Source: Thauera sedimentorum (GTDB lineage: Bacteria; Pseudomonadota; Gammaproteobacteria; Burkholderiales; Rhodocyclaceae). From it: a stretch of DNA of 64,000 bases. The position numbers were made by a program, and so were the translations under genes. This document shows, in pieces, positions 1 through 64,000 of this stretch. Positions within the stretch are counted from its first letter, which is position 1. The number at the start of each line of letters is the position of its first letter. The notes beneath the pieces were generated by a model, which searched no databases, had not been told where the DNA came from, and saw only the letters and a list, made by a program, of their open reading frames with translations. The stretch lies in assembly GCF_014489115.1 (NCBI RefSeq), contig NZ_JACTAH010000001.1, positions 1,798,001-1,862,000 on the forward strand, written 5' to 3'.

Positions 1-1
1 G

Positions 2-454
2 TGGCTGGGCTCCTTGCTGTTCGGCATCGACCAGAAGCTCTTTGGCGGCAAGGTGCCGTGGACGCTGCACAACAGCGCCGACCACACCACGCTCAAGCCC
101 GCGGCCGAGTGCGCGAAGATCGCCTATCCCAAGCCGGACGGCGTGCTCACCTTCGACCGCCTGTCCTCGGTGTTCCTGTCGAACACCAACCACGAGGAAG
201 AGCAGCCCTGTCACCTGCAGCTGAAGGACGCGGGGGTGCCGATCAGCGTGAATCTCGCCCAGTACGACGCCCCCGAGCAACGCTACTGCCCGGCCGGGGT
301 GTACGAGATCGTCCAGGAAGAAGCCGGTCCGCGCCTGCAGATCAACGCGCAGAACTGCGTGCACTGCAAGACCTGCGACATCAAGGACCCCACCCAGAAC
401 ATCAACTGGGTGGTCCCGCAGGGCGGCGAAGGGCCGATCTACCAGGGCATGTAA
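2..454 (+). CDS. Electron transfer flavoprotein-ubiquinone oxidoreductase, C-terminal part (cut by left edge)
   Basis: This membrane-associated iron-sulfur flavoprotein passes electrons from ETF to ubiquinone during fatty-acid and amino-acid oxidation. Only the last 150 or so residues are in the window; the reading frame is open to base 2. The visible part has the diagnostic 4Fe-4S site: a cysteine in RYCPAGVYE followed about 25 residues later by [12 protein letters not shown], and the family C-terminus [18 protein letters not shown]. It stops at TAA, followed by a strong inverted repeat that separates it from the convergent exbD gene. The FAD domain lies outside the window, so it cannot be judged whether the whole gene is intact. 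Confidence 0.95.
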
Positions 455-472
455 GCCCCCTTGCTCCACCGT

Positions 473-509
473 ACAACGCCCCGGCTGCCGAAAGGCCCCG
501 GGGCGTTGT
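473..509. terminator. Bidirectional terminator-like hairpin between ETF-QO and exbD
   Basis: A perfect 12-bp inverted repeat pairs bases 473-484 with 498-509 around a 13-nt loop. It sits between two convergent genes and touches the exbD stop codon. The T-run on either side is poor, so the terminator role is inferred from position and stem strength. Confidence 0.65.
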
Positions 510-935
510 TCATGGGTTTGCCAACGGCTCGGTGACGAAGGCGATGCGCGCCAACCCGGCGTCCTGCGCGGCGGCGATCAGGCGCGCCACCTGCTCGTAG
601 GCGGTGCGCCGGTCGGCGTAGAGCTGCAGTTCGGGGTCGGCCCCATCCGCCGCTGCAGCGCGCAGCACGGTCGGTACTTCCTCCCAGCCCACTGCCTGCT
701 CGTCCACCTGCACCGCCCCGCCCGCATCGAGCGCCACGCGCAGCACGCGCGGCTTGTCCTCCAGCGCGGAAGCGGACACCTGCGGCAGATCGACCGGCGC
801 CGCCTGCTGCATCAGCGGCGCGGTGATGATGAAGATCACCAGCAGCACCAGCATCACGTCCACCAGCGGGATCATGTTGATCTCGGCCATCGGCTGGGGC
901 TGTGACACCGGCCCCTGCCTCATGCTGAATCCCAT
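510..935 (-). CDS. exbD: ExbD/TolR family biopolymer transport protein
   Basis: Proton-channel partner of ExbB that energises TonB at the inner membrane. The 141-residue product has one N-terminal membrane segment starting around residue 24 with the conserved aspartate in PLVDVMLVLL (D26), then a periplasmic domain. The ATG at 935 was chosen over an upstream in-frame start because GGAGG-type Shine-Dalgarno sequence (GAGGA) precedes it and MAEINMIPLVDVML is the family N-terminus. It starts 10 bases after the exbB stop, in the order exbB-exbD. Together with tonB and the receptor upstream on the same strand it forms a dedicated Ton system for this locus. Confidence 0.93.
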   Translation of the reverse strand: MGFSMRQGPVSQPQPMAEINMIPLVDVMLVLLVIFIITAPLMQQAAPVDLPQVSASALEDKPRVLRVALDAGGAVQVDEQAVGWEEVPTVLRAAAADGADPELQLYADRRTAYEQVARLIAAAQDAGLARIAFVTEPLANP

Positions 936-945
936 GCTGTCCTCC

Positions 946-1677
946 TCAGGCTGCCTTCGCCGCACGCAGCGGGGCGACGCGTCCATGCTCCTGGGCTCCC
1001 AGGCGAACACCCGCCACGAGATAGGCATGAAGGCTGTGCGCAAAGCCGTCCAACTGCGCCAGCACCAGCCGGTTCGCACGGGTGAAGGCGTTGTAGGCGA
1101 GCACCGCCGGAATGGCGACGAACAGCCCCGCCGCGGTCATGATCAGCGCTTCGCCGACCGGGCCCGCGACCTGATCCAGCACCACGGTCGAACGGCCCGA
1201 CAAGCCGCTCAGTGCATGGTAGATGCCCCACACCGTGCCGAGCAGGCCGACGAAGGGCGCGGTGGCGCCGACCGAAGCGAGCAAGGTCAGGCCGCGTTCG
1301 ACGCGAGCCTGGGCAAACACGGTCGACTGCTGCAGGCTGCGGCCGATGAACTCGCCCGCGTCTACGCCGGCCCCGATACCGTCGGCGCTACGCGACTCGA
1401 AGGCACGGGCGGCGTCCAGCGCGCTGCTTGCCACGGCTGCAAAGACGCCGCTGGCGTCCTCGCGCCGCATGGCATCGAGCGCCTCCTCCCTTGAAGGCGC
1501 CGACCAGAACGCCTGCTGCGCCCGCAGCAGACCGCGGCGCATGCGTAGCTGCGTGACACCCTTGCCGACGATGACGCTCCAGCTGGCCACCGACATGAGG
1601 CCGAGCAGCAAGGCCACCGTGATGCCCACCCCGTCCGCTTGCGCAATCAGTTGCGCGATGCCCGTGTTATCGATCAC
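946..1677 (-). CDS. exbB: ExbB/TolQ/MotA-type proton channel protein
   Basis: Inner-membrane proton channel that works with ExbD and TonB. The 243-residue product has three hydrophobic segments (about residues 17-37, 130-155 and 168-192). It carries the ExbB/TolQ signature region LLASVGATAPFVGLLGTVWG and the third-helix stretch GLFVAIPAVLAYN. It lies between the Fe-S membrane protein gene and exbD on the same strand. Two short gaps suggest one transcript. ExbB is preferred to TolQ because the partner genes are tonB and a TonB receptor rather than tolR/tolA/tolB. Confidence 0.92.
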   Translation of the reverse strand: MIDNTGIAQLIAQADGVGITVALLLGLMSVASWSVIVGKGVTQLRMRRGLLRAQQAFWSAPSREEALDAMRREDASGVFAAVASSALDAARAFESRSADGIGAGVDAGEFIGRSLQQSTVFAQARVERGLTLLASVGATAPFVGLLGTVWGIYHALSGLSGRSTVVLDQVAGPVGEALIMTAAGLFVAIPAVLAYNAFTRANRLVLAQLDGFAHSLHAYLVAGVRLGAQEHGRVAPLRAAKAA

Positions 1678-1728
1678 TGTCGAATCTCCTCTGAGTTCTG
1701 GTGAGTGCCATCCGATGACGGCGCTCGC

Positions 1729-3165
1729 CTAGTGAACATGCGCTGCCGGCGCCATCCAAAGCATCGCACCCAGCTTGATCACCATGACTGACGCATACAG
1801 CCACACCGGAGCGCTGCCGTAGGCCCACACCCGCCACTGCAGCCGGTGCGTCGACACCAGCAAGCCGGCGCGCTGCCAGACGAGCCACAGCGTCCAGGCG
1901 ATGGCGACATAGGGCAGCAGGTTCAGCCATCCGAGCCATGCGTCGCCACGCTGCGCAAGCGGCTGGACCTGCCAGGACTGTCCCAGCAGAACGCCGGCCT
2001 CGTTTGCCAGGGCATGCGCGTTGCGCATGGCGAACATCATCACGGCGTGCGGGATCAGGCCGATGATGGCAAGCGGTGCGAGCGCGCACGCCAGGCTGTT
2101 CGCGGTTTCCCGCCATTCCCGCCCCGCAAGCCGCGCCGCCCGCCGGTAAGCCCACCAACCGGTCGCGAGGGTCAGCGCCAGCGCAAGGACGAGGGCGAAC
2201 AATCCGCCCATGCGGAACACCTCTGCATCGAAAGGCAGGTAGCCCTGCACCCAGTTTCCGGCGACATTCCATGGCAGATGCTCCTTGAGCGGGGTGTGCT
2301 GCAATCCGTGGAGGAACTGCACACCGACCCCGGCGACCGCGAGGATCACCAGGAACACCCACATCTCGTCCCGATCCGCGCCGACGATATTGCGCCCGAG
2401 CGCTCGCCCCGGCGGCCGGACCACCAGGTGCGCGCTATCGCACGCGGCAACGCAGTCCAGGCAGAGCGTGCACTGGTCCATGTTGTTGCGCTGCTGAAAA
2501 CGGAATGGGGAAAGATGCCAGGCACAGCTCCTGGCGCACTCGAAGCTCCTGCAGTTGCTGCAGTCCTGGCGGTCGGTGTCGATCTGCAGCACGCCGACCT
2601 TGCCATGCGTCGCAAGCAGCCTGCCCAGCGGACACAGGTGCTTGCACCACGCCATGTCCTTGAATACATAGAAGAAGGCAAAGGCGGCAAGGCTGAAAGT
2701 CAGGAAGTACCACGCCGTCGTCCGGGTGGATGCCGACAGCGCCCCCGGCATGGCATAGGCGATCACCCAGTAGCACAGCACCAGGGAGAGCAGCCCTATC
2801 CACACGCCGCGCAGGTGGGCGGGGAAACTGCGCCGCAAACCGATCCGGTTCAGCCACTTGCCGACGAAGCCATGCGGGCAGATCCCACACCATGCATTAC
2901 CCAGCGTCGGCGTCAGCACGCTGGTCAGCAAGGGCCAGAAGATGCCCCACAGCAGCAGCACGGTCAGTCCGGTACGGGCGTCCTCGGCGAGCAGGCCGGC
3001 CAGTACCGCGACGCCGAACAAGGACAGGACGACGACGCGCAGCCCGGTCATCAGGTAGCCGCGGCGCAGGGCATGACCCAGCAGCGGCCAGCGCGTCAAG
3101 ACGTTCGCAGCAGGCCGGCGGGAGGCCGCGGCCTGCTGCGAAACGATCGCAATCGGCTTGTTCAT
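1729..3165 (-). CDS. Polytopic membrane protein with 4Fe-4S motifs (CcoG/NapH/NosR-like), candidate metal reductase of the Ton locus
   Basis: The 478-residue protein has about nine predicted membrane segments and several cysteine clusters: CGICPHG near residue 92, CKHLCPLGR near 175, then CSNCRSFECARSC and CTLCLDCVAAC around 200-240. These are the hallmarks of membrane polyferredoxins such as NapH, NosR C-terminal half and CcoG/RdxA. The start has a strong AAGGAGG sequence seven bases upstream. It sits between a TonB receptor and exbBD. CcoG has been described as a cupric reductase in cbb3 oxidase assembly. By analogy this protein could reduce the imported metal, but that is inference. It is not a clear orthologue of any named member. 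Confidence 0.8.
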   Translation of the reverse strand: MNKPIAIVSQQAAASRRPAANVLTRWPLLGHALRRGYLMTGLRVVVLSLFGVAVLAGLLAEDARTGLTVLLLWGIFWPLLTSVLTPTLGNAWCGICPHGFVGKWLNRIGLRRSFPAHLRGVWIGLLSLVLCYWVIAYAMPGALSASTRTTAWYFLTFSLAAFAFFYVFKDMAWCKHLCPLGRLLATHGKVGVLQIDTDRQDCSNCRSFECARSCAWHLSPFRFQQRNNMDQCTLCLDCVAACDSAHLVVRPPGRALGRNIVGADRDEMWVFLVILAVAGVGVQFLHGLQHTPLKEHLPWNVAGNWVQGYLPFDAEVFRMGGLFALVLALALTLATGWWAYRRAARLAGREWRETANSLACALAPLAIIGLIPHAVMMFAMRNAHALANEAGVLLGQSWQVQPLAQRGDAWLGWLNLLPYVAIAWTLWLVWQRAGLLVSTHRLQWRVWAYGSAPVWLYASVMVIKLGAMLWMAPAAHVH

Positions 3166-3182
3166 CGACGGCCTCCTTCGCT

Positions 3183-5078
3183 TCAGAACTCGAAACGCGC
3201 GCTGGCGTACACGTAGCGAGCGTCCGGATCGTTGCGCTGGGTACCGGTCGACGTCACCGAGAAGTTGTCCGGATCACGCCTGTCGAACAGGTTGTCGACC
3301 CCGAAGCTGAACACCATGCCCGGCCGGTATGCGTAGTGCGCAGACAGGTCGACACGGGTGAGATCGGTGTTGTAGGGCGCGCTGCCGCGCGGCGCGTCGA
3401 TGCCGGTCGCAAGATAGTCGACCATATGGCGCGCCCGCGCATTCAGCTGCCAGGCACCGATCCGGTAACTGCTCTCGAGTCGCCAGACCTGACGGGCCCG
3501 CCCGCTCAAGCGGTCGCCGGAGCGCACATCGCGCGCGTCGATGAGGTCCAGCCCGGCCGACAGCTCCCAGGCCGCGGTCGGCCGGAACACCGCACTCAGT
3601 TCGGCGCCGTCGATGCGAGCCTCGTTGATGTTGCGATACTCCACCACGGCCAGCGACCCGACCCGCTCGGTGGTGGTGAAGGACTCGATCAGCTGCTCGA
3701 CGGTATTGCGGTGGATGGCAAGTTCGACATGGCCGCGCGCAAACTCCCTGCGCACCATGGCCTCCCAGCTCTCCGACTCCTCGGGCTGGAGCTCGGGGTT
3801 GCCCCGGATCAGCAGGCGACCGCGCACGAAGCTCGAATACTGCTCCAGCAGCGACGGCGCCCTGAATGCCGTCCCGTAGCCCAGACGCGCGCTCCAGCCC
3901 GCATCGCTCCAGCCCAGCGAAACGCGCGGGTTGGTCGTGCTGCCGAAATCGTCGAAACGGTCGAAGCGCAGGCCGGCCACCAGTTGCCAGGCCGCATCGA
4001 TTTGCCATTGATCCTGCAGCAAGGCGAAGCGGTTGTTGCGCACCGCACGCCGGCTGTTGATGCTGACGTCCAGATCGTCGCGCAGCGCGCCGATACCGAA
4101 CGACACCGCATGCGCATCGTGCGGATAGAACTGATAGACCGCGTCCCCCTGGGCCTGCCGGTAGAGCGTCGTCTCGACGGTCGGGTAGGCGCGGTTGGTC
4201 GCCCCCTTGCTCCGCCCGAAGCCACCGCGCACGGTCAGCTCCCCTGGACCCACTTCGCCGACGTAGGCCAGGCTGCCGAAATAGCGGCGCTCGTCCTCGA
4301 AACGGGTATAGGGGCCGCTAGTGCCGACGCTGCTCGCCCGGCTGTCGCGGTCGAACGCCTCCAGCGCCCAATCCACCCGGTTGGCAGCATCCGGTTGCCA
4401 GCGCCCACGGTAGCTGGCGGCCCAGTTGTCGAGACGTCCGAAGTCGTCGCTCTCCGACTCACGGTGGCGCAGGCTGCCGCGGTAGTTCTGCTCGATCGTG
4501 AAGCTGTGCCCGAGCACCTCGTTACCGGTACGCAGATTGACACCGGACTGGAAAGTCTCCCGCCCGCCTTCGGCCGAGCCCGCGTTGAGCAGGATGCTCG
4601 CGCCGGGATCGGCGCCCGGATGCCGGGTAATCACGTTCACCACGCCACCCAGCGCCTCGGAGCCGTACAAGGAGGACAGGGGCCCGCGGACGATCTCGAT
4701 GCGCTCGACATCGACCAGGCCAATCTGCGCCGGGTTGTTGCTGCCGTAGTTGTTGGTCCGGCGCAGGCCATCGACCAGCATCAGCGTGTGCGCACGGTTG
4801 AAGCCCCGGATCGCCACATCGCCGGTCGCACCGCCGTTCGAGGCCTGCACGCCCGCGGCATGCATCAGAAGCTGCGGTACGTTGCCGTCTGCGTAGCGAT
4901 CGATGCGTTCGCGGTCGATCACCTCCACACTGGCCTGCACGTCGCGCACCGCCTCGCTCTGCCCGGTCGCGGTCACCACTACGGAATCGAGCACCCGGCT
5001 GCCACCCTCACCCGCCATCGCGGAGAGGTTCACCAAGGCCGCGAGCGCGCCCACCACACCAACTTTCATCGATCTCAT
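3183..5078 (-). CDS. TonB-dependent outer membrane receptor (probably copper/metal)
   Basis: Outer-membrane beta-barrel receptor importing a ligand at the expense of TonB energy. The mature protein begins after a signal peptide (residues 1 to about 22). A TonB-box-like stretch VLDSVVVTA is followed by a plug domain (VERIEIVRGPLSSLYGSEA) and a barrel ending in the aromatic YASARFEF. The ATG at 5078 was chosen because AAGGA lies five bases upstream and it gives a normal signal peptide; the frame is open further upstream. The product is 631 residues. The ligand cannot be read from the sequence. Neighbouring Sco, PCu(A)C and DUF2946 genes point to copper, as for NosA/OprC receptors. Siderophore or heme remain alternatives. 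Confidence 0.92.
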   Translation of the reverse strand: MRSMKVGVVGALAALVNLSAMAGEGGSRVLDSVVVTATGQSEAVRDVQASVEVIDRERIDRYADGNVPQLLMHAAGVQASNGGATGDVAIRGFNRAHTLMLVDGLRRTNNYGSNNPAQIGLVDVERIEIVRGPLSSLYGSEALGGVVNVITRHPGADPGASILLNAGSAEGGRETFQSGVNLRTGNEVLGHSFTIEQNYRGSLRHRESESDDFGRLDNWAASYRGRWQPDAANRVDWALEAFDRDSRASSVGTSGPYTRFEDERRYFGSLAYVGEVGPGELTVRGGFGRSKGATNRAYPTVETTLYRQAQGDAVYQFYPHDAHAVSFGIGALRDDLDVSINSRRAVRNNRFALLQDQWQIDAAWQLVAGLRFDRFDDFGSTTNPRVSLGWSDAGWSARLGYGTAFRAPSLLEQYSSFVRGRLLIRGNPELQPEESESWEAMVRREFARGHVELAIHRNTVEQLIESFTTTERVGSLAVVEYRNINEARIDGAELSAVFRPTAAWELSAGLDLIDARDVRSGDRLSGRARQVWRLESSYRIGAWQLNARARHMVDYLATGIDAPRGSAPYNTDLTRVDLSAHYAYRPGMVFSFGVDNLFDRRDPDNFSVTSTGTQRNDPDARYVYASARFEF

Positions 5079-5143
5079 TTCTGTCCTTGTCTCGTAAGAC
5101 TGGTTCTCTGCCAGGGACCGGCTATCCGCGGCGCGTCTGCCGC

Positions 5144-5896
5144 TCAACGCCCCCCTGCCTCCAGTCTGAAAATGATCGGCACCACGACCTGGGCCGCTAC
5201 CGGCCTGCCTTCCCGCTGCGCCGGCACGAAACGCCAGCGCCGGACTGCTTGCAGGGCCGCTTCGTCCAGCCGGCGAAAGCCGCTGCTCTCATGGATCTCG
5301 ACCTGCTCGGCCGCCCCTTCGACACCAACAGACACGGCCAGCAGAACCTGCCCCTCCTCCCGGCGGCGCCGCGACATCGGCGGATAGGCCGGTGCCGGGT
5401 TGCTCAGGTAGTCGGCATCGAAGCGCGCCGCGACGAATTCGGGCAACGCCGGGGCCACATTCGCAATCGCCGGCGCACCGGCCGCTGCCGGCGGCGCGAT
5501 GGCGGGCGCCACATCGCTGGCAGTGCCCGCGGCTTCCGGCACCGCCGGCTCCGCCGCCCGGACTTGTGGCTGAGGTTCAGGCCGTCGCCTTTCCGGCAGT
5601 TCTGCGACCGGCCGCGCGGATGGCCTCGGAGCGGGCGGCAAAGGTGGCTGCACCGCCTGCGCGGGCTGCACGACCGGGGCTGCGGCAGGTTCCGGCGCGG
5701 GCATCTCGCTCTTGGGCGGCGCGCTGTGCCGGATCAGCCGCACATCCATGCGTACCGCTCCCGCCGGCACGACGGCCGCCGGCGCGAGCGCCAGCAACCA
5801 AGCCGCAAGCAGCAGGTGTGCGAGGAGTACGACACCCAGCGTTGCCAGCCGCGGCAACAGCGGTGTGTCGGCAGGACCGAAGCCAGTCATCGCCAT
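5144..5896 (-). CDS. tonB: TonB family energy-transducing protein
   Basis: Spans the periplasm to couple ExbBD to the receptor encoded just downstream. The product (about 250 residues from the start at 5896) has one N-terminal membrane anchor, a long proline/alanine-rich segment, and a C-terminal TonB domain with the typical YPPMSRRRREEGQVLLAVSV opening and a WRFVPA motif. The frame stays open to 6034, but the upstream part looks like non-coding GC-rich sequence. ATG codons at 5896 and 5890 are the plausible starts, neither with a perfect ribosome site. Gene order tonB, receptor, Fe-S protein, exbB, exbD argues for a self-contained Ton operon. Confidence 0.88.
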   Translation of the reverse strand: MAMTGFGPADTPLLPRLATLGVVLLAHLLLAAWLLALAPAAVVPAGAVRMDVRLIRHSAPPKSEMPAPEPAAAPVVQPAQAVQPPLPPAPRPSARPVAELPERRRPEPQPQVRAAEPAVPEAAGTASDVAPAIAPPAAAGAPAIANVAPALPEFVAARFDADYLSNPAPAYPPMSRRRREEGQVLLAVSVGVEGAAEQVEIHESSGFRRLDEAALQAVRRWRFVPAQREGRPVAAQVVVPIIFRLEAGGR

Positions 5897-6052
5897 CGAA
5901 GGTTGCAGATCCTTGGAGCACGGATAGCGGAACGGCGGCACCGCCCCGCAGCGGGGCCGGAATGCCGGACGCAGGGATGCACATCCGGCGGCTGGGCCGG
6001 ATGGGCCGGGGCGTGCGCTCGGCGCACGCCACATTGATTCAACGGATACGGA

Positions 6053-6442
6053 TCAGAGACGAGCCGGCGGCGCGCGCGGGCGCGACGCGGTCGTGAAGAA
6101 CTGCGGACTCGGTGAGTCGCAGGGCGCGCCGACCGGAGAACGGCCGGAGTCGGCCACGATCAGCAACAAGCCGGTCATGCCGCCCGGAGGCGGGGCGCCG
6201 TGCGCATGGAGGTGGCACCAGACACAGCCCTGACTGGCCATGGGCGTGTCGGAATCGCCGGTATCGGGCAAATCGCTCAGGGCAATCCGCTCGATGCCGT
6301 AGGCCGTGCAGACCTCCAGCCACCCCTGGTCACCGGATGCGCTCGCCGCCATCTGCCCGAAGGCGGGCAGCAGGCAGGCCGCGAGGATCGCCAGCACGGC
6401 GAGCCACACGGCCGATCTGCTGATGCGAAGCGATGAGCGCAT
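6053..6442 (-). CDS. DUF2946-type periplasmic/membrane protein A
   Basis: A 129-residue protein with an N-terminal signal/anchor (residues 10-30), then WLEVCTAYGIERIAL (C45) and CVWCHLHAH (C73, C76, H77, H79, H81). The WxxVCT and CxxC patterns are those of the DUF2946 family, which is often found beside copper-type TonB receptors. The Cys/His-rich centre would suit transient metal binding, but no function is established. It lies between the PCu(A)C gene and tonB on the same strand. A second, more divergent DUF2946 gene occurs at 8327-8710. Confidence 0.75.
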   Translation of the reverse strand: MRSSLRISRSAVWLAVLAILAACLLPAFGQMAASASGDQGWLEVCTAYGIERIALSDLPDTGDSDTPMASQGCVWCHLHAHGAPPPGGMTGLLLIVADSGRSPVGAPCDSPSPQFFTTASRPRAPPARL

Positions 6443-6479
6443 GCGGGGTGACCGGGACAGAAAAGCCTGAGGCTGGCGC

Positions 6480-6944
6480 TCAGTGCTTCATCGGTTGATG
6501 GCCATGCTGCTGCATGGCCTGGTTCAACGGCTTGACCGGGGCATTCAGTTCAAGCGTCTGGCGCTTGCCGTCCTTGCCCTCGACCACCAACGTCAGCGGC
6601 ACGACCTCGCCCTCCTTCACCTGGGCATTCAGGTCGATCAGCATGACGTGATATCCACCCGGTTTGAGCTCCACCGCCTTGCCTGCCGGCAGGTCCAGGC
6701 CTTGTATGGCACGCATCTTCATCACGTCGCCCTCCATCTTCATCTCGTGGATCTCGACGATCTTGGCGGCTGGCGACTGCGCCTCGACCAGACGTGCGTC
6801 CTGCTCGGCGGTCAGGCGCATGAAGGCGCCGGTGGAGCGTTGCTGGGCGACGGTGGCGCGCACCCAGGGGTCGGCGACCTGCACCTGTGCGAACACGGAG
6901 GACGCGGCAAGGGCGAACAGCGAAGCGATGGCAATACGTTTCAT
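6480..6944 (-). CDS. PCu(A)C-type periplasmic copper chaperone
   Basis: Periplasmic Cu(I) carrier that delivers copper to cytochrome oxidase CuA or to Sco. The 154-residue precursor has a signal peptide cleaved near FAQ (residue 19-20). It shows the family metal motif H-X10-M-X21-H-X-M exactly: H66, M77, H99, M101. The histidine-rich tail ends MQQHGHQPMKH. The ATG at 6944 has a GGAGA site about eight bases upstream; that site overlaps the stop codon of the sco gene, so the two are probably translationally coupled. The upstream extension of the frame overlaps sco and is not coding. Confidence 0.93.
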   Translation of the reverse strand: MKRIAIASLFALAASSVFAQVQVADPWVRATVAQQRSTGAFMRLTAEQDARLVEAQSPAAKIVEIHEMKMEGDVMKMRAIQGLDLPAGKAVELKPGGYHVMLIDLNAQVKEGEVVPLTLVVEGKDGKRQTLELNAPVKPLNQAMQQHGHQPMKH

Positions 6945-6957
6945 CTCGGGTATCTCC

Positions 6958-7563
6958 TCAACGGACGGGGAAGGACTGCAGCAGGGTCTGCAGGTCGGCG
7001 GCAACCGACGCTGCATCCTGCGCATGGGGAACGGCCAGGCGTAATGCCCCGGCCGGGTCGTACACATAGCTGGTGGCGGTGTGGTCCATGGTGTAGGAGC
7101 CGCCAGTGGGCACCTTGCGGTAGAAGATGCGGAACTCGTCGGCCAGGCTGCGGGTGTCCTCCAGCGTGGTGTACAGCCCGAGGAAATCGGCGCCGAACGC
7201 GGTGGTGTACTCGCGCAGCACGGCGGGCGTGTCGCGCTCCGGGTCCAGGGTGACGAAGATCACCTGCAGCCGGCCGGCCTGATCGCCCAGCAAGTGCTTG
7301 ACCTCGGCGGCGCGTATCAGCGCGGTGGGGCAGACGTCCGGGCACTGGGTGAAGCCGAAGAACACCATCACCGCCTTGCCGCGGAAATCCGCCAGGCTGC
7401 GGGGCTGACCGTCAGGGTCGTTCAGCCGGAAATCCTGGCCGAAGCCGGCGCCGGTGATGTCGGTGCTGTGAAAGCTTGGTCCGCTGTCGCAGGCGGCGAG
7501 CCCCGCCGCCAGCAGCAGCGCGGCGGCCAGGCGCTGTATCCGGTTCATGAGGGTTCGTGACAT
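6958..7563 (-). CDS. Sco1/SenC/PrrC-family copper-binding lipoprotein
   Basis: Membrane-anchored thioredoxin-fold protein that metallates CuA centres or acts as thiol reductase. The 201-residue precursor has a lipobox ending at C25 (GLAAC). The copper ligands are all present: CPDVCP (C74, C78) and the histidine of MDHTA (H161). The ATG at 7563 has a GGAGG sequence six bases upstream; a second ATG at 7548 is less well placed. It is followed 13 bases later by the PCu(A)C gene. This Sco-PCu(A)C pairing is a known copper-delivery module. Confidence 0.93.
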   Translation of the reverse strand: MSRTLMNRIQRLAAALLLAAGLAACDSGPSFHSTDITGAGFGQDFRLNDPDGQPRSLADFRGKAVMVFFGFTQCPDVCPTALIRAAEVKHLLGDQAGRLQVIFVTLDPERDTPAVLREYTTAFGADFLGLYTTLEDTRSLADEFRIFYRKVPTGGSYTMDHTATSYVYDPAGALRLAVPHAQDAASVAADLQTLLQSFPVR

Positions 7564-7580
7564 CGATATCCTCCCTCGCC

Positions 7581-8201
7581 TCATTCGGGCGCGTAGTTCA
7601 ACTGCACGTAGCGGCGCGCCCGCGGCGCGATCTCGCCGTGTTCGCTCAACTGGCTGATCGTGCGCGAAACGGTCTCCACCTGCAGGCCGGTGATGTCGGC
7701 GATGTCGCGCAGGCGCGGCATTGGAATGCAGGGAGCGTCCGCGTCGCGGCTGCCCATCGCCCCGGCGATGAAGCCGAACAGGCGGCGGATGCGCTCGGCC
7801 GCGCGGCCACCGCGCAGTGCGAGCACGTCGGCCATGCGGCGTTCGCTGCGGGCGAGCGCGAGCAGCAAGCCTTGCTCGCGCTCGCCTGCGGTGCCGTGGC
7901 ACCAGGCTTCTATGGTGAGCGGCAGCAGGGCAACCGCGGTGTAGGTGTAGCGGTCGAACATCATGGTCTCTGCGCCGATCACGTCACCCACCCGGGCCAG
8001 CCCGCCGAACTCGGGCCCTTCCAGGCCCTCGCGGTCAAGACGCACCAGCCCGTCCACGACCCGCCACGGGCTGCCCGGCATTCCCGCGACGAAGACCGTC
8101 GCGCCGCGCTCGAACTGCATCCGGGAGGCCATTCCGGTACCGACGGACGGCGCCGGCGCGCCGCCTTCGCGGACTGCGTCCGCTGCGATGCATGCATCCA
8201 T
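7581..8201 (-). CDS. Crp/Fnr-family transcriptional regulator
   Basis: A 206-residue protein with an N-terminal cyclic-nucleotide-binding-type fold (from about residue 28) and a C-terminal winged helix. The recognition helix is in LRDIADITGLQVETVSRTIS (about residues 164-183), with the typical E-T-V-S-R core. It lacks the N-terminal cysteine cluster of oxygen-sensing Fnr (one cysteine at residue 4 only). A heme-, NO- or redox-sensing Dnr/NnrR-like member, or a degenerate sensor, is therefore more likely. The start at 8201 has GGGGA upstream; M24 and M28 are alternatives. It begins the sco-pcuAC part of the copper block, 17 bases upstream of sco, and probably regulates it. Confidence 0.85.
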   Translation of the reverse strand: MDACIAADAVREGGAPAPSVGTGMASRMQFERGATVFVAGMPGSPWRVVDGLVRLDREGLEGPEFGGLARVGDVIGAETMMFDRYTYTAVALLPLTIEAWCHGTAGEREQGLLLALARSERRMADVLALRGGRAAERIRRLFGFIAGAMGSRDADAPCIPMPRLRDIADITGLQVETVSRTISQLSEHGEIAPRARRYVQLNYAPE

Positions 8202-8326
8202 TGCTGAGATATCCCCTGTTCAATGCCTGGCTACCGCGCGGCCGAACGGCCGGACGGCGTGACACCGGCGCCGCGGCTCAGTGCCGCATGCGGAGGTGCC
8301 GGGCCGGGGCAAGGACCCCGGCGTGA

Positions 8327-8710
8327 TCAGGCAAGCGCGGGAGGTGCGCGGGGACTGGAGATGCCGTAGACGGCAAGGGCGAGCGGGCCGGACGGCACCG
8401 CCAGCGAGACGACGAACCGGCCGGCCGGCGCGTCGATGAGCACCGGCATCGCGGCCGCGAGGCCGAAGGAACCGGCGTTGGTGAAGCAGTAGGCACAGGC
8501 GGCCGCCGACACATGCTGAGCGCCGCCATCGTCCGAATCGGGCGCGGCGTCGACCGGCAGGTACATCACGCCGCTGGCGGAACAGACCTCGATCCAGCCG
8601 CCGTCACCGGCGGCGAGCACCCTGCTCACCGTCGGCGCCAAAGCGCCGATCAGCATTGCGAACAATGCGATCCAGACGACACGGCGAAGACGGTTGGCAG
8701 AGAAGCTCAT
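8327..8710 (-). CDS. DUF2946-type protein B
   Basis: A 127-residue protein with an N-terminal hydrophobic signal/anchor (residues 11-30) and the same family landmarks as the protein at 6053-6442: WIEVCSASG (C43) and CAYCFTNA (C72, C75). The histidines that follow the CxxC in the first copy are absent here, so the two are unlikely to bind metal in the same way. It is the first gene of the same-strand block that runs to exbD, downstream of purL. Function unknown. Confidence 0.7.
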   Translation of the reverse strand: MSFSANRLRRVVWIALFAMLIGALAPTVSRVLAAGDGGWIEVCSASGVMYLPVDAAPDSDDGGAQHVSAAACAYCFTNAGSFGLAAAMPVLIDAPAGRFVVSLAVPSGPLALAVYGISSPRAPPALA

Positions 8711-8746
8711 TGATCTCGGACGCAGGTTGAGCGCGGCGGTTACGCC

Positions 8747-8765
8747 CCGGTGGATACGCCACCGG
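8747..8765. promoter_or_regulatory. Perfect hairpin in the leader of the copper block
   Basis: CCGGTGG (8747-8753) and CCACCGG (8759-8765) form a perfect 7-bp stem with a 5-nt loop. It lies about 37 bases upstream of the first DUF2946 gene. It may be an operator, a leader hairpin, or chance in GC-rich DNA. Confidence 0.3.
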
Positions 8766-8862
8766 ATGGCAGCCGACAGAATGTGAGCAATTCTATGCGG
8801 GCGCGCAAGCCCGCCATATGACGTCGATCAATTCGTGCGGGCTTGCCACAGCGGAACATCGC

Positions 8863-11800
8863 TCAGCCCAGCCACACCCTGGCGTTGCGGAACATGCGCT
8901 GCCAGGGCGAAGCGTCCGGGCTGGCATTCACCAGCGCCTGCGGCGCCCAGGACATCTGCACGGTGCGTGCGGTGCGCTCCGGGTGCGGCATCATGATGGT
9001 GAAGCGCCCGTCCGCGGTGGTGAAACCGGTCAGCCCGTCCGGCGAGCCGTTGGGGTTGAACGGGTAGCTCGCCGCCGGCGCGCCGTGGTTGTCCACGTAG
9101 CGCAGCGCGGCCAGCGCCTGCTGGCGGGCAGCCTCGTCCGCGAACACCGCCCTGCCCTCGCCATGGCTGACCACGATGGGCATGCGGCTGCCGGCCATGC
9201 CGGCGAGCAGGATGGAGGGCGACTCGGTGACCTCGACCATCACGAAGCGCGCTTCGAACTGCTCGCTGCGGTTGCGGTGGAAGGTGGGCCAGTGCTGGGC
9301 CCCCGGGATGATGGGCGCGAGGTGGGCCATCATCTGGCAGCCGTTGCACACCCCCAGCGCGAAGGTGTCGGTGCGCGCGAAGAAGGTCTCGAACTGGCTG
9401 CGCAGCGCGTCGTTGAACAGGATGGACTTGGCCCAGCCCTGCCCCGCACCGAGCACGTCGCCGTAGGAGAAGCCGCCGCACGCGGCCAGGCCGTGGAAGT
9501 CGGCCAGCTGCACGCGTCCGGCCTGCAGGTCGGACATGTGCACGTCGAAGGGCGCGAAGCCGGCACGCTCGAAGGCGGCGGCCATCTCGGCGTGGGAGTT
9601 CACCCCCTGCTCGCGCAGGATCACCACCCGCGGACGGGCGCCGCTGTTGATGAAGGGGGCGGCCACATCTTCGGTGACGTCAAAGCTGGTATGCACCGAC
9701 AGGCCCGGGTTGGCGGCATCGGCCAGGGCGTCGAACTCCTCCTGCGCGCAAACGGCGTCGTCGCGCAAGCGGGCGATGCGGTAGCTGGTCTCGCTCCAGG
9801 TCTGCAGCAGTTCGGCGCGCGGCGCGGCGAACAGCAGCTTGCCGTTGCGCCACAGGCGGATCTCGTCGCGCTCGTTGGGTTCGCCGATGAAGTGGTAGCT
9901 GAGGCCGGCGCTGCGCAAGGTTTCGGTGATGCGGCTGCGCTCGTCGCGGCGGATCTGCACCACGGCGCCGAGTTCCTCGGCGAACAGGGCGGCCAGCGCG
10001 CCGTCGATGAAGCGTCCGCGCAGGGTGTCGGGCTTCTTCTCGAGACCGTCGACATCGTTCATCTGCGCGTCGTAGCTCACCGTGTCCAGGGTGAGCGACA
10101 CCCCGCAGCGCCCGGCGAAGGCCATCTCGGCGACGGTGGCGAACAGGCCGCCGTCGGAGCGGTCGTGGTAAGCGAGCAGCAGGCCGTCGCGCCGCAGTTG
10201 CTGGACGGCGCCGAAGAAGGCTTTGAGCTGGGCGGCATCGACGTCCGGGGCGTGCTCGGCCACCGAGTTCCAGGCCTGCGCCAGCACCGAGCCGCCGAGG
10301 CGGTTCTTGCCGTTGCCCAGGTCGATCAGCAGCAGCTCGGTCTCAACACCTTCAGGCAGTTGCAGCTGCGGGGTGAGCGTGTTGCGGATGTCGCGCACCG
10401 GGGCAAAGGCGGTGGCGATCAGCGACAGCGGCGCGACCACCTGCTTGTCTTCACCCTCGTCCTGCCAGGCGGTGCGCATGGACAGCGAATCCTTGCCCAC
10501 CGGAATGGACAGGCCGGCGGTGATGCAGAACTCGGATACCGCCTTGACGGTGTCGTAGAGCTTGGCGTCCTCGCCGCGGTGGCCGGCGGCCGCCATCCAG
10601 TTGGCGGAGAGCTTGACCTCGCCCAGTTCATTGATGTCGGCGGCGGCGATGTTGGTGATCGCCTCGCCGATCGCCATGCGCCCGGAGGCCGGTGCATCGA
10701 CGCAGGCCAGCGGGGTCCGCTCGCCCATGGCGAAGGCTTCGCCATTGAAGCCGTGGAAGCTCATCGCGGTGACCGCGACGTCGGCCACCGGCACCTGCCA
10801 GGGGCCGACCATCTGGTCGCGCGCGGTCATGCCGCCCACCGAACGGTCGCCGATGGTGATCAGGAAGTTCTTGCTCGCCACCGCAGGCATGCGCAGCACG
10901 CGGCGGCAGGCCTCGCCGACGTCGATGTCGGTGAGGTCGAAAGGCGGTAGGTGCACCGCGCGGCGCGACACGTTGCGGGTCATCTTCGGCGGCTTGCCGA
11001 GCAGCACCTGCATGTCCATGTCGACCGGCTTGTTGCCGAAGTGCTGGTCGCTCACGGTCAGGTGGCCGTCGGCGGTGGCGGTGCCGAGCACCGCGAAGGG
11101 ACAGCGCTCGCGTTCGCAGAAGGCGCGGAACTGCTCCAGCGACTCCGGCGCGATCGCCAGCACGTAGCGCTCCTGCGATTCGTTCGACCAGATCTCGCGC
11201 GGGCTCATGCCCGGCTCCTCGATATGCACCTCGCGCAGCTCGAAATGCGCGCCCAGGCCGGCGTGGTCGGCCAGCTCCGGCATGGCATTCGACAGGCCGC
11301 CGGCGCCCACGTCATGGATGGCGATGATCGGGTTCTTGTCGCCCTGTTGCCAGCAGGCGTCGATGACTTCCTGGCAGCGGCGCTGGATTTCCGGGTTGCC
11401 ACGCTGCACCGAGGCGAAGTCCAGATCCGCCGCATTGGTGCCGGTGGCCATCGACGAGGCGGCGCCGCCGCCCAGGCCGATCAGCATGCCCGGGCCGCCG
11501 AGCTGGATCAGCAGCGTGCCCGGCGGGAAGGTGGGCTTCTCCGATTGCTGAGCCTGGATGTTGCCGACGCCGCCGGCGATCATGATCGGCTTGTGGTAGC
11601 CGCGCACCTCGCCCTGCACCGCCTGCTGAAAGGTGCGGAAGTAGCCGGCAAGGTTGGGCCGGCCGAATTCGTTGTTGAAGGCCGCCGCGCCGATCGGCCC
11701 CTCGATCATGATGTCGAGCGCCGAGGCGATGCGCTCCGGCTTGCCGTAGGCCTGTTCCCAGGGCTGGGCGAAACCCGGGATCTCCAGGTTGGACACCGAG

Positions 11801-12804
11801 AAGCCGGCCAGACCCGCCTTGGGCTTGGAGCCGCGCCCGGTGGCACCCTCGTCGCGGATCTCGCCGCCCGCGCCGGTGGCCGCGCCCGGGAAGGGGGAGA
11901 TCGCGGTCGGGTGGTTGTGGGTTTCGACCTTGGCGAGGATGTGGGTGGTCTCCTCGCGGAAACGCCACTGGCCGTCGGCGTCCGGGTAGAAGCGGTCGAC
12001 GGTGGCACCCTCGATCACCGAGGCATTGTCCGAATAGGCCACCACGGTGCCCTGCGGGTGGGCCTTGTGGGTGTCCTTGATCATGCCGAACAGGCTCTTG
12101 TCCATGATCCGGGCGTCGATCACCCAGTCGGCGTTGAAGATCTTGTGGCGGCAGTGCTCGGAGTTGGCCTGGGCGAACATCATCAGTTCGACGTCGGTGG
12201 GGTTGCGCCCCATGCGCACGAAGTTGTCCACCAGATAGTCGATCTCATCCTCGGACAGCGCCAGGCCGAGCTCGCCGTTGGCGCCCTCCAGGGCCGGGCG
12301 TCCGCCGCCCAGGATGTCCACGGTGGTCAGCGGCTGCGGTTCGTAGTGGTGGAACAGCGCCTCGGCCGCATCCACGGCGGGCAGCACCGATTCGGTCATG
12401 CGGTCGTGCAGCAGCGGCAGCACCGCCGCGCGCTGGCGTTCGTCCAGTTCCTTGTGCGACAGCGTGAACGCGGTGCCACGCTCGATGCGCACGACTTTCT
12501 CGAAACCGCACTGGCGGGCGATGTCGGTTGCCTTGGAGGACCACGGCGAGATGGTGCCCAGGCGCGGCACCACCAGCAGCAACTGGCCGAGCGGCGGTTC
12601 GGCCGTAGCCGGGCGGGCACCCAGCAGATCCACCAGGCGCTCCTGCTCCGCCGCGGTGAGCGGCGCGGAGAGTTCGACGAAGTACCAGTGTTCGGCGCTG
12701 ACACCCTTGCACTTGGGCAGGGCGTCGAGGAGCGGGCGCTTGAGACGTTCGAGGCGGGATTCGGACAGCGCCGCAGCGCCACGCAGCTTGAGGATTTCGG
12801 TCAT
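8863..12804 (-). CDS. purL: Phosphoribosylformylglycinamidine synthase (large, single-chain PurL)
   Basis: Catalyses the glutamine- and ATP-dependent conversion of FGAR to FGAM, step four of purine synthesis. At 1313 residues it is the long proteobacterial form (E. coli about 1295). The order is N-terminal PurS-like region, two AIR-synthase-related halves ([32 protein letters not shown]) and a C-terminal class I glutamine amidotransferase. The amidotransferase has the nucleophile in GVCNGCQMM and closes with the MMPHPERT histidine. No frameshift is seen. It is transcribed alone on the minus strand, followed by a 152-bp gap before the copper block. Confidence 0.97.
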
Positions 12805-12874
12805 TTGATCGACTGGGCAGGGTGAACGCCGGGGCCGGACGAAAACCGCTGCGACCCCTGGAACGAAACGCTGG

Positions 12875-12880
12875 ATTATA
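12875..12880 (-). promoter_or_regulatory. Candidate -10 element for purL
   Basis: On the minus strand the bases read TATAAT, about 70 bases upstream of the purL ATG. It is a perfect -10 hexamer, but no convincing -35 is present at 16-18 bases, so the assignment is tentative. The rest of the 12805-13009 gap shows no other recognisable element. Confidence 0.4.
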
Positions 12881-13009
12881 CCCGAGCGGACCCGCTTACC
12901 CGCTCCGCTGCGCGGCTGCGCACGCCTTCATGCCGCACGCGAGGGCCGGCGCCTCGCACGTGAGGCGACGGGCCGGCGCAAAACGCTTGCCGATCGCGAC
13001 GATCCGCGT

Positions 13010-13459
13010 TCAGCGCATGCCGGAGGCGTGCTGGGAACTGCCGATCTCGACGACCTTGGCGTCCTCGTCCTTGTCTTCTTCGCGAACGCCGTCTTCACCC
13101 ACGCGCTCGATGCTGCCGGTGATGGTGGCGCCGCATTCCATTTGCAGCTGACGGTAGCTGATGTTGCCCGATACTCGCGCCTTGGCCTGGAGTTCGAGGA
13201 AGTGCTCGACTTCGAGATCGCCCGAGATGCTGCCGTTGACGACTGCGTCGTACACCCGCACCTCGCCCTTGATGCTTCCCTTGTCGCTCAGCACCAGCAG
13301 GCCGTGGGCGCCACCCTTGTTGATGACATTGCCTTCGATGCGGCCATCGACCCGCAGTCCGCCCGAGAAGACGACGTCGCCGACGATGTGAACATTGTCG
13401 GCAATCAGGCTGGAGAGCTTGGTGACTTCAATCGACTTGCTGTGCTTCTTGCGAAACAT
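13010..13459 (-). CDS. Bactofilin (polymer-forming cytoskeletal protein)
   Basis: Self-polymerising beta-helical cytoskeletal protein. The 149-residue sequence has the bactofilin (DUF583) core from about residue 20 to 120, made of short repeated beta turns (HIVGDVVFSGGLRVDGRIEGNV, then KGEVRVYDAVVNGSISGDL). Flexible charged tails flank it, including an acidic EEDKDEDAK near the end. It is the last gene of a three-gene minus-strand set with a membrane coiled-coil protein and an M23 endopeptidase. Bactofilin beside M23 peptidase is a recurrent cell-shape arrangement, so a role in localising wall remodelling is likely. Confidence 0.92.
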   Translation of the reverse strand: MFRKKHSKSIEVTKLSSLIADNVHIVGDVVFSGGLRVDGRIEGNVINKGGAHGLLVLSDKGSIKGEVRVYDAVVNGSISGDLEVEHFLELQAKARVSGNISYRQLQMECGATITGSIERVGEDGVREEDKDEDAKVVEIGSSQHASGMR

Positions 13460-13494
13460 CCTGCGCTTCCCCCGGTTGTACCGGCCAGCCCGAA

Positions 13495-13854
13495 CTACCT
13501 CGGACTCTTGGCCTGCGAGTTGAAGAATTCCAGCTGATGCGTGAGCTGGCTCACCTGCTCGTTCAGTTCGCCCACCTGGCGCTTGAGTTCCGCGCGGGTG
13601 GCACGCTCCATCTCGAGTTCGATTCTGGCGGCGTCGGCCTCGGCACGCAGCCGCACATTCTCCGCCTCGAGCTGCGCCAGACGAGCGAGCGGCGCCAGCC
13701 GTTGTTCAAAGTAGCGCCAGCCCGCGCCGGCCAGCACCGAGACGACCAGCACCGCAAGCACGACGAGCAGGCCATGCCGCCAGCGGTGGTCGGAGGTGAG
13801 TTCGAAACTGCTGCCTGTCAGCCGGCGGGTCGGCGAACGTTTCAGGAGACTCAT
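13495..13854 (-). CDS. Membrane-anchored coiled-coil protein of the bactofilin module
   Basis: The 119-residue product has one membrane segment (residues about 29-47) preceded by a basic N-terminus. A continuous coiled coil runs to the C-terminus ([20 protein letters not shown] and onward). It lies between an M23 peptidase gene (7-base gap) and the bactofilin gene on the same strand. Similar short proteins occur in betaproteobacteria at this place (DUF6776-like), but I cannot name a function. A linker between the periplasmic hydrolase and the cytoskeleton is a reasonable guess. Confidence 0.75.
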   Translation of the reverse strand: MSLLKRSPTRRLTGSSFELTSDHRWRHGLLVVLAVLVVSVLAGAGWRYFEQRLAPLARLAQLEAENVRLRAEADAARIELEMERATRAELKRQVGELNEQVSQLTHQLEFFNSQAKSPR

Positions 13855-13861
13855 GCGCCCG

Positions 13862-14833
13862 TCAATCGGCCAGACTGCGCGCGAGGTAAAGCTTGGGGTC
13901 GGTGTACACGCCGTTGCGGATCACCTCGAAATGCAGATGAGGGCCGGTGGAACGGCCGGTCGAACCGACCAGCGCGATGCGCTGCTGCGGCATCACCAGT
14001 TCGCCGGTGCGCACCAGCAGCTTGGAAGCATGGGCGTAACGCGTTACCAGTCCGTTGCCGTGGTCGATCTCGACCATGTAGCCGTAGTCGCGATTGTAAC
14101 CGGCACGCTGGACACGGCCGCCGGCGCTGGCAAGGATGGGCGTACCCTTCGGAGCCGGAAAGTCCAGACCGGTGTGGCGCGCCAGGCGCCGGGTGAAGGG
14201 GTCGAGACGGTTACCGAAACCCGAGGCCACCGGGCGGTCGACCACCGGCAGCCGGCTCGGAAACGCCATGTTCTGCAGATTGCGCTCGGTGGTGACCCGG
14301 TCGACCAAGGCAAACGCGGCATCGATCCGGTCGAGCTGCAGTTCCAGGCCGGCGAGTCCGGTGCCGAAGTCGTCACCGTGCGCACTCGCGGCGCCCGAGA
14401 CGTTCAAGGCGTCCGAGGCGGCCGTACCAACGGCCGGCACCAGCGGGCCGCCGCTCGGGGCGCTTGCTCCTTCGCGGGGTTTGGCGGTACGCGAGGTCTT
14501 GCCGGGAGTGCCCGCCTGTTCCTCGAAGTCCTTGAGGACGCCCACCCGCTTGGCCAGGGTCAGCGCTTCGCTCTCCAGCCGGATCAGACGACCGGTCAGT
14601 TCGCCGACGCGATCGACCAGCGCACGCCCCTCGGGTTGATCCAGGGTCAGGGCGACGCTCGTTTCGCCGACCGGCTCGGGCAATTCGGCCTGCCCCATGC
14701 GGTAGCCCATGACGCCGCCCGCCGCGATGGCGGATGCCAGCACCAGGGAGAAGAGGAACAGCAAGGTCCGCGTCCGCACGGTATGCAGTCGGGATTCAGT
14801 CAAGCCGCCGGTCGACAGAATGACAAACGCCAC
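13862..14833 (-). CDS. M23 family zinc metallopeptidase (LytM-type endopeptidase)
   Basis: Periplasmic peptidoglycan cross-link hydrolase anchored by one N-terminal membrane segment (about residues 23-43). A coiled-coil/linker region follows (55-200), then the M23 domain from about residue 210. Zinc ligands are visible in RHTGLDF (H and D) and HLHFEV (H), with a middle histidine in RYAHASKL. The GTG start at 14833 has an AGGAGG site eight bases upstream, which decides it. The linked coiled-coil and bactofilin genes downstream suggest a shape-determining or division-associated enzyme rather than a toxin. Confidence 0.92.
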   Translation of the reverse strand: MAFVILSTGGLTESRLHTVRTRTLLFLFSLVLASAIAAGGVMGYRMGQAELPEPVGETSVALTLDQPEGRALVDRVGELTGRLIRLESEALTLAKRVGVLKDFEEQAGTPGKTSRTAKPREGASAPSGGPLVPAVGTAASDALNVSGAASAHGDDFGTGLAGLELQLDRIDAAFALVDRVTTERNLQNMAFPSRLPVVDRPVASGFGNRLDPFTRRLARHTGLDFPAPKGTPILASAGGRVQRAGYNRDYGYMVEIDHGNGLVTRYAHASKLLVRTGELVMPQQRIALVGSTGRSTGPHLHFEVIRNGVYTDPKLYLARSLAD

Positions 14834-15051
14834 TCTTTAACCCTCCTTGCTTGCGGGACGATGATGCAACGGCAAACCGCCGGCACCCGCCTGTCCGCAT
14901 GTGTCTCGTTGGCGAACGCGTCGCGAACCGCCTCCAGCCGATACAGAAAATCGCCGCAGGCATGGGTTCGAGCGCATTTCATTTGCTCAAACACAAAAAA
15001 ATCTGCGCGAGTGTAACATTTTCCGACGCGTGCAATATGACTCGCGTCAAC

Positions 15052-15083
15052 AAAAAAAGGCGGCGACCTCGGTCGCCGCCTTC
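15052..15083 (-). terminator. Rho-independent terminator of ppsA
   Basis: A 10-bp GC-rich stem (GGCGGCGACC / GGTCGCCGCC, 15059-15080) with a 2-base centre is followed, in the minus-strand direction, by seven T residues (A-run 15052-15058). It lies just past the ppsA stop codon. Confidence 0.88.
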
Positions 15084-15101
15084 CTTACCAGCGGTTTACG
15101 C

Positions 15102-17468
<2,367 letters not shown>

Positions 17469-17500
17469 TGAGATTGGCCTTCCGAAATTGTTGGGGAGAA

Positions 17501-17529
17501 AGCAAAATAGGATTCTAACGAATTTTGCT
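17501..17529. promoter_or_regulatory. Palindrome between divergent ppsA and ppsR (candidate operator)
   Basis: AGCAAAAT (17501-17508) and ATTTTGCT (17522-17529) are perfect 8-bp inverted arms separated by 13 bases, 21 bases centre to centre, about two helical turns. The site is AT-rich in a GC-rich genome and lies 33-61 bases upstream of ppsA and 74-102 upstream of ppsR. The regulator is unknown. Confidence 0.5.
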
Positions 17530-17602
17530 GCTCTGCCGCACGAGCGGGTTTGCCCGTATATGGGCGTCTCCTGATCAATCGTTCACGTCCCCGCCCCACA
17601 CC

Positions 17603-18436
17603 ATGACAGACACTCCCGTTCGCACCGTCTTCTTCATCTCGGACGGCACCGGCATCACCTCGGAAACCCTGGGCCACAGCCTGCTGGCGCAGTTCCCCGA
17701 CGCGCGCTTCCGCCAGGTGCGCATCCCCTTCGTCGACGATCTGGACAAGGCCATCGACTGCGCCAACCAGATCCGCGAGGCCGCCCGCCGCGACGGCGTG
17801 CGCCCCATCGTGTTCAGCACCCTGGTCAATCCCGAGACGGTCGGCGGCCTGCGCCAGGCCGACGCGCTGTTCATCGATCTCTTCGAGCAGTTCATCGGCC
17901 CGCTGGAAACCGAACTCGGCCAGCGCTCCACCCACGCGGTGGGCCGCTTCCACGGCATCGCCGACAGCCTTGACTACAAGAACCGCATCGAGGCGATCAA
18001 CTTCGCCATGGCGCACGACGACGGCGTCTCCTCCGACGGCGAACTGGCCGAGGCGGACGTGATCCTGGTCGGCGTGTCGCGTTCGGGCAAGACCCCGACC
18101 AGCCTCTACCTGGCGATGCAGTTCGGCGTGAAGGCGGCCAACTATCCGCTGATCCCCGAGGACTTCGAGCGCAACAAGCTGCCGGGCGAACTGCACAACT
18201 ACCGCGCCAAGCTGTTCGGCCTCACCATCGCGCCGGAACGCCTGTCGCAGATCCGCCAGGAGCGCCGGCCGAACAGCCGCTACGCCTCGCTGGAGAACTG
18301 CCGCTACGAGATCGACGCCGCGCAGAAGCTGATGCGGCGCGAGAACATCCGCTGGCTGGATTCGACCGCCAAGTCCATCGAGGAGATCTCCGCCACCATC
18401 CTCCAGGCGGTGCGACTCAACCGGCCGGCGTACTGA
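17603..18436 (+). CDS. ppsR: PEP synthase regulatory protein (kinase/pyrophosphorylase, DUF299)
   Basis: Bifunctional regulator that inactivates PEP synthase by ADP-dependent phosphorylation of a threonine and reactivates it by phosphorolysis. The 277-residue protein starts [20 protein letters not shown], the family N-terminus, and has the P-loop [15 protein letters not shown] at about residue 153. The ATG at 17603 was preferred to an upstream TTG because the family begins here. Divergent pairing with ppsA is typical of proteobacteria. Confidence 0.95.
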
Positions 18437-18471
18437 AGCACCCCACATCCCCAACGTCCACGGAAAGCAAC

Positions 18472-19641
18472 ATGAAGAGAACGCGCACCAAGCGCCGCGG
18501 CGGCCTCGCCCGCGCGGCCGAGCAACTGGTCTGGCTGGCCACCGGGCTCGCCCTGTCCGGTTGCCGCGCCGAGGATCGCTACTGGGAAAACCTGCTCGCC
18601 GAGGCCATCGACACCCTGCTCGACGAGGGCGACGAGGACACCTTCAATGACGCCCTGGATCATCTCTACGGCGTCGACCTGCGCGCCTACGACGAGCTGG
18701 CCGACTTCATCGAATCGCGCGCCGAGACCGCCGCGGCGGCGGCTCCCGAGCACGACATCCTGCTGATTGCCGCGCCGGTGCTGGCGTGGTCGCGCTACCA
18801 GATCCCGGCCTGCAGCATCCCCCAGGCGGTGCTCGCCAACCTGCGGGTGCACATGCAGGCCCATGTGCTGGCCGACGGCGTCAAGCTCGCGCTGGCCGAT
18901 TTCCTGTTCAGCCCGGACCAGTTGCCGCAGGGCTACTGTGCCACCTCGCAATTCGCCACCGAGCTGGGCCATGCGGCGCTGGCCGGCGCGGACCTGCGCA
19001 TCGCCACCGACGGCATGCCGGAGACCGCCCACTTCCTATCCGACACCCGCTACCTGCTCGGCGCAATCGCCGTGCCGCGCGGCAAGGCGCTGTTCCGCTG
19101 GCAGGAGCGCGACGGCAACCGTGACCAGTCGATGACGCAATGGCGCACCCAGGGTGGCGCCTGCCTGGCGCCCTTGCTGCCCGGCTGCGCGCTCGAAGTC
19201 GTGCTGCCCGAAGCCTACTTCGCCGCCAGCCGGCAGGCCGACAAGGCCAGCCGGCCCTACGCGGTGCGCGCCTCGGTGGCCTTCCTGGGCACCGCGCTCG
19301 ACACCCCGGCAATGCGTCTGCGCGCCGTCATCGCGCCGTTCTACGACCAGGAGCTGGAGGAGTTCCGCATCGGCTTCACCACCCAGGGCAGCGAGCGCGT
19401 GGTGCATGGCGTGGTCTGGCCCCTGCTCGGCGCGGAAGACGAAAACAGCGACTGCGCGGTACAGATCGAGACCGTGCTGCGCGAATGCGGCGTCACCGAC
19501 ATCGTGAACCTCGATCACCGCTTCCCGCTCGAATACTGCGACGACTGCGGCGCTCCGATGTACCCCTCGCCCGAAGGCGAAGTCGTGCATGCGGAGATGC
19601 CCGAGGACCAGGGCGAACACGTTCCGCGGCATCTGCACTGA
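18472..19641 (+). CDS. DUF2863 family protein
   Basis: The 389-residue product matches the betaproteobacterial DUF2863 family. It has a basic start, an acidic helical N-terminal region (RYWENLLAEAIDTLLDEGDE), and a characteristic C-terminus with YCDDCGAPMYPSPEGEVVHAE. The CDDCG pair could be half of a metal site. It begins 35 bases after ppsR on the same strand and may be co-transcribed with it. The N-terminal LALSGCRAEDRYW looks superficially like a lipobox, but the charge pattern and family argue for a cytoplasmic protein. No function is known to me. Confidence 0.85.
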   Translation: MKRTRTKRRGGLARAAEQLVWLATGLALSGCRAEDRYWENLLAEAIDTLLDEGDEDTFNDALDHLYGVDLRAYDELADFIESRAETAAAAAPEHDILLIAAPVLAWSRYQIPACSIPQAVLANLRVHMQAHVLADGVKLALADFLFSPDQLPQGYCATSQFATELGHAALAGADLRIATDGMPETAHFLSDTRYLLGAIAVPRGKALFRWQERDGNRDQSMTQWRTQGGACLAPLLPGCALEVVLPEAYFAASRQADKASRPYAVRASVAFLGTALDTPAMRLRAVIAPFYDQELEEFRIGFTTQGSERVVHGVVWPLLGAEDENSDCAVQIETVLRECGVTDIVNLDHRFPLEYCDDCGAPMYPSPEGEVVHAEMPEDQGEHVPRHLH

Positions 19642-19703
19642 GGCCCGCCGCCCGGCCTGGGGCGCCCGCCCCCAGGACAGCGCAGATCGGCCCAAGAGGG
19701 CGT

Positions 19704-19775
19704 GTAGGAGCGGCCTTGGCCGCGATACGGCCGCCGAGCAAACGATGCCGCAATCGCGGCCAAGGCCGCTCCTAC
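19704..19775. repeat. REP-like palindromic pair, locus 1
   Basis: One 23-bp unit (19704-19726, beginning GTAGGAGCGGCCTTGGCC) and its inverted copy (19753-19775) flank a 26-bp spacer in the gap between DUF2863 and msrB. The same unit recurs at 43706-43890 and 50146-50217. Each unit contains its own palindrome (GCGGCCTTGGCCGC), so a pair can fold into a large cruciform, as REP/BIME elements do. Confidence 0.9.
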
Positions 19776-19863
19776 GGGCGGTGTCGCACCCCGTAGGGGC
19801 GCCACGCATCGTGCGGGTGATGGTCCATCAGGAACACAGCCCTACCCAGGCAGGAGACCGACC

Positions 19864-20271
19864 ATGAGCCGAAAGATCAGCAAGCCCGACGAGCAGTGGC
19901 GTGCGCAGCTCACCCCGGAGCAGTACCGGGTGACGCGCGAGAAAGGTACCGAGCGCCCATTCACCGGCGAATACTGGGACCGCTGGGACGACGGCACCTA
20001 CGCCTGCGTGTGCTGTGGCGCACCGCTGTTCCACTCCGGGCACAAGTTCGACGCCGGCTGCGGCTGGCCGAGCTTCTGGACCGCGGCCGAGCCGGCCAAC
20101 ATCGAGGCGGTCGACGACTACAGCCACGCCATGCACCGCACAGAGGTGCTGTGCCACGAGTGCGGCGCCCACCTCGGCCATGTGTTCGAAGACGGCCCGC
20201 AGCCCACCGGCCTGCGCTACTGCATCAACTCCGCGTCCATCCGCCTGCAGCCCGACAAGGAGGGCGACTGA
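19864..20271 (+). CDS. msrB: Peptide-methionine (R)-S-oxide reductase
   Basis: Repairs oxidised methionine (R epimer) in proteins. The 135-residue sequence has the MsrB landmarks: [14 protein letters not shown], two CxxC zinc pairs (CVCCG and CHECG), [16 protein letters not shown], and the catalytic cysteine in RYCINSAS. The start has AGGAGA six bases upstream. It has no signal peptide, so it is cytoplasmic. It is followed convergently by the alpha/beta hydrolase gene. Confidence 0.97.
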
Positions 20272-20283
20272 AGCGCGGGCCGC

Positions 20284-21210
20284 TCAGGCCGTTTCGGCGC
20301 CTTCGAGCAGGAAGTCGCGCACCAGACCGATCTGGGCCGTATCCATCAGCGTCGGCGCATGGCCCACGCCGTCGATCTCGACGATGCGCGCACGCGGACC
20401 GCGCTCGGCCATCGCACGGTGCACCGCCGGTTCCAGCAGGTCCGATTCCGCACCGCGGATCGCCAGGGTCGGGCAGGAAACGGCCTCATATACCTGCCAC
20501 AGGTCCACATCCATCACCAGCGGGTTGAGCCGGAAGGCATCGCCGATGCCCGGATCGTAGATCATCGCGAATCCGCCCTCGACCGGGCGCACGCTGTGCA
20601 CCGTCAGGTGGTGCCACTGCGCGTCGGTGAGCTTGCCGAAGGGCTCGCTGACCGTGCGGATGTAGGTCTCGGCCTCCGCCATCGAGGCGAACCTGGGCGC
20701 CGTGCCGACATACTGGCCGATGCGCCGCAAGGAGGCGGCGGTGATCACCGGCCCCACGTCGTTGAGCACCAGCCGGGTAATCGGCGTATGCGGCTGGCTG
20801 GCGATCAGCATGCCGATGATGCCGCCCATCGAGGTACCCACCCATTGCACCGTCTCCACGTCGAGCCGGGCGAGCAGCGTGATCATGTCGGAGACATAAA
20901 GCGGAAAGCCGTAGTCGGCCTTCACTCCCAGCCAGTCGCTGCGCCCGCGCCCGGGCACGTCCGGGCAGACCACCCGGTAGTCGTCGGCCAGCGCCTGGGC
21001 GAGGAAGTCGAAGTCCCGCCCGTTGCGGGTCAGCCCGTGCGCGCAGACCACCACGCGCGGGTTGTCGGGGTCGCCCCACTCGGTGTAGGCCATGCGGTGC
21101 AGGCCGTGCGGACCGATGCACTGCACCGAGCGCTCGCGCATGCCGTGGTAGGGCCGCAGCGGTTGCGGGACGGGGGCGAACAACTTTTTCAGCGAATCGA
21201 ACAGGCTCAT
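20284..21210 (-). CDS. Alpha/beta hydrolase
   Basis: The 308-residue hydrolase has the oxyanion-side motif HGLTRNGRDFD, the nucleophile elbow GTSMGG (Ser near residue 126), an aspartate in the RGAESDLL strand and the catalytic histidine in GVGHAPTL. The substrate cannot be predicted; family relatives are general esterases/lipases or C-C hydrolases. The ATG at 21210 was chosen because the region further upstream is a frame shadow of comEC. It is transcribed in the same direction as comEC, 34 bases downstream of it. Confidence 0.88.
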   Translation of the reverse strand: MSLFDSLKKLFAPVPQPLRPYHGMRERSVQCIGPHGLHRMAYTEWGDPDNPRVVVCAHGLTRNGRDFDFLAQALADDYRVVCPDVPGRGRSDWLGVKADYGFPLYVSDMITLLARLDVETVQWVGTSMGGIIGMLIASQPHTPITRLVLNDVGPVITAASLRRIGQYVGTAPRFASMAEAETYIRTVSEPFGKLTDAQWHHLTVHSVRPVEGGFAMIYDPGIGDAFRLNPLVMDVDLWQVYEAVSCPTLAIRGAESDLLEPAVHRAMAERGPRARIVEIDGVGHAPTLMDTAQIGLVRDFLLEGAETA

Positions 21211-21244
21211 GGTCGGCGTAGAGATGACAATTGACCGGAGTCTA

Positions 21245-23578
21245 TCAGCGTCCGTGCCAGTAGCGCGGTTGCCGCTCGCGCTCGGCCTCGATCCGCACGC
21301 CCTGCCCGTCCGCCACCACCCGCAGCGCGCCCTGGCTGTCGGTACGCCAGGCCCGCGCGCCGGACGCGGTCCAGCGCGCCCACACCTCGGGATGCGGGTG
21401 GCCGAAGGGATTGCGGTAGCCCACCGAGTACAACACCTCGCGCGGGCGCACCGCCTGGACCAGCGCCGCGGTGGACGAACTGCGGCTGCCATGGTGGGGC
21501 GCCACCAGCACGGTGCTCGCCAGCCCCTCCGTGCCACGCGCCAGCAGCGCGCGTTCGGCGGCCTTTTCGATGTCGCTCGCCACCAGCATGGCCCCGCCGT
21601 CCGCCTCGATGCGCAGCACGCAGGCACGGTCGTTGTCCCTGCGCAATCCGGCATCCTCTGCCGCAGGGTGCAGCACGCGGAAGCGCACGCCGTCCCAGGT
21701 CCACGCCTCACCGGCCCGGCAGCGGCGCCGTGAGCCATCGGTCGCGGGCACGGCTTCGTCGCCGGTCATCACCGCCGATACCGGGATACCATCGAGGACG
21801 GACGCCGCCCCGCCGGCATGGTCGGCGTCGCCGTGGGTGAGCACCAGCAGATCCAGGCGCTGCACACCGGCCGCGCGCAGATAGGGCAACACCACCCGCT
21901 CGCCGGCATCGGCCACCGGACCGTAGGGCGGTCCGGCATCGATCAACAGGTCGCGTCCGGTGGTCTGCACATGCACCGCCTGCCCTTGTCCGACGTCCAG
22001 CACCGTTGCCACAAAGGCCCCGGCAGGCGGACGCGGTGGCGCCCACATGAGCAGCGGCACCACCGCCAGCGCCGCAGCCGGGCGCGCAGGCGTGCCACGC
22101 GGCAGGAGCAGCCAGGCCAGCCCGGCGCAGGCCGCCGCCACCGCCACCACAGGCGGCGCAGCCTGCTGCCACAAGGCAAAGTCCCGCGCCCCCAGCCACT
22201 CCAGCGCACCCATCATCGTTCCGGCAACCCAGTGGGCGAGATGCAGCGGCGCCTCCAGCGGGACCAGCACCGCAACCAGCACGAGTGGGGTGATCACCAA
22301 ACTGACCAGCGGAATGGCCAGCGCATTGGCCAGCGGCGAGACCAGCGAGAAGCCCTGGAACAGCACCAGCAGCGCCGGCACCAGCGCCACGGTGATGGCC
22401 AGTTGCACACGCAGCGCGGCCCGCCAGCCGGTAAGCGCCTGCAACCGCCCGGCGAGCATCAGCAGGATCACCCCGACCGCAGCGAAGGACAGCCAGAAAC
22501 CGGCCGACAGCACCGCCCACGGATCGACCACCAGCACCGCCAGCAAGGCCAGCGCCAGCACCCTGCTGCCCGCCAGCTCACGCCCGCCATGCAAGGCCGC
22601 GGCCGCCACCACCAGCATGATCAGCGCCCGCTGCACCGGAATCCCCATCCCGGCCAGCAGGGCATAGCAGGTAGCGGCCAGTACCGCCGCCAGCAGCGCC
22701 ACGCGACGCACCGGCACATGCAGCAGCAGGCGCGGCACCCGTCGCCACAGCCACCCGGCCAGGCCACCCGCGCACAAGGCCACCAGCGACACGTGCAGCC
22801 CCGAGATGGCGACCAGGTGATTGACGCCGGTGCGGCGGAACACCTCCCACTGCGCCGGCGCGATCGCACGCTGGTCGCCGATCGCCAGCGCGGTGAGGAT
22901 GCCGGCCTGCGCGCCCTCGCCCAGCACCGTGGCGAAGCGCTCGCGGACCGACTCGCGCAGGCGGTGCACCCGCAGCATCGGCTGCCCGCCCGCTTCCGCC
23001 AGGCGGCGGTTGCCTTCGGCCTTGCGCACATAGCCGGTGGCGCGCAGGCCACGCTCCAGCAGCCAGGCCTCGTAGTCGAAGCCGTGCGGATTGCTGAAAC
23101 CGTGCGGCCGCTTGAGGCGCAGCGTGAGCCGCCAGCGCTCGCCTGCATGCACCGGCGGCGGCAGCTCGCCGCTGCGCCGGTCGGCATACCAGGACAGCAG
23201 CAGCCGCACGGGCACCGCCGCATCGGCCGATTCGACTTCGAACACGAAGCGCACACTGTCGCCCAGGGCCTGCGGCAGACCGGCAACCACACCGCTGACC
23301 ACCACATCCCGCCCTTCCACCGCCATCGGCAGTTCGTCGGCCAGGCGCCATTCCGCCCGCCAGCCGGCCCACAGCAGACCGGCCGACAAGGCCAGCAGGC
23401 CGGGCAGCACCCATCTCCAGCGGACCGACAGGCGCTCGCGGGCAAGAAACCCGGCCACGGCTGCAGCGGTCAACGCCAGCGTGCCCAGCAGCATCCATTC
23501 CGCCGGCGGCACCGAGGGCAGTTGCTGGAAGATCCACACGCCGAGGGCGAACAGGATGACGGCATATCGCATACCCAT
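21245..23578 (-). CDS. comEC: DNA internalisation/competence protein ComEC/Rec2
   Basis: Inner-membrane channel for single-stranded DNA uptake during natural transformation. The 777-residue protein has an N-terminal DUF4131/OB-like part, a Competence domain with many helices (about residues 220-480), and a C-terminal metallo-beta-lactamase-like domain with LVLTHGDADHAGG and VLVAPHHGSRSSS. Two start codons six bases apart (23578, 23572) cannot be separated; neither has a clear ribosome site. An intact comEC suggests, but does not prove, that the organism can take up DNA. That is relevant to the integron and cassette region further along. Confidence 0.94.
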   Translation of the reverse strand: MGMRYAVILFALGVWIFQQLPSVPPAEWMLLGTLALTAAAVAGFLARERLSVRWRWVLPGLLALSAGLLWAGWRAEWRLADELPMAVEGRDVVVSGVVAGLPQALGDSVRFVFEVESADAAVPVRLLLSWYADRRSGELPPPVHAGERWRLTLRLKRPHGFSNPHGFDYEAWLLERGLRATGYVRKAEGNRRLAEAGGQPMLRVHRLRESVRERFATVLGEGAQAGILTALAIGDQRAIAPAQWEVFRRTGVNHLVAISGLHVSLVALCAGGLAGWLWRRVPRLLLHVPVRRVALLAAVLAATCYALLAGMGIPVQRALIMLVVAAAALHGGRELAGSRVLALALLAVLVVDPWAVLSAGFWLSFAAVGVILLMLAGRLQALTGWRAALRVQLAITVALVPALLVLFQGFSLVSPLANALAIPLVSLVITPLVLVAVLVPLEAPLHLAHWVAGTMMGALEWLGARDFALWQQAAPPVVAVAAACAGLAWLLLPRGTPARPAAALAVVPLLMWAPPRPPAGAFVATVLDVGQGQAVHVQTTGRDLLIDAGPPYGPVADAGERVVLPYLRAAGVQRLDLLVLTHGDADHAGGAASVLDGIPVSAVMTGDEAVPATDGSRRRCRAGEAWTWDGVRFRVLHPAAEDAGLRRDNDRACVLRIEADGGAMLVASDIEKAAERALLARGTEGLASTVLVAPHHGSRSSSTAALVQAVRPREVLYSVGYRNPFGHPHPEVWARWTASGARAWRTDSQGALRVVADGQGVRIEAERERQPRYWHGR

Positions 23579-23620
23579 TCATCATGATCGGTACTTTCGG
23601 CGGCGGCAAGTTCCGCTGCG

Positions 23621-23701
23621 CTAGCCCGCGTTTCTCACACTGGCGTGCCACGGCGGCGTATCGGCACCCGCAGTAGGGGCAATGTGAGAAATGCGGGCTA
23701 G
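23621..23701. repeat. 81-bp inverted-repeat element between comEC and the DUF2062 gene (MITE-like)
   Basis: The left arm (23621-23639, CTAGCCCGCGTTTCTCACA) and right arm (23683-23701) are inverted copies with one mismatch in 19 bases, around a 43-bp centre. The element sits between divergent genes and ends 28 bases from the DUF2062 start. The sharp terminal inverted repeats and small size suggest a non-autonomous mobile element or paired IS ends. No transposase gene is present, and a bidirectional terminator is excluded by the divergent gene order. Confidence 0.7.
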
Positions 23702-23728
23702 AATTCGCCTCCCCTGCCCGAGTCGCCC

Positions 23729-24262
23729 ATGCGCAAGACACTGAAGCGGATCCTGCCGAATCACGAGAGCGTGCACAACAACCGCTGGCTGCGCCCGTTC
23801 GCCAATACGCTGCTGCACCCGCGCTTGTGGCACCTCAACCGCCACTCGGCGGCCGGCGCGGTGGCGGTGGGCCTGTTCTGCGGGCTGGTGCCGGGCCCGC
23901 TGCAGATGCTGAGCGCGGCGGTGGCCTGCGTGCTGTTGCGGGTGAACCTGCCGCTGGCGCTGATCACCACCCTGTACTCCAATCCGTTCACCATCGTGCC
24001 GCTCTACCTGGTGGCCTACGCGATCGGTTCGCTGGCCACCAACGGCACGGTGGACGGCTTCGTCGAGCCGCCGGAACTGAGCGGGATGAACATCGCCGCG
24101 TGGGCGGGCGAACTGCTGGACTGGATGGGCGGGCTGGGCAAACCCCTGGCGGTAGGCCTGGTGCTGCTCGCCTCGGGGCTGTCGGCGGCGGGCTACTTCG
24201 GGGTCAAGGCCGCCTGGCGGGTATGGCTGATCCGCGCCTGGCGGCGCCGTCAGCAGCGATAG
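23729..24262 (+). CDS. DUF2062 domain membrane protein
   Basis: A 177-residue protein with the DUF2062 pattern (SAAGAVAVGLFCGLVPGPLQ and YSNPFTIVPLY) and about three hydrophobic segments: around residues 40-70, 85-105 and 135-160. Basic tails flank them (RAWRRRQQR at the end). Family members are small inner-membrane proteins, sometimes fused to glycosyltransferases; function unknown. Its 3' end overlaps the convergent sucrose phosphorylase gene by 13 bases. Confidence 0.85.
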   Translation: MRKTLKRILPNHESVHNNRWLRPFANTLLHPRLWHLNRHSAAGAVAVGLFCGLVPGPLQMLSAAVACVLLRVNLPLALITTLYSNPFTIVPLYLVAYAIGSLATNGTVDGFVEPPELSGMNIAAWAGELLDWMGGLGKPLAVGLVLLASGLSAAGYFGVKAAWRVWLIRAWRRRQQR

Positions 24263-25692
24263 CTCACTTCGCCACCGCCCTCGGGGTCGGTGCAGGTCAC
24301 CGTGGCGGTGCGGAAGTTCAGGTCCACGAAGACATGGCAGCGCTGCATGCCCGCGCGCCAGCCCATGGACACGCTCGAATCGTTGGAATACTCCAGCTCG
24401 AACGCCCCGCCGAAGGCCGGATGGGTGGAACGCAGTTCCATCAGGCGCAGCAGGCGCTGCGCGACCGGCGCCGCCAGCGCTTCCTCGGCCTCGGCCATCG
24501 TGTAGTAGTGGCGGTTGATGTCGCGCGCCTCGCCGGTGCGCTGCATCAGCTCGGCGTCGTTGCTGCCGGCCAGCAGGCCGACGTAGTACACCTGCGGGAT
24601 GCCCGGGGCGAAGAACTGGATGGCCCGCGCGCAGATGTAGGCGTCCTCGTTGCGCTGCAGGGCGTCGAACAGGGTGCAGGTGAGCTGGTAGATCGCCCCC
24701 ACGCTGTGGGCGTTGGCCGCCGAGCGGCGCAGGATGGGGTCGGCGCTGCGCTCGGAGACGTTCGCGATCAGCGCCTCGATGTGGTAGCGCGGCAGGATGT
24801 CCTCCACGTCCGGGATGCAGATGCCGTCGTGGGTGTCGAGCACGGTCACCTGGTTGTGCGGACACATCCGCAGCCAGGCCTTGAGGTAGTGGCTGTTGGT
24901 GTCGAGCAGCGAATACAGCACCAGCGGCGGCAGCGCGAAGGCGTAGGACCACATGCCGCGGCGGGCGATGGCGTACTGCCAGCTCGGGTGGTCATGTACC
25001 TCGGGCAGCAGTTCCACGCCATGCTGCGCGGCGGTCTCGCGGAACCATTCGAGGATCTGCCACACCTCGGGCTCCACCAGGAAGCAGCTGGTGCCGATCT
25101 TCTTGGTGGTGTAGCCGAAGGCGTCCAGGCGCAGCAGCCTGGCGCCGTGCGCGGCCAGCGCGGCGATGTTGTCGGCCATCAGCCGGTAGGTCTGCGCCGA
25201 GCCGTAGTTGAGGTCGACCTGGCGCTCGGTGAAGGTGCACCACACCCGCCCGCGCGTGCCGTCGGCAAACACCACCTCGCGGAAGGGCTCCTTTTCCTTG
25301 CGGATGTGGATCTTGGCGAGGTCGTCCGGGCCGATTTCGCCCAGCGCATCCACGTCCACGAACAGCCCGGCATGCACCGAGGCCTTGCCGTGGCGCAGGT
25401 AGTCCTGGAACTCCGGCGCCTCGTCGGCGATATGGTTGAGCACCAGGTCCAGGCACAGGTCGTAGCGCGCGGCCAGGCGCTCGATGTCGGCCCACTCGCC
25501 GTAGGCCGGATCGATGCGGGTATGGGTGATCGGCGAGAAGCCGCCGTCGGCATTGGAAGGGAACGGCGGCAGGATGTGCAGGCCGCCCACCGCCGCACCC
25601 AGATGCCGCTCCACGAAGGCCGCCAGGTCGCGCAGGCCGTTTCCGATACGGTTGGGATAGGCGATCAGCTGGACGGCGTTGGCGAGCGGCAT
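24250..25692 (-). CDS. Sucrose phosphorylase-type GH13 enzyme
   Basis: Alpha-amylase-fold glycoside phosphorylase. The 480-residue protein shows GH13 subfamily 18 features: GGLHILPPFPSNADGGFS near the N-terminus, the nucleophile aspartate in LLRLDAFGYTTKKIGTSCF, the acid/base glutamate in ELLPEVHDH, and VLDTHDGI. This subfamily covers sucrose phosphorylase, sucrose-6-phosphate phosphorylase and glucosylglycerol/glucosylglycerate phosphorylases, so the exact acceptor is uncertain. There is no signal peptide, so it acts in the cytoplasm. The chemoreceptor gene ends 20 bases upstream on the same strand, an unusual neighbour. No sugar transporter is nearby. Confidence 0.85.
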   Translation of the reverse strand: MPLANAVQLIAYPNRIGNGLRDLAAFVERHLGAAVGGLHILPPFPSNADGGFSPITHTRIDPAYGEWADIERLAARYDLCLDLVLNHIADEAPEFQDYLRHGKASVHAGLFVDVDALGEIGPDDLAKIHIRKEKEPFREVVFADGTRGRVWCTFTERQVDLNYGSAQTYRLMADNIAALAAHGARLLRLDAFGYTTKKIGTSCFLVEPEVWQILEWFRETAAQHGVELLPEVHDHPSWQYAIARRGMWSYAFALPPLVLYSLLDTNSHYLKAWLRMCPHNQVTVLDTHDGICIPDVEDILPRYHIEALIANVSERSADPILRRSAANAHSVGAIYQLTCTLFDALQRNEDAYICARAIQFFAPGIPQVYYVGLLAGSNDAELMQRTGEARDINRHYYTMAEAEEALAAPVAQRLLRLMELRSTHPAFGGAFELEYSNDSSVSMGWRAGMQRCHVFVDLNFRTATVTCTDPEGGGEVSYRC

Positions 25693-25711
25693 GCGGGGGC
25701 CTTACTCCTGG

Positions 25712-27754
25712 TCAGAGGCGGAAGTGTCCCACTTCCTTGCGCAGCACTTCGGCGAGCTGCTCCAGGCGGCCGGCGGTGCTGGCGGCCTCGCCCACCGCGG
25801 CGTTGTTCTCCTCGGCCATCTGGGCGATCTGCTCGACGTTGCGCGCAATGTCGTTGCTGGCGGCGCTCTGTTCCTTGAGCGCCATCGAAATGTCGCTGAC
25901 CGACTGTACCACCGTCTGCGCACCGCTGCGGATCTCGTCCATGGCCGCGCCGGCGCGCTGGGTCAGCTCCACGCCTTCGCGCACGCGCTTGACGCCGCGG
26001 TTCATGGATTCGACCGCCTCGCCGGTGCCGCTCTGGATGGCCTGCACCATGGTGGAGATCTCCTGCGTGGCGCCGCTGGTGCGCTCGGCGAGCTTGCGCA
26101 CCTCGTCGGCGACCACCGCGAAGCCGCGGCCGGTCTCGCCCGCGCGCGCCGCCTCGATGGCGGCATTGAGTGCCAGCAGGTTGGTCTGGTCGGCGATCTC
26201 GCGGATCACGTTGACGATGCTGCTGATCTCCTCGGACTTCTTGCCCAGCACCTCGATGGTGGTGGCGGTGGCATCGACCTCGCGGGCGATCAGTTCCATC
26301 TCGGCGGCGGTCTGCTGCACCACCTGGGCGCCGCTCTCGGAGATCTCGCCGGAACGGCTGGAGATGCTCTCGGCCTCGTTGGCGTGACGACCGATCTCGT
26401 CGATGCCCACGGTCATCTCCTCCACCGCGGCGGCCATGCTGGAGGCGGCCTCGCTCTGGTGGGCCGAGCTGCGGCTCACCTGGGTGGAAGAGGTCGCCAT
26501 CGCCGCAGCCGCCTGGCTGACTTCGTCCGCGCTGCGCTGCACGCGCTGCATCACCTCGGAGAAGGAAGCGGCCATGGCGTTGAAACGGTCGGCGGCGACG
26601 CTCAGTTCGTCCCGTGCCGTGAGCACGATGCGGCTGGTCAGGTCGCCCTTGCCCAGCCGCTCGGCACCGGCGCCGAGTTCCTGCAGCGAGCGCTCGATGG
26701 CCAGGTACAGGGCGATCAGGAAGTAGGCCAGCACCGCCACTGCCGCGGCGGAGATCACCACCAGGATGGTGGCGGTCCGCATCAGGCCCTCGCGCCGCTC
26801 GACCAGCAGGGCATCGATGGTCGGCACGATCATCGTGGCCGCCTTGTCGAAGGCCACCTTCAGCGTGCCGGAGGCGGCATCGAAGTACTCGATCGGGCTT
26901 TGCGAGAAGAACTCGGTAAGGATGTCGTCGATCACCCGCCCGCGCACCGCCTCGACGGTTACCGCCAGCTCGATCTGCAGGTCCTCCAGATCGGTCTTGC
27001 GATCCGGGTTGGCCAGTGCGGCGCGCTGCAGCATCTCCTCGGCGGCCTGCATGGAATGGTCCAGCTCGCCCACCTGCAGGGTCAGGCGCTGGCGCAGCGG
27101 ACCGCTGAGATAGCGTTCGGCCAGGACCGAGGCCCCCAGGCCGCGCAGGCGGCCGATGCGCTCGGTGGCGTCGGGAATGGTGTCGGTGACCAGGGAGATC
27201 AGGAAGGCGGTGTTGGCCTCCGGGTCGAGGGAAAGCCCGGTGTGCTCGGCCAGATCGTGCAGCACCAGGGTGACGTTCTTGATCACCAGGGTGTGGCCGT
27301 CGAACACCCACTGCACGGTGGCATTGTTGTTGGGCGTCTTGAGGCTGGCGTACATCTCCGCCGCCTCGTTCCACTGCTCGCGCCAGTCGGTACCCTCGCC
27401 GCCGTAGCTTGGTTCGAGCTTGGCGAGCACGCGCTCGGCCTCCGCCCAGGCCTGGTCCAGCGCCTGGGTCGCGTCGGGCAGGCGCTGCTTCATGGTGTCG
27501 TCGGAATTGTCCAGCGCGCCGGCAGCCAGGCCGCGACGCATCTGCGCCGCCTGGATCACCTTGAGCAGCGGCACCACCATCTCCAGGCCTTCGCGCTCGT
27601 GGTCGACGATATCGATGTCCCGCCCGAGCGACATGACCAGCGCGGTCAGCAGATAGGCAATCGTGGCCGCCGACACCAGGCCGAGCAGCACGAATTTCCA
27701 GCGGAAGCGCAGGCGGTTCAAGACCGCGATGGCGGGGGCAAACAGGAACGACAT
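25712..27754 (-). CDS. Methyl-accepting chemotaxis protein
   Basis: Membrane chemoreceptor of 680 residues. It has a membrane segment at about residues 19-42, a long helical periplasmic sensor region (45-325), a second membrane segment (about 328-352), HAMP, and a C-terminal signalling domain. The hairpin tip is recognisable in the stretch around [19 protein letters not shown]. The C-terminus ends EVGHFRL without a CheR-binding NWETF-type pentapeptide. The ligand is not predictable. It directly precedes the sucrose phosphorylase-like gene, so a sugar-linked signal is possible but speculative. No other che genes are in the window. Confidence 0.94.
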
Positions 27755-27938
27755 GGAGTTCTCCTCGTACGGCCGGCTCGCACGTCTCCCTCGGGGTATG
27801 GGGCCGCCGGCACTTGTTGGTATGGTCTTGAACGGACGCCGGCGGTAAATCTTTAGCGATACCTGGCCGCGTCCGCGAAGTGCGCAGATTACCGCACCTG
27901 ACCGGCAGGCTCACATTACGGATTGTGCGAAGCGGCGT

Positions 27939-30900
27939 TCAGCCCACTGCACGCGGCGCCAGGGCGCGCAACTCGCGCAGCGCCACCGACACCATGGGCA
28001 TGTCGAGGCTGCCGGCCGCCTGCAGTTCGGCGCGCACCTGCTCCCAGCGGCCGAGCTGGCTGGCGGTCTGCTGCGCCCAGCGCGCCAGCAGCTCCTCGCT
28101 GCCGGCCTCGGCCGCCGCGCTGCGGAACACGCCGGCGGTGAGCTCGCGCATGCAGCGCGCCACGTCGTCCAGCATGGCCTTGCGCGCCATGCCCTGCCAG
28201 TGGCTGTCGGCCGGCAGCGCGGCGATCTGGCGCCACAGCCAGTGCAGGTTGAGCCGTGCGTCGAGCGCGGCATAGACCTCGGCCACCGCCTCGGGCTCGC
28301 GCCCCACCGCTTCGGCCAGCTCCACGATGTCGAGCGCGCTGTGCAGCGCATCCAGGCAGGCCGCGCGGCGGGCGAGTTCGTCCGGCACGCCCAGCTCGCC
28401 CAAACGCGCGGCTTCCGCCTCCATGTCCTGCAGGTAGTCGGGCGCCAGCAGGTGCGGCAGGCTGCGGGCGAGTTGCCCCACCCCCGGGGCGAAGCGCCCG
28501 AGCAGCACGGCCAGGTCGCAAAGCTCCGCGCGGCGCTGCAGGAACCACAGCGTACCGTGCAGGATGAGCTGCTGCACGGCGACCAGCATCATCGTCTGGG
28601 TCTCGTCGGCCACCTTGTTGTCCAGCGCCTCGACCTGCTTCCAGAAGCCCACCAGGCCGAAGGCCTCGCGGGTGGCGAGGTAGGCGCGCACCACCTCGGT
28701 GGCGCTCGCACCCGATTCCTCCCGCACGCGGAACACGAAGCTCGCGCCGACCCGGTTGATCATGCTGTTCACCACGTGGGTGGCGATGATCTCGCGGCGC
28801 AGCGGGTGGCGGGCGATCTCCGCCGCAAAGCGCTCGCGCAGCGGTTTGGGGAAGTAGCGCACCAGGGCGGTGGCGATCCACGGGTCTTCCGGCGCGTCGG
28901 AGGCGAGCACCGCCTCGTAGAGCTCCATCTTGCTGTAGGCCAGCAGCACCGCGATCTCCGGCGCGGTGAGGCCGATGCCGCGCGCCTTGCGCTCGGCGAT
29001 CTCCTCGTCGAAGGGCAGGTTCTCCAGCTTGCGGTTGAGCCGTCCGCTGTTGCCCAGGTGGCGGAGATAACGCGCCTGCTTGTCGAGCAGTTCCACCCCG
29101 CGCGCCGCCGTCACCGAGATCACCTGGCCCTGGAAGTAGTTGTCGCGCAGCACCAGGGCGGCAACCTCGTCGGTCATCTCCACCAGCAGGGCGTCGCGCT
29201 GCTTGGGCGTGAGATCGCCGGCGGCCACCACCGCGTCGAGCAGGATCTTGATGTTCACCTCGTGGTCCGAACAATCCACCCCGCCGGAGTTGTCGATGGC
29301 GTCGGTGTAGATCCTGCCGCCCTTCAGCGCGTATTCGATGCGCCCGCGTTGCGTCACCCCGAGGTTGCCGCCCTCGCCCACCACCTTGACCCGCAGGTCG
29401 GCGGCATCCACCCGCACTGCGTCGTTGGCGCGGTCGCCCACCTCGGCGTTGTTCTCGGCGCTGGCCTTCACGTAAGTGCCGATGCCGCCGCAGTACAGCA
29501 GGTCGGCCGGGGCGAGCAGGATGGCGCGGATCAGCTCCTGCGGGGTCAGCGTCTCGGCGGATATGCCCAGCGCCGCGCGTGCCGGCGCCGGCAGGCTGAT
29601 CGACTTGGCGCTGCGCGGCCACACGCCGCCGCCCTTGGAGATCAGCTCCGGCTTGTAGTCCGCCCAGGACGAGCGCGGCAGCGCAAAGAGGCGCTTGCGC
29701 TCCTCGTAGCTCGCCGCCGCGTCCGGGTTGGGGTCGATGAAAATGTGGCGGTGGTCGAAGGCCGCCACCAGGCGGATGTGCGGCGACAGCAGCATGCCGT
29801 TGCCGAACACGTCGCCGCTCATGTCGCCGACCCCCACCACGGTGAAGTCCTGGCTCTGGGTGTCGCGCCCGAGTTCGCGGAAGTGGCGCTTGACCGACTC
29901 CCACGCGCCGCGTGCGGTGATGCCCATCTTCTTGTGGTCGTAGCCGGCCGAGCCGCCCGATGCGAAGGCGTCGCCCAGCCAGAAGCGGTATTCGTGCGCC
30001 ACCTCGTTGGCGTAGTCGGAGAAGGTTGCGGTGCCCTTGTCGGCGGCCACCACCAGGTAGGGGTCGTCGCCGTCGCGGCGCACGAGGTCGGGCGGCGGCA
30101 CCACCTTGTCGCCCACGCGGTTGTCGGTGAGGTCCAGCATGCCGCGCAGGAAGGTTCGGTAGCAGGCCAGGCCCTCCTGCAGGATCGCTTCGCGCTCGCC
30201 GCCGGGCGGCGGGTTGCGCACCACGAAGCCGCCCTTGGAACCCATCGGCACGATCACCGCGTTCTTCACCATCTGCGCCTTCACCAGGCCCAGCACCTCG
30301 GTGCGGTAGTCCTCCATGCGGTCAGACCAGCGCAGCCCGCCACGCGCCACCGCGCCGCCGCGCAGGTGCACGCCTTCCATGCGCGGCGAGTACACGAAGA
30401 TCTCGAAGGCCGGCCGCGGTTCGGGCAGGCCGGGAATGCCGGACGGATCGAACTTGAAGGAGATCCAGGCCTTGGGCTGGCCGTCCGCGTCGCGCTGGAA
30501 GTAGTTGGTGCGCAGGGTGGCATCGATCAGCGCGAGGAACTGGCGCAGGATGCGGTCCTCGTCGAGATTGGCCACCGCGTCCAGGCCGCCGCGGATGCGT
30601 TCGAGCAGGGCCTGCTCGCGCTCCCCGCCGCGCTCGCCGCCGGCCGGATCGAAGCGCAGGCGGAACAGCTCGACCAGCGCACGGGCCAGGCCCGCATGCG
30701 CGCTCAGGGTCTGCTCCATGTAGGCCTGGCTGAAGGCCACACCGGCCTGGCGCATGTAGCGCGCATAGGCGCGCAGCAGGGCCACTTCGCGCCAGCTCAG
30801 CAGGGCACGCGGCACCAGGCGGTTGAAGTCGTCCTTCTCGGCATCGCCCCGCCACACCCGGCGGAAGGTTTCCTGGAAGACCTCGCGCAGGCGTTCCAGC

Positions 30901-32771
30901 GGAACCTCGGCGAGCTCGCCGAGTTGCAGGCCGAAGTCGTGTATCCATGCCGCCTTGCCGTCCGCGGCGACGATCTCGTAGGGCTGCTCGTCGTGCACCT
31001 TGGCGCCCATGCACTCGAGCATGGGCAGGCTGGCCGACAGCGGCACCGGCTCGTCCGCGTGCACGATCTTGAAGCGCAGCTGCCCCGGTCCGGCCTCCAG
31101 CGGCAGGTAGAGGCTGAGCGCCAGGCCCTCGCCGGTCGCGAGCTTCTCGATGAGTTCGATGTCCTGCGCCGCGCTGCGGGCGTCGTGCTCTTCCCGGTAG
31201 CCGGCGGGAAAGGCCGCGCGATAGCGCACGAACAGGCCGTTGCCGCGCTCCTCGCCGCAGCACTCGACCAGGGCTTCGCGCAGGTCGTCCTCCCAGCGCC
31301 GCGAGGCCCGCACCAGGCGGGCTTCGATCTCGCGCACGTCGTAATCCACCGGCGCCGCATCCGGGCGGGTGCGCACCACGATCAGGATGCGCGCCAGCGC
31401 CGACTGCGAGAGCTGCACCTCGTAGTCGGACGAGTGGCCGTCGAAGACCTGCATCAGGATGGCCTGGAAGCGCTGGCGCAGTTCGGTGTTGTAGTTGTCG
31501 CGCGGCGCGTAGATCAGGCAGGAGAAGAAGCGCCCGTAGGGGTCGCGGCGCACGAACAGGCGGGTTCGCTGGCGTTCGCCCAGGTGCAGGATGCCGGTGA
31601 CGATGCGGGATAGCTCGTCGGCCTCGATCTGGAACAGTTCGTCGCGCGGGTACTGCTGCAGGAGGGTGCTCAGCGTCTTGGCGCCGTGGCTGCGGGGCAG
31701 GTAGCCGGAACCGGCCATCACATGGGCCACCTTGCGGCGCAGCAGCGGGATGTCGGCCGGATCGCTGTGGTAGGCCGCCGAGGTGTACAGCCCCAGGAAG
31801 CGCCGCTCGCCCACCACCCGGCCCTCGCCGTCGAAGCGCTTCACGCCCACGTAGTCGAGGTAGCCGGGGCGGTGCACCGTGGCCGGGGTGTTGGACTTGG
31901 TGAGGATCAGCACGCTGGGTTCGCGGGCGCGCTCGCGCACTTCCTGCGGCAGCGCCGAGAAGCCGCTGGAGCGGTCGCTGCCGAGTTCGCGCAGGATGCC
32001 CAGCCCGCTGCCGGACACCACGCGCAGCTGCGTCTCGCCCTCTTCCTCGACCAGCTGGTATTCGCGGTAGCCCAGGAAGGTGAAGTTGTCGGCCGCCATC
32101 CACTGCAGGAAGGCGCGCTCCTCGGCGGTGTCGGCGGTACCGGGCGGCGGGTTCTGTTCGAGTTCTGCAGCCGCCTCGGTCACCCGGTGGAGCATCTTGC
32201 GCCAGTCCTCCACCGCGGCGGCCACGTCGGCCAGCACCCGCAGGATGCCCTGCTCCAGCGCCTGCAGGTCGGCCGCCTCGGTACGGCGGTCGACCTCGAT
32301 GTGGATGATGGACTCGAAACGCCCCTCGCCCTCGTCGCGGTTCGCCGCAATCGCCAGCAGCTGGCCTTCGGCGTCGCGGTGGATCTTCATCACCGGATGG
32401 ATGATGAGGTGCTGGGTCATGCCCTGGCGGTTCACTTCCAGGGTGATCGAATCGACCAGGAAGGGCATGTCGTCTTGGACGATTTCGATCACCGTGTGGG
32501 TGGACTGCCAGCCATGCTCTTCCAGGCGCGGGTTGTACACGCGCAGCCGCGGGCTGCCGCGCTGGATGTGGCGAACGAAGTTGAAATGGCTGAGCGCCAC
32601 GCCGTAAAGGTCGGCCGCCGCGTACTCGCGCAGATCCTCCGGATCGACCTGGGCGAAGTAGTGCCGGGCGAAGGTCTGGGCCACTTCGGCCTGCTCCGCC
32701 GGGAGCTTGTGACGCAACTGGTCGATGACCTCGTCAACCAGCTCTGCCTTGGCTGCTTCTTCCTTGTTCAT
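27939..32771 (-). CDS. gdhB: NAD-specific glutamate dehydrogenase, large (180 kDa class)
   Basis: Oxidatively deaminates glutamate to 2-oxoglutarate. The 1610-residue product is the L_180-type enzyme. A long N-terminal regulatory region (ACT-like modules) precedes a catalytic core around residues 800-1150, with [29 protein letters not shown] and [10 protein letters not shown], and a C-terminal helical region follows. The ATG at 32771 ([12 protein letters not shown]) has GGGAGG just upstream and is preferred to the more distal in-frame start at 32888. It stands alone on the minus strand, followed by a 184-bp gap before the chemoreceptor gene. Confidence 0.96.
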   Translation of the reverse strand: [1610 protein letters not shown]

Positions 32772-32903
32772 TGTCGCCTCCCCTTCTTTTTGTAGCGTCC
32801 GCGACCGACACTGCAAGCCCGCCGGCAAACGGGCGCGGCCCGCATCCAGGAGGATGCAGGCCTCGAATGTTGACAAGTGAATGGACAAGCGCCCGGGGTG
32901 CGA

Positions 32904-32933
32904 GTTCGCCCCGCCTCACCCTGCGGGGCGAAC
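32904..32933. terminator. Hairpin downstream of lolD
   Basis: A perfect 11-bp stem (32904-32914 with 32923-32933) and 8-nt loop lie 15 bases past the lolD stop. No T-run follows, so intrinsic termination is uncertain. Confidence 0.5.
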
Positions 32934-32947
32934 ACAGGACAGGGGAA

Positions 32948-33649
32948 TCAGGCGAACTGCCCGTCCTGCAGGCGCAGCGTGCGCTGCGCGCGCGCGGCCA
33001 GCGTCTCGTCGTGGGTGACGATGACGAAGCTGGTCGCCAGACGCTCGTTGAGCGAGAGCATCAGGTCGAACACCGTCTCGGCGGTGCGCCGGTCGAGGTT
33101 GCCGGTGGGCTCGTCGGCCAGCACGCAGGCCGGCTGGGTGACCAGCGCACGGGCGATCGCCGCGCGCTGGCGTTCGCCGCCGGAGAGTTCGCCCGGGGCG
33201 TGATCCAGGCGGTGGCCGAGACCGACTTCCTTGAGCATCGCCGCGGCGCGCTCGTCGGCCTCCGCCCGCGGCATGCGGCGGATGTAGAGCGGCATGGCGA
33301 CGTTCTCCAGCGCGGAGAACTCGGCCAGCAGATGGTGGAACTGGTACACGAAGCCCAGCGCGGCGTTGCGCGCGCGCCCGCGCTCGGCGTCCGACATGCG
33401 CGAGAAATCACGCCCCTGCAGGCGCACCGCGCCGGCACTGGGCACGTCCAGCCCGCCGAGCAGATGCAGCAGCGTGCTCTTGCCCGAGCCCGAGGCGCCG
33501 ACGATGGCGATGCGCTCGCCGCGCGCCACACTCAGGTCGATGCCGCGCAGCACCTCCACCGCGTCCGCGCCTTCGCGGAAGGACTTCGACAGGCCCTCGC
33601 AGGCCAGCACCGGGCCGTCCGATCCCTGGCTCATCGTCACCTCACTCAT
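32948..33649 (-). CDS. lolD: Lipoprotein-releasing system ATP-binding protein LolD
   Basis: ATPase that drives release of outer-membrane lipoproteins from the inner membrane to LolA. The 233-residue protein has Walker [12 protein letters not shown], the LolD-typical Q-loop region [18 protein letters not shown], signature LSGGERQR and Walker [12 protein letters not shown]. It overlaps the end of lolC by 8 bases. An alternative ATG at 33634 (MSQGSDG) has a closer GAGG sequence and would remove the overlap. Confidence 0.95.
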
Positions 33650-34895
33650 AGCGCAGCGCCTCCGCCGGATTCACCCGCGAGGCGCGCCAGCTCGGGTAGA
33701 GCGTGGCCACCAGGGTAAGCACGAAGGACACCGAGACTATGGTGCTCACGTCGCTCGCCAGCACCTTGGAGGGCAGCTCGCTGATGTAGTAGATCTCCTT
33801 GTTCCACAGCGTGGCGCCGGTGATCTTCTCCAGGAAGGGGATCACCACGTCCAGGTTGTTGGCCAGCAGCAGGCCGGCCGCCACCCCGCCAGCCAGGCCC
33901 ACCAGGCCGATGATCGCGCCCTGCAGCACGAACACCGACATGATCGACCCGGGGCTCGCCCCCAGCGTGCGCAGGATGGCGATGTCGGCCTGCTTCTCCT
34001 GCACCGCCATCACCAGCGTGGACACGATGTTGAACGCCGCCACCGCGACGATCAGGAACAGGATGATGGTCATCATCGTCTTCTCCAGTGCCACCGCGCG
34101 GAAGAAGTTGGCGTGGCTGCGCGTCCAGTCGGTGACGATCACCCGGTCGTCGATGTAGCCCGCCAGCTCACGCGCCACCCGCGGCGCGGAGAACAGGTCA
34201 CCGAGTTTCAGGCGCACCCCGCTCACCGCCTCGTCCAGGCGGTAGAGCACCTGGGCGTCGCGCAGGTGGATCAGCGCCAGGCCGGAGTCGTACTCGTACA
34301 TGCCGGCCTCGAAGATGCCCACCACCTCGAACTGGCGCACCCGCGGCAGCACCGCGGCCGGCGTCACCAGCCCCTGCGGGGCGATCAGCGTGACCTTGTC
34401 GCCCAGATGCACCCGCAAGGAGAGCGCCAGATCGCGCCCCAGCACGATGCCGAAGCGCTCGGCCTGCAGCGCATCCAGGCTGCCCGCCTTCATGTAGCGC
34501 GCGAAGTCGGCCACCCCCTCCTCCTCGGCCGGCAGCACGCCGCGCACCAGGGTGCCGCGCACCACCTGGTCGAAGGACAGCATGCCCTGCTCCTGCACAT
34601 AGGGCGCAGCAGCCAGCACCTCCGGGTGCTGCCCGGCCTGATCGGCCACCCGCTGCCAGGATTCGAGCTCGCCGCCGAAGGTGGTCACCTGCACGTGGGA
34701 AGCCACGCCCAGGATGCGGGTGCGCAGTTCTTCCTGAAAGCCGTTCATCACCGACAGAACGACGATCAACGCCGCCACGCCCAGCGCGGTGCCCAGCATG
34801 GACACCGCCGAGATGAAGGAGATGAAACGGTTGCGCCCCTGCGCACGGCGGCGCGAGCGGGTGTAACGCAGACCGACGAGGAATTCGTATCGCAT
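33642..34895 (-). CDS. lolC: Lipoprotein-releasing ABC permease LolC/LolE
   Basis: Inner-membrane subunit that extracts mature lipoproteins. The 417-residue product begins [20 protein letters not shown], the family start, with a first membrane helix at about residues 27-50. A large periplasmic domain and a C-terminal FtsX-type three-helix unit (about 275-400) follow, ending [14 protein letters not shown] 34895 was chosen for that N-terminus. Only one permease gene is present next to lolD, as in betaproteobacteria where a single LolC/E (LolF-like) may act as a homodimer. Confidence 0.93.
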
Positions 34896-35033
34896 CGAGC
34901 GCAAGCCGCCCCGGTATCCAAAGGGCGCCATTGTGCCGCAAGGCGACGCACGGCGGGGCATTGCGGCAGGCTTGTGTTGTGAGCCCCTGTTACACCACCC
35001 CCGCGCGCTCGTCGGCCCGGCCTGTGGAACCGG

Positions 35034-35981
35034 TCAGGGCACCCACCAGTAGCGGACGATATGAAAGAGGATGGGTGCCGAGAAGCTCAGCGAATCGACA
35101 CGGTCGAGCATGCCGCCGTGGCCCTCGATCATGCATCCCCAGTCCTTGGCGCCGAGATCGCGCTTGATCGCCGACAGCACGAAACCACCGAAGAAGCCGA
35201 GGACATTGATGGTGAGCGCAATCGCGGCGGCCTGCAGTGGAGTGAACGGAGTGATCCACCACATCGCCGCTCCCACCAAGGTGGCGCTCAGTACGCCGCC
35301 AACCAGCCCCTCAAGCGTTTTCGACGGCGAGATGGACGGTGCAATCAGGCGTTTGCCGAAGAGTTTCCCCCATACGTACTGAAAGACATCGCTGGACTGC
35401 ACGGTGAGGATGAGAAAGACGATCAGCAGGGTGTTGCGCCCCTCGAAACCGGGCACTTCAAGGAGCAGCAGCGCCGGCACGTGGGACAGGCAATACACGC
35501 AGATCATCAGTCCCCACTGCACCTTGGCCGCGCGCTCCAGGAAACGCGTCGTGTCGGCTCCCAATGCCGCGGAGATCGGCAGCAACAGGAACGCGTAGAC
35601 CGGTATGAGGATGGAGAACAGGCCGTACCACGAGATCGAGATCAGGTAGTACTGCAAGGGCAGGAAAACGAAGAAGCACCAGATCAATGCGCGGTGATCG
35701 CCACGGCGCGTATGGGTGAGCGAGACGAACTCGCGCAGGCATTGGAAGGATATGAAGGCGAACAGCACGATGACCCCGCCCTGCCCCGCCCAGATTGCGG
35801 CGCCGATGAGCAGGATCATCGCCCACCAGGCCTTGAGGCGGGAATTGAGGTTGTCGATCGTCCCCTGGAGGTCTCCGTCGGCGAGGCGCCACTTGAGCAC
35901 CGCGCCGATCGCGCTGGCAATGGCCAGCACCGCGAAGATGCCGCCGAAGACCTGGAACAGGGTCTGGTCGAGGCTGGCCAT
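35034..35981 (-). CDS. CdsA-family phosphatidate cytidylyltransferase (YnbB-like)
   Basis: Would activate phosphatidic acid with CTP to CDP-diacylglycerol. The 315-residue membrane protein has about eight hydrophobic segments and the CDP-DAG synthase signature near the C-terminus (SAIKRDLGAKDWG, then GHGGMLDRVDSL). The ATG at 35981 has AGGAG seven bases upstream; a TTG at 35987 overlapping the upstream stop is possible but badly spaced. Position in a cluster with a CDP-alcohol phosphotransferase, an acyltransferase and a phosphatase marks it as an accessory enzyme of a special lipid rather than the housekeeping CdsA. It is the last gene of the operon. Confidence 0.92.
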   Translation of the reverse strand: MASLDQTLFQVFGGIFAVLAIASAIGAVLKWRLADGDLQGTIDNLNSRLKAWWAMILLIGAAIWAGQGGVIVLFAFISFQCLREFVSLTHTRRGDHRALIWCFFVFLPLQYYLISISWYGLFSILIPVYAFLLLPISAALGADTTRFLERAAKVQWGLMICVYCLSHVPALLLLEVPGFEGRNTLLIVFLILTVQSSDVFQYVWGKLFGKRLIAPSISPSKTLEGLVGGVLSATLVGAAMWWITPFTPLQAAAIALTINVLGFFGGFVLSAIKRDLGAKDWGCMIEGHGGMLDRVDSLSFSAPILFHIVRYWWVP

Positions 35982-35983
35982 GC

Positions 35984-36604
35984 TCAAGCTCCTGCAGGCG
36001 CGAGCGCGGTCAGGGCGGCACGCGCGCGGTTCAGGAAGTCAGCCTTGCTCTCTCCCTCGCTGAGGTTCATCGCAGGGCCGAAACTCAGTGTGCACAGCAG
36101 CGGCACCGGAACGATGCTGCCCTTGGGCATGACGCGACCGAGATTCTCGATCCACACCGGGACGAAGTGGAGTTGCGGCTGGGCACACGCAAGCCGGTAC
36201 ATGCCGCTCTTGAACGGCAACAGGCCGTCACCGAGATTGCGCGTACCCTCGGGAAAGACGATCAGCGAATCCCCGCACGCGAGGGCGGCTTCCATCTTGC
36301 CGACCGGATCGGCGGCCGGCGGGCGCCCGTTGCGTTCGATCAGCACCCCGCGAAACACCGACTGCGCAACATAACGACGCACCGCGCCGCGCAACCAGTA
36401 GTCGGCCCCCGCCACCGGGCGGGTCCGGAGGCGCATCGCGGCCGGCAGCGCCGCCCAGATCAGCAGGAAATCACCATGGCTGCGATGGTTGGCAAAGTAC
36501 ACGCACTGTCCGGCCGGCGGCGCACCGACCCATGTCGGCCTCACTCCGGTGAGCAGCTTGGCAAAACTGCACAGTGCCGCACCGGTCAATCTGGCAATGC
36601 TCAT
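35984..36604 (-). CDS. PlsC-like 1-acyl-glycerol-3-phosphate acyltransferase
   Basis: A 206-residue acyltransferase with the HX4D block in FANHRSHGDF (about residues 34-43), the substrate-binding FPEGTRNLGDG and a downstream VPVWIENL. It has a weak hydrophobic N-terminus. The ATG at 36604 was chosen because a long in-frame upstream extension is GC-rich shadow; GGAG and GGACGGGA lie just upstream. The stop is two bases before the CdsA-like ATG. It has no counterpart in E. coli ynbABCD, so it is an addition to this version of the cluster. Likely role: making or remodelling the phosphatidic acid used by the next enzyme. Confidence 0.9.
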   Translation of the reverse strand: MSIARLTGAALCSFAKLLTGVRPTWVGAPPAGQCVYFANHRSHGDFLLIWAALPAAMRLRTRPVAGADYWLRGAVRRYVAQSVFRGVLIERNGRPPAADPVGKMEAALACGDSLIVFPEGTRNLGDGLLPFKSGMYRLACAQPQLHFVPVWIENLGRVMPKGSIVPVPLLCTLSFGPAMNLSEGESKADFLNRARAALTALAPAGA

Positions 36605-36641
36605 TCCCGTCCTGTCTCCTCGATGATCATAAGGACGCCCG

Positions 36642-37079
36642 CTACCGTGCTTCGAGGATCGCCGCCGTCGCCACGCAGGCGGTCTGAAGCAAGACCAGCG
36701 CCCCCTGGCGCCACAAGAGTCGCCGCGCTCCGGCGCAGCGCTGCTCCAGCGACCGTGCCGCACCCCGGAAACCTCGCGCACGATCGAAGGCACCCATGTC
36801 GCGCAGCGGATCGGCAACCCCGGCAAGGACCCACGCCTGCCCCCAACGTCGGAAAACAGCTTCGTCGACCCGCACACGCAGGCCGTAGCCCTGCGCAGCC
36901 AGGGCGGCCACCAGACTGCCCGAAAGCCAGGGCCTGCCGGCCGCATCAACGAACAGTCCGACCAGCGCGAACAGGGCCAGCATGGCCGACCACCTGCCCA
37001 GCGGGCGGCCCAGCATCAGCAGATCGGCGCACCAGGCCGACAATGCGGCAGCATCCGCTCGTGCCGCGTCGACGCTCAA
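36642..37079 (-). CDS. Small membrane protein of the ynb-like operon, unknown
   Basis: I do not recognise this 145-residue protein. It has a hydrophobic segment at about residues 32-50 (WSAMLALFALVGLFVDAAG), a basic/arginine-rich middle, and a second hydrophobic stretch near the C-terminus (GALVLLQTACVATAAILEA). The start is inferred to be TTG at 37079: GGAGG lies seven bases upstream and TTGA overlaps the stop of the preceding gene. An ATG at 37112 would overlap the neighbour by 37 bases. It lies between the phosphatase and acyltransferase genes, so it probably serves the same membrane pathway. Confidence 0.6.
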   Translation of the reverse strand: MSVDAARADAAALSAWCADLLMLGRPLGRWSAMLALFALVGLFVDAAGRPWLSGSLVAALAAQGYGLRVRVDEAVFRRWGQAWVLAGVADPLRDMGAFDRARGFRGAARSLEQRCAGARRLLWRQGALVLLQTACVATAAILEAR

Positions 37080-38446
37080 GGCTGTTCCTCCGCGCCGATC
37101 AGGACCAGGCATGCCGCCAGCGCGCGGCGATGAGCTGCCCCCAGCACCACGCCAGGGCGCGCCCGTTCGACCTGCGCCACGGCATCATCGACGCCGTCCG
37201 CCCGCGCGCTGAGCAACAGCCACGCGGCCACCGCGCAGGCGCTGCGCGAGAAACCCAGTGCGCAGCACACCAGCACGGGCCCCTCGGCGCTCAGGGTTTC
37301 GATGTGCCGGGCGACCGCCAGCAGCGCACGGGCGTCGGGCGCCACCAGATCCAGCCAGGGCAGCCCCACGTAGCGCCAGTTGCCGCGCGGCGCAGGCAAT
37401 TCGGCGGTAAGGTCGACCAGGCTACCGAAACGCCCCGCACGCAGGTCGGCCGCCGACGGCATGCGCCCCAGCCAGACCTCACCCGCCACACGATCCGCGC
37501 GTCGCCGCCCGCGCGTCCACCAACGCGAGTTGAGCCATGCCCCCAACATGTAAGGCGCGAGCAGGCAGCGTGCGGCGACGCCCGGTCGTCCATCATGCTT
37601 CTGGAAGCCGCGCGCACCCGGTCCTAAATGGATCAGGGCCACCAGCAGCAGCGCCACGGCCGGCCAAAGCAGCCACAGCGCTGCGCCACCGCCGAGAAGC
37701 GCGATCGCTCCCAGCAAGGACGCGGCACCCAGGTAGATGGCACCCAGCCGCCGGCGGGTGGAATCCCGGGTCCATCGCCAGCCCGCCAGCGGCGAGGCTC
37801 CGCGGTCGGGCCACAGCCATACGCACAGCAGGCCGGCCAGTGCGCCGGTGGGCACGTCGATGAAGTGATGCTGGTAGGTCGTCAGGACGGACAGGGCGAT
37901 CAGCGCAGCCCAGCCATGCACCACGAGACGAGCGAGCCCTTGCGTTCCCAGTGCGAAGCGGATCCAGATCACCACCAATAGGCCGATGTGCAGCGAAGGC
38001 GCCTGGTTGTACGGTTGGTCGAAGTCCATCAGGACATCGAAGAGCAGGCCGAACAGCCCGTCGGTGTCGGGACGCGCGAACGAGAAGCGCAGGGGAAACG
38101 CAAGAAAGCAGGCCACTGACAGCACCTGTACGCTGAGCAGGCGCAAGGCATGCCGGTCGACCGTGAAACGATCGCGGCAGTATAGGAAGGACAGACCGTA
38201 GAGCAGATCGATGGACCAGTAGGGCACGATGGTCCACGCCCAGAATGGAAGTTGCCGCTCCCAGGCGAAGACCACCGCCGTACCGATCTCCCTGTCGGCG
38301 GCCACCGCATTCGCGTAGCCGTAGCTCAGGAAGAAGAACGGCCCGAGCAGCAGCAGCCAGCCGATGCTGCGCCGCCAGCATATGCGCCCGGCGGTCCCGC
38401 CCCAGTCTGCGGGCAGCGTGGCAACGGCTCCCGACTGCGCAGTCAT
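37076..38446 (-). CDS. PAP2 phosphatase fused to dual-specificity phosphatase (YnbD-like)
   Basis: A 456-residue membrane protein. The N-terminal half is a PAP2-type lipid phosphatase with about six helices and active-site parts in QAPSLHIG and HHFIDVPTGA. The C-terminal 130 residues form a cysteine phosphatase domain with the CX5R loop in CCALGFSRSA. This two-phosphatase fusion is the architecture of E. coli YnbD. It begins with an ATGA overlap on the stop of the hydrolase-methyltransferase gene and ends overlapping the next start. It may remove phosphate from a lipid intermediate such as a phosphatidyl-alcohol phosphate. Confidence 0.9.
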   Translation of the reverse strand: MTAQSGAVATLPADWGGTAGRICWRRSIGWLLLLGPFFFLSYGYANAVAADREIGTAVVFAWERQLPFWAWTIVPYWSIDLLYGLSFLYCRDRFTVDRHALRLLSVQVLSVACFLAFPLRFSFARPDTDGLFGLLFDVLMDFDQPYNQAPSLHIGLLVVIWIRFALGTQGLARLVVHGWAALIALSVLTTYQHHFIDVPTGALAGLLCVWLWPDRGASPLAGWRWTRDSTRRRLGAIYLGAASLLGAIALLGGGAALWLLWPAVALLLVALIHLGPGARGFQKHDGRPGVAARCLLAPYMLGAWLNSRWWTRGRRRADRVAGEVWLGRMPSAADLRAGRFGSLVDLTAELPAPRGNWRYVGLPWLDLVAPDARALLAVARHIETLSAEGPVLVCCALGFSRSACAVAAWLLLSARADGVDDAVAQVERARPGVVLGAAHRRALAACLVLIGAEEQP

Positions 38447-40197
38447 GCAGGCCGCCGCCGGGCCAGCAAGACGGTGAAGATCCCCCACTCGTCGATGCGC
38501 TGCGTCAACTTCTCGAAACCGGCGGCGGCGACCAACTGATCCATCTCGGCCTGCGTCCGGCGGCGCATGACCCACGCTGCCCCGCCACGGTGGCTGGTCA
38601 GCGCGCGGGCGATCATCTCCAGTTGCGGATGCCAGGGCTGTCCAGTGTAAATCAGGTATCCCCCCTCCTCCAGGCCCGCAGCGAGACCTGCCAGCGAACG
38701 GCCTACGAGCTCATTGTCCGCGAACAATTCATAGAGCCCAGAGACGATGCCCAGCGTGGGCTTCGGAGACAGGGACGCGAGGCTGTCGCAATCGAAGGCG
38801 TCGCCCTTCTCGAAACGGGCCACCCCTTCAAGGCCGCGCTGAGCGATCAGAGCCGCACCGTCGCGCACGTTGAGGTCGCTGAAATCGCGTAGCACGACGC
38901 TCTGCGGACGAAGCTCCGCGCGGGCGAGACCGTCGAGCACATAGCGGCCGTGACCGGCAGCCACGTCCACAAGCCGCAGTGGTCTGCCTTCGCGGTGAAG
39001 GCGCTCGAGAGCGTGCTGCAGGAGTTCCTCCACGTGCAACTTGCGCTGGCGGATGCCGCGCCAGCCGACCGCGTCGAGATAACTGCGATCGATCAGGCGC
39101 CCCAGCGGCCCGCGGCCGGTAGGCGTGTTTCGATACACGTAATCCAGCGTACTGCCCGAATCGAAGCCGGTACGATGCCCCAGCCGCACTCCCGCTGACA
39201 GCAAGCCACCGAGCTTGAGGCCGAGCCGGTAACACGCCCAGTACAACGCGCGCGGCGACCACGCCGGCAGCGGGGCTGCCAGCGCGCGGGCCTCCTCGTG
39301 GCTCGCTCCGGCGAGGTGGGCTGCGCGCAGGTCGACCTGCTCGTAGGGCTTGTCGAACTGGCGCAGGATGAACCCGCGGACCTTGTCCACCGCAATCCGG
39401 CGGTCGCGCTCGCCGAGAGTGTCGTGAAAGAAGCCGGGCAGCACGTGCTTCTCCTTGTCGGGAGCACCGAGACGCTCGAAGAAGGCGTGCTGCGGGCCTT
39501 GATGCACCACCCAATCCGCACCCGAGATCAACAGTTGCGTAGGTATTGTGATGGCCTGCGCATCGGCCACCACACGCTCCCCCGCTTCATAGAGGGCGAG
39601 CAGGATGTTCACCGATATCGCGCGGGCGATCAGCGGATCCTTGTCATATGAATCCTGGCGCGCTGGATCGTGGGTGAGGAACTTGGCCTTGACGTAGCTG
39701 TTGACGAAGAAATTGCCGCGCAAGCGGCGCATCAATGCCAGGCCGCTGCGCGCAAAGGGCACGTAGAGCTTGACCTTGAAGGCAGGCGAAGCCAGCACCA
39801 GGCAACGCACGTGAGGGGCGTAGTCATGCGCCCAGGTGGAGATCAGTACGGCGCCGACGCTCTGTGCCAGCACCGCCATGTCCTGCGGAGCGATTCCCCA
39901 CTGTTGCTCGATGTGCTCGATGAAGGTCTGCACGTCGCGCACCGAGGTACCGAAACTTGGCGAGTCGCCGCGTGCTCCAGGCGAGTGACCGTGCCCGCGC
40001 GCATCCCAGGCGAAGAGATCGAAGGCGCGCAGATCGAGCTCGTCCACCAGATGGGCCATGCGCAGGGAGTGCTCGTGGCCCCGATGGAACATCACCACGC
40101 ACCCCCGGCGCCGCTCGACTGCGGGCCAGTGCCGGTAGAACAACTGCTCGCCATCGTGGGTGGTGAAGGCGTACGACTGATGAGGGCGATCGGTCAT
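38443..40197 (-). CDS. Alpha/beta hydrolase-methyltransferase fusion (YnbC-like)
   Basis: A 584-residue fusion. Residues about 10-300 are an alpha/beta hydrolase of the monoglyceride-lipase type (FHRGHEHSLRM, nucleophile region LAQSVGAVL, histidine in LPGFFHDTL). Residues about 370-580 are a class I SAM-dependent methyltransferase with VDVAAGHGRYVLDGL as motif I. The nucleophile elbow reads A-Q-S-V-G rather than strict GXSXG. The same fusion is found in E. coli YnbC. ATG 40197 has AAGGGA upstream; the longer frame is shadow. It starts 4 bases after the phosphotransferase gene and overlaps the next gene by ATGA. Confidence 0.9.
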   Translation of the reverse strand: MTDRPHQSYAFTTHDGEQLFYRHWPAVERRRGCVVMFHRGHEHSLRMAHLVDELDLRAFDLFAWDARGHGHSPGARGDSPSFGTSVRDVQTFIEHIEQQWGIAPQDMAVLAQSVGAVLISTWAHDYAPHVRCLVLASPAFKVKLYVPFARSGLALMRRLRGNFFVNSYVKAKFLTHDPARQDSYDKDPLIARAISVNILLALYEAGERVVADAQAITIPTQLLISGADWVVHQGPQHAFFERLGAPDKEKHVLPGFFHDTLGERDRRIAVDKVRGFILRQFDKPYEQVDLRAAHLAGASHEEARALAAPLPAWSPRALYWACYRLGLKLGGLLSAGVRLGHRTGFDSGSTLDYVYRNTPTGRGPLGRLIDRSYLDAVGWRGIRQRKLHVEELLQHALERLHREGRPLRLVDVAAGHGRYVLDGLARAELRPQSVVLRDFSDLNVRDGAALIAQRGLEGVARFEKGDAFDCDSLASLSPKPTLGIVSGLYELFADNELVGRSLAGLAAGLEEGGYLIYTGQPWHPQLEMIARALTSHRGGAAWVMRRRTQAEMDQLVAAAGFEKLTQRIDEWGIFTVLLARRRPA

Positions 40198-40201
40198 GGA
40201 A

Positions 40202-40822
40202 TTATCCCTTAGGGTGGGGGCGGACGGCCTGGCGCACGCCGCTGCGCACGCGATTGATGATGCTGGCGCCGATGGCGAGCGCGATGGCGGGCATGGACCA
40301 GGCGAGCCAGTCGGGAAGCCCTCCGGCCAACCCGACCCACAAGCCGAGAGCGCCGAAAACCAAGGCGCGGTCGCTCTTGCCCATCGGGCCGTCATAGCAC
40401 CGGGGAGCCCCGACCATCGGCGCCATGGCGCCGGCCATCTCGGCGATGACCGACAGCAGGATCACCGCGCCGACCGACAAGCAGCCAAACGGGGCGATCA
40501 ATGCAAAGGGCAGGTATAGCGCGGCATCAGATACGACGTCGGCAAGCTCATTGAGATAGGCTCCGAGCGCGCTCTGCTGGCCGAACTCCCGCGCGAGCAT
40601 GCCGTCGACGGCGTTGAGGCCCATGCGCAGCAGCATCCACACTGGCAGCAACAGGAAGAGCGCCGTCTGCCCGGAAAAGAAGAGCGCGCATCCCAGCGCG
40701 ACGGACCCCGCGAGCGCGGCGACTGTGACGGCGTTGGCGGTAACGCCTGCCCGGGCCAGTCGTTTCACCAACGGACGAAGGAGCGCCTGAAAGGCAGGCT
40801 TCAACCGATAGACTGATGTCAT
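40202..40822 (-). CDS. CDP-alcohol phosphatidyltransferase (YnbA-like)
   Basis: Transfers a phosphatidyl group from CDP-DAG to an alcohol. The 206-residue membrane protein has five or six helices and the CDP-OH-P signature in VDGMLAREFGQQSALGAYLN followed by ELADVVSD. In the consensus DGxxARx8GxxxDxxxD the third aspartate is replaced by asparagine (GAYLN). That may be a trait of the YnbA subgroup or signal altered chemistry. It is the first gene of a six-gene minus-strand operon; the weak ribosome site (no clear GGAG) and upstream AT-rich stretch at 40831-40856 suggest a promoter there. Confidence 0.9.
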   Translation of the reverse strand: MTSVYRLKPAFQALLRPLVKRLARAGVTANAVTVAALAGSVALGCALFFSGQTALFLLLPVWMLLRMGLNAVDGMLAREFGQQSALGAYLNELADVVSDAALYLPFALIAPFGCLSVGAVILLSVIAEMAGAMAPMVGAPRCYDGPMGKSDRALVFGALGLWVGLAGGLPDWLAWSMPAIALAIGASIINRVRSGVRQAVRPHPKG

Positions 40823-40975
40823 TTTCGAATGCCATATAAATTGGATGCGGATTATCCGACCATTCTCATGGCATTTCCAGTCCTTTGACTCAGCAGGCTG
40901 CGTGACGACTGTCCCGGATGCGTCAAACGTCCTTCGACTGCTAGACTTGCGCCCTTCCGGAGCAGCTCTCCCGCC

Positions 40976-41986
40976 ATGCACCTTCACCTCGTCCTGCCCG
41001 GCCTGTTGTGGCCCGGCGCGCAGACCGCCGATCCAGCGGCCGGGCTCGCCCTGCCCGCGCTCGAACGCCTGCTCGGCCACGCCCGCGTTCGCGCGGCCGC
41101 AGCATCGTCGGCGGAGCACTGGTTGCTGCGCCACTTCGGCCTGGACCCGCAAGCCGTCTCCGCAGCCGCGCTGCGCCGCCTTGGCGAAGAACTGCCGGCC
41201 GGGCGCGCGGACGCCGGCTGGCTGTGCGCCGACCCGGTGAACCTGCGCTTCGCGCGCGAGCATCTGATCCTCGCCGACGCCGCCACGCTGGCGATCACCG
41301 CCGAGGAGGCCGCGGCGCTGGTCGCCACGCTCAACGAAACATTCGCCGACATCGGCCGCTTCGAGGCGCCCACCCCGGAACGCTGGTATCTGCTGCCCAA
41401 CACCCCGGCGCAGGCGCGTTTCGTGCCGCTCGCCGAGGCGGTCGGCCGCCCGGTGGCGCGTTGCCTGCCCGAAGGCGAGGACGCGCGCGATTGGCAGCGC
41501 CTGGCCAACGAGGCCCAGGTGGTGCTGCACAACCACCCGGTCAACCGCGCCCGCGAGGACGCCGGCCAGCCTCTGGTGAACAGCCTGTGGCTGTGGGGCA
41601 ACGGCACGGCGCCGGAAGGGGCGCGCGCGCCGCTCGCCGTGGTGCAGGCCGCCACGCCGGAAACGCGCGGCCTGGTGCGTGCCGCCGGCGTGGAGCCGCA
41701 AGCCCCGGCGCCGCTGCTGACCGCCCCCACCCTGACGGTGCTGGAAACGCTCGCCCGCCCCGCCCTGCACCTGGACCTCGACGGCTGGCGCAACGCGCTG
41801 GTGGCGCTGGAGCGCGACTGGTGCGCGCCGCTGCTCGAGGCCCTGCGCGCCGGCCGCCTGAAGACCCTGCAGATCAGCGCCCCCGGCGAGCGCGCCACGT
41901 TGGAACTCGGGGTCGCCGCGCGCGATCTGTGGAAGTTCTGGCAGCGCCCGCGCAGCCTGGACGCCCTGCACAAGACCCTGCCCTGA
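40976..41986 (+). CDS. RpfE-like protein (phosphoglycerate mutase-related), upstream of recJ
   Basis: The 336-residue product resembles the RpfE-type proteins encoded before recJ in many beta- and gammaproteobacteria. It has an N-terminal MHLHLVLPGLLWP, a middle WYLLPNTPA, and NSLWLWGNG, a motif also seen in cofactor-independent phosphoglycerate mutase-like proteins. Catalytic activity is not established and I do not see a complete metal site. It ends 8 bases before recJ on the same strand, so the two are probably co-transcribed. The 153-bp gap upstream separates it from the divergent lipid operon. Confidence 0.8.
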   Translation: MHLHLVLPGLLWPGAQTADPAAGLALPALERLLGHARVRAAAASSAEHWLLRHFGLDPQAVSAAALRRLGEELPAGRADAGWLCADPVNLRFAREHLILADAATLAITAEEAAALVATLNETFADIGRFEAPTPERWYLLPNTPAQARFVPLAEAVGRPVARCLPEGEDARDWQRLANEAQVVLHNHPVNRAREDAGQPLVNSLWLWGNGTAPEGARAPLAVVQAATPETRGLVRAAGVEPQAPAPLLTAPTLTVLETLARPALHLDLDGWRNALVALERDWCAPLLEALRAGRLKTLQISAPGERATLELGVAARDLWKFWQRPRSLDALHKTLP

Positions 41987-41994
41987 GCGACTCG

Positions 41995-43695
41995 ATGACC
42001 GTACAGCCTCACATCCACACCCGCCCGGTACCGCAGCGCGCCTTCGCCACCCTCACCCAGGCCGGCATCCACCCGCTGCTCGCCCGCCTGTACGCCGCGC
42101 GCGGCGCCAGCGCGCCGTCCGACCTCGACTATTCGCTGGGCGCCCTGCTGCCGCCGGCCGCGCTCCGCGGCACCCGCGAAGCGGCCGAACTGCTGGCGGA
42201 TGCCATCGAGGCCGGCGCGCGCATGGTCATCGTCGCCGACTACGACTGCGACGGCGCCACCGCCTGCGCAGTCGGCGTGCGGGCGCTGCGCGCCTTCGGC
42301 GCCGACGTGCATTACCTGGTGCCGGATCGCGTGACCATGGGCTACGGCCTCACCCCGGCGATGGTGGAACTGGCCGCGCGCACGGAGCCGGACCTGCTGA
42401 TCACCGTGGACAACGGCATCGCCAGCGTCGAAGGCGTCGCCGCCGCGCGCGCCCACGGCATGGCCACGCTGATCACCGACCACCACCTGCCGGGCGATGT
42501 GCTGCCCGAGGCCGACGTGATCGTGAACCCCAACCAGCCCGGCTGCGACTTCCCCAGCAAGTCACTCGCCGGGGTCGGCGTGATGTTCTACGTCATGCTG
42601 GCGCTGCGCGCCGAGCTGCGCGAGCGCGGCGCCTTCGCCGGCCAGGCCGAGCCCAACCTCGCCAGCCTGCTCGATCTGGTGGCGCTCGGCACCGTGGCCG
42701 ACGTGGTCCAACTCGACCACAACAACCGCATCCTGGTCTCGCAAGGCCTGCAGCGCATGCGCGCCGGGCGCCTGCAGCCGGGCGTGCGCGCGCTGTTCGC
42801 CGCCGCCGGGCGCGACCCGGCGCGCGCCGCCAGCACCGACCTCGGTTTCCTGATCGGCCCGCGGCTGAATGCCGCCGGGCGCCTGTCGGACATGAGCCTG
42901 GGCATCGAATGCCTGATCACCGACGACGCCGGCCGCGCGCTCAACATCGCCCAGGAGCTCGACCGCCTCAACCGCGAGCGCCGCGCCATCGAGGCCGACA
43001 TGCAGGAAGGCGCGCTCGCCCGCCTGGAAGGCTTCGACGCCGCCGAGTCGGCCAGCATCAGCCTCTACCAGCCGGACTGGCACCAGGGCGTGATCGGCAT
43101 CGTCGCCGGGCGCATCAAGGAACGCCTGCACCGCCCCACCATCGCCTTCGCCCCCGGCACCGACGGCGAGATCAAGGGCTCCGGGCGCTCGATTCCCGGC
43201 CTGCACCTGCGCGACGCGCTGGACCTGGTGAGCAAGCGCGAACCCGAGCTGATCCTGCGCTTCGGCGGCCACGCCATGGCCGCCGGGCTGGCGATCCGCG
43301 AGGCGGACTACGAGCGCTTCAGCCAGGTGTTCGAGGAAGTGGTCGCCGGCCTGGTCAGCCCGGCCGACCTCACCCGCCGCATGGACACCGACGGCGCGCT
43401 CGAATCCGGCTGGATGAGCCTGGAAGGCGCACGCCTGATCGAGCAGGACATCTGGGGCCAGGGCTTCCCCGCACCGCTCTTCGACGACGTCTTCCGCGTC
43501 GAGAACCAGCGCCTGCTCAAGGAGCGCCACCTCAAGCTGCAGCTCACCAAGGGCAGCACGCGCTATGACGCGATCCGCTTCAACCACGCCGACGGCGCCC
43601 CGCCCGACCTGCGCGCCGCCTTCCGCCTGGGCATCAACGAGTACAACGGGGTCTCCAGCGTGCAGCTGATGCTGGAGCACTTCGAGGCGGTTTGA
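41995..43695 (+). CDS. recJ: Single-stranded-DNA-specific exonuclease RecJ
   Basis: 5'-3' exonuclease in recombination and mismatch repair. The 566-residue protein has the DHH-family metal motifs MVIVADYDCDGATA and ITDHHLPGD, a DHHA1 domain with GRSIPGLHLRDAL and FGGHAMAAGL, and the RecJ OB-fold C-terminus. ATG 41995 lies 8 bases after the rpfE-like stop and begins the conserved region without excess. Length is normal for the family. Confidence 0.96.
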   Translation: MTVQPHIHTRPVPQRAFATLTQAGIHPLLARLYAARGASAPSDLDYSLGALLPPAALRGTREAAELLADAIEAGARMVIVADYDCDGATACAVGVRALRAFGADVHYLVPDRVTMGYGLTPAMVELAARTEPDLLITVDNGIASVEGVAAARAHGMATLITDHHLPGDVLPEADVIVNPNQPGCDFPSKSLAGVGVMFYVMLALRAELRERGAFAGQAEPNLASLLDLVALGTVADVVQLDHNNRILVSQGLQRMRAGRLQPGVRALFAAAGRDPARAASTDLGFLIGPRLNAAGRLSDMSLGIECLITDDAGRALNIAQELDRLNRERRAIEADMQEGALARLEGFDAAESASISLYQPDWHQGVIGIVAGRIKERLHRPTIAFAPGTDGEIKGSGRSIPGLHLRDALDLVSKREPELILRFGGHAMAAGLAIREADYERFSQVFEEVVAGLVSPADLTRRMDTDGALESGWMSLEGARLIEQDIWGQGFPAPLFDDVFRVENQRLLKERHLKLQLTKGSTRYDAIRFNHADGAPPDLRAAFRLGINEYNGVSSVQLMLEHFEAV

Positions 43696-43705
43696 GCCTG
43701 AACGC

Positions 43706-43890
43706 ATCGCGGCCAAGGCCGCTCCTGCGCCAGCGCCGTGCCCGTGTAGGAGCGGCCTTGGCCGCGATACGACGGTGGTTTCCTCGCCGACCGCATCGCG
43801 GGCAAGCCCGCTCCTACGCTCCGCTGGCCGGAGGCGGGCCGCGATACTGAAGCGGTGCGCGTGTGCTGTAGGAGCGGCCTTGGCCGCGAT
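43706..43890. repeat. REP-like palindromic cluster, locus 2
   Basis: The 336-base gap between recJ and prfB holds four copies of the 23-bp unit: inverted at 43706-43728 (one change, CTCCTGC end), direct at 43746-43768, inverted at 43795-43817 (central GGGCAAGCCC instead of GGCCAAGGCC) and direct at 43868-43890. They alternate in orientation, as in BIMEs. The rest of the gap carries only the prfB promoter candidate. Confidence 0.9.
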
Positions 43891-43991
43891 ACGGCTTTCC
43901 GGTTCGACCAAGCACCGGCCAGTGATCCGCTTCCGTGCCATGTGCCAGACCCGCCTGATCGCCAATCCGCGAGCGCGCCGTCCATCCCCGG

Positions 43992-43997
43992 TATAAT
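43992..43997 (+). promoter_or_regulatory. Candidate -10 element for prfB
   Basis: A perfect TATAAT lies 34 bases upstream of the prfB ATG. No good -35 is visible at the usual spacing, so the promoter is likely but not certain. Confidence 0.45.
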
Positions 43998-44031
43998 CCC
44001 CGGTTTTCCGAAATTCGCCCGGAGCAGCACC

Positions 44032-45136
44032 ATGGAAGCCGAACGCCTCAACGCCATCGCCGAAAAACTGGCCGACCTCGCCGCGCGCGGCCGCGAACTG
44101 CGGAGGTATCTTTGACTACGATGCCAAGGCATCGAAGCTCGAAGAGGTAAACCGCGCGCTGGAAGACCCGGCGGTGTGGAACAACGCCGAACGCGCGCAG
44201 GAACTCGGCAAGGAGAAGCGCACGCTGGAAGACGTGGTGCTGACCCTGCAGCACATCGACCAGCAGTCCACCGACCTGAAGGATCTCTACGACCTGGCCG
44301 AGGCCGAGGACGACGAGGACACCCTGGTGGCGGTCGAGACCGACCTGGGCGAGCTGGAAGCGAGCGTGCACAAGCTCGAATTCCGCCGCATGTTCTCCAA
44401 CCCGATGGACCCCAACGCCTGCTTCATCGAGATCCAGGCCGGCGCGGGCGGCACCGAAGCGCAGGACTGGGCAGGCATGCTGCTGCGCATGTATTTGCGC
44501 TATTGCGAACGCAAGGGCTTCGCCACAGAACTGCTGGAAGAGTCCGAAGGCGAGGTGGCCGGCATCAAGGGCGCCACCATCAAGGTCAATGGCGACTACG
44601 CCTACGGCTTCCTGCGCACGGAAACCGGCATCCACCGCCTGGTGCGCAAGAGCCCGTTCGACTCCAACGCCCGCCGCCACACCAGCTTCACCTCGGTGTT
44701 CGTATATCCGGAGGTCGACGAGTCGATCGAAGTGGAGATCAACCCGGCGGACCTGCGCATCGACACTTACCGCGCCTCCGGCGCCGGCGGCCAGCACATC
44801 AACAAGACCGACTCCGCGGTGCGCATCACCCACGAGCCCAGCGGCATCGTCGTGCAGTGCCAGAACGACCGCTCGCAGCACAAGAACAAGGCCGAGGCCA
44901 TGTCCATGCTGAAGGCGCGTCTGTACGAGGCCGAACTGCGCAAGCGCCAGTCCGAGCAGCAGAAGCTGGAAGACAGCAAGAGCGACATCGGCTGGGGCCA
45001 CCAGATCCGCAGCTACGTGCTCGACCAGTCGCGCATCAAGGACCTGCGCACCAACTACGAAGTCGGCAACACCCAGGGCGTGCTCGACGGCGACCTGGAC
45101 GACTTCATCGCTGCGAGTCTGAAGCAGGGCGTTTGA
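44032..45136 (+). CDS. prfB: Peptide chain release factor 2, with programmed +1 frameshift
   Basis: Terminates translation at UGA and UAA. The first 27 codons (44032-44112) end at an in-frame TGA (44113-44115). The rest of the protein continues in the +1 frame from GAC at 44114 to the stop at 45136, giving 367 residues, the normal RF2 size. The frame change is the classic autoregulatory site rather than an error: a GGAGG sequence precedes CTT TGA C. Landmarks are the RF2 anticodon-like SPF ([11 protein letters not shown]) and the catalytic GGQ in [14 protein letters not shown]. Confidence 0.97.
44101..44116 (+). promoter_or_regulatory. RF2 autoregulatory frameshift site
   Basis: The bases CGGAGGTATCTTTGAC combine an internal Shine-Dalgarno sequence, the slippery CTT codon and a weak UGA-C stop. 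When RF2 is scarce the ribosome pauses and slips +1 so that full-length RF2 is made. Confidence 0.95.
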
Positions 45137-45162
45137 TCCAGGCGCCCGGAACACAAAGAACG

Positions 45163-45284
45163 CTCCTCCCCCTTCAAGGGGGAGGCTGGGAGGGGGATGG
45201 GTTTCCTTCGGGATCGACCGGCGCCCTTGTGAACCTGATCCGAAACCCATCCCCACCCCGGCCCTCCCCTTGAAGGGGAGGGGG
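45163..45284. repeat. 122-bp imperfect inverted repeat between prfB and mksF
   Basis: Arms of about 43 bases (45163-45205 and 45242-45284) are imperfect inverted copies, by eye around 80-85 percent. Each contains its own small palindrome (CCCCCTTCAAGGGGG left, CCCCTTGAAGGGG right). The 36-bp centre shows nothing recognisable. Form and size resemble a dispersed MITE or terminator-like repeat; it starts 26 bases after the prfB stop. Confidence 0.75.
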
Positions 45285-45337
45285 AACACCGACGGCTTAT
45301 CCGCACCAGCATTGGCCTTCAACGAAGTCCGACGACC

Positions 45338-46651
45338 TTGACCCAGCCCCTCGACCTCGCCGAATTCCTCGCCCCCGGCGTGGCCGCCGACGACGTGCCT
45401 GAACTGGCCTCGCTGGCCGCCGCGCGGCCGCTGCTCGACGCCTTCATCACGCTCTTCCGCGGCTCCGAGGCCGAGGTGCTGATGCGCCTGCTGGTGCTGC
45501 GCGAGATCGGCCGCGAGTCCGACGCCCCGCGCTGGTCGCCGGAAGCCCTGCGCGCGCGCTTCACCTATCTCGACCCGGTGAAGCTGGAAACGGTGCTCAA
45601 GCGCCTGCGCGACAACGCCCTGCTCGCCTTCGCCGACGACGGCCTCTATCACCTGTCCGACATCGGCCGCAACGCGGTGGCGGCGCTCGCCATGCTGCTG
45701 CGTTTTGCGGAAGAGGAAGACGCCGAACTCGGCTTTCTCACCGCGCAACTGGCCGGCCTGCAGGCGGTGGGCAGCCTCACCCCGGAAGCGCTCGGCCACC
45801 TGCTCAGCAAGCTCAACGACCTCACCTGGCACTTCGAAGAGGCGATCGCCTCCGGCTCGGAGTTCAACATCGTCGCCGCGCGGCGGCGCCTGTCCGCCAA
45901 CGAGAAATGGCTGGCGCGCGGTACCGAGATCCTGCGCGAACTGCTCGCCGACCCGGAAGTACCTTTCGAGGTCGCCCATGTCGCCCAGCGCATCGGCCTG
46001 GCGCAGTCGCGCCTGGCGCGCGCGGACGCCAGCTTCCAGCGCGCACTCAACAAGATCGAGGCGCAGCGCGTCACCCTGGGCGCCTCCGGCATCTCCTCGT
46101 CGGATGTGTCCGCCTGGCTGCGCACGCTCACCGCCGACAAGCTCGCCGCCTTTGCCGACGGCGCCTTCGCGCTGGTGCCGGAGATCCCGCTGCTGGCCGG
46201 CGGGCACGAACTGCTCGACCGCGCCGAGGCGGTGCTCTCCGACGAGGTCCGCGCGCAGGAGGTCGATGCCGCCCTGCCCCCGCCGGACGCCGCCGAGGTC
46301 AACACCGCGCCGGAAACCGAAGACCTCGCCCTGCTGCAGCACTTTGCCCGTCGCCTCGGCGGCGTATCGCAGTCCGCCAGCCTGGCCGACGTGGTGGCCG
46401 GCGGCGGCTTCGCCCCGGCCTCCTACCGCCTGTCGCTGCTGGCGCTGCTCGCCGATGGCGAATCGGCCGGCCCGGCCGACGGCCCGGTGGGCGAGTTCAT
46501 GCGCCTGCCGCTCGACGTGCTGTTCGGCGACACCCTGGAAGCGGTGGAAGAAGACGAGATCGCGCTGATCTCAGCCGGCCGCGTCACCCCGCGCGGCACG
46601 GCACCCGCCACCGACACCCCATCCGCCACCACGCTGGAAGACATCCGCTGA
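45338..46651 (+). CDS. mksF: Condensin subunit MksF (JetA-like kleisin)
   Basis: Kleisin-type partner of an SMC-like ATPase. The 437-residue protein is largely helical, with a winged-helix-like N-terminal half (RFTYLDPVKLETVLKRLRDN, LYHLSDIGRNAV) and an acidic C-terminus. Identification rests mainly on order and size: F, E and B genes in a row as in Pseudomonas mksFEB and Wadjet jetABC. The start is TTG at 45338; no in-frame ATG or GTG lies nearby upstream and the ribosome site is weak. Its stop overlaps the mksE ATG by one base (TGATG). Confidence 0.78.
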   Translation: MTQPLDLAEFLAPGVAADDVPELASLAAARPLLDAFITLFRGSEAEVLMRLLVLREIGRESDAPRWSPEALRARFTYLDPVKLETVLKRLRDNALLAFADDGLYHLSDIGRNAVAALAMLLRFAEEEDAELGFLTAQLAGLQAVGSLTPEALGHLLSKLNDLTWHFEEAIASGSEFNIVAARRRLSANEKWLARGTEILRELLADPEVPFEVAHVAQRIGLAQSRLARADASFQRALNKIEAQRVTLGASGISSSDVSAWLRTLTADKLAAFADGAFALVPEIPLLAGGHELLDRAEAVLSDEVRAQEVDAALPPPDAAEVNTAPETEDLALLQHFARRLGGVSQSASLADVVAGGGFAPASYRLSLLALLADGESAGPADGPVGEFMRLPLDVLFGDTLEAVEEDEIALISAGRVTPRGTAPATDTPSATTLEDIR

Positions 46652-47358
46652 TGGAACAGGACATCAAGACCCTCACCGCCCGCCTGCTGGCCAACCGCTG
46701 GCTGCCGCGCAACGACCGCCTGGTGCGCCGCGCGCTGGTGGACGAAACCTTCCGCGTCGAACTCGACCACCGCCTCGCCGCCGTCGGCCTGCAACTGCAG
46801 GACAACCCCTACGCCGGCCACGTCGCCGCCGCGCTGGTGCCCGAGATGATCGAACCGGTGTTCGGCGCCAAGCGCGAATACGCCGCCAGCAACGTCGGCC
46901 TCACCCGCGACGAGATCGCCCTGCTGGTGGTGATCTGGTCGCTCATCGTGCTGCCCAAGCGCGAGCGTCAGGTCACCCGGCGCGAAGTGGCCGACGACGG
47001 CCAAGGCGACATGTTCGGCACGGAAAAACCGGTGGAGCACGGCGATACCGTGTCCGCCGGCATCTCGGAAGCCTCGCTGATCGCCGACTTCGGCCCGCTG
47101 CTCGGCGGACGCAGCCGGGTCAAGAACTTCATGCTCGGCAAGCTCGCCCGCCTGGGCTTCATCGAACGCCGCAACGGCATCGTGCTGGAAGGCCCGCTGC
47201 TCGACGTCGCGCTCGACTACCGCGTGATGGCCGACCGCATCATCCACGGCACGCTCGCCGAGGTGATCGCCCGCGCCGGCCATCCGCTGCCCGAGACCAA
47301 CGCCTTCGAAGTCGCCGACGTGCTGCCCGACGAGGACGACGTAGAGGAAGACGCCTGA
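46651..47358 (+). CDS. mksE: Condensin subunit MksE (JetB-like)
   Basis: Small winged-helix subunit of the complex. The 235-residue protein (MEQDIKTLTARLLANRWLPR) has a middle region TRDEIALLVVIWSLIVLPKR, later GGRSRVKNFMLGKLARLGF with the look of a helix-turn-helix, and an acidic tail. It overlaps mksF by one base and ends one base before mksB, so all three are translationally coupled. Assigned mainly from context and size. Confidence 0.8.
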   Translation: MEQDIKTLTARLLANRWLPRNDRLVRRALVDETFRVELDHRLAAVGLQLQDNPYAGHVAAALVPEMIEPVFGAKREYAASNVGLTRDEIALLVVIWSLIVLPKRERQVTRREVADDGQGDMFGTEKPVEHGDTVSAGISEASLIADFGPLLGGRSRVKNFMLGKLARLGFIERRNGIVLEGPLLDVALDYRVMADRIIHGTLAEVIARAGHPLPETNAFEVADVLPDEDDVEEDA

Positions 47359-47359
47359 C

Positions 47360-50149
47360 ATGTTCCACATCAAGCAACTCGAACTCGTCCACTGGGACTA
47401 CTGGCGCCGCTTCTCGCTGCCGCTGGACGCGCAGATCATCACCATCGTCGGCCCCAACGGCTCGGGCAAGACCACCCTGCTCGACGCGCTGCGCACGCTC
47501 TTCGCGCTGCGCTGCTCGGGCAAGCGCGACTTCCGCCGCTACGTGCGCCGCGCCGACCGCAGCTTTGCGTGGATTCGCGCGGTGGTCGCCAACCAGCCCG
47601 GCAGCACCGGGCGGCGCCCCTTCTTCCCCTGCCTGCACGACGAAGTCACCCTGGCCTGCCGCATCCGCCGCGCCGGCGGCGAATGGACACGCGACTACAC
47701 CATCGTCGATGGCGACGTGGCCATCGAGGAACTGGAACGCACCGAAGACTGGGTCGGCCTGCGCGATTACCAGAGCCGGCTCGCCTGGGGTGGGCTGACC
47801 CCGGCCATCGCCAAGGTGCTGGCCCTGGAGCAGGGCGACACCGACAAGCTCTGCGAATACTCCCCCAAGGCCCTGCTGGAACTGGTTTTCGACGTGTTCG
47901 GAGACAAGGAGGTGCTGGACAACTACGAGGCCGCGCGCGAAGAGCAGAAGAGCGCCGAGCGCGAACTCGACGACCTCGGCCTGGATCTGGACCGCCTGCG
48001 CGCCCAGGCCGAAGCGCGCCGCCTGGAAGCCGACAACTACCTGCAGTGGAAGCAGCTTGCCGACGAGGTGCAGGCGCTGGACGCCGAGATCGTACCGCGC
48101 CTGGAAGCCGCCGAACTGGCCCGCGACGCCAGCGCCGAACGCCAGCAACTGGCCGCCGAAAAGAGCGAGCGCGCCGCCCGTCACGCCGAACGCCGCCACG
48201 CCCAGCAGCGCCTGGAAGAAGTGCACGGCGAGAAGACCACGGCCGAAGCCGAACGCGCCCGCCTCAAGGACGACAGCCACGGCATCGAGGCCGCCTACCT
48301 CGCCGCGCGCGACCGCGTGCGCGACCTGGAGAAACTGCTCGCCGAACGCGACGCCCTGCGCGCCCAGCTCGCCACCGAACACGGCGCCGATGCGGTGGAA
48401 CTGGAACGCGAGCACGAAGCGGCGGAAGCCGCCCTCGCCCGCCTGCGCGCGCAGGAGCGCGAGCTGGTGGCGAAGTTCGAGGAGCGTTCCGACAGCCTGC
48501 GCGCCGCCAAGAGCCGCAGCGGCCCGCCGGGCGAGCCGGACGTCACCCGTTTCCGCGCACTCCTCGACGAGCAGGGCATCGCCCACCGCGGGCTGGCCGA
48601 AGTGGTCGAAGTCACCGACGTCGCCTGGCAGGCCGCGCTGGAAGCGGTGCTGCGCCCCTACCGCCACGTCATCCTGCTGGAACGCGAATCCGACCGTCAC
48701 GCCGCCTGGGCGCTGGGCGAGCGCGAACGCTTCCGCCACTTCGTCGTGCCGGAACGCGAAACCGCCCCGCCGCCGCGCCCGCAGAGCCTGGCCGAGGTGG
48801 TGAACTTCTCCGCCCCGGTGCCGCGCTGGCTCACCGACCTGCTCAACCGCATCCGCCGCGTGGATAGCGTCGACGCCGCCCGCGACCTGCCGCGCGACAT
48901 CGAATGGATCACCCGCGACGCCTACCACCGCGAACGCCGCGGCGCCCGCCACCTGGGCCGCCCGGCAGACTTCCACTTCGGCGAACTCGCCCGCCAGGCG
49001 CGCATCGCCCAGCTGGAAGACGACATCCGCGCGCTCGACCGTCAGCTCGCCACGCTGCGCCCGCAGGTGCAGGACGCCGCCGACCAGCTCACCACCTTGC
49101 GCGGCCGCCTGCTCGGCCTGCAGTCCGCCCAGCTGCTCGCCGCCAAGGCGGAAACCTACGCCGCGGCAGAAACCGAACTGCCACAGGCGCGCGCCGCGCT
49201 CGCCACCGCCGACGAACAGCGCAGCCAGATGCAGGCCCGCCAGGAACAGATCTCCGGCAAGCTCGCCGGCATCGGCATCGAGCTCGAACGCCGCGAGCGC
49301 GAACTGAAGTTCATCGACCACCGCCTGCTCGAACTCGACCAGACCACCGCCCCGCGCCGCCACGCCCAGGCCCAACGCCTCAAGCGCCTGCGCAGCCTGC
49401 GCCGCGGCATGCCCGCGCACTGGCGCGACCCGGCCGACATCGCCCTGCTCGCAGAAAAATACGGCGACGCCCGCGGCGCCCGCCTGCAGGCCGAACGCCT
49501 GCGCCGCCACCTGGACGAAGGCGACTGGATCACCGACCCCGCCGTGCTCACGCTCTCCGAACGCCTCAAGGCCGACGTCGCCAAGCGCGAGCAGGACTAC
49601 CGCGAACGCCAGGGCTACTGCGCCACCACCCGCCGGCTCACCGAGGAGGCGCGCAACGCCTATATTGCCAAGCTGCGCGCCACCGTGCGCCAGTACGGCA
49701 AGAACCTGAAAGCCCTGGGAGAGCTGGCCGGCGTGGGCGTGGACTGCCCGGCGCCCGCACTGGGCGCGGACGACCTCTCGCTCGCCCAGGCCGGCCTGGA
49801 AGTGCGCTTCGACTTCGACCGCAAGGGCGCGGTGGGCCTCAACGACGGCGAAGCCTCCGGCGGCCAGCAGGTGATGAAATCACTGATCCTGCTCATCGCC
49901 CTGCTGATGGACGACGCCCGCCCCGGCGGCTTCGTCTTCATCGACGAGCCCTTCGCCCACCTGGATGTGGCCAACATCGACCGCGTCGGCACCTTCCTGC
50001 GCGCCACCCGCGCGCAATACCTGATCACCACCCCGGTCACCCACAACGCCAACGTCTTCGCCCCCGCCCAGCTCACCCTGGTCACGCGCAAGAAGAAGCC
50101 CGGCGACGACTGGGCACCAACCATCGGCGTGCTGGCCCGCGCCGTGTAG
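47360..50149 (+). CDS. mksB: SMC-like ATPase MksB (JetC-like)
   Basis: ATP-driven DNA loop extruder of the MukB/MksB/JetC class. The 929-residue protein has Walker A TIVGPNGSGKTTLLDAL (residues 28-44), two coiled-coil arms around a central hinge (about 170-400 and 560-760), a signature loop DGEASGGQQVM, and Walker B FVFIDEPFAHLD (about 858-869). The two ATPase halves are at the ends, as in all SMC proteins. No JetD/MksG topoisomerase-like nuclease gene is beside it. Its stop codon TAG lies inside a REP-like repeat. Confidence 0.9.
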   Translation: MFHIKQLELVHWDYWRRFSLPLDAQIITIVGPNGSGKTTLLDALRTLFALRCSGKRDFRRYVRRADRSFAWIRAVVANQPGSTGRRPFFPCLHDEVTLACRIRRAGGEWTRDYTIVDGDVAIEELERTEDWVGLRDYQSRLAWGGLTPAIAKVLALEQGDTDKLCEYSPKALLELVFDVFGDKEVLDNYEAAREEQKSAERELDDLGLDLDRLRAQAEARRLEADNYLQWKQLADEVQALDAEIVPRLEAAELARDASAERQQLAAEKSERAARHAERRHAQQRLEEVHGEKTTAEAERARLKDDSHGIEAAYLAARDRVRDLEKLLAERDALRAQLATEHGADAVELEREHEAAEAALARLRAQERELVAKFEERSDSLRAAKSRSGPPGEPDVTRFRALLDEQGIAHRGLAEVVEVTDVAWQAALEAVLRPYRHVILLERESDRHAAWALGERERFRHFVVPERETAPPPRPQSLAEVVNFSAPVPRWLTDLLNRIRRVDSVDAARDLPRDIEWITRDAYHRERRGARHLGRPADFHFGELARQARIAQLEDDIRALDRQLATLRPQVQDAADQLTTLRGRLLGLQSAQLLAAKAETYAAAETELPQARAALATADEQRSQMQARQEQISGKLAGIGIELERRERELKFIDHRLLELDQTTAPRRHAQAQRLKRLRSLRRGMPAHWRDPADIALLAEKYGDARGARLQAERLRRHLDEGDWITDPAVLTLSERLKADVAKREQDYRERQGYCATTRRLTEEARNAYIAKLRATVRQYGKNLKALGELAGVGVDCPAPALGADDLSLAQAGLEVRFDFDRKGAVGLNDGEASGGQQVMKSLILLIALLMDDARPGGFVFIDEPFAHLDVANIDRVGTFLRATRAQYLITTPVTHNANVFAPAQLTLVTRKKKPGDDWAPTIGVLARAV

Positions 50150-50217
50150 GAGCGGCCTTGGCCGCGATGCGGCGTTCGTTTCCCCACAGGCCGCATCGCG
50201 GCCAAGGCCGCTCCTAC
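50146..50217. repeat. REP-like palindromic pair, locus 3, overlapping the mksB stop codon
   Basis: Direct unit 50146-50168 and inverted unit 50195-50217, separated by 26 bases, the same spacing as locus 1. The direct unit begins within the last codon of mksB and supplies its TAG stop (50147-50149). Confidence 0.92.
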
Positions 50218-50336
50218 GCCACACGCGCCGCCACGGAGAGGCGACGACATCGATCCGGCCGCCCTTCGTGCCGCCAAGCTGCAGCTTGTCCGCAGAGTGA
50301 TTACACTGCGGACAGCAACCCGAAGGAGTCCCCGGC

Positions 50337-50444
50337 ATGACCACCCTTGAACAGCTCAATCGCCATCGCGCCGCACTCATGCGCATGGCGTCCGCTCACA
50401 AGGCCCGCACGCTGAGCGTCTTCGGCTCGGTCGCGCGCGGCTGA
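50337..50444 (+). pseudogene. Truncated MNT-type nucleotidyltransferase (MntA-like antitoxin fragment)
   Basis: A start with AAGGAG upstream opens a 35-codon frame (MTTLEQLNRHRAALMRMA) that reaches the first nucleotidyltransferase motif VFGSVARG and then stops. In intact minimal nucleotidyltransferases (MntA of HEPN/MNT pairs) this motif is followed by the DxD metal site within about ten residues; that part is missing. The break lies 12 bases from the end of the intI gene, so the integron insertion probably cut the gene. No HEPN partner or 3' remnant was found in the window. Confidence 0.75.
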
Positions 50445-50456
50445 ATACGCCCCCCT

Positions 50457-51455
50457 TCACCCCGCAACCATCCCATCCAGCGGACTGCGCACCCCGCGGC
50501 CACCCCGATTGAGCACGTGCGTGTAGATCATCGTCGTCGACACGTCCGCATGCCCCAGCAGCTCCTGCACCGTGCGGATGTCGTAACCGCTCTCCAGCAG
50601 GTGGGTCGCGAACGAGTGGCGCAAGGTGTGCGGGCTGGCCGGTTTGTTGATTCCCGCACTCGCCGCAGCGCGCCTCACCGCCCGCTGCACCTGCCGCTCG
50701 TCAATGTGGTGGCGGCGCACCACCCCCGAACGCGGATCGGTCGACAAGCCCGCCGCCGGAAACACGTACTGCCAGCTGAAGGCGCGCGGCGCCGCCGGAT
50801 ACTTCACCGCCAGCGCGTTCGGCAGCCAGACCTCGCCCCTCCCCAAGGCCAGATCGGCGTCGTGCTGCGCCTTCACCTTGGCCACCTGGGCGCGCAGCGG
50901 CTGCATCAACGATTCGGGAAGCATGGTGATCCGGTCCTTGGCCCCCTTGCCTTCCCGCACCAGGATCTCGCGCCGGCAGAAATCCACATCCTTCACCCGC
51001 AACCTGAGCCCTTCCAGCAGCCGCATCCCGGTGCCGTACAGCAGACGCAGCACCAGCGCCATATCGGGATTCCCAACCGCCGCCAGCAAGCGCTGCACTT
51101 CATCCACCGCCAGCACCACCGGCAGGCGCGCAGGCCGCTTCGCCCGCGTCACCTCGTCCAGCCAGGGTAGCGGCGGCTCAAGCACTTCCCGGTAGAGAAA
51201 CAGGATTGCCGACAGCGCCTGTGACTGCGTCGCCGCACTTACATCGCGATCGACAGCCAGCGACGTGAGAAACGACTCGACCTCCACCTTGCCCATCTCC
51301 CGGGGATGGCGCTTGCCGTGGTGGATGATGTATCGTCTGACCCACCCGACATATGCCTGCTCGGTACGTATGCTGAGGTGCTTGAGCCGAATCCGCTCGC
51401 GCAGCAGATCAAGCAGCCGCGGGGAAGAACTTGCAGTAGCGGAGACCGTGTCCAT
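50457..51455 (-). CDS. intI: Integron integrase (tyrosine recombinase)
   Basis: Site-specific recombinase that captures and excises gene cassettes at attI and attC. The 332-residue protein has an N-terminal SAM-like domain ([20 protein letters not shown]). The catalytic domain has the first arginine in [29 protein letters not shown], and [13 protein letters not shown] with the tyrosine nucleophile. The IntI-specific extra segment is present ([20 protein letters not shown]), which separates it from XerC/D. Start ATG 51455 or GTG 51467; neither has a good Shine-Dalgarno. It appears intact. Confidence 0.96.
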
Positions 51456-51479
51456 GACAGACGTCACGTTGCATCTGTC

Positions 51480-51590
51480 ATGACCTGATCATAGATGCAG
51501 GATCAATTACTTACCAGACAGAGTGGTGTTATCCGACATGACGCATAACACCTTTACGCCGACATCTGTCGTCCACTAAACGTTATGCAA
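51480..51590 (+). other. Presumed attI region with nested inverted repeats
   Basis: Between intI and the first cassette gene lie two nested inverted repeats: GGTGTTAT (51525-51532) with ATAACACC (51545-51552), and GCATAAC (51543-51549) with GTTATGC (51582-51588). The second pair has the layout of attC core sites, so this stretch may be attI followed by a very short gene-less cassette. Exact recombination points are uncertain. Confidence 0.55.
51485..51500. promoter_or_regulatory. LexA-box-like sequence upstream of intI
   Basis: CTGATCATAGATGCAG has the CTG-N10-CAG spacing of a LexA site, about 30 bases upstream of the intI ATG. It departs from CTGT-N8-ACAG at the fourth base of each half. 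SOS control of intI through LexA is known for other integrons. Confidence 0.5.
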
Positions 51591-51612
51591 TAAGAACATC
51601 AATCCATTACAA

Positions 51613-52200
51613 ATGGTTAGGGCATGTATGTCTTCTTACAAGGCTAGATTTGTTTCGGCACTTAAATACACAGAAAAATTAGGTCTCGACCCCGGAGAAA
51701 AACCAGTTCCTTGGCGCGGCAAAATATCTTTAAAAAAAGCGCGGGATGTACTCCTTTTATCACGAGAGGTGTTAGATGCTGCGGGAATGCGACAATCATC
51801 AGATCTCGCAATGAATTGTGTAGCCGTACACCTTAAGCTTCAGAGTGCCATCTATCACTATTTGAAAATGAAAACCTACATAACAATAGGCGATATATTT
51901 TGGTCGGATTATGTGTATTGTGAAATGTCACATGAAGCAATTGAAAAAGAGCTAAATAATCCAATGCTGGGAGAGCCAATCAAATCTCATGTATGGCTAA
52001 CCCTACAAGACGGTAGTATTTTAGACTGCACTGGAGAAGCACACTTGGATTTGATATTTGGCAGAGAGGAACACCCACTAGAACAATGCCTTACTTTCAT
52101 ACCGCCTGACAAAAATATAGAAGACGGATATCGCAGGCCTTTTCTTGTGGGTCCAGAGTTTCTGGTTAAAGCTGGCGTATTCACAAATCCAAATGCATAA
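51613..52200 (+). CDS. Integron cassette 1 protein, unknown
   Basis: I do not recognise this 195-residue protein. It has a basic N-terminus, an amphipathic helical stretch, an aromatic middle (YHYLKMKTYITIGDIFWSDY) and SHVWLTLQDGSILDCTGEAH, a region suggesting a small globular enzyme or binding domain. No signal peptide or clear membrane helix is seen. Start codons at 51613 and 51628 are both possible. The stop codon TAA lies inside the R'' core (GCATAAC) of the attC site, as is usual for compact cassettes. Its AT-rich codons differ sharply from the host genes, a sign of transfer. Confidence 0.75.
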   Translation: MVRACMSSYKARFVSALKYTEKLGLDPGEKPVPWRGKISLKKARDVLLLSREVLDAAGMRQSSDLAMNCVAVHLKLQSAIYHYLKMKTYITIGDIFWSDYVYCEMSHEAIEKELNNPMLGEPIKSHVWLTLQDGSILDCTGEAHLDLIFGREEHPLEQCLTFIPPDKNIEDGYRRPFLVGPEFLVKAGVFTNPNA

Positions 52201-52266
52201 CACGGCGCTCAAAATGGACGCAAATTCCGCTGCGCTCCATTTGCGCCCTTTAGCTTGGCGTTAGGC
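52195..52266 (+). other. attC site 1
   Basis: 72-bp imperfect palindrome from GCATAAC (52195-52201) to GTTAGGC (52260-52266), with an internal stem (ATGGACGCA pairing with TGCGCTCCAT). It separates cassettes 1 and 2. Confidence 0.85.
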
Positions 52267-52273
52267 AATCCTC

Positions 52274-52747
52274 GTGATGATCACTGAAATCCTCACTTCC
52301 TACATCAAGCTGTTCGAGCTGCTATTTCAAGCGCTTGAGCGCTTATATACGCACGTCGATAAACGCCATCGGCGAATACAAATCGTTAAAAGTCCTCTTG
52401 GTGAAACCATCGAGAAAGTAGAGATTGCACAGAACCATCTTTCTGACGCAATTGAGGCAATCAGCCTCATCAAGGAACAAGCCATTGATGAGCGCCATAA
52501 ACTCGATACCTTGCTTGAAGAAGTAAAGAAGAAGCACGACGAGCATACTCAGGCAGTACAAGAGCTAGAGACGGCACAGGACCTACTAAGTCAAAACAAA
52601 GAGAATTTGCGCTCTGTTCTAGGAATCAGCCCGGCGCGAGAGCGAATCATCGGTTTTTTCAGTGGTGTGGCAGCGTCCATTGTCGCGTCTGGGCTGTGGT
52701 TGTTTGGCGGCTTTTTACTTGAGAAGGTAAAGAGTCTTCTTGGTTGA
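52274..52747 (+). CDS. Integron cassette 2 protein: coiled coil with C-terminal membrane anchor
   Basis: A 157-residue protein with an N-terminal hydrophobic/amphipathic helix and a long coiled coil (about residues 45-110, IEKVEIAQNHLSDAIEAISL onward). A C-terminal membrane segment (FFSGVAASIVASGLWLFGGF, about 128-147) ends it. The topology resembles tail-anchored or holin-like accessory proteins, but I cannot assign a function. GTG at 52274 or ATG at 52277 may start it, 8-11 bases after the recombination point. AT-rich composition fits acquisition. Confidence 0.75.
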   Translation: MMITEILTSYIKLFELLFQALERLYTHVDKRHRRIQIVKSPLGETIEKVEIAQNHLSDAIEAISLIKEQAIDERHKLDTLLEEVKKKHDEHTQAVQELETAQDLLSQNKENLRSVLGISPARERIIGFFSGVAASIVASGLWLFGGFLLEKVKSLLG

Positions 52748-52766
52748 AATGCATGCCCCGAAGTTT

Positions 52767-52865
52767 GCCTAACAATTCCGTCGAGAGGGACCGCCCACAA
52801 GCTGCGCTTGTGGGTTCCCTTCGCGGCTTCGCCGCTACGGCGGCCCCTCACGTCAATCGTTAGAG
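52767..52865 (+). other. attC site 2
   Basis: 99-bp imperfect palindrome from GCCTAAC (52767-52773) to GTTAGAG (52859-52865), with internal stems including CCCACAAGCTGCGCTTGTGGG. It separates cassettes 2 and 3. Confidence 0.82.
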
Positions 52866-52869
52866 CGCA

Positions 52870-53193
52870 ATGGTTCTCCGATACGCAATCGCAGGTGCCA
52901 TCACCGGCTATCAGAAGCACTTTTCCCCGCGCAAGGGGTATTGTTGCGCGTATCGCGCGCTCCACGGCGGCCCATCATGCTCTGAGTTTGGTCGCCGTGT
53001 CGTGCTTCGTTATGGAGTCCTGCGCTTCTTTGTTCTCCAAGTTCGTCGGTTCGCTCGCTGCTCCAATGCGTTTGCCGCGCTCCAAGCGAAAGAACACAAG
53101 GGAAAGGAGTACTCAAACTTCCCTTGGAAAGCCTGCCTTAAGAACAAGAAAGTTGATGAGGCTGGCACCTGCTGTTGCATGTTTCCGTTGTAG
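52870..53193 (+). CDS. Integron cassette 3: YidD-like protein
   Basis: A 107-residue protein whose first 65 residues resemble YidD, the small membrane protein insertion efficiency factor: ITGYQKHFSPRKG, then RALHGGPSCSEFGRRVV in place of the usual P-x-C-S-x-Y core. It is unusually cysteine-rich (CC at 25-26, CCC at 101-103). The C-terminal 40 residues have no counterpart in housekeeping YidD. The ATG lies five bases inside the cassette boundary. YidD-like proteins are a recurring cassette cargo, but their benefit is unknown. The resemblance is clear over the core only. Confidence 0.7.
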   Translation: MVLRYAIAGAITGYQKHFSPRKGYCCAYRALHGGPSCSEFGRRVVLRYGVLRFFVLQVRRFARCSNAFAALQAKEHKGKEYSNFPWKACLKNKKVDEAGTCCCMFPL

Positions 53194-53212
53194 TGACAGC
53201 AGGTACGTGAGC

Positions 53213-53277
53213 ATTAGAACTGCGCCCAATCGGGCCCGTCCGCCTACGGCTGCCGGTCTCCTACCTTCACGTTAAGC
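53213..53277 (+). other. attC site 3 (degenerate)
   Basis: From TTAGAAC (about 53214-53220) to GTTAAGC (53271-53277), with an internal GC-rich stem around CCGCCTACGGC. The right core fits GTTRRRY; the left core is weak, so the left boundary is uncertain. Confidence 0.6.
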
Positions 53278-53317
53278 CTCTACAAGATTTATTCGCACTC
53301 GTAAGGAAATTCACCAA

Positions 53318-54064
53318 ATGGACATCCCGCGGATATTCAACATCACGGAAAGTGCGCACCGCATCCATAACCCATTCACACCCGACAAACTCGCTACTCT
53401 CGGCGCGGCATTGCGTCTGGAGCCAGGGGCACGTGTTCTTGACCTTGGCAGCGGTTCGGGGGAGATGTTGTGCACCTGGGCACGCGACCACGGAATTATC
53501 GGCACCGGCATCGACATGAGCAGGTTGTTTACCGAACAGGCGAAACAGCGTGCGGAAGAACTCGGTGTTGCCCGTCAAGTCCAGTTCATTCATGGCGATG
53601 CGGCAGGTTACGTCTCTGATGAGAAGGCCGACGTAGTAGCTTGTGTCGGTGCTACATGGATTGGCGGAAGCGTTGCCGGCACCATCGAGCTTCTGGCGCG
53701 CAGCCTGCGCGCCGGCGGAGTCATCCTGATCGGTGAGCCCTATTGGCGGCAATTGCCGCCAACGGAAGACATTGCCAAGGGATGTCTTGCCAACTCGATC
53801 TCCGACTTCCTCATTCTTCCAGAACTTATCGCGTCTTTCGGCAAGCTCGGCTACGACGTTGTTGAAATGGTTCTGGCCAATCAAGATGGCTGGGACAGGT
53901 ACGAGGCCGCCAAATGGCTCACCATGCGTCGATGGCTTGAAGCCAATCCCGACGACGAGTTAGGGGAAGAGGTTCGAACCAAACTGAGCTCGGAGCCTGA
54001 GCGCCATGCCGCTTACACGCGCGAGTACCTGGGCTGGGGTGTGTTCGCGCTCATGCCGCGATGA
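53318..54064 (+). CDS. SAM-dependent methyltransferase (possible last cassette)
   Basis: A 248-residue class I methyltransferase with motif I VLDLGSGSGEML (about residues 40-51), motif II TGIDMS, and ADVVACVGATWI as motif IV. The substrate is unknown; UbiE/Cfa-like relatives act on small molecules. An AAGGA sequence lies 12 bases upstream, a rather long spacing. It starts 41 bases after the GTTAAGC core of attC site 3. No attC-like structure is visible in 54065-54281, so it is either a terminal cassette that lost its site or the first chromosomal gene beyond the array. Confidence 0.85.
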   Translation: MDIPRIFNITESAHRIHNPFTPDKLATLGAALRLEPGARVLDLGSGSGEMLCTWARDHGIIGTGIDMSRLFTEQAKQRAEELGVARQVQFIHGDAAGYVSDEKADVVACVGATWIGGSVAGTIELLARSLRAGGVILIGEPYWRQLPPTEDIAKGCLANSISDFLILPELIASFGKLGYDVVEMVLANQDGWDRYEAAKWLTMRRWLEANPDDELGEEVRTKLSSEPERHAAYTREYLGWGVFALMPR

Positions 54065-54281
54065 GTATTGGTGGTTTGGTCGCCGTCTCGCCAACGCCTA
54101 TTGCTTGCGCTTTGGGCTATCGGTCTGCCCCACTGCGAGCACTTGCTTGCATTTTTTACGCGTATGGCCTGGCCAAGCCACTATAGATCTTCTACAAACG
54201 ATGAGGCCGGCGCGCCTTGATGACCCGCCGCACATGCGCGCGTCACCCATCCGCATACCCAAACCTTTCCCGGAGCCGCCC

Positions 54282-54896
54282 ATGATCACCCCCGAGTTCC
54301 TCCTCACCTCGCTGATCGTCGTCCTGATCCCGGGAACGGGTGTCATCTACACGGTTTCCACCGGCCTCACCCAGGGCCGGCGCGCCAGTGTTCTGGCGGC
54401 GGCGGGCTGCACTGCGGGGATTCTTCCCCACCTGCTGGCGACGGTGCTCGGGCTGGCTGCCGTGCTGCACACCAGTGCGCTGGCCTTTCAGGCGCTCAAA
54501 TACGCCGGGGCGGCTTACCTGTTCTATCTGGCGGTCGCCACCTGGCGGGACCGCTCCGCGTTCTCGGTGGATGACGGCGTTTCCAGGGTTTCCGCGGCCG
54601 GTCTGGTGGCGCGGGCCTTCCTGCTGAACATCCTCAATCCCAAGCTGACGATCTTCTTCCTGGCCTTCCTGCCGCAGTTCGTCGATCCGGCCTCCGCGCG
54701 GCCGGTGGGCGATCTGCTGGTGCTGAGCCTGGTGTTCATGGCGATGACCTTCCTGGTGTTCGTGGTCTACGGTTTCCTTGCGCACGCGTTCCGTCGGTTC
54801 GTGATCGAATCCGCCAGGGTGCAGAACGCGCTTCGCTACGGCTTTGCAGCGGCGTTCGCGGCGCTTGGGGCGCGACTGGCGGCGAGCGAGCGGTAA
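54282..54896 (+). CDS. LysE/RhtB family exporter, first copy
   Basis: Inner-membrane exporter of amino acids or related compounds. The 204-residue protein has six hydrophobic segments and the LysE signature near the N-terminus (VVLIPGTGVIYTVSTGLTQG) and NILNPKLTIFFLAFLPQF. ATG 54282 has GGAG upstream (CCGGAGCCGCCC) and gives a family-typical length; the frame further upstream is not coding. Immediately after its stop comes a broken copy of the 5' end of the DUF2007 gene. The 54065-54281 gap upstream shows nothing I can name. Confidence 0.9.
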   Translation: MITPEFLLTSLIVVLIPGTGVIYTVSTGLTQGRRASVLAAAGCTAGILPHLLATVLGLAAVLHTSALAFQALKYAGAAYLFYLAVATWRDRSAFSVDDGVSRVSAAGLVARAFLLNILNPKLTIFFLAFLPQFVDPASARPVGDLLVLSLVFMAMTFLVFVVYGFLAHAFRRFVIESARVQNALRYGFAAAFAALGARLAASER

Positions 54897-54985
54897 GGGG
54901 CATCCGGGACGTCCGGCACGGGACGGCAAGGCGAATCTACCACCGTGGAGGCGCCTTCGATGGATTGCCAGCCTGTCGCGTCACC
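54895..54985 (+). pseudogene. Duplicated 5' fragment of the DUF2007 gene
   Basis: About 90 bases match 58361-58450, the ribosome site and first 25 or so codons of the intact DUF2007 gene, at roughly four bases in five by eye. The shared core is TCGATGGATT then CCAGCCTGTCGCGTC. The start codon is lost (ACG for ATG) and similarity stops near 54985, where the convergent membrane-protein gene ends. Confidence 0.75.
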
Positions 54986-55433
54986 TGGCCTCAGGGTGAG
55001 CGGGGACACCGGCGGCCTTGCGATGAGCCTTGCTGCCCCCTCGCCGCAGTCGATAGTGACCATAAACCAGGCCCAGACAGATCAGTGCAGGTAGGGTCAC
55101 CCCGGCAAAGTCCACAAGCAGGTATACGGGCCCGCACAGGCCCACGGCGACTTCCAGGACATGGAAAACCGCGTGGCCGACCAACCAGGTGGTGGGCAGC
55201 CACCACAGCAGCAGCCGATGCTGGCTGTTGAGGGCGCCGTAGGCAAAGGCCACGCCCATCAGCAGGTACTGGATGCCGATGTCGCGCACAAAGTGCTGAT
55301 TGAACGCTCCCCGCACCGGTACGCCGGGCAGGGTCCAGTACCAGGTTTCGGGCGCCACCAGCATGAACACGCCGTTGGCGAACAGGCCCAGCCCGATGAC
55401 AGACGCCATTACGGTGATCAGTTGCCTAGCCAT
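54981..55433 (-). CDS. Four-helix membrane protein, unknown
   Basis: The 150-residue product has four hydrophobic segments (about residues 5-27, 50-65, 75-95 and 98-120) and a basic tail. I do not recognise the family. ATG 55433 has GGAGG seven bases upstream. It overlaps the end of the AhpD-like gene by 8 bases, so translation is coupled. Its stop codon falls in the duplicated DUF2007 fragment, so its C-terminus may have been altered by that rearrangement. Confidence 0.75.
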   Translation of the reverse strand: MARQLITVMASVIGLGLFANGVFMLVAPETWYWTLPGVPVRGAFNQHFVRDIGIQYLLMGVAFAYGALNSQHRLLLWWLPTTWLVGHAVFHVLEVAVGLCGPVYLLVDFAGVTLPALICLGLVYGHYRLRRGGSKAHRKAAGVPAHPEAR

Positions 55434-55983
55434 GTTGCGCCTCCGCTGAGCGGGTGGGGACCAGTGTGTGTTCATTGATCTGGACGCGGCTGCAGGCGTG
55501 TCCATACCCCAGGGCGTATTTCAGCGCCGGGTAGACCCGGGAGGAACTGATGCTGTAGGCGATGGCGATCAGTCCTTTGCTACCCCACAAGGCGCGGATC
55601 CGCTCCCGAAGCTCATCCGCGTCCGGGTCATGAGCCAGCACCAGCTCCGTGAAACGGGCCACCAGGGCGGTGCCTTCCGGCAGTTTTGCCAGATCCATGT
55701 CCACCATGGCCCTAACCCGGTCCGGACTGACCTTGGCTTCCAGCGCCATGTTCACCACCAGTTGCGTGCAGGGGCCGCAATCGTCCCAGATGATCGCCCT
55801 TACCCTGGCGGCAAACAGCGGTTCCGCAGGTACTTTCGCCGAGTGGGCCGCCATCATCTGAAAGCCGAGGTATTTCAGGAAGGCCGGGAGGTCGGTCTGC
55901 AGGATCTCCTGCATGTAGCGAACGTCATAGTCGTATCGCCGGCGCATGGCCACCAGCATCTTGTTCAAGAGATATCGGATCAT
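55426..55983 (-). CDS. AhpD-like (carboxymuconolactone decarboxylase fold) protein
   Basis: A 185-residue helical protein with a DDCGPCTQLVVNMALEAKVS motif, the CxxC redox pair of AhpD-like peroxidase-fold proteins. It is followed by helices typical of the family. The usual downstream histidine is not evident near the CxxC. It probably handles a peroxide or electrophile, but the substrate is unknown. It sits between the MFS transporter gene (68-base gap) and the four-helix protein gene on the same strand. Confidence 0.75.
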   Translation of the reverse strand: MIRYLLNKMLVAMRRRYDYDVRYMQEILQTDLPAFLKYLGFQMMAAHSAKVPAEPLFAARVRAIIWDDCGPCTQLVVNMALEAKVSPDRVRAMVDMDLAKLPEGTALVARFTELVLAHDPDADELRERIRALWGSKGLIAIAYSISSSRVYPALKYALGYGHACSRVQINEHTLVPTRSAEAQHG

Positions 55984-56051
55984 GTTGCTACCTTCCGTGA
56001 GCTAGGGTGTCGATGTAGGCAATGGCGAATCAGGGCTCGGCCTGTGACCGC

Positions 56052-57224
56052 TTATCGGGAAAACGATAAGGCGCCCACTGGAGAGTCCTGGGCCTGAACG
56101 GGGCGTAACAGCAGCAGAAAGCTCGTGAAGAAAAGGCCTGCACAGCTGTAGAGCATTGCCGGGAAGCCGTCGTGATCGAGCAGGCTGGCTGCGAGCAGGG
56201 GACCGGACGCCAGTCCGACGTAGACGGTGAGGCCGGCCATGGCCGAGAGTCGCCCGCTGCGGTCCATGTCTGCGGTAACCGCCAGCAGGAACGACTGCAC
56301 CGCGGGCCAGGCGAAGAACAGCAGCGCCATCGCCGCCACATACAGGACGGTGTGTTGGGCGTGGTTCAGCAGGACCGCGGCAAGCATCGACATGACCAGG
56401 CCGGTGCTCACCCAGAACAGGCGACCAAGGCGTTTGCCATTGATCACCGGCAGCATGGCGCCCAGCAGTCCCAGCAAACCCGTCGCGGCGATGTACTGGC
56501 TGACCGGTTCGGCGGCCATGCCCGCATCACGGCCGATCAGCCCCACGTAGGCCCAGATCCCGCTGGCCGCAAGCTGGTAGCCGAGGATTGCCAGCAGCAG
56601 CAGCGTCGTGTTGGCAGGCAAGGGCGCGGATGGTTCGACTGGACTGCGATCGAGCCTCAGCGTGGGCAGGAACGGCAGCAAGATCAGGCTCAGGGCCGCC
56701 AGGGCGGCCATCACGTAGAACACGGCGTGGGGGCCAAGGACGGTTTCCAGCCCCGGCAGCAGATAGATGACCACGGAGCCCAGGCTGAACTGCACGAACA
56801 TCAACAGGCCGAAGGCCCGGTCGGGGTCGTTCAAACGCGCCAGCGCCGCAAGCCCGATTCCGACACAGAGTCCGCCCAGCAAGCCGGCGCCAAAGCGCCA
56901 GCCGAGCAGCAACGGGTAGTGCTCCACCCAGGCGGTGGCCAGGTCGACGATGCTCAGCAGCGCCAGGAAGGTCAGCATGGCGTATTGCCATTGCACCCGG
57001 CGTATCAGGGCGACCGCAATGGCGCTGCCGAGCAAGCCGCCGTAGCCGTTGAGCGCAACGATATGCCCGGCCTGGGCGTCACTGAAGCCGATGTTTCCCG
57101 CAAGCGCGTTGACGACTCCGGGCAGGAAGTTGATATAGGCAAGGCCTGTCATGGCTACAAACGCCAGAAGGCAATAGGCCAGAGTGCCGGTGGCGGGTAT
57201 TGGATTTGGATGACGGTATTTCAA
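56052..57224 (-). CDS. Major facilitator superfamily transporter
   Basis: A 390-residue membrane protein with about twelve helices. The first half has LNGYGGLLGSAIAVALIRRV as a modified loop 2-3 motif, and GLLGGLCVGIGLAALARLND follows. The substrate is not predictable; the layout resembles small drug or metabolite exporters. A LysR gene is divergent from it across a 127-bp gap with a palindromic T-N11-A site, so it is probably induced through that regulator. Confidence 0.88.
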   Translation of the reverse strand: MKYRHPNPIPATGTLAYCLLAFVAMTGLAYINFLPGVVNALAGNIGFSDAQAGHIVALNGYGGLLGSAIAVALIRRVQWQYAMLTFLALLSIVDLATAWVEHYPLLLGWRFGAGLLGGLCVGIGLAALARLNDPDRAFGLLMFVQFSLGSVVIYLLPGLETVLGPHAVFYVMAALAALSLILLPFLPTLRLDRSPVEPSAPLPANTTLLLLAILGYQLAASGIWAYVGLIGRDAGMAAEPVSQYIAATGLLGLLGAMLPVINGKRLGRLFWVSTGLVMSMLAAVLLNHAQHTVLYVAAMALLFFAWPAVQSFLLAVTADMDRSGRLSAMAGLTVYVGLASGPLLAASLLDHDGFPAMLYSCAGLFFTSFLLLLRPVQAQDSPVGALSFSR

Positions 57225-57312
57225 GGGTTTTTCCCGGACAGGTGCGTGCTTGGTTGGCGAATTCTAGGCACCTGAAAAATCGGGAAAATCGGCTTGTCAT
57301 CCCAAACAGTCG

Positions 57313-57325
57313 TGAATATCGTTCA
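57313..57325. promoter_or_regulatory. LysR-type operator (T-N11-A) in the MFS/lysR intergenic region
   Basis: TGAATATCGTTCA, a 13-bp palindromic core with the T-N11-A layout of LysR-family binding sites, 27 bases upstream of the LysR ATG and 89 from the MFS start. Confidence 0.6.
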
Positions 57326-57351
57326 TGATTCTTTGTTGCTACACTGGGTCG

Positions 57352-58311
57352 ATGGACAAGCTACGGTCACTGGAAATCTTTATCGCCACCTGTGATGGCG
57401 GCAGTTTCGCAGCGGCAGCCAGGTTGTGTGGCAGCGATCCATCCACCGTCAGCAAGGCCATTGGCCGCCTGGAGGCCCAGTTGGGGCTGACGCTCTTTCA
57501 GCGCTCGACCCGCCAGTTGCGGATTACCAGCGCCGGCGAGCGTTACGCCGGCACCGTACGCAAGATGATGCGGGAGCTCTCCGGTTGCGAAGAGGAGCTC
57601 AAGCAGATCAACCGCTCACCCAGCGGCACCCTGCGCATCAATTCCGCCGTCTGCTACGGACACCTCTATCTGCGCCCCTTGTTGCGGGCGTTCTGCCTTC
57701 GGTATCCGGATATCCGTCTGGAGCTCGAGATCAATGACCTGCATGTGGATATCATCGACAACGACATCGATGTGGCACTGCGAACCGGCTACGTGAAGGA
57801 CAGCCGTCTGGTGGCCCGGCGCCTCAGCCCGATGGACTTTCTCGTCTGCGCCTCGCCCCGGTATCTGGAGGAGTTCGGCACGCCCCGCCGTCGCGAAGAC
57901 TTTCACTCGCACGCCTGGATTGGTTTTCGCATCAAGGAAACCCAGCAACTACAGCCGATTTTCCTGCCCGACGAGTCAGGGGAGTATCTGCCCTATGATC
58001 TGGAACGGCGTTATCTCACGGATGATGGCGAAGCGATGGCGTACATGTGTGCAGATGGTCTCGGCTTTGCACAGTTGCCTCACTTTCTCGCCAAGGAAGG
58101 ACTGGACAGCGGAGCCCTGGTGTCGCTTTACCCGTATTTCCGCCCTCCCGATCCCGGTAGCGGTGTCTTCGCCATCTACCCCAAACGTGATTTTCTGCCC
58201 GCCAAGGTTCGGGTGTTCATCGACTTTCTGAACGACGCCCTGGCGGCCCGGGGCGAAAGTGCCAACCATACCTGGGCGGAGAACTGGGCGCCGCTTGTGC
58301 CTCGCGTTTGA
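57352..58311 (+). CDS. LysR-family transcriptional regulator
   Basis: A 319-residue regulator with an N-terminal winged helix-turn-helix (LRSLEIFIATCDGGSFAAAA, then STVSKAIGRLEAQLGLTLFQ) and a C-terminal substrate-binding domain (from about residue 90). It is divergent from the MFS gene and most likely controls the MFS, AhpD-like and membrane-protein genes as well as itself. The inducer is unknown. ATG 57352 was chosen as the family-typical start. Confidence 0.92.
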   Translation: MDKLRSLEIFIATCDGGSFAAAARLCGSDPSTVSKAIGRLEAQLGLTLFQRSTRQLRITSAGERYAGTVRKMMRELSGCEEELKQINRSPSGTLRINSAVCYGHLYLRPLLRAFCLRYPDIRLELEINDLHVDIIDNDIDVALRTGYVKDSRLVARRLSPMDFLVCASPRYLEEFGTPRRREDFHSHAWIGFRIKETQQLQPIFLPDESGEYLPYDLERRYLTDDGEAMAYMCADGLGFAQLPHFLAKEGLDSGALVSLYPYFRPPDPGSGVFAIYPKRDFLPAKVRVFIDFLNDALAARGESANHTWAENWAPLVPRV

Positions 58312-58373
58312 AGAGAAGGACACGCGTTGTCCGCCAGTACAACAATCCTCGATCCCAGCAAAGGACACCCGGG

Positions 58374-58772
58374 ATGGCCGGCACCGGGGAGCAAGGAGAA
58401 TCTGCAAGCGTGGAAGCGTCCTCGATGGATTTCCAGCCTGTCGCGTCGCCACAGACGGAGTCCGAGCTGGCGGTGATGGTGAGCGTGCTGGAAGCCTACG
58501 GTATCCCGCACTTCGTACTGAATCGCGGTTTTGGCGGACTGTACCCCGGGATGAAGGTGCCCTTGCTCAATGGCCAGCGCATCCTCGTTCCCGCAGAGCG
58601 GGCCGCGGAGGCGAAGGAACTGCTGAGCGGTTTCGACCAGCCCGAGGAGGCTGTCGAAGCCGAGGCAAAGCTCTCGCTGGCGGACAGGCTGCGGGTCATT
58701 GCCGAGTTGCTGATCGGCGGTTGGGCGGTTCCGGTGAAGCGGCGACGCCCGGACGATGACCCGGAAGCCTGA
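58374..58772 (+). CDS. DUF2007-type putative signal-transducing protein
   Basis: A 132-residue protein. After a variable N-terminus, residues 30-85 match the DUF2007 fold (ELAVMVSVLEAYGIPHFVLN, then GQRILVPAERAAEAKELLS). ATG 58374 has AAGGA eight bases upstream. Function unknown. Its 5' end is duplicated, in broken form, just after the LysE gene 3.5 kb to the left. That indicates the genes in between (54.98-58.3 kb) arrived by insertion or duplication. Confidence 0.8.
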   Translation: MAGTGEQGESASVEASSMDFQPVASPQTESELAVMVSVLEAYGIPHFVLNRGFGGLYPGMKVPLLNGQRILVPAERAAEAKELLSGFDQPEEAVEAEAKLSLADRLRVIAELLIGGWAVPVKRRRPDDDPEA

Positions 58773-58838
58773 GGCGCCGGGCCCGCGCTCCCTCACTCTC
58801 CACCCATACCGGCCCACCGAGCCGGCAAGGACCACCCG

Positions 58839-59594
58839 ATGGACGAACTCCAGATCCTGATCGACCTTCACAAGCACGCCGACCGCCAGGGACCGGGCGG
58901 GGACGCCGAAACGGCGCTAGCGCTCGACCTGGCCGGGGTGGACCGCGCTGCGCCCCTGGCGGTTGCGGACATCGGCTGCGGCACCGGCGCATCCGCCCTG
59001 CTCCTCGCCCGTCTGTTGCCCAATGCGCGGATCACCGCGGTGGATTTTCTGGCGGATTTTCTCGACGTGCTGCAGGCGCGGGCCGCACGGGCGGGCGTGG
59101 CGGAGCGGATTACGCCCCTGGCCTGCTCGATGGACGAGCTGCCCTTTGCCGACGGCCAGTTCGACCTGATCTGGTCCGAAGGCGCGATCTACAACATCGG
59201 CTTCGAAGCGGGCGTGGCCGGCTGGCGGCGTTTCCTGAAACCGGGGGGATTGCTGGTGGTGTCCGAGATCACCTGGACCACCGCCTCCCGCCCGGCGGAA
59301 CTCCAGGCCCATTGGGACGGCGAGTACCCGGAGATCGCCCCGGCCTCGGCCAAGATCGGCGTGCTGGAACAGCAGGCCTACTCGCCCGTCGCCTACTTCA
59401 CGCTGCCCGAGCACTGCTGGCTGGAGAACTACTACCGGCCGATGCAGGCGCGCTTTGCGGACTTTCTGGCACGCCAGGACCACAGCGCGGCGGCACGCGC
59501 GGTCGTGGCCGCGGAGCAGCGGGAGATCGACCTGTATGAACGCTACAAGGACCATGTGAGCTACGGGGTGTATGTCGCCCGGAAACTGGGGTAG
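58839..59594 (+). CDS. Class I SAM-dependent methyltransferase
   Basis: The 251-residue protein has motif I VADIGCGTGASALLLARLL (about residues 42-60), motif II ITAVDF, and FDLIWSEGAIYNIGF. It is similar in layout to ubiquinone/menaquinone-type and small-molecule methyltransferases. The substrate is unknown. The ATG at 58839 has AAGGA 8 bases upstream. It is followed 39 bases later by a second methyltransferase gene; the two are not obviously duplicates. Confidence 0.88.
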   Translation: MDELQILIDLHKHADRQGPGGDAETALALDLAGVDRAAPLAVADIGCGTGASALLLARLLPNARITAVDFLADFLDVLQARAARAGVAERITPLACSMDELPFADGQFDLIWSEGAIYNIGFEAGVAGWRRFLKPGGLLVVSEITWTTASRPAELQAHWDGEYPEIAPASAKIGVLEQQAYSPVAYFTLPEHCWLENYYRPMQARFADFLARQDHSAAARAVVAAEQREIDLYERYKDHVSYGVYVARKLG

Positions 59595-59633
59595 AACTGC
59601 GGGGAGGCATCGAACCGCCAGCGAGGCAGGCCA

Positions 59634-60263
59634 GTGAAGAACGCCCGGGATTTCTGGAACAAGTCGGCGCCGCGCTACGCGCGCAGCCCGATCAAGGACG
59701 AGAAGACCTACCAGCAGAAGCTGGCGATCACGCGCGAGTACCTGCGCCCGGATTCCGACGTGCTGGAGTTCGGCTGCGGCACCGGGGGCACGGCAATAGC
59801 CCATGCGCCCTATGTGCGCAGCATCGTCGCCACCGACATTTCCGACCGCATGCTGGAGATCGCCCGCGGCAAGGCCGACCAGGCGGGGGTCGGCAACATC
59901 GCCTTCCGCCAGGGCACGCTGGATACGCTGGACCTGCCGGCCGGGCATTTCGATGCGGTGCTGGGGCTCAACGTGCTGCACCTCATCGAGGACGTGGACG
60001 CGGCGGTCGCGCGGGTGAGCGACTTGCTGAAGCCGGGCGGGGTGTTCGTTTCCAGCACCTCGCTGGTCGGCGAGATCAGCTTCCTGTGGCGCTGGTTGAT
60101 CGCCGCCATGCAGGCGCTCGGCCTGGCGCCCCATGTGAGCCGGCTCGACAGGCAGGGGCTGCTGTCCATCCTGGCCGGCGCCGGCTTTGCGGTGGACCAC
60201 ACCTGGCAGCCGACCCGGGAGTCCATCTTCATCGTCGCCAGAAAGCCGGGCCCGCCCGCATGA
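59634..60263 (+). CDS. Class I SAM-dependent methyltransferase, second
   Basis: The 209-residue protein starts KNARDFWNKSAPRYARSP and has motif I VLEFGCGTGGTAI (about 43-55), IVATDIS, and FDAVLGLNVLHLI. The start is GTG at 59634. Substrate unknown; it is compact, like small-molecule methyltransferases. It ends 34 bases before the second LysE gene, and the two may be co-transcribed. Confidence 0.87.
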   Translation: MKNARDFWNKSAPRYARSPIKDEKTYQQKLAITREYLRPDSDVLEFGCGTGGTAIAHAPYVRSIVATDISDRMLEIARGKADQAGVGNIAFRQGTLDTLDLPAGHFDAVLGLNVLHLIEDVDAAVARVSDLLKPGGVFVSSTSLVGEISFLWRWLIAAMQALGLAPHVSRLDRQGLLSILAGAGFAVDHTWQPTRESIFIVARKPGPPA

Positions 60264-60297
60264 CCCGCTTCCGGCAGCTTCGGCGGGCAGCAGGCCG

Positions 60298-60915
60298 ATG
60301 AGCGCCGCGCAGGCCCTGGCGCTGTTCCTGGTAATGCTGCCACTGGCGGCGATGCCGAGCGCCAGCGTGGCGCTGGTGGTGGCCAGATCGGGCAGCGGCG
60401 GCCGCGCGAGCGGCGCCTTCTGCGCGCTGGGCATCGTCGCGGGCGACCTGCTGTTCGTCGCCATCGCGCTGTTCGGCATGAGCCTGCTGGCGCAGTGGAT
60501 GGGGGCGCTGTTCGGGGTACTCAGGTTCTGCGGCGCCGCCTACCTGATCTGGCAGGGCATCCGCCTGCTTCGCCAGCGCGATGGGACGCCAACCAGGGCG
60601 CCGGCAGCGGGCACGGCCTCGCCGGCCGGGGACTTCCTCGCCGGGCTGGCGCTGACGCTGGGCGACGCCAAGGCTATTTTGTTCTACGCCAGCCTGTTCC
60701 CGGCCCTGGTGGACATCGAGCACATCGGCCCGGGCGATGCCGCGCTGATCGCGGCGATCACGGCGGTCACCGTCGGCGGCGTGAAGCTGGCCTATGCCTT
60801 GCTGGCCGAGCGCATCGTCCGCCGCCTGCGGGCCGGGGCGGAAACCGGCCCGCTGCGGGGGCTCGCGGGTGTGGTGATGATCGGCTGCGGATCGGCGCTG
60901 GCGCTCAAGGCATGA
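60298..60915 (+). CDS. LysE/RhtB family exporter, second copy
   Basis: A 205-residue inner-membrane exporter with six hydrophobic segments. Its N-terminus LAAMPSASVALVVARSGSGG replaces the usual PGP motif of the family, and LTLGDAKAILFYASLFP corresponds to the conserved NPK region. It is distinct from the copy at 54282 and not a recent duplicate. The substrate is unknown. It follows the second methyltransferase gene on the same strand. Confidence 0.85.
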   Translation: MSAAQALALFLVMLPLAAMPSASVALVVARSGSGGRASGAFCALGIVAGDLLFVAIALFGMSLLAQWMGALFGVLRFCGAAYLIWQGIRLLRQRDGTPTRAPAAGTASPAGDFLAGLALTLGDAKAILFYASLFPALVDIEHIGPGDAALIAAITAVTVGGVKLAYALLAERIVRRLRAGAETGPLRGLAGVVMIGCGSALALKA

Positions 60916-60983
60916 GCCGCTGCCCGGCCCGGCGGTGTAGAGTTTCGCCATAGAACGGAACAGGCCAGGACGGAGCGGACCTC

Positions 60984-61247
60984 ATGCGTGTTTTCATCGG
61001 CAAGAGCCTGATGGTGGTGGGATGGGCCGCGCTGGCCTGGGTGGTGATGGCCGGCGGCAGCTTCTCGGCGGTTTTCCTGATGGGCTTCGTGGGCACCGGC
61101 GGACGCGAAGCCGGCGGCGAACTGGCCGTCATGCTGGGCCTCACCTTGGCGGGCGCGCTGGTGGCGTATGCCGTCGCCCGCTTCGGCCGCTGGCTGGCGC
61201 GCAGCGCCCCTGCTCCATCCGCGCAGGCGGATGAGGACGCGCCCTGA
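60984..61247 (+). CDS. Small two-helix membrane protein, unknown
   Basis: An 87-residue protein with two hydrophobic segments (about residues 8-35 and 47-66) and an acidic tail. I do not recognise a family. The ATG at 60984 follows GGAGCGGACCTC, a fair ribosome site. It is convergent with the DUF937 gene. Confidence 0.6.
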   Translation: MRVFIGKSLMVVGWAALAWVVMAGGSFSAVFLMGFVGTGGREAGGELAVMLGLTLAGALVAYAVARFGRWLARSAPAPSAQADEDAP

Positions 61248-61289
61248 GCGCTCGGCGATTCGCCACCACCCCCGAACCGCCCCGCAGCC

Positions 61290-61877
61290 CTAGCGCATCA
61301 CCTTGCCGACCATCTGCAGGATGTCGTCGAACGGGTTGCCGTCGCCATCCATGTCGAGCATGGACGCAATGCCCTGCAAGCCCGAGGCCTGGCTGCCGGA
61401 CTGCCCGCCGAGCAGGCCGCCCAGGGCGCCCAGACCGCCAAGCGCGCTGCCGGGGGCGGCCTGTGCCGCGCCCTCGCCGCCCTGCTTCTGCATGTAGCCG
61501 GTGACCAGCATCGCCACCATGGGCAGCATCTTCTTGAGCAGCGAGGCATCCAGCCCGGACTGCGCGGCGGCCTTGTCGGCCACCGCGCGACTGACGTCCT
61601 TGGAGCCGAAGATCTGCCCGAGCACCGCATCGCCCCGCTCCACGTGGGTCGGCTGCGGCGCCAGCACATCGTCCAGCAGTCCGCCACCGAACTGCCCGAG
61701 CAGGCCGCCAAGGGCGTCCGCCCCCGCCGGCTGACCCTGCGCCTGCCGCTTGAATCCGCCGAGGATGGCGGGAATCAGCGCGTCGGCGCCGGTGGCGACC
61801 TGGGATTCATTGACGCCCAGTTCGCGCGCCACCGACTGAAGCCCGCCCATCTGGGCGAGGATGTCCGTGATCTGCAT
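61290..61877 (-). CDS. DUF937/YidB-like protein
   Basis: The 195-residue protein begins MQITDILAQMGGLQSVAREL and has repeated glycine/leucine segments (GGLLGQFGGGLLDDV, GGLGALGGLLGG). The C-terminal DMDGDGNPFDDIL looks like an isolated EF-hand-type calcium loop. These are features of the DUF937 family. Function unknown. ATG 61877 has GGAGG upstream. It is followed on its 5' side by a DUF3597 gene 29 bases away, and the two probably form an operon. Confidence 0.85.
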   Translation of the reverse strand: MQITDILAQMGGLQSVARELGVNESQVATGADALIPAILGGFKRQAQGQPAGADALGGLLGQFGGGLLDDVLAPQPTHVERGDAVLGQIFGSKDVSRAVADKAAAQSGLDASLLKKMLPMVAMLVTGYMQKQGGEGAAQAAPGSALGGLGALGGLLGGQSGSQASGLQGIASMLDMDGDGNPFDDILQMVGKVMR

Positions 61878-61906
61878 GTCTTGCCTCCGCGCTGTAGCGC
61901 CCGACC

Positions 61907-62305
61907 TCAGTCGAGCAGGTCCTGCGGCACCTTGCCGCCGTTGGCGGCGACGCGGGCGAGCACGGTCTTGTGCAACCAGATGTTCATCCGCGCCGAATCG
62001 CCCATCATCTCGGCCGGGCAGCCCAGCTCGGTGGCCAGCTCCTTGCGGGCGGCCAGGCTGCTGTCGATGTCGAGCAGCTTCAGCAGGTCCACGATGGACG
62101 TCCGCCAGTTCAGCTTCTGCGGATTCGCCGCTGCCAGACGCTCCATCTGCGCCTCGACGTCCACCGCCGCCATCGGCGCCGGCGCAGCGGCCGCTGCGGC
62201 AGCGGCCTGCGCGGGCGCCGCGGGTGCGGCAGCCTGCGCGGGGGCGGAAGCCGCCTTGGCCTCGCCAAGGCCGAGCTTTGCAAGAATGGTGCTGAAGAAA
62301 CCCAT
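61907..62305 (-). CDS. DUF3597 family protein
   Basis: A 132-residue protein with an N-terminal MGFFSTILAKLGLGEAKA, an alanine/proline linker (residues 20-48), and a C-terminal DUF3597 domain (DVEAQMERLAAANPQKLNWR onward). ATG 62305 was chosen over 62311 because GGGAG then has a six-base spacing. Function unknown; family members occur with DUF937 and stress-related genes. Confidence 0.85.
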   Translation of the reverse strand: MGFFSTILAKLGLGEAKAASAPAQAAAPAAPAQAAAAAAAAPAPMAAVDVEAQMERLAAANPQKLNWRTSIVDLLKLLDIDSSLAARKELATELGCPAEMMGDSARMNIWLHKTVLARVAANGGKVPQDLLD

Positions 62306-62552
62306 GATCATCTCCCTGTGCTGGATGCTGTGGTCGCAAGCCGCTGCCCTGGCCGTGCGCGCCCGGCGGCGGGCGTAAGTACGTTATAGACCCATTTCAT
62401 GCCGCCGATATGTCAGCCCGGCACGGACGACCGCGCCGCCCCAATGACGCAGCACGGCAGGTTTGCGGTATCTTGCGCCGTGGCACGACGACGGGTGTCC
62501 GCCTTGCCCGCCGCGATGCCCGCCCTGCCATCCACTGCCGAGCCCGCCGCCG

Positions 62553-62891
62553 ATGAGCGATCCGCAATTCGCCACCACCCCCGAGCCGCCCTACTACGCG
62601 GTGGTGTTCTCCTCGCGCCGCACGCCCGGCGACCATGGCTACGAGCAAACCGCCCAGCGCATGGTGGAACTCGCCGCCCGCCAGCCGGGCTTCCTGGGTG
62701 TGGAAAGCGCGCGCGGCGAGGACGGCTTCGGCATCACCGTGTCCTACTGGGCCAGCACCGAGGCCATCGCCGCCTGGAAGGCCGACATGGAACACGCCGC
62801 GGCGCAGGCGAAGGGACGCGCGCAGTGGTACGAGCACTACGAACTGCGCATCGCCCGCGTCGAGCGCGCCTACGGGAAGACCCGGCCCTGA
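62553..62891 (+). CDS. Antibiotic biosynthesis monooxygenase-fold protein
   Basis: A 112-residue protein with the dimeric alpha/beta-barrel ABM pattern: YYAVVFSSRRT, then ARQPGFLGVESARGEDGFGI, WASTEAIAAWK, and a C-terminal WYEHYELRIARVERAY. Such proteins include small cofactor-free oxygenases and heme-degrading or uncharacterised stress proteins. ATG 62553 begins the conserved part. The frame extends to 62463 but that sequence looks non-coding. Confidence 0.85.
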   Translation: MSDPQFATTPEPPYYAVVFSSRRTPGDHGYEQTAQRMVELAARQPGFLGVESARGEDGFGITVSYWASTEAIAAWKADMEHAAAQAKGRAQWYEHYELRIARVERAYGKTRP

Positions 62892-62922
62892 CCCCCCGCT
62901 AGCGCTCCTGCGCCACACCGCC

Positions 62923-63615
62923 ATGAACCGACGCGCCCACATCCTGCAGCACGTACCCTTCGAAGGCCCCGGCAGCATCGCATCCTGGCTGGATGCGGGC
63001 GGCTGGCGGGTCACCCGTACCGCCTTCTTCGAATCCGCCGACCTGCCCGCACCGGAAGACATCGACCTGCTGGTGGTGATGGGCGGGCCGATGAGTGTGA
63101 ACGACGGGGACCGCCATCCCTGGCTGGCCGCGGAAAAGCGCTTCGTGCGCGCGGCGGTCGAGGCCGGCAAACCGGTACTGGGCATCTGCCTGGGCGCCCA
63201 GCTGATTGCCGCCGCGCTCGGCGCGCGGGTGTATCCGAATGCGGAAAAGGAAATCGGCTGGCTGCCGGTGCGCGCGGTGGCCGAGGGTGCCGGTCTGTTC
63301 CGTTTTCCCGCGCAGGTCGAGGTCTTCCACTGGCACGGCGAGACCTTCGACCTGCCGCCCGGCGCCACCCGCCTGGCGGAAAGCGCCGGCTGCGCCAACC
63401 AGGCCTTCCAGCTCGGCGAGCGGGTGATCGGCCTGCAGTTCCACCTGGAAACCACGCCCGACACCGCGCGCGCGATCGTCGCCCACTGTCGCGACGAGCT
63501 GAGTCCGGCGCGCTACGTGCAGGACGAGGCGCAGATCCTCGCCGCGCCGCCGGAGCGCTACGCCGGCATCAATCGCCTGATGGCGCAGGTGCTGGACTGG
63601 CTGACGCGGAACTGA
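62923..63615 (+). CDS. Class I glutamine amidotransferase-like protein
   Basis: The 230-residue protein has the class I amidotransferase triad: cysteine in LGICLGAQLIAAA, histidine and glutamate in GLQFHLETTP. There is no synthetase domain, so it is a stand-alone amidase of the GuaA-like or gamma-glutamyl hydrolase-like group. Its substrate is unknown. It lies 31 bases after the ABM gene and its 3' end overlaps the convergent partial gene by 47 bases. Confidence 0.9.
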   Translation: MNRRAHILQHVPFEGPGSIASWLDAGGWRVTRTAFFESADLPAPEDIDLLVVMGGPMSVNDGDRHPWLAAEKRFVRAAVEAGKPVLGICLGAQLIAAALGARVYPNAEKEIGWLPVRAVAEGAGLFRFPAQVEVFHWHGETFDLPPGATRLAESAGCANQAFQLGERVIGLQFHLETTPDTARAIVAHCRDELSPARYVQDEAQILAAPPERYAGINRLMAQVLDWLTRN

Positions 63616-64000
63616 ACAGCTCGCCGCAGCGCGCCGAGTCCTCGCGCGCCACCCAGCGGCGCGGTTCGGCGTGCCAGGTATCGAGATAGGCCGCTGCCTT
63701 GGCCGTGCCGTCGTTCACCAGGCACACCGCCGGCACGCGGAAGCTGCGCGCGACGATGAAGGCGTGCAGGCTGGTGCCGATGCAGCCGGCGGCACCGGCC
63801 AGCAGGGCGCAGATGTCGAAGACGTGTGCCGAGCGGAACGCTGTGACGGCGATCCGCGGGTTGCAGTCGCGGACCTGCGCAGCCAGCCGGGCCAGCACCC
63901 CGGCGTCGTCATGCCAGGGCGCCAGCCCTGCGCGGAACAGCACTACCCCGGCATCGAGCGCTGCGGCGCTGGCGGCCACCCCCTGCGCGACACCGGACAA
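63569..64000 (-). CDS. Polysaccharide pyruvyl transferase-like protein, C-terminal part (cut by right edge)
   Basis: The C-terminal 143 residues resemble polysaccharide pyruvyl transferase/CsaB-like proteins: IGTSLHAFIVARSFRVPAV is the conserved loop. The frame is open to the window edge, so the N-terminus is missing and the true start lies beyond base 64000. The product would ketal-pyruvylate a surface glycan. Identification is limited to this segment. Confidence 0.65.
   Translation of the reverse strand: MSGVAQGVAASAAALDAGVVLFRAGLAPWHDDAGVLARLAAQVRDCNPRIAVTAFRSAHVFDICALLAGAAGCIGTSLHAFIVARSFRVPAVCLVNDGTAKAAAYLDTWHAEPRRWVAREDSARCGELFSSASASPAPAPSGD

Follow-up and report, generated by a model that had tools for sequence, protein, structure and literature searches.

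The DNA that we analysed, a stretch of 64,000 nucleotides from Thauera sedimentorum (the window), carries a six-gene operon that is almost certainly the orthologue of arc1A-F of Pseudomonas aeruginosa, membership of Arc1 being assigned by gene content. The first product of the operon, Arc1A, has the fold of the CDP-alcohol phosphotransferase (CDP-AP) superfamily and departs from its catalytic signature, with asparagine at the positions of two metal-binding aspartates; this departure is new in the present analysis.

The genes occupy 40822-35034 on the minus strand and are transcribed in the order A-C-D-S-P-B, with intergenic gaps of 4, -4, -4, 37 and 2 bases. They are:

40202..40822, minus strand: gene A, arc1A/ynbA-like CDP-alcohol phosphotransferase (CDP-AP), 206 aa; CDP-OH_P_transf (PF01066), 32.8 bits against a cut-off of 22; AlphaFold2 model with pLDDT 94
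38443..40197, minus strand: gene C, arc1B/ynbC-like fusion of alpha/beta-hydrolase and methyltransferase, 584 aa; PF12146 (Hydrolase_4) 235.3 bits, PF12147 (Methyltransf_20) 502.2 bits
37076..38446, minus strand: gene D, arc1C/ynbD-like fusion of PAP2-like and dual-specificity phosphatase (PAP2-DSP), 456 aa; PF00782 (DSPc) 34.1 bits, barely over the cut-off of 33.5; PF01569 (PAP2) 26.8 bits, 0.4 bits under the cut-off of 27.2
36642..37079, minus strand: gene S, arc1D small membrane protein, 145 aa, TTG start; profile match in 24/26 drawn loci (see below); confident five-helix model
35984..36604, minus strand: gene P, arc1E PlsC-type acyltransferase, 206 aa; PF01553 (Acyltransferase) 63 bits; NHxSHxD and FPEGTR conserved
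35034..35981, minus strand: gene B, arc1F/ynbB-like CdsA-type cytidylyltransferase, 315 aa; PF01148 (CTP_transf_1) 215.9 bits; C-terminal CdsA signature conserved

An earlier note on this DNA had described six minus-strand genes in this order, overlapping or nearly abutting, and that description was borne out. Its domain assignments stand for five of the six gene products, each with a Pfam family over cut-off; the PAP2 call falls just under, though the histidine motifs are conserved. The Pfam search with the product of gene S returned no family. The start of gene S is most likely the TTG at 37079, which overlaps the stop of gene D; an ATG at 37112 is possible. None of the six operon proteins matched the defence models of PADLOC-DB 2.0.0 at E<=0.001.

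In P. aeruginosa, PA2541-PA2536 are named arc1A-F, "antagonism resistance cluster 1" (Ting et al. 2022, PMC8926400). To test identity, we took the gene-derived portions of nine arc1 primers from that paper and compared them with the locus of P. aeruginosa PA7 (L080). Eight of the nine fitted with 0-1 mismatch, and their sites lie at both ends of gene A, at both ends of gene B, and close by. The best fit of the ninth had 5 mismatches, and three control primers for other loci gave best fits with 4, 7 and 4 mismatches. The PA7 locus and the window have the same six families in identical order.

The arc1 locus of P. aeruginosa is controlled by Gac/Rsm, a system said to be limited to gammaproteobacteria, and its basal expression is very low (PMC8926400). 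It serves mainly in defence against the B. thailandensis T6SS and has a modest effect on how well B. thailandensis survives; it plays no part in the general stresses that were tried, and the phenotype is not explained by any one B. thailandensis effector (PMC8926400). Deletion of arc1A alone leads to a defence defect (PMC8926400), and arc1A is important for withstanding T6SS lipase effectors from V. cholerae and A. baylyi, seemingly as an auxiliary beside arc3A (PMC12663445). With a published defence phenotype and regulation, the operon type is not, as a whole, uncharacterised, as it had been called in the earlier note. The passages at hand of PMC8926400 and PMC12663445 name no lipid product of arc1, and none is reported among the matches listed in a search that covered the open-access literature and few subscription papers. 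The Lipocone paper (PMC12419801), in the portion at hand, has no passage on the operon.

To measure linkage, we drew 398 Pseudomonadota genomes evenly and used the hydrolase-methyltransferase (gene C) as a marker, which was present in 27 of them, the window's own included. Neighbours were counted at the 26 marker loci other than the window's, with ~12 kb fetched for each. The gene A family adjoins gene C in all 26 (on the opposite strand in two), the gene D and gene S families lie near the marker in 24, the gene P and gene B families in 23, and all six families occur together in 22. A scan of a species-genome collection gave at least 549 confirmed relatives of the hydrolase-methyltransferase, and 74 of the 80 best loci had all six families; this set is biased to near relatives, and the even draw is the fairer sample. 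The six loci short of a gene (L030, L042, L067, L094, L097 and L098) are on short contigs or cut near the match. When four plasmid loci (L004-L007) were added, all six families were found in 76 of 84 scanned loci. Sets also occur on plasmids of Shinella, Burkholderia ambifaria and E. coli, the Shinella copy with a stop codon within gene C. The co-occurrence across genomes on which the earlier note had staked its proposal was thus found: the linkage is conserved across alpha-, beta- and gammaproteobacteria, and the gene set is not a chance co-location.

The same families connect the operon to ynbABCD of E. coli K-12. Profiles made from the window's families match all four K-12 ynb genes, so that the CDP-AP, CdsA, hydrolase-methyltransferase and PAP2-DSP families are common to both, and the relationship noticed earlier is real. 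However, the window operon does not extend ynbABCD, as had been supposed. Six genes make up the usual form, because all six families are present in 22/26 drawn loci and 74/80 best loci whereas K-12 has four; K-12 ynbABCD, which lacks the PlsC and the small membrane protein and runs ynbA, ynbB (the CdsA), ynbC, ynbD rather than A-C-D-S-P-B, is a reduced and rearranged version of it. E. coli YnbD did not complement strains deficient in PGP phosphatase or C55-PP phosphatase (PMC7413402). The orphan ynbABCD and the six-gene operon of many Pseudomonas, Burkholderiales and Rhodocyclales are in this way tied to a published defence locus.

The CDP-AP superfamily has the signature D1xxD2GxxAR...GxxxD3xxxD4, eight residues of which are called absolutely conserved, with D1-D3 binding metal and D4 the likely base (PMC4634129). 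Two Mg ions are held by the signature aspartates, D3 bridging both in one chain (PMC6506517), and mutation of signature residues to Ser or Asn in MjPSS lowered or abolished activity (PMC8633023). Arc1A retains six of the eight residues, and D1 and D3 are Asn. The positions concerned are:

40538..40615, minus strand: variant CDP-AP signature of gene A, residues 70-95, NxxDGxxAR(x8)GxxxNExxD, with D1 and D3 as Asn
40367..40369, minus strand: Arg152 codon of gene A, aligned with the acceptor-phosphate Arg153 of RsPIPS
40250..40252, minus strand: Arg191 codon of gene A, aligned with the acceptor-phosphate Arg191 of RsPIPS

The substitutions are fixed in the family. Asn was found at D1 in 113/113 aligned Arc1A sequences with a letter there, and at D3 in 113/114, the other being Gln. 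Both Asn were read in 118 of the 121 listed homologues (the list being the best 120 of 7994), and three were unread by the pattern. D2, D4, the G, A, R and G of the signature and both acceptor-phosphate arginines were each kept in at least 112 aligned sequences. On the alignment with RsPIPS, numbered with an offset of 138 that we derived from the distance between the two arginines, N70 corresponds to D66, D73 to D69, N91 to D87, D95 to D91, R152 to R153 and R191 to R191. The closest solved folds to the Arc1A model are PIP synthases. These enzymes (RsPIPS, MtPgsA1, MkPIPS) have Asp at D1 and D3 where Arc1A has Asn, and their arginines that bind the acceptor phosphate are both kept in Arc1A. Arc1A scores far under the NCBIfam cut-offs for PIP synthase (NF045883, 48.0 against 170 bits; NF040950, 64.7 against 180 bits) and under that for PGP synthase (PgsA; TIGR00560, 18.1 bits against 109.1). 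An Asn/Asn signature was unreported among the matches listed in the open-access literature, most of the literature covered being of that kind. E. coli YnbA has the Asn/Asn signature as well. Why two asparagines should be fixed where the superfamily is said to need aspartate is a sharp biochemical question.

As controls, we read the same positions in 32 ordinary CDP-APs: two belong to the window's genome, and the other 30 are the best-scoring among 61 relatives. All 32 had Asp at both D1 and D3; three extra pattern matches in these loci (Q/L twice, G/K once) were set aside as presumed other frames. Among 20 more CDP-APs, taken from further down the 61-relative list, 16 were Asp/Asp, three were Asn/Asn and one was unread. 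The three Asn/Asn genes adjoin Arc1-type P and B genes without C, D or S (at one of these loci, L202, the contig ends just above gene A), and their genomes (G017, G033 and G038) gave no match to the hydrolase-methyltransferase. No Arc1-type P or B was seen near the 16 Asp/Asp genes, within ~2 kb each side for most and 5 kb for three.

A distant second clade, from Rhizobium and relatives, gave a similar picture. Its CDP-AP is Asn/Asn like Arc1A in 120/120 listed homologues (the best 120 of 4919), although distant from Arc1A otherwise (32% over 91 residues for L007). These three-gene PlsC-CdsA-CDP-AP clusters are on Rhizobium, Sinorhizobium, Paracoccus, Nitratireductor and Neorhizobium plasmids. 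P and B adjoin the Asn/Asn CDP-AP in 5/5 loci examined, gene P of the Neorhizobium cluster being split over two frames, and no hydrolase-methyltransferase, PAP2-DSP or Arc1D was found in these five clusters. Because of the A-P-B clusters and the Asp/Asp controls, we take the Asn pair to track a PlsC-CdsA-CDP-AP core, to which Arc1 adds a finishing module. The PlsC part of this core does not hold for E. coli K-12, which has no P.

The other enzymes of the operon were compared over 103-118 sequences per family. Conserved at >=97% were Ser113, Asp228, His258 and the AAGHGRY motif of gene C; C395 and R401 of CX5R, together with PSLH and HHxxD (the two PAP2 histidine motifs), of gene D; NHxSHxD and FPEGTR of gene P; and the C-terminal CdsA signature of gene B. 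The motif names used here for genes C, D, P and B are those that we take to be the usual ones. Judged by these residues, these enzymes look active. The closest solved chains to the hydrolase half of gene C are monoglyceride lipases (6eic, E 5.1e-24). Those closest to the phosphatase half of gene D are ShufPTP and dual-specificity phosphatases; PTPMT1 ranks lower.

What might such an operon make? It appears rather probable that it encodes an inducible, self-contained pathway in which phosphatidate is turned, by way of CDP-diacylglycerol, into a phosphatidyl-polyol phosphate, and this in turn into a dephosphorylated, membrane-protecting lipid. We infer the steps, their order, the product and the mode of protection as follows. 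Arc1E (PlsC) would acylate lysophosphatidate to phosphatidate, and Arc1F, a CdsA paralogue, would convert this to CDP-diacylglycerol. Arc1A, which is like PIP synthases but has a variant Asn/Asp metal site, would join CDP-diacylglycerol to a phosphorylated polyol. One phosphatase domain of Arc1C would take off the extra phosphate; the lipase-like and methyltransferase domains of Arc1B may trim and methylate a substrate or the product; and Arc1D would be a membrane accessory. The product lipid would strengthen or repair the membrane under phospholipase attack. In the pathway of the earlier note, the logic of phosphatidate, CDP-diacylglycerol, head-group transfer and dephosphorylation is coherent, and we retain that part in the same conditional sense.

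Several observations bear on this pathway. On its side are the identity with arc1, the conserved linkage and catalytic residues, the recurrence of the A-P-B core without C, D or S in three relatives and in 5/5 rhizobial-type clusters, the enrichment of T6SS and Arc3A in marker genomes (see below) and the published defence and lipase-effector phenotypes. On the other side are the loss of activity in MjPSS on Ser or Asn substitution in the signature, the failure of YnbD to complement, the auxiliary look of arc1A and the want of a single effector that explains arc1.

More tentatively, the Asn/Asn CDP-APs may be a distinct class that travels with its own CdsA and usually a PlsC, and whose changed metal site would mean a changed donor, acceptor or mechanism and an undescribed membrane lipid. 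Arc1, ynbABCD included, would then be this core with the hydrolase-methyltransferase, PAP2-DSP and small protein as its finishing module. Should the product lipid prove new, it could shield bacteria generally from phospholipase toxins.

The head group would most readily come from a phosphorylated polyol; this acceptor is favoured because Arc1A keeps the two acceptor-phosphate arginines and the operon encodes a phosphatase. Inositol phosphate made de novo is unlikely, since the window's genome and 25/27 marker genomes lack inositol-phosphate synthase (PF01658). PF01658 was present in 2/27 genomes with the marker and 34/371 without (p = 1), i.e. there was no association. Inositol phosphate taken up from outside could still be the acceptor.

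A spare, inducible route to phosphatidylglycerol is an unlikely alternative. Arc1A would here be a PGP synthase and Arc1C a PGP phosphatase, and the product would be ordinary phosphatidylglycerol or cardiolipin, made where and when needed. Four of the six arc1 products have been likened to enzymes of phosphatidylglycerol synthesis (PMC8926400), and PTPMT1 is among the solved phosphatases that resemble Arc1C, far from the top. We are more doubtful that the operon salvages what a phospholipase attack leaves behind, with lysolipids recycled to phosphatidate by the lipase-like domain and PlsC, and ordinary phospholipids then made from it by CdsA and Arc1A. The phenotype of arc1A against lipase effectors (PMC12663445) and the presence in one operon of a monoglyceride-lipase-like hydrolase and a PlsC are consistent with salvage; however, P. 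aeruginosa already has Aas to regenerate PE from LPE (PMC8926400), and plain salvage needs no Asn/Asn CDP-AP, no separate A-P-B clusters and no methyltransferase.

Since substitutions in the signature cripple MjPSS (PMC8633023), the Asn pair at D1 and D3 could also place Arc1A outside the known kinds of transferase; it would then serve as a CDP-diacylglycerol-binding sensor, or as a scaffold or carrier for the other enzymes. We regard this as quite improbable: the conservation of D2, D4, the G, A, R and G and the two arginines goes beyond the needs of a non-enzyme. The defence defect of the arc1A deletion fits either reading. Support of the glycolipid MPIase, with the CdsA-like enzyme making GlcNAc-PP-diacylglycerol, is very improbable: overproduced E. 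coli YnbB raised MPIase and was no substitute for CdsA in growth (PMC6362211), but a ynbB knockout did not significantly change the MPIase level (PMC6362211), and the proposal leaves the other five genes unexplained.

Returning to the pathway and its possible part in defence, we compared genomes with and without the marker. The T6SS sheath gene TssC was present in 18/27 marker genomes against 69/371 others (Fisher p 2.4e-7), and Arc3A (PF10101) in 14/27 against 71/371 (p 2.8e-4), both comparisons ignoring phylogeny and genome size. Per genus, TssC was found in 8/13 and Arc3A in 6/13 marker genera, and 3/27 marker genomes had neither. The window's genome (3.96 Mb in four contigs) has Arc3A, and a search of it for TssC gave no match. 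Unlike arc1 of P. aeruginosa, the window operon is thus in a betaproteobacterial host without a T6SS sheath gene, which makes a connection with the host's own T6SS unlikely; it may still defend against the weapons of others. The operon is also present in a genome of the same genus (G003) and on NZ_PZKC01000001.1 of Pseudothauera lacus, and the marker is patchy among relatives (11 of 61 searched, the window's genome included). Because there is no sheath gene and the marker is in 11/61 relatives only, the role in this host is drawn by analogy. At 40879-40851 a promoter scan picked out a single weak candidate (0.5 expected); a terminator scan gave 7 terminator-like sites against 4.2 expected.

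The arrangement of the arc1 genes varies between loci. A second PlsC-type acyltransferase gene lies immediately 5' of arc1A in certain Pseudomonas loci (L032, L063, L095 and others; 15 of the 84 loci scanned, which were the best 80 listed plus four plasmid loci). On a 19 kb plasmid of Burkholderia ambifaria (L004), PlsC and CdsA are divergent from the remaining four genes, and the set lies near the cellulose-synthesis genes bcsB and bcsZ. The set on the E. coli plasmid pFHI_NMBU_11_02 (L006) is apparently a decaying copy: CDP-alcohol phosphotransferase (CDP-AP), CdsA, PlsC and hydrolase-methyltransferase genes (A-B-P-C) are followed by a mere remnant of the PAP2-DSP gene. The PLSDB gene table, which is incomplete, has no entry for its gene A.

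In three relatives (L202 in G038, L203 in G033 and L204 in G017), the Arc1A-type CDP-AP is accompanied by PlsC and CdsA only, and the hydrolase-methyltransferase family had no matches in these genomes. A third hydrolase-methyltransferase copy in the relative G041 (L020/L167) is divergent (41% identical) and lacks the catalytic serine, with QGRSA where QSVGA is expected; its SAM motif is also altered. No further arc1 genes were found around it in the 8.8 kb fetched.

Three-gene PlsC-CdsA-CDP-AP clusters (L007, L168-L171) were also found on plasmids of Rhizobium, Paracoccus, Neorhizobium, Sinorhizobium and Nitratireductor. Their CDP-AP is distant, having Asn at both D1 and D3 of the signature and AI or AV in place of AR. 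The Neorhizobium and Nitratireductor clusters encode an additional protein of ~130 aa between CdsA and CDP-AP, and the latter cluster has ugp genes, for uptake of glycerol-3-phosphate, on one side and the iol genes of inositol catabolism on the other.

The T6SS sheath family had no match in the window's genome, which carries, beyond the window, a homologue of the DUF2339 protein Arc3A (G000:C1:1042396-1044684).
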